This document shows, piece after piece, positions 1 to 43,192 of a stretch of 43,192 bases of DNA. The position numbers and the translations under genes were made by a program. Source of the DNA: Gemmatimonadota bacterium (lineage in GTDB: Bacteria; Gemmatimonadota; Gemmatimonadetes; Longimicrobiales; Gaopeijiaceae); assembly GCA_029863525.1 (NCBI GenBank), contig JAOTVL010000010.1, positions 1 through 43,192 of the forward strand. The letters run 5' to 3'. The notes below the pieces were generated by a model, which made no database searches, was not told the origin of the DNA, and saw only the letters and a list, made by a program, of their open reading frames with translations. Numbering within the stretch: position 1 is the stretch's first letter; the number at the start of each line of letters is the position of its first letter.

Positions 1-216
1 AGCGACCGAGTAGACGCGTCCTCTCCCTGCGAAGACTTCGCCCTCCGGTCGTGCAGCGGCCCAATTCTGGAGGGTACCGTGCGACGTCAACACTTCGCGG
101 GCCCACGAAGCGGCAACGTCGAGTACGACTGCTCGGCTCGTCGGCCGACGCACCTCTTGATAGCCCTCCGGGGTTCGCTCGCGCGAGGCTCGGTCCGCCT
201 CCGACTGCTCGGACAT
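1..216 (-). CDS. Probable Kdo/lipopolysaccharide-core kinase, N-terminal part (runs off the window)
   Basis: Seventy-two codons are visible, starting with ATG at 216-214. The start overlaps the stop of the DUF6941 gene by one base (TGATG), so the two are probably translationally coupled. The visible residues include GYQEVRRPTSRAVVL, then GTLQNWAA near residue 48, then FAGRGRVYSVA at the cut edge. This resembles the start of 3-deoxy-D-manno-octulosonic acid kinases and WaaP-like LPS kinases, where a GRG-x-x-Y glycine loop opens the kinase fold. Those enzymes phosphorylate the sugar core of lipopolysaccharide at the inner membrane. The catalytic loop lies outside the window, so the family call rests on the N-terminus only. 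If right, it implies an LPS-bearing outer membrane. Confidence 0.6.
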   Translation of the reverse strand, partial: MSEQSEADRASRERTPEGYQEVRRPTSRAVVLDVAASWAREVLTSHGTLQNWAAARPEGEVFAGRGRVYSVA

Positions 217-629
217 CAGGCTGACGCCTGGCCCTCCGCGGCTTCCATGAGGTAGATGCCCGGGCCTTCGAGCGTCGTTCCCTTCACCTTCACACGGAAG
301 GTGTACTGGCCGGCGTGCGGGAAGATCACCTCCTCGATCGGCATGATGAGAGGGCTTCGGGCCGGAGGTTGATCCGGAGGAGACTGATGCACCTCGGTCT
401 CACCTTCGACGGTCAAAGACACGTTGCCCAGGTCGTCCTCGAGGTCGGCCTTGAAGAGGTAGCGACCGTGGTCCCCTCGGTCCCACTCGAGCACGAGGAC
501 GACGACGAGACGTTCCTGCTTGGCGGGAAATCCGGGCGCGGCGAGATCGTGGTAGACCCCGTGGACGTCGATGCGGCCCGTCGGAGTTTGTCTTGCGTCG
601 TCACAGACGGCGGAGAAACGGAGGTGCAT
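216..629 (-). CDS. DUF6941 family protein
   Basis: A 137-residue protein with no signal peptide or membrane segment. It opens with LRFSAVCDDARQ and continues with GRIDVHGVYHDLAAPGFPA, the pattern of the DUF6941 family (an N-terminal CDD/CDE motif followed by G-x-x-x-x-x-G-V-Y and PxFP). The rest alternates strand-like segments and ends in YTFRVKVKG and a GPGIYLMEA strand, which suggests a small beta-sandwich. The molecular function of the family is not known to me. It starts 28 bases after the hydantoinase B-like gene ends and overlaps the LPS-kinase-like start by one base, so the three probably form one transcript. The start is ATG at 629. Confidence 0.65.
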   Translation of the reverse strand: MHLRFSAVCDDARQTPTGRIDVHGVYHDLAAPGFPAKQERLVVVLVLEWDRGDHGRYLFKADLEDDLGNVSLTVEGETEVHQSPPDQPPARSPLIMPIEEVIFPHAGQYTFRVKVKGTTLEGPGIYLMEAAEGQASA

Positions 630-657
630 GCGGGTCAGTCTTGGAAGGAACGGAAGA

Positions 658-2262
658 TCATCGTGGGCGGGACGACGGGGTGCCCCATCCGCCTCCCCCC
701 GGGGATCGGATGCTGACGACGTCTCCTGCTTCGGCTCGAAACGTGACTTTTCCCGGAAGCGGTTCCTCTACCCCCGCCCTGATCAGGACGTTCTCGCCGA
801 CCGCGCCGTCCTCACCACCACGTGCGCCTGCCGGACCGCGCAGGCGTCGTTCGCAGAGCAGCGCTACACGCGCCGGGCCCAGCACCTGCAGGTCACGACG
901 GAGCCCGTCGCCACCGCGGTGGCGGCCGGCGCCTCCCGAACCGCGACGGATGCCGTAGCGTGTGATCCTGAACGGGTACGCGTGTTCGAGCGCCTCGATC
1001 GGCGTGTTCAGCGAGTTCGACATGTGGACGTGGACGCCGCTGAGGCCGTCACCCCGGGGACCGGCGCCCATGCCTCCGCCCACCGTCTCGTAATACGCGA
1101 ACGAAGCGCCCGTCCGCGGATCGATGCCGCCGACGGTGGTGTTGTTCATCGTGCCCTGCGAGAGTGCAGGCATCAGGTCGGGAAGTGCCGACGCGAATGC
1201 GCGAAAGAGCACGTCGGTAATGCGCTGGCTCGTTTCTACGTTGCCGGCTGCGACCGATGCGGGTAGGGACGCGTTCACGAGGCTCCGATCTGGTAGGACG
1301 AGCCGGACGGCCGACATCGAGCCTCCCCCAGCGGGAAGGGGTTCACCGAGCAGCGCCTCGACGACACACCGAACGACGTATCGCGTCGCGGACGAGGTGA
1401 TGGCGGCCACCGCGTTCACGCCTCCGACCACTTGGGGCGACGTTCCCTCGAAATCGATGGTCACGCCCGAGCCCGAGAAGTCGAGGGTGGCTTTGATTGG
1501 CAGGGGACCCGACCCGAAGCCGTCGTCCTCGATCACGTCCTCGCCGACGTGCCGACCGTCGGGGATCGCCGCGAGCCCTGCCGCGACGAGTCGGTCGGCG
1601 TACCGAATGAGAGCGGCCATCGCGGAAAGCGTGGCATCGGTGCCGCGCCGGTCGACGATCTCCAGGAGTCGGGTCGAGCCCGTGTGCAGGGCGGCGAGCT
1701 GTGCGTCGAGGTCTCCGGCACGTTCGACCGGCGTTCGGACGTTGGCCAGGACGGTCGTCCACAGGTCGTCGTTTCGAACGCCCTCCCGGAAGAGTCGAAC
1801 CGGGGGAATCCTAAGGCCCTCTTCGAAGATCTCGCTCGCGAGCGGCATCGAGCCGGGAGTCGAGCCGCCTACGTCGCTGTGATGCGCGCGGGACGCCACG
1901 TGTCCGAGGAGTCGGTCGGTGCGGTCGTAGACGGGAGAGATCAGCGTGATGTCGGGAAGGTGCGTCCCCCCCCGGAAGGGGTCGTTCAAGCAAACGACGT
2001 CGCCCGGAAGGAGCGTCCCCAGCTCCGAGAGAGCAGCCTCGACACTCATCGGCATGGCGCCCAGGTGAACCGGCATGTGATCCCCGAGCGAGACCGCCTC
2101 CGCGTCGGGGTTGAAGAGGGCGCACGAGTAGTCTCGGCGTTCCTTGATGTTGGGTGAGAACGAGGCCCGCTTCAGTGCCGCCCCCATCTCCTCGGCGAGG
2201 GCGGTGAAGAGATGTCGGAACACCTCGAGCTCGACCGCGTCCGGACCGTCGTTCTGTAACAA
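658..2262 (-). CDS. Hydantoinase B / oxoprolinase family protein (HyuB-like)
   Basis: A 534-residue protein, about the usual length for the HyuB family. The family comprises B subunits of ATP-dependent N-methylhydantoinases and acetone/acetophenone carboxylases and the C-terminal half of 5-oxoprolinase. Visible family motifs are HMPVHLGAMP, LNDPFRGGTHLPDITLISPV (residues about 92-111), the HHSDVGG segment, NVETSQRITDVL and the C-terminal SPGGGGWG. The start is TTG at 2262-2260. HyuB proteins normally work with a HyuA ATPase subunit, but none is adjacent: upstream lies a divergent unrelated gene and downstream DUF6941. The partner may lie elsewhere, or this is a stand-alone form. The substrate cannot be told from sequence. 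Confidence 0.88.
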   Translation of the reverse strand: MLQNDGPDAVELEVFRHLFTALAEEMGAALKRASFSPNIKERRDYSCALFNPDAEAVSLGDHMPVHLGAMPMSVEAALSELGTLLPGDVVCLNDPFRGGTHLPDITLISPVYDRTDRLLGHVASRAHHSDVGGSTPGSMPLASEIFEEGLRIPPVRLFREGVRNDDLWTTVLANVRTPVERAGDLDAQLAALHTGSTRLLEIVDRRGTDATLSAMAALIRYADRLVAAGLAAIPDGRHVGEDVIEDDGFGSGPLPIKATLDFSGSGVTIDFEGTSPQVVGGVNAVAAITSSATRYVVRCVVEALLGEPLPAGGGSMSAVRLVLPDRSLVNASLPASVAAGNVETSQRITDVLFRAFASALPDLMPALSQGTMNNTTVGGIDPRTGASFAYYETVGGGMGAGPRGDGLSGVHVHMSNSLNTPIEALEHAYPFRITRYGIRRGSGGAGRHRGGDGLRRDLQVLGPARVALLCERRLRGPAGARGGEDGAVGENVLIRAGVEEPLPGKVTFRAEAGDVVSIRSPGGGGWGTPSSRPR

Positions 2263-2295
2263 GAACGCTCCAGTTTATCTGTCTTCGTTTGAAGG

Positions 2296-2318
2296 TTAGC
2301 TTATGTCGCTGAAGCTAA
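2296..2318. promoter_or_regulatory. Inverted repeat in a divergent intergenic region
   Basis: TTAGCTT (2296-2302) and AAGCTAA (2312-2318) are perfect inverted arms around a 9-base spacer, in the 116-base gap between hyuB (minus) and the small gene at 2379 (plus). The position would suit an operator for either gene. No -10/-35 pair is clear, so this is only a candidate site. Confidence 0.3.
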
Positions 2319-2378
2319 GAGCAGGATCCAGCGTGCTGAAGGCGCGCTTTCTAGTGACTAACATGATTGGAGGGTGAC

Positions 2379-2648
2379 TTGTCGCACGAAAAACTCTTGG
2401 ATCGGGCGCGGGACGAGCTATTCAGTCACGTCCACCGCTGTGGTGTACTTCAGGCGGAGGAAGATGACCAGCGCCATTGGATGGACGAGACAATCGACTA
2501 CATCGGGGAGCGGTATCCCGATTTGTCGGATGCGGATCTGAAGAACCTGCACGAGATCGGTATCCGATTCTGCAAGCCGGCCATCGCGCACGGCGCGACC
2601 ACCGCGAAGTCGGGGGAAGAGGTAGTGGAGGACGTCGCGGTCAGCTGA
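2379..2648 (+). CDS. Small conserved-looking protein of unknown function
   Basis: An 89-residue protein rich in charged residues, with no signal peptide, membrane segment or motif I recognise. It starts SHEKLLDRARDELFSHVHRC and contains a predicted helical middle (DETIDYIGERYPDLSDADL). I chose TTG at 2379 because GGAGG at 2369-2373 sits five bases upstream. An in-frame TTG at 2367 would lie partly inside that ribosome binding site. A strong hairpin terminator follows 20 bases after the stop, which supports a short independent transcript. Codon third positions are strongly GC-biased as in neighbouring genes. No function can be assigned. Confidence 0.6.
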   Translation: MSHEKLLDRARDELFSHVHRCGVLQAEEDDQRHWMDETIDYIGERYPDLSDADLKNLHEIGIRFCKPAIAHGATTAKSGEEVVEDVAVS

Positions 2649-2667
2649 CCGCCTTCGCAGCGGGCGA

Positions 2668-2704
2668 AAAAGGGGGTCGGCGCCATGGGCGCTGACCCCC
2701 TTTT
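2668..2704 (+). terminator. Strong intrinsic terminator hairpin
   Basis: The arms AAAAGGGGGTCGGCGC (2668-2683) and GCGCTGACCCCCTTTT (2689-2704) pair over 16 positions with a single G-T wobble around a five-base loop. The A run on one side and T run on the other let it act on either strand. It ends the transcript of the 2379-2648 gene. Confidence 0.8.
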
Positions 2705-2780
2705 CGTGCCTCGTGAGTGGGTGGCGTCGCCTCGCGCGACGGAGAGCGGGAGACGGGTAGCGCGAATCGGCCACCTCTTC

Positions 2781-2786
2781 TATACT
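2781..2786 (+). promoter_or_regulatory. Possible -10 element (TATACT)
   Basis: TATACT lies about 93 bases upstream of the TTG start at 2879 and after the terminator, where a promoter for the next genes is expected. The matching -35 region (around 2758-2763) is poor. The rest of 2705-2878 shows only a T7/A6 stretch at about 2796-2816 and no gene. Confidence 0.3.
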
Positions 2787-2878
2787 TCCGCCCACTTTTT
2801 TTCCAAAAAATCCGGTTTGGGGCTACGCACCGCCGCGAGATCGACCGAACGTGGTTCGTCGAACAGGGGGGCAGGGAC

Positions 2879-3217
2879 TTGGGTGACGCATTGCAGCTGG
2901 ACAATCCGAAGCAGCAGCTGCAGCAGTACTACGCTGGCCAGCAGGTCGAGTCGCCGAACGGCGGCTTCCTCATGCTTCTCGGGGTACGCGGCAATGGCGA
3001 TGGCTCGGCGACCGCGATCTTCGAGTGCAACGTCTCGTCGCTTTGGTACCAGATCATCATCCCGAAGGCGACCCGGACGGAGCGAAAGAAAGTACGCGAG
3101 GTACTCGACGTCGGGGGAGATCCGCATTGCCCCCGGCATGGCCGCTCCCGCAAGCTCACCCGCGCCGGGAAGGATTTGGTGTGCCCGGACTGCGGGGTCG
3201 CCTACGCCAAGGCGTAG
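2879..3217 (+). CDS. Small zinc-finger-like protein, unknown function
   Basis: A 112-residue protein. The first part (LQLDNPKQQLQQYYAGQQV, then GGFLMLLGVRGNGDGSATAIFEC) looks like a small alpha/beta domain. The C-terminus carries CPRHGRSRKLTRAG followed by LVCPDCGVAY, a C-x2-H ... C-x2-C arrangement that fits a single zinc ribbon or treble clef. The TTG start at 2879 is preferred because AGGGGGG (about 2865-2871) lies at good distance. The reading frame stays open upstream to 2717, but that part has no ribosome binding site and would overlap the putative promoter. The next gene starts 79 bases later. I do not recognise the family. Confidence 0.55.
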   Translation: MGDALQLDNPKQQLQQYYAGQQVESPNGGFLMLLGVRGNGDGSATAIFECNVSSLWYQIIIPKATRTERKKVREVLDVGGDPHCPRHGRSRKLTRAGKDLVCPDCGVAYAKA

Positions 3218-3296
3218 AGAAGTGTCTGGTACCGCAGGTAGTGGTGCATTAGCTTGTGGACATCGACCCACAGTGTCCGGCCGGGGGCCTCACTAA

Positions 3297-4403
3297 ATGC
3301 CCGAAGGGTTCCTCAGTTCAGAGGAATACGACGAGCAGGCGCACAAGCTCTACAACGACGGCGACTACGATGGGGCCCTCGAGATGCTCAAAGAGGGGCT
3401 CTCTCTTTATCCCAACGCCGTAGAACTCTACGTCGGACTCGGATACGCCCGGTTGGCACGCGAGGAGTATGCCTGGGCGCGTCATGCTTTCGAGCGCGCG
3501 GTGGTCCTCGATCCCGGTCATGAAGACGCACTCGTGGGCCTTGGGGAGACGCTTCTCCGCTTCGGCGAGCGTGACGAGGCCCTGAGGCGGTTCAACGAAG
3601 TGGCCGAGATGGGGTTCGACGATGATATCGAACTCATGCTCACGATGGGTCGGGCGCTCTATCGGGCAGCGATGTACGGGGAGTGTCGAGACATCTTCGC
3701 GAAGGCCGCGGCGGGCCGACCAGACAGCGCCGAGGCGGCCGCGTCGCTCGGTTACGCCTTGCACCGCCTGGGGGACGACGTGGGGGCCGGGCGCCAGATT
3801 CGGCGCGCGCTCCGGCTAGACGCCGACCTGTACGAGGCGCGGGTCTACCTGGGTCATCTTCTCTACGACCGTGGAGATTGGGAGGGCGCGCTCCGGGAGC
3901 TGGAGAGGGTACCGCCTCAAGAGCACTGGGATCCGCTGGCGGTGTGGCGGCTCATGGAGTTGAAGCGAACGCTCTGGCACATGGATTCCGGGGATGCCCG
4001 GCTCTCCCCATGGGAGACGCGGCTACGGGACCTCGAGGATCTCGACGACCCCATCGACAGACTCCTCGCCGACGTCGAGGCGAGAATGGGCGCGGCGGAT
4101 CCCGCCACGTACTTCGACCCGAGTCAGCTGGAGCTCTTCGAGCGAGCCCGCGAAGGGGAGGACGGGATCGATCGCGTGATCCGCACGGCCGACGGACACT
4201 TGCTTCGCGGCGACTGGCACGAGATCGTGCGGCAGATGCGCGATCAGGCGGGCTTCATGCACGAGAGCGTCTCCGAGTACATGCGGCGCATGGCGGAGCG
4301 CTGGCACGAGCAGGCGGGCGTCGAGATCCCGTTCACCGATCCGGAGACGTTCCTTCGGTCCGCCGTGGATCAGGGACTGATCCGCCTGGAATTGGAGGAA
4401 TAG
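3297..4403 (+). CDS. Tetratricopeptide repeat (TPR) protein
   Basis: A 368-residue protein with no signal peptide. TPR units run from about residue 8 to 210: KLYNDGDYDGALEMLKEGL, then GYARLAREEYAWARHAFERA, GETLLRFGERDEALRRFNE, GRALYRAAMYGECRDIFAKA, GYALHRLGDDVGAGRQIRRA and GHLLYDRGDWEGALRELERV. Each has the W/L-G-Y-A-P spacing of the repeat, so the N-terminal half is a helical protein-binding scaffold. The last 150 residues are acidic, without an identified fold. The gene lies six bases upstream of a zinc-ribbon protein gene (4409-5299), so the two are probably made together and may interact. The ATG start has only a weak GGGGG upstream. The partner protein is unknown. Confidence 0.85.
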   Translation: MPEGFLSSEEYDEQAHKLYNDGDYDGALEMLKEGLSLYPNAVELYVGLGYARLAREEYAWARHAFERAVVLDPGHEDALVGLGETLLRFGERDEALRRFNEVAEMGFDDDIELMLTMGRALYRAAMYGECRDIFAKAAAGRPDSAEAAASLGYALHRLGDDVGAGRQIRRALRLDADLYEARVYLGHLLYDRGDWEGALRELERVPPQEHWDPLAVWRLMELKRTLWHMDSGDARLSPWETRLRDLEDLDDPIDRLLADVEARMGAADPATYFDPSQLELFERAREGEDGIDRVIRTADGHLLRGDWHEIVRQMRDQAGFMHESVSEYMRRMAERWHEQAGVEIPFTDPETFLRSAVDQGLIRLELEE

Positions 4404-4408
4404 GATCG

Positions 4409-5299
4409 ATGTCCGACCAGACACTCGAGCGCTTTCACCGAGCACTCATCGAGGAGATTCAGACCCAGCGGCCGGAATACTTGACCCAGCCGTTCACCGT
4501 AGCCGAGATCTACCAGAACCTCGTGCCTTACGGTTCTCATCGCGACCGCATCGGGGTGGAGATGAACGGCGACTACGAAGACGCCCTCATCCGGTTGCTC
4601 GCGGGGGAGGGTGGCTACCTCATTCTCGACTCGGAACCGGCGCTGCGGGGCCTGCAGGCCGAGCTCGACGGCCCGAATCCGAACACGGGCGTCTACCGCG
4701 AATTCGCGGCTGTCGATGTCCGTCTCAACCAGGCCTACCTGGATCTCTCTGCGGAGGCTCTCGATCAACTCCCTGACCTCGTCGAAGAGCTCGAAGCGGA
4801 GGACCCGCTGACCATCACGGACCTCGCGCCGGCCGAGGGTCAGGCCACAGCCTCGGACCTTGGCGTCGAGCCCGCGAATGCGGACATCTTCTCCGATGCC
4901 CCGGGGCCGGCGGACCTCCTCGCCGCCGCCAACGGAGCCAGCGACATGGCCAATGAGCCCGTCGAATTCGTCGAAGTGGGGCAGGATCCGGGCGACGAGG
5001 CCGCGCCCACCGACGATGAATCGGCGAGCGCGGAGGAATCCGACCCTACGCTGCGCGGCTCGGCCCGCCCTCCACTCGAGCCGGAGTACGTCGAGGCGCA
5101 GGCCGAGGTGCCCGACGAGGCCGGTCCCGGCGAAGGGGCGTGCGTGTGGTGTAGGGCAGACCTTCCGGATCGCGACAACCTCAACTTCTGTCCCTACTGC
5201 GGGACGGACGTGACGCTGATCCCGTGTCCTGCGTGCGGCGAGGAGGTCGAAGCCGGTTGGCGCTTCTGCATTGCGTGCGGAACCGAGGTCCGTGACTGA
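4409..5299 (+). CDS. Acidic protein with C-terminal double zinc ribbon
   Basis: A 296-residue protein. Residues 1-125 form a mostly helical domain (ERFHRALIEEIQTQRPEYL, later GDYEDALIRLLAGEGGYLIL). Residues about 130-245 are low-complexity and very acidic (rich in E, D, A and P), probably disordered. The C-terminal 55 residues hold two CxxC pairs per ribbon: CVWC ... CPYC and CPAC ... CIAC, the double zinc ribbon (DZANK-like) found in adaptor proteins. The start is ATG at 4409, six bases after the TPR gene. Its end overlaps the next start by 8 bases. Together with the TPR protein it looks like a scaffold or adaptor pair. No enzymatic motif is visible. Confidence 0.8.
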   Translation: MSDQTLERFHRALIEEIQTQRPEYLTQPFTVAEIYQNLVPYGSHRDRIGVEMNGDYEDALIRLLAGEGGYLILDSEPALRGLQAELDGPNPNTGVYREFAAVDVRLNQAYLDLSAEALDQLPDLVEELEAEDPLTITDLAPAEGQATASDLGVEPANADIFSDAPGPADLLAAANGASDMANEPVEFVEVGQDPGDEAAPTDDESASAEESDPTLRGSARPPLEPEYVEAQAEVPDEAGPGEGACVWCRADLPDRDNLNFCPYCGTDVTLIPCPACGEEVEAGWRFCIACGTEVRD

Positions 5300-5780
5300 C
5301 GTCTCTCCCGTCGCTCACGCCGGGCCGCGTGGGGCGGCGGTCCGGATCGCGGTCATCATGTGCTCCGCGCTCGGCATCGTTGGATGCGAGCAGCCCGATT
5401 CGGAGCTGATCCCGGACGAAGTCCTACAAGTACAACTCGGCCTGACGGTCGAGGACCGGGTGCATACCGTACGGGTGGAGGCCGGGACCGAGGAACGCCC
5501 GATTCCACGCACGGTCACTGTACGACCCGGCGATTGGGTGCAGTTCGTCTCGGCGGACCACTTCGTTCACGAGGTCGGATTCTACCTCGACAGTCTCGGC
5601 GGAGCTGCTCGTGCCTTCCTGGTCCGGACCGGACAGGACGCCTCTCCTCCCTTGGTCGAGGAGGATGCGAGGTTCGTCGTTTCGTTCGCGGGGGCACCGG
5701 TCGGTCGATACCCCTACGGGCTGTCCGGCAACCGCGGTCCGGGATGGGGGGAGATCGTCGTCGAGGACCCGCCTCGATGA
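5292..5780 (+). CDS. Cupredoxin-like lipoprotein lacking the copper ligands
   Basis: A 162-residue predicted lipoprotein. An N-terminal segment with Arg at about residue 19 is followed by the hydrophobic stretch IAVIMCSALGIVG and a Cys in lipobox context (IVGC). The body has the plastocyanin-like pattern VTVRPGDWVQFVSADHFVHEV and ends with YPYGLSGNRGPGWGEIVVED. In copper-binding relatives the last segment carries Cys, His and Met ligands; here those positions read L/G, N and W. The fold may be kept without type 1 copper. The start is GTG at 5292, overlapping the previous stop by 8 bases; an in-frame TTG at 5271 is less likely. The 101 bases after the stop contain a small hairpin (5786-5804) without a T run. 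Confidence 0.7.
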   Translation: MTDVSPVAHAGPRGAAVRIAVIMCSALGIVGCEQPDSELIPDEVLQVQLGLTVEDRVHTVRVEAGTEERPIPRTVTVRPGDWVQFVSADHFVHEVGFYLDSLGGAARAFLVRTGQDASPPLVEEDARFVVSFAGAPVGRYPYGLSGNRGPGWGEIVVEDPPR

Positions 5781-5881
5781 CCCTCGATGGGAGTCGCTCC
5801 CGTCTGGCGTGACCCTCGTGATTTGTCTAACCTCCGCTGCACGCTCCCCAGGCGTGCGCACGTTCCCCTCACACCCGCCGC

Positions 5882-6949
5882 ATGGCTCGGATTGCGCTCA
5901 TACCGGGAGACGGAATAGGACTCGAGGTCGTGCGGGAGGCACGCCGGGTCCTCGAAGTCGTGGCGACCGCCGAGTCGCTCGACCTGACACTCGACGACTG
6001 GGACCTGGGCGCGGAGCGGTTCCTGCGTGAAGGCGTCTCGATCACGGACGCCGAGTTTCAGGCTCTCTCGGACGACTACGACGCGATCCTCTTGGGCGCG
6101 CTCGGTGATCCACGAGTGCCGACCAACCAGCACGCGAAGGACATCCTTCTCGGGATGCGGTTCAAGCTCGATCTCTATGTGAACTACCGACCGTGCGCGC
6201 TGCTGTCACCCGATCTCTCGCCCCTCGGGTCACCCCCGGCCGAGTTGCGCCTCGACATCTTTCGGGAGAACACCGAGGGAGCCTACACGGGCATGGGTGG
6301 AAGCTTCAAGACCGGCACGCCCGACGAGGTCTCGCTCGAGGAGAACATCGCCACGCGCAAAGGAGTGGAGCGGATCATCCGGGCCGCCTTCGCGTTCGCC
6401 GAGTCCCGCGGTCGCTCGCGGGTGACCCTCGTTGACAAAGCGAACGTGCAACGGTTCGTCGGCGGGTTGTGGAGGAGGGTCTTCGAAGAGGTCGGCTCCG
6501 AGTACCCCGATATCGACCGGGACGGGATGTACGTTGACGCCATGGCCATGGACCTCGTTCGGCGCCCCGGCCGCTACGAGGTCATCGTCGCATCCAACCT
6601 GTTCGGCGACATCATCAGCGATCTGGCCGCCGAGGTCACGGGTGGTCTCGGCTTGGCACCGTCCGCGAACATCCACCCGGGCCGGCACGCGCTCTTCGAG
6701 CCGGTGCACGGTTCGGCCCCCGACATCGCGGGCACCGAACGGGCGAACCCTTTGGGCGCGATTCGTTGCGTGGGGCTGCTTCTCGACCACCTGGGACACG
6801 CCGAGGCCGGGGAACGGGTGGAACGCTCCGCGGTCGCCTCTTTTCGGGCGGGCTGCACGACCCCCGACCTCGGCGGGGAAGCCTCGACGGGAGATGTGGG
6901 CTCGTGGATCGTAAAGCACCTCGAGACTTCCTACGCCCACGGAGATTGA
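5882..6949 (+). CDS. leuB: 3-isopropylmalate dehydrogenase (isocitrate/isopropylmalate dehydrogenase family)
   Basis: A 355-residue NAD-dependent beta-decarboxylating dehydrogenase. It opens with IALIPGDGIGLEV. It has GALGDP at 72-77 and GMRFKLDLYVNYRP at 91-104, whose arginines bind the substrate carboxylates. RENTEGAYTGMGG is at 128-140, the catalytic Lys in VDKAN at 186, the metal-binding DII-x-DLAA at 243-250, and LFEPVHGSAPDIAG at 271-284. The TEG-Y-TGxGG form with short loops resembles actinobacterial LeuB rather than isocitrate dehydrogenase. The reaction in leucine biosynthesis converts 3-isopropylmalate to 2-oxoisocaproate plus CO2. No other leu gene is near, so a role on tartrate, homoisocitrate or another malate cannot be excluded. 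Confidence 0.85.
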   Translation: MARIALIPGDGIGLEVVREARRVLEVVATAESLDLTLDDWDLGAERFLREGVSITDAEFQALSDDYDAILLGALGDPRVPTNQHAKDILLGMRFKLDLYVNYRPCALLSPDLSPLGSPPAELRLDIFRENTEGAYTGMGGSFKTGTPDEVSLEENIATRKGVERIIRAAFAFAESRGRSRVTLVDKANVQRFVGGLWRRVFEEVGSEYPDIDRDGMYVDAMAMDLVRRPGRYEVIVASNLFGDIISDLAAEVTGGLGLAPSANIHPGRHALFEPVHGSAPDIAGTERANPLGAIRCVGLLLDHLGHAEAGERVERSAVASFRAGCTTPDLGGEASTGDVGSWIVKHLETSYAHGD

Positions 6950-6976
6950 ATCCATTGAACCCACGGTCAGCGCCGC

Positions 6977-8233
6977 ATGAGTGAAAAGAAGACGATCGGT
7001 GCGATCCTGATGGGCCTCGGTAGGATCTCCGAGGACGACATCACGACCGCGCTCGACTATCAGCGTGAACATGGGGGCTACTTCGGAGAGGCGCTGGTCG
7101 CGTGCGGCCTCGTGTCCGAAGAAGAGCTCGAATGGGGCCTCGCGTCTCAGTTCGACCTTCCATACGTCTTCCCGGAGGCGGAGGCCGTCGATCTGGAGGC
7201 CGCGTCCCTGGTCTCCCCGGAGTGGGCGCTCACCCACCTGGTGCTCCCAATCGTGAAGACCGACTCCACGCTCCAGGTCGTCGTCGACTCGCCGCTCAAG
7301 GAAGGTCCCATCGGTGAGCTTCAGAAGAAGACCGATCTGGACATCGAGCTTGCCCTGGCGTCGCCGAATGCGATCCGAGAAGTGATCCGTCAGGTGTTCG
7401 CTCGCGCTGCTGCCTTGCAGGACGAGGAGACCGCACCGCTGTCCCTCGAGAACACGCTGGAGTTGATCTTCGACGCAGAGGCTCCGCGGTGGGGCATTTC
7501 GGTTCGTGGGGCACGTGCGCACGCCTGGTGGGACGAAGGTGGGGGCATCCATCGCCGCCCCCTGGACGGGAACTGGCTGTCCACGCTCGAGGAGGTGCTC
7601 GTGCCGCCGCCGAGCCAGGTCGCTACCGACAGCCGCCGATTCGGGTGGGATGCGGGGGTGTCCAGATCGGGAGATGTCGCCCCTGTCGGCGTGGAGTGCC
7701 TCACGGACGAGTCCGGATGTGAGTATCTGTTCGTTGCCCGGGACCTCCAGCCGGCACTCGAGGAACGCTTCACCCCGCCGCCGGAGGGAATCGTCTCCGA
7801 GATCAGGATCCTGGCCCGCACCGGCACGGCCCGGTTCGCGGTCACGACCGATCCCCCGCAGCTGGGGCATGAGATCCTGCCCCATCTGCCTGCGCTCACC
7901 CTCGAACCCCTGGCCCGGGGCATCTACCTCTCCGCTCGCGAGGAGCCGGCCGGCACCGGAACGTTCAGCGTGACGCTTCCACCGGACCCGAGTACGTGGG
8001 AGCGAGAGATCGAGGCGCTGCGAGCGTTCCGGTTCGACGTCGTCACCGTGGATCTCTCCAGCGGGGACAGCGCGTGGGCTTCGAGCGCGCTGGACGTCGC
8101 GTCGGTGGCCTTCTTGCTGTGGTCCGACGCGGACCTCGAGCCGGCCAGACAGGCCGGCGTACGGTGGCGTCTGCACATCGAGCGAGGGGATGGTCGTGAG
8201 CTGCGCTGGTCGCTCGAATCGCTGACCGAATGA
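6977..8233 (+). CDS. GspE/PilB-like protein: MshEN domain with a degenerate ATPase part
   Basis: A 418-residue protein. Residues 6-140 are a GspE N-terminal (MshEN) domain: IGAILMGLGRISEDDITTAL, GYFGEALVACGLVSEEEL, LASQFDLPYVFPE. In type IV pilus and type II secretion motors this domain precedes the ATPase and can bind c-di-GMP. The remainder keeps traces of the ATPase (DVVTVDLSSGDSAWASSA lines up with the Walker B/His-box region of the PilT next door) but has no GxxGxGKS loop, Walker B glutamate or His box. It is also shorter than the roughly 560 residues of PilB. It is therefore probably a non-hydrolysing regulator or structural partner of the PilT encoded 53 bases downstream. The assignment of the C-terminal half is inference. 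Confidence 0.7.
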   Translation: MSEKKTIGAILMGLGRISEDDITTALDYQREHGGYFGEALVACGLVSEEELEWGLASQFDLPYVFPEAEAVDLEAASLVSPEWALTHLVLPIVKTDSTLQVVVDSPLKEGPIGELQKKTDLDIELALASPNAIREVIRQVFARAAALQDEETAPLSLENTLELIFDAEAPRWGISVRGARAHAWWDEGGGIHRRPLDGNWLSTLEEVLVPPPSQVATDSRRFGWDAGVSRSGDVAPVGVECLTDESGCEYLFVARDLQPALEERFTPPPEGIVSEIRILARTGTARFAVTTDPPQLGHEILPHLPALTLEPLARGIYLSAREEPAGTGTFSVTLPPDPSTWEREIEALRAFRFDVVTVDLSSGDSAWASSALDVASVAFLLWSDADLEPARQAGVRWRLHIERGDGRELRWSLESLTE

Positions 8234-8286
8234 CGGAGTGGAAGAACCCGAACATGAGTTGGATTCACACCCCTGGGAGAGCCTAG

Positions 8287-9366
8287 ATGGCGCAGATCGA
8301 TCAATTCCTGAAGGTCCTCGTGCAACAAGGTGGCTCGGACCTGCACCTCACGGTGGGGTCTCCACCCATCATGCGGGTCCACGGGCACCTCCAGAGGATC
8401 AAGTTTCGCGAGCTCTCCAATGAAGACATGGAGGCGCTCGTCTACGAGATCATGGAGGAGGAGTGGCGCATCACGTTCGCCGACAAGCTCGATTATGACT
8501 TCGCCTACGAGGTCGAAGGATTGGCCAGATTCCGCGTGAACGTGTTCTGGCAGCGGAAGGGGCTCGCCGCCGTCATGAGGACGATCCCCGAGAAGATCCT
8601 GACGGCCGACGATCTAGGCTTTCCCGACGCGGTACGCCGACTCTGCATGCTCACCAAGGGACTCGTCCTGGTCACGGGTCCCACGGGGTCCGGCAAGAGC
8701 ACCACTCTGGCTGCCATGACGGACCTGATCAACTCGACGCGTGCCGACCACATCCTCACCATCGAGGACCCGATCGAGTTCGTTCACGAGAACAAGAAGG
8801 CGTTGGTCAACCAGCGTGAGATCCGGACCAACACGAGGAGCTTCGCCAACGCGCTCCGAGCCGCGCTTCGCGAGGACCCCGACGTCATCCTGGTCGGGGA
8901 AATGCGGGACCGAGAGACGATCGAGCTCGGCATCACCGCGGCGGAGACTGGGCACCTCGTTTTCGGAACCCTGCACACGAACTCGGCGCCGAAGACGGTG
9001 GACCGGATCATCGACGTGTTTCCGGCCGACGAGCAGGAGCAGATTCGCTCGATGCTCGCGGAGAGCCTCAAGGGGGTCGTCGCCCAGGTGCTGCTTCGTG
9101 CGAAGGACGGAAAGAGCCGAATGGCCGCGATGGAGATCATGATCGGCACGTCCGCCATCGGAAACCTCATCCGGGAGGGCAAGATTCATCAGATTCCGTC
9201 GATCATTCAGACCGGGAAGAAGGACGGGATGCAGCTCTTGGATCAGCACATCCTCGAATTCCTCATGTCCGGGCGGATCACGCCGGAAGAGGCCTACATG
9301 AGGTGCAACAACAAGCAGGCGTTCCTGCAGCACTTGGACAAACCACCCGAGAAGGAGTTCGTCTGA
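8287..9366 (+). CDS. pilT: Type IV pilus retraction ATPase PilT
   Basis: A 359-residue hexameric motor ATPase that depolymerises pili at the inner membrane, powering twitching and DNA uptake. Visible motifs are GSDLHLTVGSPP at the N-terminal domain, Walker A GPTGSGKS at 131-138, the Asp box ILTIEDPIEF at 156-165, Walker B REDPDVILVGEMRD at 195-208, the His box TAAETGHLVFGTLHTN at 217-232, and the PilT-specific C-terminal AIxNLIREGK motif (IGNLIREGK). Length is normal. ATG at 8287 has GGGAGAG six bases upstream. It follows the degenerate GspE-like gene, so the two may work as a pair. Pilins and assembly genes are not in the window. Confidence 0.95.
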   Translation: MAQIDQFLKVLVQQGGSDLHLTVGSPPIMRVHGHLQRIKFRELSNEDMEALVYEIMEEEWRITFADKLDYDFAYEVEGLARFRVNVFWQRKGLAAVMRTIPEKILTADDLGFPDAVRRLCMLTKGLVLVTGPTGSGKSTTLAAMTDLINSTRADHILTIEDPIEFVHENKKALVNQREIRTNTRSFANALRAALREDPDVILVGEMRDRETIELGITAAETGHLVFGTLHTNSAPKTVDRIIDVFPADEQEQIRSMLAESLKGVVAQVLLRAKDGKSRMAAMEIMIGTSAIGNLIREGKIHQIPSIIQTGKKDGMQLLDQHILEFLMSGRITPEEAYMRCNNKQAFLQHLDKPPEKEFV

Positions 9367-9370
9367 CCCG

Positions 9371-9991
9371 ATGATCCCACGTGTCGTCGGCGATCTCGAC
9401 GCGCTGGGCAGGGAGGTCGAACGCCAACGAGCGGCGATCGACGAGATCTTCTCTTCGGTACCGAACGGGGCCTTGACCTGGCGGCCAGATCCGACACGCT
9501 GGTCGATTGCCGGACACTTGGCGCATTTGGGGATCGTCAACGAGGGCTACCTTGGAGCGATCGAGAGGACGATCGCCGACGCCCGACGGAAAGGCGGACC
9601 GCTCGGTGTGGGCCCGTATCGGCATCCGTGGGTCACGACCCGGTTCGTCGCGATGCTCGAGCCGCCTCCGAAGCGACGCGTGGCGACGTTCCGATCGATG
9701 GTACCCGACCCTGCCCTGGGCGGAGACGAGGCGCGGCGCACCTTCGAGGCGCTCCAGCTCCGACTGGCGGACCTCATCGATGCGGCGCGTGGACTCGACC
9801 TCGGACGCGTCCGCTTCAGCTCACCGTTCTTCCGCCCTCTGCGCTTCTCCCTCGGAACCGGCTTCGAGCTACTGCTGACGCACAACCGGAGGCACCTCTG
9901 GCTCGTCCGGGAGATCATGGGCCGTGAGGATTTCCCCCCGAACGAGGGGAATCGTGCGCGTGAACCGCGACCGGGCGAAGGGGGTAGCTGA
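9371..9991 (+). CDS. DinB-fold (DinB_2-like) protein
   Basis: A 206-residue protein starting four bases after pilT. It has the four-helix-bundle signature of DinB/YfiT-like proteins: WRPDPTRWSIAGHLAHLGIVNEGYL (about residues 37-61, with His in the metal position) and a C-terminal LLTHNRRHLWLVREIM with the paired histidines. Family members bind a divalent metal with three His and include thiol-dependent transferases, but most have no known substrate. The middle segment (PPPKRRVATFRSMVP) is a feature of the DinB_2 subgroup. The polar last 20 residues are probably disordered. Co-location with pilT may only reflect close packing. Confidence 0.75.
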   Translation: MIPRVVGDLDALGREVERQRAAIDEIFSSVPNGALTWRPDPTRWSIAGHLAHLGIVNEGYLGAIERTIADARRKGGPLGVGPYRHPWVTTRFVAMLEPPPKRRVATFRSMVPDPALGGDEARRTFEALQLRLADLIDAARGLDLGRVRFSSPFFRPLRFSLGTGFELLLTHNRRHLWLVREIMGREDFPPNEGNRAREPRPGEGGS

Positions 9992-10029
9992 ACGCCCGAC
10001 CCTACGGATCACTCTTCGAACGAGGCTTC

Positions 10030-11238
10030 ATGGCAACGCAGGGCCACGCACGGGACGTCGTCGTCCTCTCAGGCAAGCGCACCGGTTTCGGCACCTTCGG
10101 TGGATCTCTCAAGGACTTCACCGCGACCGATCTCGGCGTCATCGCCAGCCGGGCCGCGATCGATGCAGCCGGCATCACGGCCGATCGGGTCGACCACACT
10201 TTTGTCGGCAATGCGCTGCAGACGTCGTCGGACGCGATCTACCTGGCCCGCCACGTGGCGCTCCGCGCCGACGTACCCCAAGAGAAGCCGGCGTTGACCC
10301 TGAACCGTCTGTGCGGCTCGGGCTTCGAGGCCATTGTCCAAGGAGCGAAGGAGATCGTCCTCGGCGAGGCGAACGTCTGTCTGGCCGGCGGAACGGAGTC
10401 GATGAGTCAGGCACCGCACGTCGTGCGGGGAGCGCGGTGGGGTCGGCAGTTGCGCCTCGGGCCGGCGGGGGAGCAGTTCGAGGATCTATTGTGGGAGGCG
10501 CTCCTCGACACCAACTGCGACCTGACGATGGCGCAGACCGCGGAGGAGCTCGCCTCCCGTTATGAAGTGACGCGTGAGGAGGCCGACCAGGTCGCGGTCG
10601 CCTCTCAGCAGCGTGCAAAGGCAGCCTGGGACGCCGGGCACTTCGACGCCGAGATCGCCGAGGTCGTGATCGAGTCACGAAAGGGCGACACGAGGTACGC
10701 GGCGGACGAGCACATGCGCCCCGACACGTCGATGGAAGCGCTCGGGGCTCTGCGTCCCTACTTCAAGAAGGACGGTCTGGTGACCGCCGGGAACGCGAGT
10801 GGGATCGGAGATGGCGCCGCGTGCGCGGTCCTCGCGAGCGCCGAGTGGGCCGCGGCGGAAGGGCTGAAGCCACTCGGTCGCATCGTGTCGTGGGGCTTCG
10901 TCGGCGTCGAGCCCCAGGTCATGGGAATCGGTCCCGCACCTGCAGCGAGGCTCGCGCTCGAGAAAGCAGGAATGTCACTCGAGGACATGGACCTCGTCGA
11001 GGTCAACGAGGCGTTCGCGCCCCAATACAAGTCCGTCGAGAAGGAGCTGGGCTTGGACCCGGCTCGGACCAACGTCAACGGCGGCGCCATCGCCATCACT
11101 CATCCGCTCGCCGCCTCTGGTGCCCGGATTACGATTCACCTGCTCCACGAGCTGAAGCGTCGCGGCGCGAAGTTCGGTCTGGGCTCGGCGTGCATCGGTG
11201 GCGGACAGGGCGGCGCTGTGGTCGTCGAAGCGCTCTGA
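10030..11238 (+). CDS. Acetyl-CoA C-acyltransferase (thiolase)
   Basis: A 402-residue thiolase that reversibly condenses or cleaves acyl-CoA and acetyl-CoA. The nucleophile is Cys95 in NRLCGSG, the catalytic His is 358 in NGGAIAITHPLAASG, and the second catalytic Cys is 388 in SACIGGGQGG. EVNEAFAPQ gives the family Asn. The His motif usually reads GHPxGxSG; here the flanking glycines are T and A, a mild departure. Length fits both biosynthetic and degradative thiolases, so direction (beta-oxidation or acetoacetyl-CoA synthesis) is open. The 3-hydroxyacyl-CoA dehydrogenase at 12169 and enoyl-CoA hydratase at 18367 supply the adjoining steps. ATG at 10030 has GAGG five bases upstream. Confidence 0.92.
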   Translation: MATQGHARDVVVLSGKRTGFGTFGGSLKDFTATDLGVIASRAAIDAAGITADRVDHTFVGNALQTSSDAIYLARHVALRADVPQEKPALTLNRLCGSGFEAIVQGAKEIVLGEANVCLAGGTESMSQAPHVVRGARWGRQLRLGPAGEQFEDLLWEALLDTNCDLTMAQTAEELASRYEVTREEADQVAVASQQRAKAAWDAGHFDAEIAEVVIESRKGDTRYAADEHMRPDTSMEALGALRPYFKKDGLVTAGNASGIGDGAACAVLASAEWAAAEGLKPLGRIVSWGFVGVEPQVMGIGPAPAARLALEKAGMSLEDMDLVEVNEAFAPQYKSVEKELGLDPARTNVNGGAIAITHPLAASGARITIHLLHELKRRGAKFGLGSACIGGGQGGAVVVEAL

Positions 11239-11259
11239 GTCCCCGGCTGGGCGGGCACC

Positions 11260-12111
11260 ATGGATGACGGCCGAAGCCGAAGCCTGACGCGGCGGCAGTT
11301 CGACGCCGTAATCCGCCGCGCCGCGGAGCTCGCCGAAGCCGATCCGGATGGCTCCGAGGGCGCTCTGTCAGAAGTGGAGCTCTTCCGCATCGCGGGCGAG
11401 GTGGGCCTTCCCGAGGGGCATGTGCGGAGGGCCCTGGCAGAGGTGCGCTCGGGACAAGAACACGCGGGGTTTCTCGATCGGACGTTCGGGCCGGCGTCGA
11501 TCACCGCGTCACGGATCGTGCCCGGTACCCCGGACGGACTCCGGACGATCATCGACGACTTCCTCGTGGCGACCCAGCTGCTCCAGACTGTTCGGAGGAG
11601 TCGGGACCACCTCCAATACCGGCCGGCGCTGGACTGGGCCTCGCAGCTGGCCCGGGCGGCCAGTTTCTCTTCGAGGAAGTACTACGTCGCCTCCGCGAAG
11701 TCCGTGGAGGTCCGGCTGGAGAGGGTCGACGATCAAAGCACGTTGGTAGAGCTTTTCGTGGACCCCGGCACGCGGAGTGAGAACGTGGCCGGTGCGGTGT
11801 TCGGCGGAGGTGTGGCGGCCGGGGCCGTGGGTATGATCAGTGGCATGCTGGTGGCCGCGGCCGCACCCCTTGCTTTGGCGGTCGGTGCGGGTGTATTCGC
11901 CGGCGCAGTCGTCTGGACGGGGATCGGTAGTGCCGTCGCCGTCACGCACAAGAAGAAGGTCCTGGAGGTCCGCAACGAGGTGGAGGGTGTCCTCGACGAC
12001 CTGGAGGTGGGTCGTTCGCTCGAACCGCCACCCTCGTCGTGGCGGCGATGGGTGAAGCGAAACTTCCACGGCGTCGCGCGGGACCTGACCCGGCACGACG
12101 ACGATGAGTGA
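11260..12111 (+). CDS. Membrane-hairpin protein with a short helical N-terminal segment, unknown function
   Basis: A 283-residue protein. Residues about 9-66 form helices (RRQFDAVIRRAAELAEAD ... ELFRIAGEVGLPEGHVRRAL), a segment I associate with several Gemmatimonadota proteins. A middle alpha/beta part ends in a FVDPGTRSEN strand. Residues about 176-230 are a Gly/Ala/Val-rich hydrophobic hairpin (VAGAVFGGGVAAGAVGMI and onward), likely two membrane helices with glycine-zipper packing. A basic, charged tail follows (THKKKVLEVRNEVEGVL). It lies 21 bases after the thiolase stop and 57 bases before the 3-hydroxyacyl-CoA dehydrogenase, so it may share their transcript. No catalytic motif is seen. 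Confidence 0.6.
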   Translation: MDDGRSRSLTRRQFDAVIRRAAELAEADPDGSEGALSEVELFRIAGEVGLPEGHVRRALAEVRSGQEHAGFLDRTFGPASITASRIVPGTPDGLRTIIDDFLVATQLLQTVRRSRDHLQYRPALDWASQLARAASFSSRKYYVASAKSVEVRLERVDDQSTLVELFVDPGTRSENVAGAVFGGGVAAGAVGMISGMLVAAAAPLALAVGAGVFAGAVVWTGIGSAVAVTHKKKVLEVRNEVEGVLDDLEVGRSLEPPPSSWRRWVKRNFHGVARDLTRHDDDE

Positions 12112-12168
12112 GCGATTCGGCCCGGTAAGGGTCGACAGGAACGAATCAACCCGAAGGGAGAGAAAGTT

Positions 12169-13047
12169 TTGCAGATCGAAAAGGTAGGTGTCGTCGGATG
12201 CGGGCTCATGGGTAGTGGCATCGCCGAGATCGCTGCCAAGAGCGGCCTTGCAGTGCGGGTGCGGGAGGTGGACGAGGGTGCCCTCGAAGCGGGTAAGAAG
12301 CGCATCCGCAAGTCCATGGATCGCGCTGTGGACAAGGAGAAACTCACGGCTGAGGATCGGGACGCGGCCTGGGAGCGCCTGTCGTTTACGACGAAGGTGG
12401 CCGATCTGGCGGATTGTGATCTGGTGATCGAGGCCATCGTCGAGGAACTGAAGGCCAAGAACACCCTCTTCGAAGAGCTGGACGGTCTGTGCGGTGAAGG
12501 CACGATCTTCGCGTCGAACACCAGCTCGCTGACGATTACGGACATGGCCGCGGCCACGTCGCGGCCAGAGCGCTTCGTAGGCCTGCACTTCTTCAATCCG
12601 GTCCCAGTCATGAAACTCGTCGAGGTGGTTCGCACCATCGCCACGAGCGACGAGACATTCGATCGCGCCTTCGCGTTCTCAAAGGCGCTCGGCAAGACGC
12701 CCATCGCGGCCAAGGATAACTCGGGGTTCGTGGTGAACCTCCTCCTGGTGCCGTACATGCTCGACGCGATTCGTCAGCTCGAGCGGGGAGTGGCGAGTGT
12801 TGCGGACATCGACACCGGAATGATGCTCGGTTGCGGCTACCCGATGGGGCCCTTCACGCTTTGCGACTTCGTAGGCATCGACACGCTCTACAAGATCTCC
12901 GAGATCATGTACGAGGAGTACCGCGAGGAGCGGTACGCTCCGCCCCCCCTTCTCAAGCGGATCGTCTCCCTGGGTCGATATGGTCGGAAGACGGGGAAGG
13001 GGTTCTACGACTGGTCGGGCGATGATCCTGTCCCGATGCCGATTTGA
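12169..13047 (+). CDS. 3-hydroxybutyryl-CoA / 3-hydroxyacyl-CoA dehydrogenase
   Basis: A 292-residue NAD(P)-dependent dehydrogenase of the single-domain type (PaaH/Hbd). The Rossmann motif GCGLMGSG starts at residue 10. The catalytic region has SNTSSLTIT at 116-124, His140 in GLHFFNPVPVMKLVE and Asn143, matching the Ser-His-Asn set of the family. The C-terminal domain keeps DNSGFVVN-LLVPY and GCGYPMGPFTLCDFVGID. The start is TTG at 12169, with GGGAGAG upstream. It interconverts 3-hydroxyacyl-CoA and 3-oxoacyl-CoA, between the hydratase (18367) and thiolase (10030) steps. Length matches the short-chain enzymes rather than the multifunctional FadB type. Confidence 0.93.
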   Translation: MQIEKVGVVGCGLMGSGIAEIAAKSGLAVRVREVDEGALEAGKKRIRKSMDRAVDKEKLTAEDRDAAWERLSFTTKVADLADCDLVIEAIVEELKAKNTLFEELDGLCGEGTIFASNTSSLTITDMAAATSRPERFVGLHFFNPVPVMKLVEVVRTIATSDETFDRAFAFSKALGKTPIAAKDNSGFVVNLLLVPYMLDAIRQLERGVASVADIDTGMMLGCGYPMGPFTLCDFVGIDTLYKISEIMYEEYREERYAPPPLLKRIVSLGRYGRKTGKGFYDWSGDDPVPMPI

Positions 13048-13170
13048 ATCCGTTCGCACTGCGCGCGGTTCGGCTCCGCGGGGGGCGCGTTTTCAGCGTT
13101 CGGAGACCGGTTGGCGCGTTCGGGTTCACCTTGCCACATTGGAAGGAGACCAACCCGGAGCCGCTGCCAC

Positions 13171-13953
13171 ATGATCGTCGTCCAAGTCTCCGACTCCTAC
13201 CTGAAGCGTGCGGTCCTTCGTGTCGCTCCGCCGGAGGAGGACGTGGTCGTGGACAGCGCGCTCGCGGTCGAGGCGATCGAGCGAGGCTTCCCCCGCTTGG
13301 TCGTGAGGGACGACCGACACACGTGGCCTACGGTGCCTAGCGGCGTGCGCCTCTTCCAGATCAGCGGGGCCATCCTGGCCCGATGGGAAGTGGAGCGGAG
13401 AGCCGTGGCCCTTCCGTCGACCCGCTTGGACTACCTGGCGGATCGGGTCGGAGCGACCATCGATGCCACGCTGGCGGATCGGAATTGGGTCGACACTGCC
13501 TTTGCCGACCTGACGAGGGCGGCGGGTCGCCGACTTCCCGCTCCTCTGCGCGCTTTCGGTCGCCGGATTCTCGAGTTCCCCAGTCACTACACCAGCCTCC
13601 ACCCGCTCGCACAGGCGTGTGGCACGTCGAGAGGAGCGCTGAAGGCTCGTTTCCGGCGACGAGGTCTTTCGACGCCTTCGACCTACGGACGGTGGTTCCG
13701 TATCATGGCCGTGTCCCATGTGCTGTCGGATCGATCGGTGACCGTCGCCGAGGCCGCGAGTCGTCTTGGATTCACGTCGGCCGGCAACATGTGTCGCATG
13801 ATGTGGAACGTGGTGCAGATGACCCCTACGGAGGTCCGATCACTACGCGGCTGGAATCGGTTGCTGATCACCTTCGCGTGGTCACACCTGACGCCCGAGC
13901 TGCTCGAATCCTGGTCGTCGCTCGACGAGCTCTTCGAGCGGAAGACCGCCTGA
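13171..13953 (+). CDS. AraC-type helix-turn-helix protein
   Basis: A 260-residue protein. The C-terminal part has two helix-turn-helix units of the AraC/XylS kind: HPLAQACGTSRGALKARFRRRG (about 144-165) and SVTVAEAASRLGFTSAGNMCRMM (about 189-211), followed by the MTPTEVRSLR stretch that mirrors the P-x-x-x-R end of AraC domains. The N-terminal 120 residues (MIVVQVSDSYLKRAVLRVAP onward) look alpha/beta and could be a degenerate receiver or ligand domain; no phosphoacceptor Asp is obvious. The start is ATG at 13171, with GGAG about 11 bases upstream. It ends against the rpsU terminator, in convergent orientation. Targets are unknown. Confidence 0.75.
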   Translation: MIVVQVSDSYLKRAVLRVAPPEEDVVVDSALAVEAIERGFPRLVVRDDRHTWPTVPSGVRLFQISGAILARWEVERRAVALPSTRLDYLADRVGATIDATLADRNWVDTAFADLTRAAGRRLPAPLRAFGRRILEFPSHYTSLHPLAQACGTSRGALKARFRRRGLSTPSTYGRWFRIMAVSHVLSDRSVTVAEAASRLGFTSAGNMCRMMWNVVQMTPTEVRSLRGWNRLLITFAWSHLTPELLESWSSLDELFERKTA

Positions 13954-13954
13954 C

Positions 13955-13987
13955 AAAAAAAAACGGCCCTCCGCGGGGGAGGACCGT
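13955..13987 (-). terminator. Intrinsic terminator of rpsU
   Basis: On the minus strand ACGGTCCTCCC pairs with GGAGGGCCGT (one mismatch) and is followed by nine T residues, a classic terminator 18 bases beyond the rpsU stop. On the plus strand the same hairpin directly follows the AraC-type gene but lacks a T run. Confidence 0.85.
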
Positions 13988-14004
13988 CTTGGACCATCGG
14001 TCCG

Positions 14005-14208
14005 TCAGGTACGCTTCCGGCGTTGACGCCGACGCTCGCGCCGAATCGCGGCTTCGCGCTTGCGTTTGCGCTGCGCGCTCGGCTTCTCGTAGTACCGGCG
14101 CTTCCGGAGCTCGGAATAGAGACCGGAGCGCTGCACCTTCCGCTTGAAGCGACGCAGGGCGCGGTCCAAGCTCTCGTTGTCCTGAACGACGACTTCCAAG
14201 ACGATCAC
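14005..14208 (-). CDS. rpsU: 30S ribosomal protein bS21
   Basis: A 67-residue very basic protein of the small ribosomal subunit, involved in mRNA start-site pairing. The core [43 protein letters not shown] is the S21 signature (split here: [15 protein letters not shown], then [12 protein letters not shown]), ending in an Arg/Lys-rich tail. The start is uncertain. GTG at 14208 lies almost on top of the only Shine-Dalgarno-like AAAGGA, while TTG at 14199 sits ten bases from it and would give a 64-residue product. The gene is monocistronic with its own terminator, typical of rpsU outside the rpsU-dnaG-rpoD operon. Confidence 0.93.
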
Positions 14209-14283
14209 ATCCTTTGGAAAAACCCGACTGTTGAGCTTGGAAAGCTAAATGCGCCCCTGGTTCGTGGCAACGGCGCGAATGCG

Positions 14284-14967
14284 TCAGGGAAGGCGCCCCT
14301 CGCGATGGAGGGTATGCGCGTAGAGACGGTACGCCTCGGGGTTGCTGAGGAAGTCCTGCGCCCAGGTGTCGAAATCGGGTAGCGGAAGGAGTGCCTCGAT
14401 ATGATCGACGACCATGCGAGCGAACTGGACCCGGTCTTTCGTTCTGAAATCTATCCGCTCTCCCGCGAGGATGTCGTCCACCGCGGACTCGAAGTCCCTC
14501 GGGTCCACGAGGCAGATGAAATGCGAGACCTGGTCGAGCCGGTACGACTCGTACAGGGAGCGCAGTCGATCGGCTTCCCCGTCGTTAGGAATCGGGCCCT
14601 TTTCGCCCGTCCATTCACCGGCGATATCGACCGAGTTTTGCTTGAGGAGTGAACGGAACCGGCCACGTAGGTGATCGCGCGTTCCGTTCTGCTTCGCGTC
14701 GGTGTGGATGGCGGAGTCGAGCAGGCCCTGGAGGAGCGGGCGCCCAAGGCTGCGCGCTTTCAGGTGAATCTCGGACTCCGTGCGCTCGACGAAGATGTTC
14801 GTCGTGCGGACCTCGTCGTCGCGGAGCTCACTGTGGCTGGGGCGAAACGAAAAGTAGCCGTGCCACGAGGCATCCTCGCCGACGAAGGTGACGAGGAAGC
14901 AGGCCCAGCTCTGTTCTCCCCTCTCGAGGAAACCCACAGATCGGCGACGTTCACCGTGGATGCTCAT
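14284..14967 (-). CDS. Unknown protein, two-domain (A-B) member of a local paralogous family
   Basis: A 227-residue soluble protein. Domain A (about 18-88) has SWACFLVTF, WHGYFSF, then VRTTNIFVERTESEI and LLQGLLDSAI. Domain B (about 133-220) has LRSLYESYRLDQVSHFICLV and ALLPLPDFDTWAQDFLSNP. The same two blocks occur in reversed order in the protein at 16129-16689, and block B alone at 17396-17734. I do not recognise either domain from known families and see no catalytic motif. The start is ATG at 14967 without a clear ribosome binding site. It lies 75 bases upstream of rpsU on the same strand, and diverges from 15245 across 277 bases. A function cannot be given. Confidence 0.6.
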   Translation of the reverse strand: MSIHGERRRSVGFLERGEQSWACFLVTFVGEDASWHGYFSFRPSHSELRDDEVRTTNIFVERTESEIHLKARSLGRPLLQGLLDSAIHTDAKQNGTRDHLRGRFRSLLKQNSVDIAGEWTGEKGPIPNDGEADRLRSLYESYRLDQVSHFICLVDPRDFESAVDDILAGERIDFRTKDRVQFARMVVDHIEALLPLPDFDTWAQDFLSNPEAYRLYAHTLHREGRLP

Positions 14968-15244
14968 GGTTGGGCGTGCACGGGTGTGGTCGAATCCGGA
15001 ATCGGGTCACCGAGGACCTGGGAAGATGAATGGGGCGTGAAGGCGTTGCAAGACGATCCGGGTGGGGACGGTACGGATCTTCTTGCCCTCGCCGTGAGCA
15101 GATTGTTAACGTGGGGATCCTCACATACCGGGCCGATCGCGATCGGACGGGCACGAGCACATTCGTGGAGCGTCGCCGATCCCAGGGTCGGGGCGCTCTT
15201 GGCAACGAAGGCCAGTACTTCGTTCCCACGCCGGAGAGCTTCCG

Positions 15245-16132
15245 ATGCATCTGAATCCGACCGTCGCGACCCGTCCCGAAGCCATGGCCGATGTGCCCGG
15301 GATCTGCGAGCTGCCTTTGACCCGCGCGGTCGTGCAGTATCGCGACATGCACGAGATGGATACGCCGGGCGGTCGCATCGAGGACATCGGGCTGGCTCTG
15401 GTGATCGAAGGACGCTATGCGGCGACATCGGAGGTCGTGGATCTGGGCAGTGGAACAGTGAAGGTGCTAGACCTCAGCACCGAGCTGGTCGTCCTCGACT
15501 GGGTCTACGGCCCGACGATCGAGCATGTGGGTGAGCTCATCACTGCGGCCGCCGCGACTCGCGAAGCGGACGAGCTTCGGTCGTACAGCCGGAGGCTCGG
15601 GTTGAGCGTCCTGGAGCGGGTCGGCTTCGGTCCGCTGACGCGGCCCACGTTTCTCCGAATCGGCTTCCGGGATATCTGTCGGGACATGGATCTGCACGAG
15701 GGGACGTCGATTCGGATCGTCCTCGGAACCGGCCGGCTGACCAGGGTGCACCTCGACTACGATGCGTGCGCGCTCGTACTCAGAACCGCGTTCTACGAGC
15801 CCGACTCGGTGCTCGAGCGCGGGCTGTCCGAGGCGTTTCCCGCCGCCGACCTCCGGCGACAGGAGCCAGGCGGGCCGGCTGAAGCCATCGCCTATCACGT
15901 CCGGCTCCCGATTCCGACGACGCTCGCCGAGGCACGGGCCACGTTGGCGAGGATGCGACGCGGCCTGGCCTCACTGATGGCCCGATTCGAGCCCGATCGG
16001 TATGCCGCGCTCGAAAGCCTCATCGAGACCTTCGGCGCGCGCGAGACGTTGAGCTCACTTCAGATTCACGAGCCGCTGACGCACGTGGTGCCGGTCAAGC
16101 CGCCTATCCTCGGCTCCTACGTCATCCATTGA
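15245..16132 (+). CDS. Unknown 295-residue protein coupled to a domain-permuted paralogue
   Basis: A soluble, acidic protein with no signal peptide or membrane segment. It begins with HLNPTVATRPEAMADVPGIC. It alternates strand-like segments (TVKVLDLSTELVVLDWVYGP, TSIRIVLGTGRLTRVHLDYD) with helices, and ends with a helical part (AEARATLARMRRGLASLMAR) and a Pro-rich tail. No conserved enzyme motif is visible. The ATG at 15245 has GGAGAG six bases upstream, a good start. Its stop overlaps the TTG start of the next gene (TTGA), so the two products are probably made together. It lies between two members of the A/B-domain family but does not itself show either block. Confidence 0.55.
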   Translation: MHLNPTVATRPEAMADVPGICELPLTRAVVQYRDMHEMDTPGGRIEDIGLALVIEGRYAATSEVVDLGSGTVKVLDLSTELVVLDWVYGPTIEHVGELITAAAATREADELRSYSRRLGLSVLERVGFGPLTRPTFLRIGFRDICRDMDLHEGTSIRIVLGTGRLTRVHLDYDACALVLRTAFYEPDSVLERGLSEAFPAADLRRQEPGGPAEAIAYHVRLPIPTTLAEARATLARMRRGLASLMARFEPDRYAALESLIETFGARETLSSLQIHEPLTHVVPVKPPILGSYVIH

Positions 16133-16689
16133 GCGTGCCTGCCGCGCGGGCGGAGGCCATCTCGGGGGCCGAGCTCGCGATGCAGTACCAAGCCTACCGG
16201 CGACGGGAAGCACGAGGATTGATCGGGTTGCTTCCCGTCGGGGCGATCCGCCCCTTGTATCGACGAGCACTCAGGGAATCCGGTCAGCGTCCGGACCGCG
16301 ACGATCCGATGCGGCTTCTGGTTTCGTACTGCGAGCGGATCTTGCCGCTCCCGCCCTTCGAGATGTGGCTCGAGGATCGAGGCCGGTTTCCCGCCCAGCA
16401 CTGGGACGCGCTCGAGGGCTCTGCCGAGGTCCCTTCGCCCGCGAGTCCGGCGACGTTCGACGTTCGTACTTTCGCACGCGATTCGGTCGAATGGCGCGCG
16501 TGTCTGCGCGGATTTCGCGACCGCGACGTTTGGCGAGGCTTCATCGCCTTCGAGGACGCCGAGTCCGGGGACGCGGTGTATCGGACGGCGCTCATCTTCC
16601 GCGAGTCCGAGGCTTCGGAGCTCCGGGATCGTTTCCGGAGCTTCGAATCGGGCACCCTGGAGGCGTTTCTCCGGTCGGCTCTCCCGTGA
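16129..16689 (+). CDS. Unknown protein, two-domain (B-A) member of a local paralogous family
   Basis: A 186-residue soluble protein. Domain B comes first (about 16-95): AMQYQAYRRREARGLIGLL, then ERILPLPPFEMWLEDRGRFP. Domain A follows (about 118-186): EWRACLRGF, VWRGFIAF, YRTALIFRESEASEL and TLEAFLRSALP. Each line matches a segment of the protein at 14284-14967, but the order is swapped. The start is uncertain: TTG at 16129 overlaps the previous stop, GTG at 16135 and ATG at 16180 are alternatives, and none has a strong ribosome binding site. An imperfect hairpin with internal T and A runs (16688-16713) covers the stop codon. Function unknown. Confidence 0.6.
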   Translation: MSVPAARAEAISGAELAMQYQAYRRREARGLIGLLPVGAIRPLYRRALRESGQRPDRDDPMRLLVSYCERILPLPPFEMWLEDRGRFPAQHWDALEGSAEVPSPASPATFDVRTFARDSVEWRACLRGFRDRDVWRGFIAFEDAESGDAVYRTALIFRESEASELRDRFRSFESGTLEAFLRSALP

Positions 16690-16824
16690 CGACTTTTTTG
16701 TAAAAACCTCGTCGCAGGGGCAGGGTTTTGCGGATACTCTACGAGCCCTGAAAGCCGGTGTCTTGCTTCGACTTCCGCAATGTCCCACAAGACTCGCGAG
16801 CGCCGACCCACCCTTCGGGAACAC

Positions 16825-16885
16825 ATGGATTTCGGTTTTTGTCACATTTTGTAAGTCTATGTGTAACAATATGTTACGAATCCAT
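16825..16885. promoter_or_regulatory. AT-rich regulatory island with nested inverted repeats
   Basis: The 375-base gap 16690-17064 holds no convincing gene. Within it, GTAACA-ATA-TGTTAC (16863-16877) is a perfect 15-base palindrome. ATGGATT (16825-16831) and AATCCAT (16879-16885) form outer inverted arms. TTTTGT occurs twice exactly 10 bases apart (16837 and 16847). The AT content stands out from the GC-rich surroundings. The arrangement suits a promoter with operator upstream of the ribbon-helix-helix-like gene at 17065. No certain -35/-10 pair can be fixed. Confidence 0.5.
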
Positions 16886-17064
16886 ATGAATTTGGCTTTT
16901 CGTTGCCGGAGGGGGTTGCGCGCTGGCAATTCCGCCTTTACCGTTGTTCTCATTCGAGGTTGCTAGCACCTCCCCGCCGCCCTCTTCGACCCCTACGGCC
17001 GAGAGCCCCGGCACCCCCAGGAAAACGTAACTTTTTCACGCTCAACGTCGGGTCAGGTGTGCCT

Positions 17065-17271
17065 ATGTGGGAAACGCGTTCCGTGCAACTCTCCGTGAGG
17101 CTGCCGCGTGACATCGCCGCACAGGCGGAGGAGGTCCAGGAGAAGGACCCCGAGTTTCTGAGTCGCGTGGTTCTGTACGGTCTGACGCGTCGATCCATCT
17201 ATCGCCATCTGCGTCGGCACGACGAGGGTGGTGAGGAAGCTTCCTTGGAGGTCACACCCCCCGGACCCTGA
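17065..17271 (+). CDS. Small ribbon-helix-helix-like protein
   Basis: A 68-residue protein. RSVQLSVRLPRDIAAQAEEV has the short beta-strand plus first helix pattern of MetJ/Arc-type regulators, and DPEFLSRVVLYGLTRRSIYRHL would be the second helix with its basic end. The tail is acidic and Pro-rich (EEASLEVTPPGP), probably disordered. Such proteins bind DNA as dimers, usually at inverted or tandem repeats, and often regulate their own gene. A palindromic AT-rich region lies about 190 bases upstream. ATG at 17065 has AGG about 9 bases upstream. It precedes a block-B family gene by 124 bases. The fold call is from pattern only. Confidence 0.55.
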   Translation: MWETRSVQLSVRLPRDIAAQAEEVQEKDPEFLSRVVLYGLTRRSIYRHLRRHDEGGEEASLEVTPPGP

Positions 17272-17395
17272 TCGACCGGAAAAAGCTTGCGTTTCTGGGG
17301 CCCCGAGCCCAAACGTTGGCGCGACCGAAGCCTTCGGCTTCCTTTCGCACCCGTTTGAGCCGGGGCGTTTTCGTGTCCTGGTGGGGGGCATCAAC

Positions 17396-17734
17396 GTGGA
17401 CGCAGGCCACAAGGGCTCGGAAGAGCCACTCAACGTCCTGCGCGCCAAGTACCACGATTACTGCTCGGCGCAGGTCGCTGATCTTCTCGTGTACATGAGT
17501 CCCGACGAGATCTACTTGCTCGCGCATCGGGCGTACCGCGAGGAGGGTGGAGAGGGTGAGATCTCCTATGCGGAAATGGTACGGGTCGCGACGGACTGGC
17601 TTTCTAAGCGTGTCGCGTTGCCACCCTTCGACGTTTGGGTCGAGGACTACCGGGCGCACCCGGACCGATATCAGGAGTACTTCTTGGGGTTGTGGGAGTC
17701 GGAGGTCGACTCACTCGATGGTTCGGAGGCGTGA
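17396..17734 (+). CDS. Unknown protein, single-domain (B only) member of a local paralogous family
   Basis: A 112-residue acidic protein made almost entirely of block B: VLRAKYHDYCSAQVADLLVY, then PDEIYLLAHRAYREEG, and SKRVALPPFDVWVEDYRAHP. The Y-x2-Y start, the amphipathic middle and the LPPF-D-x-W-x-x-D end match the B blocks at 14284-14967 and 16129-16689. GTG at 17396 has GGTGGGGGG about seven bases upstream, which decides the start; the frame is open further upstream to 17228 without a binding site. It lies 18 bases from the convergent ssb stop. Block B alone implies it can fold independently. No function is known to me. Confidence 0.6.
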   Translation: MDAGHKGSEEPLNVLRAKYHDYCSAQVADLLVYMSPDEIYLLAHRAYREEGGEGEISYAEMVRVATDWLSKRVALPPFDVWVEDYRAHPDRYQEYFLGLWESEVDSLDGSEA

Positions 17735-17752
17735 AGGCACGTCGACGGGGCG

Positions 17753-18211
17753 TCAGAACGGTAGGTCGTCGTCCGGGTCGGTCATGCTCGGTGCGGGGCT
17801 GCCACCGCCGTAGTCGCCTTCATAGCCACCTGCAGAGGCTCCTTGCGTGCCCGAGTATCCACCCCCGGTCGAGGACCCCGTCGAGCCGAGCATGACCATT
17901 TCCTGGATGACGATGTCGGTCCAGTACTTCGTGCCGCCCTCGCCTTCGGTCTGGGAGTACTCGATCCGCCCCTCGACGTAGAGACGATCCCCTTTCTTCA
18001 CCCATTGTTCGACGACGTCGACCAAGCGGCCGAAGAAGGTGAGACGATGCCACTCCGTCTTTTCGTTCTTCTGACCCGAGTTCCGGTCGGTCCAGCTGCG
18101 GTTCGTGGCGAGCGACAGCTTCGCGACCCGGGCTCCGGAACCCGTGGCGCGGATCTCGGGGTCGTTTCCGACGTTCCCGATCAGCATGACTTTGTTGAGG
18201 GACCGACTCAT
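17753..18211 (-). CDS. ssb: Single-stranded DNA-binding protein
   Basis: A 152-residue protein of normal SSB length. The OB-fold (about 1-110) shows SLNKVMLIGNVGNDPEIR, LATNRSW, TEWHRLTFFGRLVDVVEQW, KGDRLYVEGRIEY and YWTDIVIQEMVMLG. A Gly/Ser-rich linker (GGGYSGTQGASAGGYEGDYG) leads to the acidic tip DPDDDLPF, the peptide that recruits partner repair and replication proteins. It coats single-stranded DNA as a tetramer. The start is ATG at 18211 with AGGAGCTC upstream; the frame is open further but without support. It is divergent from the enoyl-CoA hydratase gene across 155 bases. Confidence 0.97.
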   Translation of the reverse strand: MSRSLNKVMLIGNVGNDPEIRATGSGARVAKLSLATNRSWTDRNSGQKNEKTEWHRLTFFGRLVDVVEQWVKKGDRLYVEGRIEYSQTEGEGGTKYWTDIVIQEMVMLGSTGSSTGGGYSGTQGASAGGYEGDYGGGSPAPSMTDPDDDLPF

Positions 18212-18293
18212 GGGAGAGAGCTCCTGTGCGTTACCGCTTTGACGCCCCGACGGGGGCTTGAAGAGGCCGGAAGGTAAGCCGTGTGCCGAGGTT

Positions 18294-18321
18294 TTTCCAT
18301 CGCGGTACGGGTCGCTATCTT
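18294..18321 (+). promoter_or_regulatory. Possible promoter of the enoyl-CoA hydratase gene
   Basis: TTTCCA (18294-18299) and TATCTT (18316-18321), 16 bases apart, are four- to five-of-six matches to sigma-70 -35 and -10 boxes, 46 bases upstream of the start at 18367. Plausible by position, but unproven. Confidence 0.35.
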
Positions 18322-18366
18322 TCGCCCCCGAACCTCGTGAACGCACGCCCGGAGACACGGTACGAA

Positions 18367-19152
18367 ATGACCGACCTGAACTTCATCACCGTCGAGTGGG
18401 ACGCCGACCTCGCCATCGTAACCATCGATCGGCAGGACAAGCTCAACGCGCTCAATGCCGACGTCGTCCGCGAATTAGGAGAGGTTTTCTCCGGCCTCCA
18501 GGACGATGACAACGTCCTCGGTGTACTTCTTACAGGTGCGGGCACCAAGGCGTTCGTGGCCGGCGCGGACATCGGTGAGCTCGCGCAGATGGACTCGATC
18601 TCGGGAGTTCGGGTCAGCCGGGACGGGCAGGACGTCTTCCGCTCGATCGAGCGGTTTCCCAAGCCTGTCTTGGCGGCCGTCGGTGGCTACGCGCTCGGAG
18701 GGGGATGCGAGCTGGCCCTGGCGTGTCACATGCGGATCGCCAGCGACCGAGCCCGCTTCGGTCTCCCCGAAGTCGGGCTCGGCATCATCCCCGGCTACGG
18801 CGGGACGATTCGACTCGCGCGGCTGGTCGGTCTCGGGCGAGCGATCGAGCTCACCCTCACCGGTGACATGGTCGACGCCGAGCGCGCCCACGCGATCGGG
18901 TTGGTATCGAAGGTTACGGCCCCCGAAGAGTTGATGGACGAGGCGAAGGCCCTTTTGAGGAAGGTCACGTCCAAAGGTCCGGTGGCGATCCGGCTCGCCC
19001 TCGAATCGATGTACCGGGCGCTCGACACGTCGACCGCCGAGGCGCTCGACTACGAGTCCACCCTCTTCGGATTGCTGGCATCGACCGAAGACATGCGCGA
19101 AGGCATGCAGGCCTTCTTGGAGAAGCGGAAGGCGGACTTCCACGGGCGCTGA
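18367..19152 (+). CDS. Enoyl-CoA hydratase
   Basis: A 261-residue crotonase-fold enzyme that hydrates 2-enoyl-CoA to 3-hydroxyacyl-CoA. KAFVAGADIGELA at 61-73 carries the first oxyanion-hole segment, and YALGGGCELALACHMRIA the second with catalytic Glu115. The second catalytic Glu135 is in GLPEVGLGIIPGYGGT. Both acids being present favours true hydratase activity over other crotonase reactions. Length is standard. The start is ATG at 18367. With the 3-hydroxyacyl-CoA dehydrogenase (12169) and thiolase (10030) it completes three steps of fatty-acid or butyrate metabolism, although no acyl-CoA dehydrogenase lies in the window. Confidence 0.93.
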   Translation: MTDLNFITVEWDADLAIVTIDRQDKLNALNADVVRELGEVFSGLQDDDNVLGVLLTGAGTKAFVAGADIGELAQMDSISGVRVSRDGQDVFRSIERFPKPVLAAVGGYALGGGCELALACHMRIASDRARFGLPEVGLGIIPGYGGTIRLARLVGLGRAIELTLTGDMVDAERAHAIGLVSKVTAPEELMDEAKALLRKVTSKGPVAIRLALESMYRALDTSTAEALDYESTLFGLLASTEDMREGMQAFLEKRKADFHGR

Positions 19153-19246
19153 GCCCTGGCTTGTTCACGGTCGAGCGGAGCCCTCGACGGAGCTCGATCC
19201 CGTTAGATTCAACCATGTTTTCAGGGACCCTCCCGAGCAACGGGCC

Positions 19247-20367
19247 GTGCGGCTGACACGGCTGGCGATCCGCCACTTCCGGAACCTGCGGAACCAAGAT
19301 CTGGAGATGCCCTCCGAGGGGATCGCCCTGATCGGTGACAACGCCCAAGGGAAGACGAATTTCCTGGAGGCGATCTACTATCTCGAGACGCTTCGATCCT
19401 TCCGAGGAGCAAGCGACCCCCAGCTGATCACCTTCGGTGAAGACGTGTTTCGGGTCGTCGGTACGACCAAGCGAGAGGACGATGTGGACGGGCCGATCGA
19501 GCTCGCCGCGGCGTTCCAGCGTCGTGGCAAGCGAAAGAAGGTGACCGTGGATGGATCGGAGGTCGAACGACTCGCGGACGCGCTCGGGGCGCTGTCCGCT
19601 GTGATCTTCTCGCCGGCCGACATCGAGCTCGTGAGCGGTGGGCCTTCCGAGCGCCGGCGGTTTCTCAACATCGTCTTGTCTCTCAATCACCCCGGGTACG
19701 TGGCGGCGATCCAGGAGTACCGACAGGTCCTCCAGCGGAGGAATGCGTCCCTGAAATCGGGGGAATCCGCCTCGACCGTTGCCGCGTGGCAGCCGGCCCT
19801 CGTTCGTTCGGGGGCGCGGGTCATGACCGCTCGCCGGGACTGGATCGACGGCAAAGCGGAGGCGTTTGGCGACTACTACCATCGGGTCAGTGCGCGATCG
19901 AAGGGTGTCATGACCTACAGTCCCGATGTCTCGTTTCCGGAGGGTGCCGACACGGACGAGATCGAGTGCGCGTTTCGTGAATCGCTCCGCGACTCGGCCG
20001 ACACGGAACGTCGCCGGGGCGTGACAATGGTCGGCCCGCATCGGGACGACGTTCGCCTGCGGCTCGAAAACGAAGATGCCCGGCTCGATCTTCGTGACTT
20101 CGGTTCGGGGGGGCAGCGACGCACTGCGGCCTTTGCGCTCCGCTTGGTCGAGGCCGCAACGATTCGGGAGCGTCGGACTCGCGCACCCTTGATGCTCCTC
20201 GACGACGTGTTCGCCGAGCTGGATCCGGGCCGCAGCGAGCGCATCCTCGAGCTCATGGAGTCCGAGGACCTGGGTCAGGTCGTGCTCACGGCCCCCAAAG
20301 AGGCTGACGTCAGGCTTCGGCGAGATTCGCTCCCGCGGTGGCGCATCCAGGCGGGTGAGATCTCGAC

Positions 20368-20371
<4 letters not shown>
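19247..20371 (+). CDS. recF: DNA replication and repair protein RecF
   Basis: A 374-residue SMC-like ATPase that loads RecA at gaps with RecO and RecR. It starts with RLTRLAIRHFRNL, and has Walker A GDNAQGKTN at 30-38. The ABC signature region reads GSGGQRRTAAFALRLVEA, and Walker B is MLLDDVFAELD. Length is typical (about 360-380). The start is GTG at 19247. The stop overlaps the next ATG by four bases (ATGA), coupling it to the DUF721 gene and then gyrB, a common chromosome-origin order (dnaA-dnaN-recF-gyrB). dnaA and dnaN are not here, so the block is only partly conserved. Confidence 0.96.
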
Positions 20372-22666
<2,295 letters not shown>

Positions 22667-22708
22667 TCGCCGGACGAGGCGGCTCCGACCCACGGGACTG
22701 AGGCCTCT

Positions 22709-24103
22709 TCAGCCGACGAGCGCCTCGACGTCGATGAGCTGGGCATCATGGCGACGCGCGACCTCGCGGCGAAGCTCCCTCGGCGCGCGCCGGCCCGTGA
22801 ACACGACGCGGAGTCTGCGCTCGCGTCCGAAGCCGTATCGCGTTTCCCGCATCGAGCGTTCGATGGCGGTAAGCGGATCGGCACCCTCGTCGGCTCCGCT
22901 CCACCGGCATGTACCGTAGTACGCGGCCCCGGAAGAGAGGATGCCGGCGACCGGCAGATCGTACCCCGCGCCCCAAAGACTCCCTCCTTCGCGGGCGTTG
23001 GCGCCGAACGTCTCGATGGCGTCGAACGTCATGTGCTGCCTGCAGACGAGGGGAAAGACGGACTCGAGATGGTCGTCGACCCGCGGCCTGATCATGCGCG
23101 CGTAATAGTCACCGAGCTCGTTGCCGGAGGGTCGAGCGAGGCGTCGAAGAAAGACGAACCGGAACCAGAACGCGAAGAACGGATCCGTGATCGCGTACCG
23201 TGTCGAACGGCTCCGAGGCGGTGCGTCGATCGATCGGCGAGCGGCGATGAGCCCGAGCTCCACCAACCGCTTCAGATAGGGAGCGACTTGACCACTTCGG
23301 GTCAGGTCCGGTACGCCCGCGTGCACCGTCGCCCAGTCCGCTTCTCCGGCCGCGAGGGTGTGCATCACCGCGTAGTAGCGGGAAGGCGCCTGGACGTCGC
23401 GTTCCAGCCAAAGCGAACCGACGTCGGCGAGCGGCCCGTTCGGTGACATGAGCAACCGGCGGACGTTGGTCCCGACGGTGACCGACCGATCCAGGTGACC
23501 GACCACCGACGGAAGGCCACCAAAAACCCCGTATGCACGCACCTTACTCGCAGCAGTATGTCCCGGAAGAAGCTCGGCGACGGCGCGTAGCGGTAACGGG
23601 CCGATGGATAGGTGGGTGGTCGGGACGGTGGCACGCTCGTTGTCGACCTCGGCGAGGGAGCCCTCGGGACCCACGAGCACCAGGTGCAGGGTCGAGCCCT
23701 GTTCGGCAGCTCTGGCGAGCGCCCCGACCAACGCCTCGAGATGCCGGGCGCGCGCTTCGTCGAGGCGGTGGGCGTCGTCGAGAACCAGCACGAACGGGCG
23801 CCCTTCGGAAGACGCGGCGCCGACGAGTCGCTCGCCGATCTCGGCCCAGCCGCTCACCCCGGTCGGCGGAGGTGAGCCCTCCGCGCTCCACGAATGGAGT
23901 CGCTCGAGCAGCATTCGGCGCTGCACAGGATCGGGTAGGGGGGGGCAAGCGTGCACGCCCCCCCTATAGTCCGCTGCGACCCTTCGCAGGAGTGCGGACT
24001 TACCCCCGCCCCGGATCCCGGTCACGCGCACGAGCTGGGGCTCGCGCCGATCGAGCAACGATCGCAGGTGGCCGAGCTCCTTGGATCTTCCGACGAAAGG
24101 CAT
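22709..24103 (-). CDS. AAA ATPase of the ATPase_2/DUF234 family
   Basis: A 464-residue protein. FVGRSKELGHLRSLL is the N-terminal entry motif of ATPase_2 proteins, Walker A is GIRGGGKSALL, and Walker B is FVLVLDDAHRLDE. A winged-helix region (about 260-310) precedes RYAITDPFFAFWFRFVF, the hallmark of the C-terminal DUF234 domain, a nuclease-like fold. Such ATPases are common in archaea and some bacteria, with unknown targets. The Walker A has three glycines rather than the usual GxxGxGKT. The start is ATG at 24103, with AGAGGTG about 10 bases upstream; GTG at 24112 is too close to it. It diverges from the glutamine synthetase gene. Confidence 0.8.
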   Translation of the reverse strand: MPFVGRSKELGHLRSLLDRREPQLVRVTGIRGGGKSALLRRVAADYRGGVHACPPLPDPVQRRMLLERLHSWSAEGSPPPTGVSGWAEIGERLVGAASSEGRPFVLVLDDAHRLDEARARHLEALVGALARAAEQGSTLHLVLVGPEGSLAEVDNERATVPTTHLSIGPLPLRAVAELLPGHTAASKVRAYGVFGGLPSVVGHLDRSVTVGTNVRRLLMSPNGPLADVGSLWLERDVQAPSRYYAVMHTLAAGEADWATVHAGVPDLTRSGQVAPYLKRLVELGLIAARRSIDAPPRSRSTRYAITDPFFAFWFRFVFLRRLARPSGNELGDYYARMIRPRVDDHLESVFPLVCRQHMTFDAIETFGANAREGGSLWGAGYDLPVAGILSSGAAYYGTCRWSGADEGADPLTAIERSMRETRYGFGRERRLRVVFTGRRAPRELRREVARRHDAQLIDVEALVG

Positions 24104-24119
24104 CGATACCACACCTCTA

Positions 24120-24165
24120 TTGCAGTAACAATAGATATAATAGCGTAACTGAATTTATTTTAAGA
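24120..24165. promoter_or_regulatory. AT-rich divergent promoter region with imperfect inverted repeat
   Basis: An AT-rich stretch in the 148-base gap between the ATPase (minus) and the glutamine synthetase (plus). It contains a perfect TATAAT (24136-24141). CAGTAAC (24124-24130) and GTAACTG (24146-24152) form inverted arms with one mismatch, flanking the TATAAT; a regulator bound there would cover the -10. GTAACAATA (24125-24133) also occurs in the palindrome at 16863. No good -35 is seen for TATAAT. Confidence 0.5.
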
Positions 24166-24251
24166 AGAGCGGTTCGGCACTTGAGGAGAGGTGTCTTCGA
24201 GACGAGCTTCGACGCTCAGACTTCCCAGGCCCCCACGGAGACGCCCCACCC

Positions 24252-26432
24252 ATGAGCCGAGTGATTCCCCGCTTCGATACCCTTGCCGCAGCGAAGTACG
24301 ACTCGACGCCGGCGAACGCCAAGCGCCATCGCACCAACCTGGAGGAGGTTTTCGGAGAGAACCTCTTCGGACTCCACGAGATGAAGTCCCGCATGCCCAC
24401 GGCGCAGTACGAGGCGCTGCTCTCCACGGTGGAAAACGGCACCGAGCTCGATACGAGCGTCGCTGACGCCGTGGCGGCGGCCATGAAGGAATGGGCGCTC
24501 GAGAAGGGTGCGACGCACTATACGCACTGGTTTCAGCCGCTCACCGGGGCGACCGCTGAGAAGCACGACTCCTTCTTGAAGCCCACCGGGGACGGACGGG
24601 CCATCACGGAGTTCCGCGGAAAGGAGCTCGTCCAGGGCGAGCCCGACGCATCATCGTTCCCGTCGGGAGGCCTGCGCGCCACGTTCGAGGCCCGCGGCTA
24701 CACCGCATGGGATCCGACCTCGCCGGCGTTCATCATGGAAAGCGCCGGCGGAGCCTTTCTGTGCATCCCGACCGCATTCGCTTCGTGGGCCGGCGATGCG
24801 CTGGACAAGAAGACCCCGCTCCTTCGCTCGATGAATGCGATCGACGAGCAGGCCCGACGGGCACTGCGGTTGTTCGGTTCACCGCCCAAGGCCGTGAAGC
24901 CCACCTGCGGCGCCGAACAAGAGTTCTTCCTCGTCGACGAGGAGTTCTACTTCCGCCGGCCCGACCTCCAGACGTCGGGCCGCACGCTCTTCGGCACGAA
25001 GCCGCCGAAGGGTCAGGAAATGGACGACCACTACTTCGGGTCGATTCCTGCCCGCGTTCTCGAGTACATGAACGAGGTCGAGTTCGAGCTCTATCGCCTC
25101 GGGGTCCCGATCACGACCCGCCACAACGAGGTAGCGCCGGGTCAGTACGAGATGGCGCCGATATTCGAGGATGCGAACCAAGCGGCCGACCACCAGCAAT
25201 TGGTCATGTCGACGCTCCGACGCATCGCGCGTAAGTACGGACTCGTCTGCCTACTTCACGAGAAGCCGTTCCAGGGTGTGAACGGGAGCGGCAAGCACCT
25301 CAATTGGTCGTTGGGCACCGACGAGCAGAACCTGCTCGAGCCGGGCGACACTCCCCACGACAACATGCAGTTCCTTTTCTTCTGCTCGGCGGTGCTCAAA
25401 GCCGTTGCGGACCATCAGGACCTGCTCCGTGCAGCGGTGGCTCATGCGGGCAACGACCACCGACTGGGAGCCAATGAGGCGCCGCCTGCGATCATCTCCG
25501 CGTTCTGCGGCGATCAGCTTCAGGACATCTTCGAGCAGATCGAGCAGTCCGGCCAGGCGACGAGCAGCAAGCCGACCGGTCTACTCGGACTGGGCGTGAA
25601 GGTCCTGCCGAATCTCCCCAAGCACGCCGGCGACCGGAACCGGACGTCGCCATTCGCGTTCACGGGCAACAAGTGGGAGTTCCGGGCGCTCGGTTCGTCG
25701 CAGAGCGTCTCCTTCCCGGCCATGGTGCTGAACACGGTCGTGGCTGAGGCGATCGACGATCTGTCTACCAAGCTCGAGGCGGAGCTCGAAAAGGGCACTT
25801 CGTTCGACGACGCGCTGCGCGGTCTGCTCGCATCGGAGATCCACGAGTTCAAGCACATCATCTTCAACGGTGACAACTACTCGGACGACTGGGTCGCGGA
25901 AGCCGAGAAGCGTGGCTTACTGAACTTGGGTAGCACGATGGACGCGCTTCCGAAGATCGTGGACGAGAAGAACCTCGCCCTCTTCGAGAAGTACGGAGTC
26001 CTCTCGCACCGCGAGCTCGAGTCACGCTACGAGATCTACGTCGAGCAGTATTTCATGACGGTCAACATCGAGGGCGAGACAGCGCAGCACATGGCGCAGA
26101 CGATGATTCTGCCCGCAGCGACCCGGTACTTGAACGAGCTGCTCACCACTGCGGAGCGTGCGGACGAGCTCGGCATGAAGCTCGACGGGGTGCTCAAGAC
26201 CGCGGCGAAGGTCAATGAACTGGTTGATCGGCTCACGGAGACCCTCGAAGTGCTCGCGGCCCAGAACCAGGAGCTGGGTGGGGACGACGTCGTCTCCAAG
26301 GCGGTCCACATGCGCGAGAATATCATCCCGGCGATGAACGCCGTGCGCGACGTGGCCGATCGCCTCGAGCGGATCGTGCCGGACGACCTGTGGCCGGTGC
26401 CGACGTACCGGGACATGCTGTTCGTGAAGTAA
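24252..26432 (+). CDS. glnN: Glutamine synthetase type III
   Basis: A 726-residue GSIII enzyme, making glutamine from glutamate, ammonia and ATP. It is far longer than type I (about 470), as usual for the class. Its N-terminal GSIII block includes [18 protein letters not shown]. The catalytic domain has [54 protein letters not shown] and [14 protein letters not shown], with [20 protein letters not shown] near 465-485. A long helical C-terminus follows. ATG at 24252 has GGAG about 12 bases upstream. No glnB or amtB is adjacent, so nitrogen control must act elsewhere or through the AT-rich promoter region. A strong terminator follows. Confidence 0.95.
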
Positions 26433-26473
26433 GCGATACGGCGACATCGCTTCGCGACGTGGTGTAGCTGGCG

Positions 26474-26523
26474 CGGGTTCCCGACGGCCGCTTCGGACTG
26501 TCGGGAACCCGTGCCGCCGTTTT
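26474..26523 (+). terminator. Terminator hairpin after glnN
   Basis: CGGGTTCCCGAC (26474-26485) and GTCGGGAACCCG (26500-26511) are perfect 12-base arms around a 14-base loop that can itself pair (CCG/CGG). Four T residues follow at 26520-26523. The short delay before the T run makes it a moderate intrinsic terminator. Confidence 0.75.
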
Positions 26524-26548
26524 CGGGTGACATGACTTAGGTGGCCGC

Positions 26549-27352
26549 GTGAATGACGAACGACGATCTCCCATAGCCCACTTCGGGCGTCGCGCCGCGG
26601 GTACGATCCTCCTTCTGGTTACGATCTCAGGAGCGAGTGGAGCGACTCCGTCCGCGCGTTTCTGCACCCTGATCGGCCCCGGTCCGGGACTTCGCGGTGA
26701 GTCAACCGCCATACTCGCCCTCGCGACCGGTGACTGGCCTGCTATGTCTGCGCAGGACCATCCGTACCTGGAGTTTTGGAAGGACAAGTTCCGCGGGCTC
26801 TCCTTCCGAGTGGAAGGCGACCGTCTCGTCGAGACCGACGAGTCGATTGAGGCTGCCGAGACCCTCGCCGCACAATCCGTTCCCGGCCAGCAGTTCGTCG
26901 TTCTGGGCGTTCACCGGGCAAACCCACGCGACGTCCGGGTCGGGGACCGGGTCACGATCGTCCCGTGGGATTACTTGCCATCATGCGCCTATCGCCCGTT
27001 CGATGAGACCGCGTGGGTGACGCCCGGTGACACCGTCGTCTTCCAGCTCCAGCGAACTCGAGCCTCCGACGCTTTGGTGTTCGACGTGACGGCCTCGCAC
27101 GATCCCTACCCACGTCATATCTGGGACTTCCGACCACGAGGCGATGATGGGTCCCTGACATCCCCCTGGTTGAGCGCAACCCAACACTGGGAGTTCCTCC
27201 GCCTCTTCCCGCGCCCGTCGACCGAGTTGAGCCCGACGGACCAGCGTGCCCTCGAAGAGACCGTGTCCAGCTGGGCTCGGGAAAATGGTGTGCTCGACAG
27301 CCGTCCCGTTCGCGACTGGCTGGAGCGGCGCGAGCGGACACGCGGCAACTGA
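26549..27352 (+). CDS. Putative exported protein, unknown function
   Basis: A 267-residue protein with a likely Sec signal peptide: basic start (MNDERRSPIAHFGRR), hydrophobic core AAGTILLLVTISGASG and a small-residue cleavage site. The mature part has strand-rich segments (QQFVVLGVHRANPRDVRVGD, DYLPSCAYRPFDETAWVTPG), two Cys that may form a disulphide, and a helical C-terminus ending DWLERRERTRGN. GTG at 26549 has AGGTGG close upstream. I recognise no family. It is followed by a promoter-like region and a patatin gene. Confidence 0.6.
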   Translation: MNDERRSPIAHFGRRAAGTILLLVTISGASGATPSARFCTLIGPGPGLRGESTAILALATGDWPAMSAQDHPYLEFWKDKFRGLSFRVEGDRLVETDESIEAAETLAAQSVPGQQFVVLGVHRANPRDVRVGDRVTIVPWDYLPSCAYRPFDETAWVTPGDTVVFQLQRTRASDALVFDVTASHDPYPRHIWDFRPRGDDGSLTSPWLSATQHWEFLRLFPRPSTELSPTDQRALEETVSSWARENGVLDSRPVRDWLERRERTRGN

Positions 27353-27379
27353 CCGTTATCGGACGTGGGCTCGGGGCAG

Positions 27380-27411
27380 TACAATCCAAAGTCGACCGCA
27401 CATGTGCGGTC
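27380..27411 (+). promoter_or_regulatory. -10 box with an adjoining 18-base perfect palindrome
   Basis: TACAAT (27380-27385), with a weak -35 (TTATCG, 27356-27361) 18 bases before it, is followed by GACCGCACATGTGCGGTC (27394-27411), a perfect palindrome placed where transcription would start. The patatin gene begins 33 bases later. This is the layout of a repressor operator overlapping the start point. Confidence 0.5.
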
Positions 27412-27443
27412 TGCCTGGGCACGGGCCAAAAGGGGAACGAGAC

Positions 27444-28364
27444 ATGGGAGCGTCCCTGAGCGGACGGCGCGGTTCGATGGGTTCCCGGGCGAGTGCGGGT
27501 GACTGGGACCGGCGTGCGCGAAGCTACACGCTGATTCTCGGCGGTGGAGGGGCCAGAGGCTTTGCCCACGCAGGCGTGCTCCGAGCCCTCGAACGCCTCG
27601 GGAGCCGGCCATCTGCCATAGTCGGCGTCTCGATGGGCGCGATCATCGGGGCGGCCTACTCCCTGCGCAGAGACTGGTATGCCGCGTTACTCGACTTTGC
27701 CGAAATCGGCCTTCCGACGAGGGAGGGTCACGCTCCGTCGTTCAGGGAAGGACCGCGCTCGAAGATCAAAGGGGTTGCAGCGAGGGCTAAGGCCATGTGG
27801 GATCTGAATCGAGGGTGGGGAGCGTCAAGCGAGGAGGTTGCGGTTGGACGTGACGCCCTTCGGCAGCTCTTGGGCGAGGCGGATCTGGCTGAGGGTCGAG
27901 TCCCCATTGCCGTTTCGGCGACGGACCTCTTGTCAGGGGAGAGGGTGGTCATCCGAAGTGGCCCGGCCTTTGATGCGGTCTACGCGAGCTCCGCGTTGGC
28001 CGGCGTTCTCCCACCTGAGAGTCGAGGATCTTTCCTCCTGGCGGACGGCGCCTACACCGACGTCTGCCCCATCGACGTAGCTCTGGAATACGGGAATGAC
28101 TGTCTAGTGGCCGTGCATCCCGGCCGAGCCGACGTGGTTCACGAGATTCGAAGTGGCCTTGAGGCAATCGTACGGGCGACCGAGATCTGCTACACTCACC
28201 ACGCGGCTCTGCGATTCGATTCGGCCGACGTCGTTATCAGGCCCCCCTTCCGCCGGCAGATCGACACGCTCGAGTTCTCGGCATGCCGGGAGTGCATCGC
28301 CGCAGGAATCCGGGGCGTTAGAGCTAACACGTGCGAGCTCGCCAGGGTCCTGGTCGGCGCCTAG
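27444..28364 (+). CDS. Patatin-like phospholipase
   Basis: A 306-residue lipid acyl hydrolase with a Ser-Asp dyad. The oxyanion hole is GGGGARGFAHAGVL starting at residue 33. The nucleophile is Ser63 in GVSMGA, and the catalytic Asp is in the DGAYTD motif at 201. It resembles NTE/RssA-type bacterial patatins of cytosolic or membrane-associated enzymes; no signal peptide is seen, and the first 25 residues are polar. ATG at 27444 has AGGGG eight bases upstream. A palindrome and -10 box lie just upstream, so the gene is probably separately controlled. The substrate (phospholipid or lysophospholipid) cannot be told. Confidence 0.88.
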   Translation: MGASLSGRRGSMGSRASAGDWDRRARSYTLILGGGGARGFAHAGVLRALERLGSRPSAIVGVSMGAIIGAAYSLRRDWYAALLDFAEIGLPTREGHAPSFREGPRSKIKGVAARAKAMWDLNRGWGASSEEVAVGRDALRQLLGEADLAEGRVPIAVSATDLLSGERVVIRSGPAFDAVYASSALAGVLPPESRGSFLLADGAYTDVCPIDVALEYGNDCLVAVHPGRADVVHEIRSGLEAIVRATEICYTHHAALRFDSADVVIRPPFRRQIDTLEFSACRECIAAGIRGVRANTCELARVLVGA

Positions 28365-28424
28365 AGAACACTACCTTTCCGTTCTACGCGGAGCGCGCAC
28401 TCCGAACATTGATCGAGGCAATCC

Positions 28425-28898
28425 ATGAGAACGACCCGTAGCATCTTGTTTGCGTTGCTGGCACTGCCGGCGTGCGGAAGCCATGACCTTCAGCAACGCC
28501 AGGCTGAGGTGGCCGAGATCGGAAGCGAGGTCATGCCCTTCGACCTCGAGCGCAGCACGCACGTATTCGAGAAGGCCGACTTCGGCGGCGTGCAGGTCGT
28601 GTCATCGGACGACGCCGACCCCGAGCAGGTCTTGCTCATTCGAAGGCATCTTGCCGAGGAAGCGGAGCGCTTCGCTCGTGGGGACTTCCACGATCCAGCG
28701 ATGATTCACGGGGATGACATGGCGGGGCTCCATGAGCTCGTGGCCGGCCATGATCGACTCTCCATCACGTATCGCGAGCTCGAGGCCGGCGGCGAGATTC
28801 GATACGAGTCGCACGATCCGACCCTCGTCGCGGCAATCCACACCTGGTTCGAGGCTCAGCTACAGGATCACGGCGCCCACGCGCGATCACACCGATAG
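28425..28898 (+). CDS. Putative lipoprotein, unknown function
   Basis: A 157-residue predicted lipoprotein: MRTTRSILFALLALPAC gives a typical signal with lipobox LPAC. The mature part has two helices with EEAERFARGDFHDPAMIHG and a C-terminal LVAAIHTWFEAQLQDHGAHA rich in His and acidic residues. I recall proteins with this pattern being labelled aspartate carbamoyltransferase, but it has none of the carbamoyl-phosphate or aspartate binding motifs, so that label should not be used. The His-rich tail may bind metal. ATG at 28425 has GAGG upstream. The next 159 bases hold no gene I can support. Confidence 0.6.
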   Translation: MRTTRSILFALLALPACGSHDLQQRQAEVAEIGSEVMPFDLERSTHVFEKADFGGVQVVSSDDADPEQVLLIRRHLAEEAERFARGDFHDPAMIHGDDMAGLHELVAGHDRLSITYRELEAGGEIRYESHDPTLVAAIHTWFEAQLQDHGAHARSHR

Positions 28899-29057
28899 CC
28901 ACTCGGTCGTCCGGGTCGAACGGCGCTCACCTAAAGCCTCCAGCGGTCTCGGCGATCGTTGGCGCCTTGCGGCCGACGGCGCACCTCGAGTCAATTGGTC
29001 CGTCCTGCTCCATGGCACCGGGTCGGAGAGATCGATTTGGACGGTAGAAGTCACCGA

Positions 29058-29528
29058 ATGCCCTTCCTCCTGCGCGTAGCCATGGTCTTGGGAGGGCTCT
29101 TTGGAATCGTAGGCACGACCGCCGGCCTCGCCGCACTCTTCAACGTGTTCGTCATGGACGGACCGGTCATGATCGGTCAGGACCCGGTGCCGAGGTCCGA
29201 TTTCATCGCGATCACCGTTCCCTTTCTTCTCCTCTATGTCACGGCCTGCGTCACCGCAGGCTCCGCATCCTGGTCCTTGTGGAAGCGGCGGCGCCACGCG
29301 CGGGTGCTCCTCACCGTCCTTCTCGTCGAGTTCGTCATCGGGGACACGGCCATGCTCGTCCTCGCGAGAAGGCTCTCCGACGTTCCCACCGCGGAGTTGG
29401 GCATCTCAGCCATGGTCTTCGTCGTCCTCGTCGCGCTGGCGCTCTGGTATCTATTCGGCAAACGCTCCGTCGTCGAGTATTACGATTCGCTCCGAGCACC
29501 GACTTCGGAGGCGCCCGCGACCGCATGA
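29058..29528 (+). CDS. Four-TM integral membrane protein, unknown
   Basis: A 156-residue protein with four hydrophobic segments: VAMVLGGLFGIVGTTAGLAA, ITVPFLLLYVTACVTAG, VLLTVLLVEFVIGDTAML and ISAMVFVVLVALALWYLFG. A basic loop KRRRHAR sits between helices two and three, and the short tail is polar. This suggests an inner-membrane protein with N and C termini on the same side. The start is ATG at 29058; the frame stays open upstream without a binding site. No family is recognised. It stands alone between two lipoprotein genes; 29529-29692 shows nothing supportable. Confidence 0.6.
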   Translation: MPFLLRVAMVLGGLFGIVGTTAGLAALFNVFVMDGPVMIGQDPVPRSDFIAITVPFLLLYVTACVTAGSASWSLWKRRRHARVLLTVLLVEFVIGDTAMLVLARRLSDVPTAELGISAMVFVVLVALALWYLFGKRSVVEYYDSLRAPTSEAPATA

Positions 29529-29692
29529 CCACCGACCCGGGGTCCCTCCTCAGGCTGGCGTCGCGGGTGCCCGGAATCTCGAAATGAGGCCAGGCTCGTC
29601 CGAGTGTCGGCAAGCTATGCGCACTTGCGCCCGCCTCCACGTCGTGGGTCAATTGGACCGTCGTCTGACGCACCCGGGGCCAAGGGCGTGTG

Positions 29693-30163
29693 ATGAAGAA
29701 AACCGTGATTGCAGTCTTCGCCGCGGCCTCCGCTTGTACCGCGGCCCCTGAGGCGCCCGAAGATTCGGCGAGGCTTCGGAGCGAGGTCGAAGCCTTTCTC
29801 GAATCCTACCGCGCGGCAGCCGATGAGCCTGACACCGCTGCGCTACGGACGATGTATGTCGATGATGGCCGCTTCGAGTGGATTGAAGACGGACGCGTGA
29901 GTTATGACTCGCCGGACGCAGTCCTCGCCGCTATCGCGGGGCTCTCCGGGAGCTTCCGCATGGAAACCGAATACGACCGCGTCGTGGTCAAGCCGGTGGG
30001 GAACGACGGAGCCGTTGCCGCGATGCGGTTCGTCACGTCCATGGGCGAGGGCTCTGCGACCTACGCGTTCAGCGGCATGGTTACTCTCGTCATCGAGCGT
30101 GGCCCGGCAGGGTGGCAGATCGTGACCGGTCACGCCTCAACCGCCAGACCGGACGGTCGCTGA
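29693..30163 (+). CDS. NTF2-like (SnoaL/DUF4440-type) lipoprotein
   Basis: A 156-residue protein with a short signal, MKKTVIAVFAAASAC, whose ASAC fits a lipobox. The mature domain has VEAFLESYRAAADEPDTAALRTMYVDDGRFEWIEDG, then DAVLAAIAGL and a strand series ending WQIVTGHAS. This is the cone-shaped NTF2-like fold of SnoaL/DUF4440 and ketosteroid isomerase relatives. No clear catalytic Asp pair can be placed, so it may bind a small ligand rather than catalyse. ATG at 29693 has AGGG six bases upstream; GTG at 29690 is one codon earlier. It is convergent with the cupin gene. Confidence 0.7.
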   Translation: MKKTVIAVFAAASACTAAPEAPEDSARLRSEVEAFLESYRAAADEPDTAALRTMYVDDGRFEWIEDGRVSYDSPDAVLAAIAGLSGSFRMETEYDRVVVKPVGNDGAVAAMRFVTSMGEGSATYAFSGMVTLVIERGPAGWQIVTGHASTARPDGR

Positions 30164-30184
30164 CCGCGACCCTGCCCCCGCCCG

Positions 30185-30646
30185 CTATTCCTCTTCGCCG
30201 CCGTCGCCGCCGTCGCCGCCCGCCGTCGCGAAGAACACCAAGATCGACAGGTCCTCTGTGATGTCGACGAAGCGATGGTCCTTGTCCTTGGCCACGTAAA
30301 GGACGGAGCCCGGGCCCACCTCGATCCGGTCGTCACCGACCGTCGCGGTGCCGCGCCCCGCGAGTATGTAGTAGACCTCGTCGTCGGCGTGCGGAGACTG
30401 CATGTCCTCGCCCCCGACCGGGATCTCGTAGAGGCCGGTGAACAGGTCGGGCACTCGGATGAACTCCTGCCACGGGCGGCCGTGCTCGGCGCGCTGAGCT
30501 CGTACTTCGTCGATGTCGACGTGGATCCAATCAGGCACTTCCTGCATTGTGACCTCCTCGGCGACCGGGGCCGGGGCCCCGCGGTTGAGGGTGGTGAGAC
30601 CGGCGACCGCGGCCAGGGAGAGGGCGATCGTCGCGAACAGCTTCAT
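30185..30646 (-). CDS. Exported cupin-domain protein
   Basis: A 153-residue protein with a Sec-type signal peptide (MKLFATIALSLAAVAGLTTL). The cupin core shows motif 1 as SPHADDEVYYILAGRGTATV and motif 2 as GPGSVLYVAKDKDHRFVDI. The usual HxH of motif 1 is reduced to a single His followed by acidic residues, while motif 2 keeps its His, so a modified metal site is likely. The C-terminus is Gly/Asp/Glu-rich (GGDGGDGGEEE). ATG at 30646 has GGAG seven bases upstream. Its start lies only 20 bases from the most upstream start of the divergent AddB-like gene, so promoters overlap. Confidence 0.75.
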   Translation of the reverse strand: MKLFATIALSLAAVAGLTTLNRGAPAPVAEEVTMQEVPDWIHVDIDEVRAQRAEHGRPWQEFIRVPDLFTGLYEIPVGGEDMQSPHADDEVYYILAGRGTATVGDDRIEVGPGSVLYVAKDKDHRFVDITEDLSILVFFATAGGDGGDGGEEE

Positions 30647-30666
30647 GGTCGGACTCCAGATTTCGT

Positions 30667-33600
30667 ATGTTGCAGGACTCGGGTCGGTTCTCGACCGAAG
30701 ACATTCCGCTTCCACCGTGCGAGGGTGAATCTGACATCCCGTCGAGGGCGATGCGCCAAGGTGTGACGGGCCCGTCTGCGGAGGGTCTCCGTCTCGTGGA
30801 CTCTCTCGCTCGCATCGCGAAGAGTACTCCGGTCGGCCGGAAACTGCTCGTCTGCCCGAACATGGCCGCAGGTCGAGAGCTTCTTCGCCGACTGTCTCTG
30901 GAGCGTGCGGGGTGGATCGGGTTCGAGGTGACCACTCCGAGCCGCCTGGCTCACCGCATGGCTCAGGCGGGCCTCGAGCGGGCCGGTGCCAAGGTCCTCG
31001 ACACCTTCGACCACCAGGCCGTCCTCGACGAGGCGTTGGACTCCGCGCTCGCCGCCGACCGGGGTGGCCTGGGCGAGCTGTCCGAGGGAGTCGGGTTCCG
31101 CGAGAAGGTTCACGGGGCGATCAACGCGATGCGCCTTGCGCCGGTCAGCCCCCGAGATCTCGACGAGGCGCGCTTCTCTCAGTGGGAGAAGAAGCTGTTT
31201 CTGCTCCGGGTGTTGCAGCGGTATGAGCGACTCCTCATGGAGCGCCGAAGGGCGGATCCGGCGGCTGTGCTCCTGCTTGCGTTGAGCGCGCTCGAGGAGG
31301 CGGGCGGGACGCTCCCACCGGCCCTCGACGCCGATTCCATGCATCTCACGCCGGGGCTCAAGACCCGGGGCCTCGAGGGCCGGCTGGTCGCGGCGCTCGG
31401 CGCCCGGGGGGCGAAGCTACTCGAGACCGACCCGGTCGTGGGGATCGACGCGCCGGAGGGGACGCTGTGGGGCAGGACCGGCGACCCGTCGCCCGGCTCG
31501 TGTCTGCACGCCGTCGATGCACTCGATGCGGGAGCCGAAGTGCTTTCCATCGACTTCTTTTCCGCCGCCTCGCTCGATACGGAGCTCCGAGAAGTTCTCC
31601 GCCGGGTGATGAAAGCTGGGCTGAGCTGGGACCAGGTCGAAATCGTGACTGCCGACCCGGAGGCGTACGGATCGGGACTCCACGCACTCGCCGTGCGGAT
31701 GGGCATCCCGGTGACGTACGCGGTCGGCCTGCCGGTGGGCAGGACACGCACGGGGCGCGTCGTTCAGGCATACCTGGATTGGATCGAGGAGGGCTTTCTG
31801 GCCGATCCCGTCCGCCGGTTGCTGGAAGCCGGTGACCTCCGTCCGCCCAGGTCACGAGGAACGCACGCACCGGCCGCTCTTGCGCGCCGCTTCCGGAGTC
31901 TGCGAATCGGCTGGGGCCGACAGCGCTACCGGTCCCAGATCAGGGAGGCGCTCTCGGGGGTGGATCGCATGGAGCGACGTACGCGAGAATCCGCGGAGGG
32001 ATTCGAGCGGCGCAGCGAGCGAGCCAGGGCGGAGCTCGAGTCGCTCAGGTCCATCCTCTTTCCGGCGCTCAAGGCCACGCCCTCGGTCCCGGATCGGCTC
32101 GGCGTGGCAGGTGACCCGGTGTCCCCGGCCGAGCTCGCCCGGGGGCTCGGGGCGTTCCTTCGGAGGGTTCCGAGGGGCCGAGGTCCCGACCGATACGCCC
32201 GGGAAGAGATCGGGAGGATCCTGGAGCGGATCGAGGCGACGCTCACGAGGCGAACGGAGTTCCGATCGTCGGTGGCGATCTTGCGCAGCCATCTCGACAT
32301 CCGAGTTCGACCGGAGCTCGTCGGGGACGATCCTGACGGGGCGGGTGCGCCGTGGGCGTCGGCGGGAGGAGCGCTTCACCTCTCGGACCTCGAGCACGGA
32401 GGATACACCGGACGTCGGGCGGTCTTCTTGGTGGGTCTCGACGCAGAGCGGGTGCCGGGCCAGGGGGGGCAGGACCCTGTGCTGCTCGACAGCGATCGCC
32501 GGGTGCTGGGCACTGACCTTCCGACCTCCGCCGAGACGCTGCGCGATCGAATCTTCCGACTTGCTGCTCTCGTCGCCCGCCTCCGCGGATCCGTCACGAT
32601 GAGCTACTGCTGCTGGCAGCCGACGGAAGCGCGAAGGGTGGCGCCGTCGTCCTTCCTCTTGCAGGCGCTCAGGCTTACGGAGCGAGACGACTCGTTGACG
32701 TTCACCGACCTTCACGCCCGCATGGGGCGGGTCGTCAGTGCGATCCCCCCGGTGGGAAGCGCTTCGTTGGACCGAGACGACGTGTGGATGATCGCCCTGG
32801 GATCGGACGAAGTCATGCGGCGTGGCGTGGACACGGTGAGGAGCGCCTTCCCGTTCCTCGACTCTGGTTTGACGGCCCTCACCGAGCGGCGCACGGGAGC
32901 ACCCGGGGCAGTGCACGGCGTGATCTCGCCGCGTCCGGACGTGCTCGACCCTCGTCGGGATCCATCGGCGGTGGTGTCGGCCAGTCGCCTCGAATCGTTG
33001 GGCGCTTGCCCACTGCGCTACTTGCACCACTCGGTTCTGCGGGCGTACCCGCCGGACGACCCGGAGCTGGACCCGGACCGGTGGCTCGACCATCGGGACC
33101 GCGGAACCTTGCTGCACCGCGTCTATGATGCGGTCTTACGGGACGCGAAGTCACGGGGCGTGCGGTTCGCCGATCGAGCCTTCGAGGTGCTGGCGCTGGA
33201 TGCTCTGAGGACGGCCATCGAGGCGCTCCGTCACGAGGTGCCGATCCCGGGGGAAGGGACGTTCGCGCGGGAGGTCGCCGCGCTTCGAGACGACGTCCGG
33301 TCCTTCGTGCGAATGGTCCGCGCACAGGGTCCGGAGTACGTGGCCCTGGAGTTCACCTTCGGCGTCGGGGATGAGCCATCGGTGCCGCTTTCGCTGGGAG
33401 AAGGGACGGTCGAACTGCGCGGTGCGATCGATCGGGTCGATCAGGATCTCGAGGGCATCCATGTCGTGGACTACAAGACGGGAGGTGCCTTCGGATACGG
33501 CTCCGTGGTGTTCAACGGCGGGCGTCGGCTTCAACACGCCCTCTACGCGCACGCGGCCGAGACCCGTCTCGGTGGAGACGTGGTCGATGGTCAGTACCAT

Positions 33601-33891
33601 TTCCCCACACGCAAAGGACAGAACCAAGCCTTCGTGTACTCCAGGGACGCGCTCGAGCCCGTGGGCGAACTCGTGGAACTCATGCTCGATGGGCTGGCCG
33701 CGGGCCATTTCGTCCCGACGGACAATGCGGACGACTGCACGTTCTGTGACTACGCTCCGGTCTGTCGGGCGCGGCGGGGAGCGTACGGCAAGACCGAGTC
33801 GCCACTGGCTGCGTGGGCCGAGGAGCACCTCAACACCGGCCTCCAGCCCGCGTTCGCTCACCTGAAGAAAGTGCGGACCTTCGAGGATTGA
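30667..33891 (+). CDS. AddB-like PD-(D/E)XK nuclease with iron-sulphur motif
   Basis: A protein of up to 1074 residues. The C-terminal RecB-type nuclease has AIDRVDQD (Asp922) and VVDYKTGG (Asp935, Lys937). Four Cys, at 781 (GACPLRY) and 1024, 1027 and 1033 (CTFCDYAPVC), match the 4Fe-4S cluster of AddB. The N-terminus has a helicase-like layout (KLLVCPNMAAGRELLRRL) but no GxxGxGKT loop, so ATPase activity is unlikely. AddB normally works with AddA in double-strand break processing; no AddA is adjacent. The start is uncertain: ATG at 30667 has no ribosome binding site, while ATG at 30751 has GAGGG very near and would leave room for promoters. Confidence 0.82.
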   Translation: MLQDSGRFSTEDIPLPPCEGESDIPSRAMRQGVTGPSAEGLRLVDSLARIAKSTPVGRKLLVCPNMAAGRELLRRLSLERAGWIGFEVTTPSRLAHRMAQAGLERAGAKVLDTFDHQAVLDEALDSALAADRGGLGELSEGVGFREKVHGAINAMRLAPVSPRDLDEARFSQWEKKLFLLRVLQRYERLLMERRRADPAAVLLLALSALEEAGGTLPPALDADSMHLTPGLKTRGLEGRLVAALGARGAKLLETDPVVGIDAPEGTLWGRTGDPSPGSCLHAVDALDAGAEVLSIDFFSAASLDTELREVLRRVMKAGLSWDQVEIVTADPEAYGSGLHALAVRMGIPVTYAVGLPVGRTRTGRVVQAYLDWIEEGFLADPVRRLLEAGDLRPPRSRGTHAPAALARRFRSLRIGWGRQRYRSQIREALSGVDRMERRTRESAEGFERRSERARAELESLRSILFPALKATPSVPDRLGVAGDPVSPAELARGLGAFLRRVPRGRGPDRYAREEIGRILERIEATLTRRTEFRSSVAILRSHLDIRVRPELVGDDPDGAGAPWASAGGALHLSDLEHGGYTGRRAVFLVGLDAERVPGQGGQDPVLLDSDRRVLGTDLPTSAETLRDRIFRLAALVARLRGSVTMSYCCWQPTEARRVAPSSFLLQALRLTERDDSLTFTDLHARMGRVVSAIPPVGSASLDRDDVWMIALGSDEVMRRGVDTVRSAFPFLDSGLTALTERRTGAPGAVHGVISPRPDVLDPRRDPSAVVSASRLESLGACPLRYLHHSVLRAYPPDDPELDPDRWLDHRDRGTLLHRVYDAVLRDAKSRGVRFADRAFEVLALDALRTAIEALRHEVPIPGEGTFAREVAALRDDVRSFVRMVRAQGPEYVALEFTFGVGDEPSVPLSLGEGTVELRGAIDRVDQDLEGIHVVDYKTGGAFGYGSVVFNGGRRLQHALYAHAAETRLGGDVVDGQYHFPTRKGQNQAFVYSRDALEPVGELVELMLDGLAAGHFVPTDNADDCTFCDYAPVCRARRGAYGKTESPLAAWAEEHLNTGLQPAFAHLKKVRTFED

Positions 33892-33907
33892 GGCGGCCGG
33901 CGTCTGC

Positions 33908-34870
33908 TTAGGGCTGGCGTCCGTCGAGGATCACGGTGAGCGTGTCGAGGTCGATGTTCCCGCCCGACACGATGGCGACCACGACTTCATCCGTCTCGTC
34001 CGCGCGCCTCATCGCCGCCGCGACCGCTGCGCCGCCCGCTCCTTCACTGATGATGTGCGCGTGATCTGCGAGCGTTCGGATTGCGTCGCAGACCGACTCG
34101 ATCGATACGACCAGCGATCCCCGGAGCAGATCCCGAGCGAGCGGCCACATCTCTTCGAGAACGCTGCTTCCCCCGATCCCGTCGACGAACGTCGGAATCC
34201 GTTCGACCGACGAGGCTCGATTCGCCGCGAGCGACGCCGCGAACGGAGCCGCGGTATCGACCTCGGCCGCGTACACGGGCACCCCAGGGCGTTTCGCCTT
34301 CATCGCGGACGCGACGCCGCAAGAGAGGCCTCCACCCCCATAGGGCACGACCACGCTGTCGAAGAACTCGAGGTCTTCGATGATCTCGAGCCCCACGGTG
34401 CCGTTCCCCGCGATCACCGCCGGATCGCTTACCGGATGGATGAAGAAGCCCGATTCATCGGGGTGCCCGTGCTTCTGGATCACGTTCCACCAGTCGGCGA
34501 AGGGGATGGCCACCACCACCCCTCCGAGTCGCTCGACGGCCCTGAGCTTGGTTCGTGGCGCGCTGTCCGGAACGATCACACGACAGGTCAGGCCCAGGCG
34601 ACGGGCCGCGAAGGCGACACCCTGAGCCATGTTGCCCGCGCTCGCCGTGTACACTCCCCTCGCGAGATCGGCATCCGGGGCGAGCGCCATCGCGTTGGCG
34701 GCTCCGCGTATCTTGAACGAGCCGATGGGTTGGAGGCTCTCGAGCTTGAGCCACACCTCACCGGCGCCGCGGCGATCCAATCGCAAGAGAGGGGTGCGCA
34801 CGGCTGCGCCTCCGATGCGCGCGCGTGCCGCTTCGATGGCGGAAAGGGGAATGGGCGAGATGGCGTCCAT
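33908..34870 (-). CDS. Threonine/serine dehydratase-like PLP enzyme
   Basis: A 320-residue fold-type II PLP enzyme. The cofactor Lys is in GSFKIRGA (about residue 53), the substrate loop is ASAGNMAQG, and the phosphate-binding loop is VPYGGGGLSCG. SEGAGGAAVAA and VSGGNIDLDTL close the active site. Length fits catabolic threonine dehydratase or serine dehydratase/racemase without the regulatory ACT domain, so feedback control by isoleucine is not expected. It deaminates Thr or Ser to the 2-oxo acid. Specificity cannot be decided. The gene is 62 bases from the divergent DUF819 transporter, which could share a promoter region. Confidence 0.88.
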   Translation of the reverse strand: MDAISPIPLSAIEAARARIGGAAVRTPLLRLDRRGAGEVWLKLESLQPIGSFKIRGAANAMALAPDADLARGVYTASAGNMAQGVAFAARRLGLTCRVIVPDSAPRTKLRAVERLGGVVVAIPFADWWNVIQKHGHPDESGFFIHPVSDPAVIAGNGTVGLEIIEDLEFFDSVVVPYGGGGLSCGVASAMKAKRPGVPVYAAEVDTAAPFAASLAANRASSVERIPTFVDGIGGSSVLEEMWPLARDLLRGSLVVSIESVCDAIRTLADHAHIISEGAGGAAVAAAMRRADETDEVVVAIVSGGNIDLDTLTVILDGRQP

Positions 34871-34932
34871 GGCCCGCAGGATGGAGCTCCCGTCCGGCGG
34901 CGTCCAGGACCGAGACAGTGTACCTTCGCGCG

Positions 34933-36120
34933 ATGATCACCAATCCAACCGCTGTCTTCTTCCTGCTCAGCGCCGTGGTCGCCCTCGCGGTGCTGCTGGA
35001 AATCCGGACGCGCGTCTTCCGAGCGCTCGGCTCGGCCCTCGTCGGCATCTTGCTCGGTATGGTGCTCTCGAACACTGGCATCATCCCGGGCGAGTCGGCC
35101 GCATACGACTTTCTCGGTGGCCCGGCGGTGAGCGCGGGCATCATCCTCATCCTCATTACGGTCGACATCAAATCGGTGGTGAAAGCCGGCCCCCGGATGC
35201 TCGGCGCGTTCGTGATAGGGGGAATCGGCTCGGCCGTCGGAGCCTCGGTGGCGGCTGTGCTTCTGGTCGACGCGATCGGTCCAGAGACGTGGAAGCTGGC
35301 TGGCCAATACACCGCGACATACACCGGCGGGGGGGTGAACTTCGCGGCCGTGGGGGCGGCGCTCGACACCAGCGGTGAGCTGTTCGCCGCCGGCATCGCG
35401 GCCGACGTGACGATGACCGCGATCTGGATGGCGACGTGTCTCACGGTGCCCATCCTGTTTGGGCGTGGCCCGCGGGGCGACGCCGATCCCCATCTTGAAA
35501 TCGCCGGCGACTACGCCTCGCAGTCGGGTGTCGGCGAAGGGGACACCGACGACGGCTCACCGACGCTCCACCACATGCTCTTCTCCAGCGTCGGGCCGAT
35601 CGAGCTCCACGATCTCGCGTTCATGATGGCGATCGTGTTCGGTACGCTTTGGGCCTCTGATTGGCTGGGTGCGGTTCTGGCTCCGGTTCCGTCCGTCCTG
35701 TTTCTCACCACCATCGCGCTTCTCTTGGCGCAGATCCCCAGAGTATCGGAGATCCGAGGCACCGGCGTGATCGGCAACTACCTCGTGCTCATCTTTCTCG
35801 CGAGCAACGGAGCGATGTCGGTGCTGGCGAACATCGTGGTCATCGGACCGCCCATCGTGTACTTCGCCGCCATCACGGTCGGCATACATGGCCTCATCAT
35901 CTTCGGTGTCGGACGCCTTGTCGGCCTGGACCTCAAGACGCTGGCCGTCGCGTCGCAGGCAGCCGTGGGTGGTCCCGCCTCGGCGATGGCGCTCGCGACG
36001 GCCCGAGGGTACACGGACCGGTTGCTTCCCGGCGTCGCGGCCGGGCTCCTGGGATACGCGGCCGGCAACTACCTGGGGCTCGGGGTGGCGGCCCTGCTGC
36101 GGGGCGTGATCGGCGGCTAG
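34933..36120 (+). CDS. DUF819 family integral membrane protein
   Basis: A 395-residue protein with about ten hydrophobic helices. Characteristic DUF819 (YjcL-like) segments are LGSALVGILLGMVLSNTGII, YTATYTGGGVNFAAVGAALD and VGGPASAMALATARGYTD, an inverted-repeat transporter-like layout. A hydrophilic loop (HLEIAGDYASQSGVGEGDTD) interrupts it in the middle. The ATG at 34933 is preferred; upstream in-frame sequence has no ribosome binding site. Its substrate is unknown. The stop overlaps the stop of the convergent thioesterase gene by four bases (CTAG). Confidence 0.82.
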   Translation: MITNPTAVFFLLSAVVALAVLLEIRTRVFRALGSALVGILLGMVLSNTGIIPGESAAYDFLGGPAVSAGIILILITVDIKSVVKAGPRMLGAFVIGGIGSAVGASVAAVLLVDAIGPETWKLAGQYTATYTGGGVNFAAVGAALDTSGELFAAGIAADVTMTAIWMATCLTVPILFGRGPRGDADPHLEIAGDYASQSGVGEGDTDDGSPTLHHMLFSSVGPIELHDLAFMMAIVFGTLWASDWLGAVLAPVPSVLFLTTIALLLAQIPRVSEIRGTGVIGNYLVLIFLASNGAMSVLANIVVIGPPIVYFAAITVGIHGLIIFGVGRLVGLDLKTLAVASQAAVGGPASAMALATARGYTDRLLPGVAAGLLGYAAGNYLGLGVAALLRGVIGG

Positions 36121-36566
36121 AGGCCGAGCTCCGCGCGGGCGTCTTCCTCGGTCATGAGATAAGGCGCGAGGTGCTCTACGAGCCCCTCCGGTAGCGGGCG
36201 AGACTTCAGCGTGTCCCGGGTCGTGCACACGAGGATCTCGTGCCCGGTGACCGCCAGCTTTCCCGCACCCAGGTGGAGCACGTCGAAGTTGATTCGCAGT
36301 GACTTCGTTCCGAAGTGGGTGAAGTAGGCGGCGACCCTGAGCTCGTCGTCCAAACGCGACGGATAGTGGAAGTCCGACTCGAGATGCACACGCGGGAGCC
36401 ACATGTCCCATCGGTCGAAGACCTGGCCGTAGGGCACGCCCGCCGTGCGAAACAGCTCCATCTCGGCGAGCTCGAAGAACCGGACGTACGCCCCGTAGAA
36501 GATGATCCCGGCCTTGTCGACCGCGGACCACCGGACTCGTTCGTCGACTGTGAAGAGCTTCGTCAT
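36117..36566 (-). CDS. Acyl-CoA thioesterase, hot-dog fold (4HBT family)
   Basis: A 149-residue protein. VRWSAVDKAGIIFYGAYVRFFELAEMELFR contains the 4HBT/YbgC signature with the Asp at D17 in the usual catalytic position (D-x-x-G-I-x-F-x-x-Y). DFHYPSRLDDELRV and GKLAVTGHEILVCTT are the later strands of the hot-dog fold. Such dimers or tetramers hydrolyse acyl-CoA thioesters. Length is normal. ATG at 36566 is the clear start. It is convergent with the DUF819 gene and divergent from aconitase X; 155 bases separate it from the latter. Confidence 0.85.
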   Translation of the reverse strand: MTKLFTVDERVRWSAVDKAGIIFYGAYVRFFELAEMELFRTAGVPYGQVFDRWDMWLPRVHLESDFHYPSRLDDELRVAAYFTHFGTKSLRINFDVLHLGAGKLAVTGHEILVCTTRDTLKSRPLPEGLVEHLAPYLMTEEDARAELGL

Positions 36567-36721
36567 CGGATCTCCGAATGGTGAGCGCGTGCCGCCCCGG
36601 AAAGCAGGGCCCGCGAGCCTCGGGCGTCGCGGCCGATCGTATCGTGACCGGCCGTCTCAGGCGAGTCCACGAGATGGCGAGCCGCCTGGCCGCGGGGCGT
36701 ACGGATCGGTAGCCTCCGTGC

Positions 36722-37996
36722 ATGCCACTCCACCTGACCGAGACGGAGCGCGGGATGCTCGAAGGGCACTCCGGTGCCGCGCCTGGCGACGCCACCGCCA
36801 TGGCGATGCGCATCGTCGTGGCCGCGGCTGAGCTCCTGGGGGCGGAGCGACTGGTGGAGATCTCGTCGGCACATATCGACGGCTGTCTGCATCACGGGGA
36901 TGGCGGGGTGGAGTTCGCCGAGGCGCTGGTGCGAGGTGGCGGACAGGTGGCGGTGCCGACCACGCTCAACGTCGGCGCGCTCGACCTGCTCCACCCGGAG
37001 GTGGTGCGCGCTGATGCGCACAAGACCTCGATGGCGCGGCGCCAGATGGATGCGTACGTGGCGATGGGTGCGAGCCCGACGTTCACCTGTGCGCCGTACC
37101 AGGTCGGCCACGAACCGGAGCTGGGGGCGCAGGTCGCCTGGGGGGAGTCGAACGCGATTGCGTTCGTGAACTCCGTGCTCGGCGCTCGGACCGAGCGGTA
37201 CGGCGACTTCCTCGACGCCTGCTGTGCGCTCACGGGGCGGGCGCCACTACATGGTCTACACCTGACCGAGAATCGCAGGGCGACCGTGGTGGTGGACGCC
37301 CGAGCGGTACCGGACCAACTCAAGGGCCGAGACGTCTTCTACCCGGTCCTCGGTACCTGGCTGGGGCTCGAGCTGGGACAAGAAGTCGCGGTCATCGACG
37401 GGCTACCGGCATCCACGACGCGCGACCAGCTCAAGGCTCTCGGCGCGGCGGCCGCGTCCACTGGGGCCGTCGCCCTCTTCCATGCGGTCGGCATCACACC
37501 GGAGGCGACGTCTCTCGAAGAGGCGCTGGGGAACGTGCCCGCGGGTCGGAGAGTGAAGCTCGAGGCGGCCGCACTTCGCAGCGCACTCGACCGCCTGAGC
37601 ACCGCGCAAGGCGCCGAGCGTGTCGACGCCGTCGCCGTGGGAAGTCCCCACTTCTCGGAGGCGGAGTTCGAGGCCCTCGCGCGCTTGGCCGATGGACGGC
37701 GCTTCACCGTACCCTTCTACGTGTGCACGGCCCGCGACACGCTCGCTTCCGTCGAAGCAAAGGGGCTTGCGGCTCCGCTGCGCGAAGCGGGCGTCGAAAT
37801 CGTGGCCGATACCTGCGTCGTCGTCACCCCCATCCTTCCCGTCGAGGCGGGCGTGTTGATGACCAATTCGGGCAAGTTCGCGCACTATGGTCCGTCCAAC
37901 ACCGGATACGATGTCGTGTACGGATCACTCGAGGACTGCGTTCGCTCGGCCGAGGGTGGCGTGGTCATGCGTGACGAAGGGATGTGGAGCTGGTGA
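36722..37996 (+). CDS. Aconitase X catalytic (large) subunit
   Basis: A 424-residue DUF521/AcnX_L protein. It begins LHLTETERGMLEGHSGAAPG and has VEISSAHIDGCLHHGDGGVE, TTLNVGALDLLHPE, HGLHLTENRRATVVVDARAV and, at the end, LMTNSGKFAHYGP and YGSLEDCVRSAEGG. Characterised relatives are cis-3-hydroxy-L-proline dehydratase and mevalonate 5-phosphate dehydratase; most AcnX have no known substrate. As a separate large subunit it belongs to the two-gene type. Its stop overlaps the small-subunit start (GTGA). ATG at 36722 has no strong ribosome binding site. Neither proline nor mevalonate genes are nearby, so the substrate is open. Confidence 0.88.
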   Translation: MPLHLTETERGMLEGHSGAAPGDATAMAMRIVVAAAELLGAERLVEISSAHIDGCLHHGDGGVEFAEALVRGGGQVAVPTTLNVGALDLLHPEVVRADAHKTSMARRQMDAYVAMGASPTFTCAPYQVGHEPELGAQVAWGESNAIAFVNSVLGARTERYGDFLDACCALTGRAPLHGLHLTENRRATVVVDARAVPDQLKGRDVFYPVLGTWLGLELGQEVAVIDGLPASTTRDQLKALGAAAASTGAVALFHAVGITPEATSLEEALGNVPAGRRVKLEAAALRSALDRLSTAQGAERVDAVAVGSPHFSEAEFEALARLADGRRFTVPFYVCTARDTLASVEAKGLAAPLREAGVEIVADTCVVVTPILPVEAGVLMTNSGKFAHYGPSNTGYDVVYGSLEDCVRSAEGGVVMRDEGMWSW

Positions 37997-38415
37997 AGGG
38001 GCGCGTGCTCGTGCCGGGTCGAGCGTCCGGGCCGCTGCTCCGGCTGACGCATCCCATCAGCTTCTGGGGCGGCGTGGATCCGCGGAAGGGAGAAATCGTC
38101 GATCCGCGTCACCCCCAGTTCGGCGCTGCGATTGCGGGTACGGTGCTGGTGGTGCCGTCCGCCGTGGGCTCGAGCTCATCGAGTGCCATCATGCTGGAGC
38201 TCATGCGCGAAGAGACCGCACCTGCCGCGATTCTCATGGGAAAGGCCGACGCGATTCTGGCGCTTGGAGTGGTGGTGGGTCGTGAGCTGGGATACGAGTC
38301 CTTGCCGGTCCTGGAGATCGCCACCGGTCGATTGTCCGGACTCGACGAGGGCGCGAACGTGCTGGTCGAGGATGGCGGAGAAGTGCGGCCCGACGGGCCC
38401 GGCGCTACCGGCTGA
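37993..38415 (+). CDS. Aconitase X swivel (small) subunit
   Basis: A 140-residue DUF126/AcnX_S protein. HPISFWGGVDPRKGEIVDPR is the signature near residue 20, followed by VVPSAVGSSSSSAIMLELM, which carries the active-site Ser-rich loop, and LMGKADAILALGVVVGREL. It moves against the large subunit to close the active site. GTG at 37993 is preferred over GTG at 37984 because GAAGGGA lies about nine bases upstream and because the GTGA overlap with the large-subunit stop is typical. Its end overlaps the end of the convergent antiporter by 11 bases. Confidence 0.87.
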   Translation: MKGRVLVPGRASGPLLRLTHPISFWGGVDPRKGEIVDPRHPQFGAAIAGTVLVVPSAVGSSSSSAIMLELMREETAPAAILMGKADAILALGVVVGRELGYESLPVLEIATGRLSGLDEGANVLVEDGGEVRPDGPGATG

Positions 38416-39793
38416 TCCGAGCCTCACGACTCCGGGCCGCGATCGATACGAGCAACACGGCGAGCAGACCCCAGGAGTGGAGGTTGTGCACCCCGGCCTG
38501 CCACGCCGACATCGAGGGCATCCCGTCGATCCCGGCGGTGAGGGAGGCCGCGAGGATGGTGGGTATGAAGAAGGGAAGCAGGAACGGGTAGGTGCACACC
38601 GCCACGTCGAGGATGTTGGCGCGACGGTAGCCGTCGACGCCGGCACCCTCACCGACCGACTTCGCGAGCGGCCCGACCGTCAAGATCGCCACGGCGGAGT
38701 GGGTCGTGAGCATCGTAGCCGCGGAGATCGATCCGAAGATCCACCACTCCGCCCCGGCGCCCTCGCGGGCGCGTCGCTCCATCCAGTGGATGACGCGCGA
38801 CAAGAGCCCCGACGCTTCGAGGCCCCCGACGAGACCCATCAGCAGGATCGTGAAGATCGAGACGCCGAAGGCACGGCGCATTCCGTCCAGCAAGATGCCC
38901 GAAGCGATGAAGTTCTCCTGATCGATCGACAGAAGATCGCCGGGGGCGAAGCGGCCGAGGAGGAGCCCGAGTGCGATCCCGAATCCGATGCCCGCGAAGA
39001 GTCCGACGACGAGATGGCTTCGGCGAAGGAGCAGACCGAGCACCAAGGCCGGGACCGTCAGCATGAGCAACCCGACAGCGTCGGGAGCGACGAGGGCCGT
39101 GGCCGGCGCGGAGCCGTCCTCGCCACCGCTGAAACCGAAGACCAGGACCGAGAGGGCGGCTGCCGGGAGCGCGTATCGCATGCGGGAGCGGACGACTCCT
39201 CCGAGATCCGCATCCTGCGTGGTCGCCGATGCGATGGTGGTGTCGGAGATCGGCGAGACGTTGTCGCCGAAGGTGGCGCCCGCCAGGATCGCGCCGATCG
39301 TGAAGGCAGGGTCGGCGCCGAGCTGTGCCGCCGCCGGATAGAGGAGCGGCGCACAGACCAGGAGCGTCCCCAGGCTCGTGCCGGTCGCGGTCGCGAAGAC
39401 CGATGTGATCAGGAAGCACGCCACGACGAAGCCCCCGCCTCGGACCCCCGAGACGGACGCGACCCAGATCAGCGATTGGACCAGTCCGCTCTCCCGGAGC
39501 ACCACGCCGAGGACACCTGCGAGGAGCCATGCCAGGATGAGCAACATGACCAGACGATGGCTCATGCCATCGATCACGGCGTCGGCGTATCGCTCACGAT
39601 CCTGGGCGAGCAGCACCCCGATGCCCAGCGCCACGAGCAAGACCGGTCCGAAGCCGGTCTCGTCCGGTGCCCCAGAAAGGCCGAGCCACGAGACGCCGCC
39701 GATGAACACCGCGAAGGGCACGAGCGCACCGAGCCATCCGCCGTGGAACGTGAGGTCTTGCTTGGCGTCGTCTCTCGTGCCGACCTGGGTCAT
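38405..39793 (-). CDS. NhaC-type Na+/H+ antiporter family protein
   Basis: A 462-residue integral membrane protein with about eleven hydrophobic helices. ATGTSLGTLLVCAPLLYPAA, GAILAGATFGDNVSPISDTT and FILTTHSAVAI-type segments (here TMLTTHSAVAILTVGP) mark the NhaC family. The conserved GDNVSPISDTT is the ion-binding region. Family members exchange Na+ for H+ or malate-lactate with Na+. The start is ATG at 39793, overlapping the upstream stop by four bases (ATGA), so it is coupled to the phosphatidyltransferase gene on the same strand. A 3' overlap of 11 bases with aconitase X leaves no room for a terminator. Confidence 0.85.
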   Translation of the reverse strand: MTQVGTRDDAKQDLTFHGGWLGALVPFAVFIGGVSWLGLSGAPDETGFGPVLLVALGIGVLLAQDRERYADAVIDGMSHRLVMLLILAWLLAGVLGVVLRESGLVQSLIWVASVSGVRGGGFVVACFLITSVFATATGTSLGTLLVCAPLLYPAAAQLGADPAFTIGAILAGATFGDNVSPISDTTIASATTQDADLGGVVRSRMRYALPAAALSVLVFGFSGGEDGSAPATALVAPDAVGLLMLTVPALVLGLLLRRSHLVVGLFAGIGFGIALGLLLGRFAPGDLLSIDQENFIASGILLDGMRRAFGVSIFTILLMGLVGGLEASGLLSRVIHWMERRAREGAGAEWWIFGSISAATMLTTHSAVAILTVGPLAKSVGEGAGVDGYRRANILDVAVCTYPFLLPFFIPTILAASLTAGIDGMPSMSAWQAGVHNLHSWGLLAVLLVSIAARSREARISR

Positions 39794-40545
39794 GGGCCGC
39801 TCGTCGATGCGGCGGGTCGTTGGCGAAGCAGCCAGACGGTGTCCACACCGAACGACCAGACCAGGCTGGCGAGCGCGACGATCGCCACCGCGAGGGCCAT
39901 GTCCGCGGGGATGATGGGTCCGAGGCAGATGAGCAGGCCGGCAGCCTGGACGACGCACACCCCCTTGCGGCGGAGGCTCGGGAAGAGAGGCGCGCGCAGG
40001 GCGGGAACCACGGAGCTCACCCCGACGAAGAGGTAGCGCATGGCGCCGATGAGCAGCACCCAAGCGCCGGCCCGTTCCTCGACCCAGACGAGCCCGGACA
40101 GGACGAGCATGAGGAGCGCGTCGGTCTCCATGTCGAAGCGCGCACCGAAGCCGGTCTCCGTCTTCGTACGGCGCGCGACCCAACCGTCGAAGCCGTCCAT
40201 CACCATGACAACCGTCCCGACGACCACGACCCACCAGCGACCGTCGATGCCGAGGGCGGAGGTGGAGAGCGGAAGCGCCGCGAGCGTGATCACGAAGAGG
40301 GCCCGGAGCAGCGTGATGCGGTTCGCGGGACCCAGCCCGGGCCCCGGGAGCTCGGGTGGAAGCGCGAACAGGAGCAATACCGCCAGAGCCGCGTAGAGGA
40401 TCGCCACGATCGCCAGGAAGGTAGCCGGCAGGTCCAACACCCACCACGTTCCTCCGGCGGCGAGGCCGAGGGCGGGCACCGCCGCGGCCAAGTCGTACAC
40501 GGCCCGCCGGCGGGTCGCCGGATCGGAAACAGGGGCGAGGGTCAT
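39790..40545 (-). CDS. CDP-alcohol phosphatidyltransferase
   Basis: A 251-residue membrane enzyme with about six helices. The motif D-x2-D-G-x2-A-R-x8-G-x3-D-x3-D is complete: Asp117, Asp120, Gly121, Ala124, Arg125, Gly134, Asp138 and Asp142 (in DGFDGWVARRTKTETG and FDMETD). These bind Mg2+ and CDP-diacylglycerol or CDP-alcohol and build phospholipid head groups. Its substrate is unknown. The ATG (40545-40543) overlaps the ATG of the divergent dehydrogenase gene by two bases; the frame continues upstream to 40680, but without a binding site. It precedes the antiporter gene, and stands beside a glycosyltransferase operon. Confidence 0.85.
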   Translation of the reverse strand: MTLAPVSDPATRRRAVYDLAAAVPALGLAAGGTWWVLDLPATFLAIVAILYAALAVLLLFALPPELPGPGLGPANRITLLRALFVITLAALPLSTSALGIDGRWWVVVVGTVVMVMDGFDGWVARRTKTETGFGARFDMETDALLMLVLSGLVWVEERAGAWVLLIGAMRYLFVGVSSVVPALRAPLFPSLRRKGVCVVQAAGLLICLGPIIPADMALAVAIVALASLVWSFGVDTVWLLRQRPAASTSGP

Positions 40546-41539
40546 GACACCGAAGATCACCACGCGGGAATTTTGGATAAAGGAGCCCGGGCTTGGCGCG
40601 CTGGTCGAAGGACGCTTGGCCGAGCTGACGGAGGACTCGGTTTCGGTCCGTACGCTCTTTTCCGGCATTAGCCGCGGCACCGAATCGCTCGTCTTTCGCG
40701 GTGCGGTTCCGGAGTCACAGTGGGAGGCGATGCGCTGCCCCTACCAAGACGGTTCGTTTCCCGCGCCGGTAAAGTACGGATACATGAGCGTCGGGCGGGT
40801 GGTCGACGGTTCCGGAGCCGGCGCCGATCTCGAGGGGGAGGTGGTCTTCTGCCTCTATCCGCACCAGGACCGCTACGTCGTGCCGGCGTCGGCGGTGGTT
40901 CGCCTGCCTGAGGGTGTTCCCCCCGAACGCGCGATCCTCGCCGCAAACATGGAGACGGCCGTGAACGGCGTTTGGGACGCACGCCCGGGAGTGGGCGACC
41001 GCGTCGTGGTCGTCGGCGGAGGCGTGGTCGGGATGCTCACGGCGTGGCTCATCGGCTCGATCCCGGGTGTCGACCTCACGCTCGTGGACACGAACGACGC
41101 CCGTGCGGACGTGGCGGGCGCGCTCCGCCTTCCTTTCAGCGCACGCGTACCGGCCGACGCCGAGGCCGACGTGGTCATCCACGCGAGCGGGAACCCCGAA
41201 GGGCTTGCCGCGTCGCTGGGTGCGGCAGCCACCGAGGCCCGGATCGTCGAGCTGAGCTGGTTCGGCGACCGGGAGGTCGCGCTACCCCTCGGAGAGGCGT
41301 TCCACGCACGCCGATTGACCATCCGAAGCAGCCAGGTGGGTCGCATTCCGCCGGATCGAACCGCCCGCTGGAGTTACCGGCGTCGCCTGGGGCTGGCGTT
41401 GCGGCTCCTCGCGGACGACGCTCTCGACGCGCTGATCACGGGTGAGAGCCCGTTCGAGGAGCTGCCGTCGGTCATGGAACGACTGGCGCGCGATGGGGGA
41501 GACACGCTCTGTCACCGAATCCGATACAGCACCGCCTGA
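40544..41539 (+). CDS. Zinc-type alcohol dehydrogenase-like oxidoreductase
   Basis: A 331-residue medium-chain dehydrogenase-like protein. Family segments are [11 protein letters not shown] at the N-terminus, [35 protein letters not shown] and [25 protein letters not shown], whose GGGVVG (158-163) is the Rossmann dinucleotide site. The catalytic-zinc Cys of classical alcohol dehydrogenases is Ser at SGISRGTE, and no GHE motif is present, so the reaction may not need zinc. It may oxidise or reduce a sugar or polyol in the cluster product. The start is ATG at 40544 with GAGGG just upstream. It heads a run of four closely spaced genes. Confidence 0.8.
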
Positions 41540-41577
41540 GCCGAGCACGCTCGGAATCTCATTCGAGGAGATACGCA

Positions 41578-41976
41578 GTGTACAAGCTGAACGTCCGCGA
41601 CCACTTCATGATTGCGCACAGCTTCCGAGGCGAGACCTTCGGTCCCGCCCAGCGCCTCCACGGCGCGACGTACGTCGTGGACGCGACCTTCAAGCGAGAG
41701 CAGCTCGACGACGACGGTCTCGTCGTCGACATTGCGCTTGCCAGCGAGCAGCTGGGCGCGGTGCTGCACGACCTGAACTACCGGAATCTGGACGATGTGC
41801 CCGAGTTCGAGGGTGAAAACACGACGACCGAGTTCCTGGCTCGCGAGATCCAGGAGCGCTTGGTCCGAGCCATACACGACGGCAAGCTCGGGCCGACCGC
41901 CTCGGGGTGCGCCGCCCTGGAGGTGACGCTCCATGAGTCGCACGTGGCGTGGGCGAGCTACGAAGACGTGGTGTGA
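41578..41976 (+). CDS. 6-pyruvoyl-tetrahydropterin synthase/QueD-like protein with altered active site
   Basis: A 132-residue T-fold protein. [20 protein letters not shown] gives the first His (14) and the second (28), but the zinc motif HGH is HGA here (residues 28-30) and the catalytic Cys before it is absent. [11 protein letters not shown] replaces the LDHxxLND catalytic His stretch, while [10 protein letters not shown] and the Glu of [10 protein letters not shown] remain. The change suggests a different reaction, or substrate binding without pterin chemistry. GTG at 41578 has GAGGAG eight bases upstream. It ends overlapping the glycosyltransferase start by four bases (GTGA). I remember the same altered motif in homologues near similar genes, from memory only. 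Confidence 0.72.
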
Positions 41977-43088
41977 CCAGTAGCGGCTTCGCGCTGGTCG
42001 TACCGGGACGGCTCGACCAGCGAACCGGTGGCTACCTATACGATGCGCGAATCGTGCACGAGCTCCGATTGGCCGGCACGCACGTCGACGTGCACGAGGT
42101 CGAGGGTCGGTTTCCGGACGTCGACGAGAGCTCGAAGAAGCAACTCCATGCGGCGCTCGGGTCGATCCCGGAGGGCAGTCCGGTGGTCATCGATGGACTT
42201 GCCATGGGCGGTGCGCCGGACGTAATCGAGGCGCACGCGGACCGGCTCTGCATCGTCGCGCTCGTACACCATCCGCTCGCCGACGAAACGGGTCTGGGTC
42301 CCAAGGAGCGCGCCCGCTTCGAAGCGCTGGAAAGGGATGCGCTCGCGCATGCGCGGGGGGTGGTGGTGACGAGCCCGTACACGGCGCGTCGCCTCGAAGC
42401 GTTCGGGGTGTCGGCGGATCGGGTTCATGCGGTCACCCCGGGAACCGACCCTTCCCCGCAAGCCGAGGGACCCTCGGCCGGCGACCCCCCTCTATTGCTG
42501 TGCGTCGGGACGGTAACGCCTCGAAAGGGACACGACGTGCTGCTCCGAGCGCTGGCCAGGATCGTCGATCTGGAGTGGCGCTGCGCGTGCGCGGGGAGCT
42601 TGGAGAGAGCCCCGGAGTTCGTAGCCGACGTGCTCGCCTCGGCGTCTCGCCTGGGACTCGGCGACCGTGTCCGGTTCCTCGGCGAGCTGGATCGCGAGAT
42701 GCTGGACTCCTTGTACAGGCGAGCCTCCCTCTTCGTGCTCCCCTCTCACTACGAGGGTTATGGGATGGCCTTCGCCGAGGCGCTCGCACGGGGCCTTCCG
42801 GTGGTGGGCACGAACGGTGGGGCGATCCCCGATACGGTACCCGATACGGTCGGAGTGCTCGTACCGACCGGAGACGACGAGGCGCTGGCCGAGGCCTTGC
42901 GCTCTCTGCTCGCATCGGAGGCGCGCCGCAAGGCGTTGACCCTTCGCGCACGCACGCACGCGGAGCGGCTCCCCGGTTGGGCAGAACAGGCGCGAGCGTT
43001 TGCCGCAGCCGTGCGGCTCGTCGTCGTCGACGACCGGACGGAGGGCGTCGCGGCGGTGCGCGGTGCGAGGGCGCCCGGGTCACGATGA
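41973..43088 (+). CDS. Glycosyltransferase family 4 protein
   Basis: A 371-residue GT-B-fold retaining glycosyltransferase. The C-terminal nucleotide-sugar site has [20 protein letters not shown] (about 175-194), and the EX7E motif is EGYGMAFAE at 261-269, followed by [18 protein letters not shown]. The N-terminal half starts with [20 protein letters not shown], the acceptor-side glycine-rich loop. It transfers a sugar from a nucleotide donor; the acceptor is unknown. GTG at 41973 overlaps the previous stop, and the ATGA at its end overlaps the next start, so it is tightly coupled in the operon. Confidence 0.9.
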
Positions 43089-43192
43089 CAGCCGAGTCGT
43101 TCGACGCGTCGTGGCTCGGCCTCCGTGAGCCGGTGGACCACCGCTCGCGCGACCGAGAGCTGGTCGCGCTCCTTCTGCGGGAAGGCAGGAGC
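43085..43192 (+). CDS. Probable SAM-dependent methyltransferase, N-terminal fragment (runs off the window)
   Basis: Thirty-six codons are visible, starting ATG at 43085 and overlapping the glycosyltransferase stop by four bases. [20 protein letters not shown] and RDRELVALLLREGR resemble the start of class I SAM-dependent methyltransferases I associate with similar clusters, in which a W-L-x-L-R-E-P-x-D-H-R motif precedes the Rossmann core. The SAM-binding motif itself lies beyond the edge, so the call is by pattern and neighbourhood. It would add a methyl group to the product of this operon. Confidence 0.5.
   Translation, partial: MTAESFDASWLGLREPVDHRSRDRELVALLLREGRS

Follow-up and report, generated by a model that had tools for sequence, protein, structure and literature searches.

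What kind of locus carries two protein domains, A and B, joined in both possible orders and accompanied by further small genes, and what might it do? The question arose in the Gemmatimonadota, a phylum that is common and hardly studied, in whose cell biology a core locus of several nameless protein families is a direct gap. The window, i.e., the whole stretch of 43,192 nucleotides that was analysed, is an entire contig of a 3.6 Mb draft genome. The initial annotation had reported an A-B, a B-A and a B-only protein, and open reading frames were found where it had placed them. AB (14284-14967, minus strand) encodes 227 aa, with domain A at approximately 14701-14955 followed by domain B at approximately 14287-14571; BA (16129-16689, plus strand, TTG start) carries domain B at approximately 16159-16416 followed by domain A at approximately 16456-16686; B alone (17396-17734, plus strand, GTG start) encodes 112 aa. 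The gene of an uncharacterised protein of 295 aa, P4 (15245-16132, plus strand), precedes BA, and its stop codon is overlapped by the BA start in the window, which bears out the coupling of these two genes proposed earlier. A fifth gene, P5 (17065-17271, plus strand), was absent from that annotation; it encodes 68 aa with a putative strand-helix-helix arrangement, judged by eye, and lies beside B alone wherever it was read. Domain A also occurs in a third form, A alone, a protein of 93-140 aa encoded by a separate gene elsewhere in the genome (in the window's own genome on contig C55, positions 9386-9679).

In single-sequence BLASTP comparisons, domain B was detected pairwise in AB, BA and B alone (E-values of 3e-7 to 1e-5), and the A domains of AB and BA gave a weak pairwise match (E = 0.01). 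The profile-profile comparison that had been suggested for the three proteins was built on family-level alignments and recovered the homology of both domains. Regarding domain A, the copies in AB and BA matched at 98.5% (E = 3.8e-15), and A alone matched both of them at 98%. Regarding domain B, the scores were 99.1% for AB against BA (E = 6.5e-19), 98.2% for AB against B alone and 98.4% for BA against B alone. No match (2.3% or less) was obtained between A and B, or between either of them and two unrelated neighbouring families, and 29 of the 30 column-shuffled controls scored 2% or less, with one at 44%. By these profiles, A and B are small domains distinct from each other. The motifs first described for them are inexact in some copies (W-A-C-F-L and LPLPDF in AB, ALPPF in B alone).

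As to a comparison of folds, which had likewise been proposed, AB was modelled (AF2, 66 rows, mean pLDDT 85.6), and a fold common to the copies is suggested by the sequence profiles. In the model, A is predicted to be an antiparallel sheet of four strands with helices at its C-terminal end, and B a bundle of about five helices. Foldseek searches with the AB fold yielded nothing below E = 0.3 against the PDB and nothing below E = 0.02 against viral models. The AB lists contained several entries for Rad52, RecT, Erf and Rad50, all non-significant, with TM-scores of at most about 0.25 over the query and large deviations; they are a lead only. A model of P4 was also obtained (AF2, 60 rows, mean pLDDT 86.0).

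Searches of Pfam, NCBIfam, PADLOC and PHROGs with the five block proteins gave nothing above chance, the sequence profiles had no match in the PDB, and a full-text literature search returned no description of the locus; that the block is undescribed in this lineage, as first supposed, is supported by the empty result from every one of these libraries. A compact cluster of small unknown genes might be read as an anti-phage or mobile system, a reading regarded as very improbable: the block occupies a fixed site amid housekeeping genes and is near-universal in its family, none of the five proteins matched the PADLOC defence protein models, PHROGs was equally without matches, and the block proteins were not found in the viral contigs and plasmids searched. 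The block is not a known defence system.

AB was scanned for in one genome per GTDB species, and the B and A profiles were searched in whole genomes within the phylum. Families are labelled f1 (that of the window's genome), f2 and f3 (same order as f1) and f4, f7 and f9 (same class). AB was found in 72 loci, all from Gemmatimonadota save one record (L127), which, despite its Gammaproteobacteria label, has the same block and probably represents a mixed bin. The B profile matched 116 and the A profile 94 of the 298 genomes of the phylum, the matches within AB and BA being counted in; B was present in f1, f2, f3, f4, f7 and f9, whereas f5 and f6 gave weak matches only. The bacteria that carry the block form a group from soil and marine habitats. 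Some small beta proteins encoded beside A alone in f9 were considered as distant relatives of A and dismissed, having no profile support.

From rpsU outward, AB lies on one strand and P4, BA, P5 and B alone on the other, and past B alone follow ssb, an enoyl-CoA hydratase-like gene, recF, DUF721 and gyrB. This gene order is kept in nearly every locus that extends far enough for it to be read, and the site is nearly always between rpsU and ssb-recF-dciA-gyrB (DUF721 being equated with the DciA family by name only; PMC5109545). The f2 block consists of AB, P5 and B, without P4 and BA, and several f1 genera lack AB and retain P4-BA-P5-B (G074), P4-P5-B (G110, G201) or P5-B only (G023, G034). P5 adjoins B in every outside locus read, those of f3, f4, f7 and f9 among them, and six families of the class have P5 and B alone, including genomes in which AB, BA and P4 are absent. 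Because the pair persists where AB, BA and/or P4 are missing, it constitutes the constant part of the block: P5 and B alone are an ancient core, to which AB, BA and P4 were added later, each of them dispensable on its own. The block is vertically inherited and lineage-specific, and it is not mobile.

Purifying selection acts on all five genes, with dN/dS values of 0.07-0.31 in pairs of relatives (0.08 for AB). The fastest evolving and least stable of them is BA, which is interrupted by a stop codon in one genome (G001), split in two in a second (G016) and devoid of its B half in a third (G032), and which is absent from about 13 genomes that retain P4. In a tree of B domains, those of AB and BA fell together on one side of a branch, opposite all B-alone proteins (support 97/94), so that the simplest reading is a single lineage of fused B in which the order changed later. 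Long branches meet at this point of the B tree. The A tree did not settle whether the A domains of AB and BA are sisters (AU test, p = 0.48); the duplication with domain shuffling postulated at the outset fits the B tree. The postulate that A and B function together is supported by genomic evidence, namely by the two fusion orders and by f7, where three of the four loci read have an A-like gene directly behind the B gene and overlapping it.

The main rival to the regulatory reading developed below is drawn from the neighbourhood, and holds that the block encodes accessory proteins of DNA maintenance, acting on DNA in concert with SSB, with RecF or with the machinery of end joining. In f1 and f2 the block adjoins ssb, recF, DUF721 and gyrB; in f9, predicted Ku-LigD-P5-B runs, transcribed in one direction, are present in two genomes and a predicted LigD-P5-B run in a third, and in f3 a putative LigD gene lies near the pair in two genomes, in one of them with putative LexA and ParA genes. 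The recombination proteins in the AB Foldseek lists point the same way, but their E-values exceed 0.02 and their TM-scores are at most 0.25 over the query. Moreover, rpsU and fatty-acid genes are just as close in f1, the neighbours of P5-B in f7 are metabolic genes, and A alone appears to be the last gene of a MoxR-DUF58-transglutaminase-like run. No common process links all genomic contexts of the block, and a role in DNA maintenance is considered unlikely.

The non-coding DNA of the block is conserved at several positions. Between the divergent AB and P4 genes, a promoter region (15048-15109) displays conserved GCAAG and CTTGC boxes and a GTTA-type -10 element in the conservation profile of 60 loci; the two boxes are likely to be -35 elements of opposite direction. 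Upstream of P5, the conservation profile shows the element TTTTTTGTAAAAA (16694-16706), about 375 bp from the gene, and a GGAACA..TGgaTT box (16818-16832, plus strand), followed by a 25-bp dyad with the consensus TAAGTCGTTGTNNNACAACGACTTA (16852-16876) and a sigma70-like promoter (16916-16944, plus strand; TTGCGC, 17 bp, TACCGT), the -35 and -10 columns of which are conserved in 63 loci. Elements resembling TTTTTTGTAAAAA are visible in loci without BA. The dyad lies roughly 40 bp ahead of the -35 box of P5 and scored 25.8, the runner-up in the 43 kb window scoring 4.0.

Within AB loci, the dyad was present in all 63 P5 upstream regions examined, its best-scoring site lying mostly 215-225 bp before the P5 start codon, and at least 14 of the 22 consensus positions were matched in 61 of these 63 regions, as compared with 3% of shuffles. 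In 1.1 Mb of loci, 66 above-threshold dyads were located upstream of P5 and nine elsewhere, two of the latter (in L131) being in fact also upstream of P5; a block-shuffled control of the loci gave five sites, and a reversed-pattern control gave none in 39 genomes. Whole genomes hold about one strong site each. Additional dyads, a few per genome at most, lie by unrelated genes or tRNA ends and form no pattern that would indicate a regulon. In f3, f4, f7 and f9, a dyad scoring above 12, the threshold also applied to the 1.1 Mb of loci, was found at a similar distance from P5 in seven of nine loci, in which AB, P4 and BA were not found beside P5-B. The arms of the dyad pair no more often than their frequencies predict if columns vary independently (63 loci); a reading as an RNA hairpin was therefore rejected, and the dyad is a symmetric DNA site rather than an RNA stem. 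Since it follows one small operon through the whole class, it is most simply taken as the candidate operator of the product of that operon itself.

An extended conserved stretch of non-coding DNA in which a dyad occurs about once per genome could also be an origin of replication or a site of partition, bound by P5 and B, and in f9 dnaA lies 11 and 30 kb away. However, dnaA is 270-710 kb distant in complete genomes of f1 and f7, and in G017, a complete f1 genome, the cumulative GC skew, sampled every 211 kb, reaches its minimum at dnaA, some 700 kb away from the block. On the basis of GC skew and dnaA position, the block was rejected as a replication origin in f1, and an origin or partition site is hardly to be expected here.

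The reading preferred, tentatively and as a possibility rather than a probability, is that the block is a self-regulated regulatory module in which P5 is the DNA-binding protein and B and A are partner domains. P5, with its putative strand-helix-helix structure, would bind the dyad, which lies some 215 bp ahead of the P5 start, and would thereby determine P5-B operon output; B would be a partner that binds either P5 or the target of P5; A would be a sensing or docking domain in contact with B; and AB and BA, as adaptors or competitors, would supply a second B joined to A that competes with or recruits B alone. The choice of P5 as binder is suggested by its pairing with the dyad. In favour of the module are counted the profile homology of A and B together with a block order conserved across 72 loci, the retention of P5-B without AB, BA or P4 and its pairing in f3, f4, f7 and f9, the conservation of dyad, box and promoter upstream of P5 with the dyads concentrated there, and the occurrence of both fusion orders beside the P5-B-A gene order of f7. 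Counted against it are that P5 was not recognised as a ribbon-helix-helix protein, that covariation between P5 residues and dyad positions did not exceed background, that A, B and P4 have no fold relatives from whose structure a biochemical role might be suggested, and that the dyad does not occupy the position of a classical repressor site, so that another protein could bind it. A more far-reaching version is doubtful, if worth keeping in mind: A and B may be domain families that are new, fold included, and P5-B-A may be a class-wide Gemmatimonadota module of an undescribed kind, e.g., a dedicated DNA-bound complex at one site per chromosome, built through interchangeable A-B fusions.

Whatever its function, the block is real, undescribed and conserved, and its fusion history is unusual. 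It offers testable handles in one candidate operator per genome and a minimal two-gene core, and the natural fusions in both orders predict which domains touch. Should P5-B turn out to be essential or regulatory, it would serve to mark the lineage and would represent a new family of regulators.

Regarding known systems, three comparisons were made. The C-terminal part of P4 resembles, in its model, the class I type III secretion chaperone/YbjN-like fold, with a helix, three strands, a helix, two strands and a helix predicted in this order; its Foldseek matches (E = 0.04-0.06) are weak, those to SigE and ExsC reaching E = 0.05-0.06 and a probability of 0.75-0.82 at low TM over the query. It differs from these chaperones in that the fold match is not significant, that chains of RNA polymerase subunits K/L match equally well and that P4 had no sequence match in the PDB. 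P5 differs from the ribbon-helix-helix proteins (MetJ/Arc; RHH_1, PF01402) in that membership by sequence was not supported: hmmscan of P5 and distant P5 proteins against Pfam gave no RHH_1 match, a genome search with PF01402 did not list P5, and an hhalign comparison with the RHH_1 proteins encoded in the same genomes scored 5%. It resembles them in size, in the apparent strand-helix-helix succession (VQLSVRLP, then two helices) and in the conserved dyad upstream of its operon.

The third comparison is with autoregulated toxin-antitoxin operons, and with it comes the proposal that P5-B is a chromosomal pair of this kind, P5 being antitoxin and regulator, B the toxin, and AB and BA decoys. This is judged improbable: P5-B is a vertically inherited single-copy locus whose core position is fixed from family to family, neither horizontal nor patchy in distribution and absent from the plasmids and viral contigs searched; no toxin or antitoxin match was found in PADLOC, Pfam or NCBIfam; and two proteins that evolve under purifying selection contain B joined to A. 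The likeness lies in the arrangement: a conserved dyad stands in front of a small gene for a putative strand-helix-helix, DNA-binding protein, and another small gene of unknown fold comes after it. If the regulatory reading holds, the block is a small self-regulated operon of new parts, which match nothing known, in a layout that does.

In the window, the A-B fusion gene and P4, the 295-residue gene before the B-A fusion, are transcribed divergently from a common region (15048-15109) in which GCAAG and CTTGC boxes are conserved, and a conserved TTTTTTGTAAAAA element (16694-16706) lies upstream of P5, the small gene paired with B alone; elements similar to TTTTTTGTAAAAA are present in loci without the B-A fusion. 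An AraC-type regulator gene (Pfam HTH_18; window 13111-13953) adjoins rpsU in about 17 loci and is absent or broken in others. The block also occurs in records labelled Gemmatimonas phototrophica (L156) and Gammaproteobacteria (L127), the latter probably a mixed bin.

A conserved MoxR-DUF58-transglutaminase-like run (genes named from sequence) ends with the A-alone gene in loci L235, L069, L083, L094 and L254, where a small AbrB-like gene and genes for an ABC exporter lie close by; in the own genome (contig C55) the run spans L235:5214-9679. In f9, another family of the same class, A alone is adjoined by pairs of small beta-rich proteins (L251:6495-7065; L252:7063-7577), which showed no relation to A in profile comparison.

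Regarding the P5-B pair, sequence-based gene naming places LigD directly before it, in one direction, in three f9 loci (L238:8238-12878; L239:2877-7759; L240:7639-11056), two of which also have Ku preceding the pair. LigD is likewise near P5-B in L244 and L245 of f3, another family of the same order, and LexA and ParA genes are also nearby in L245.
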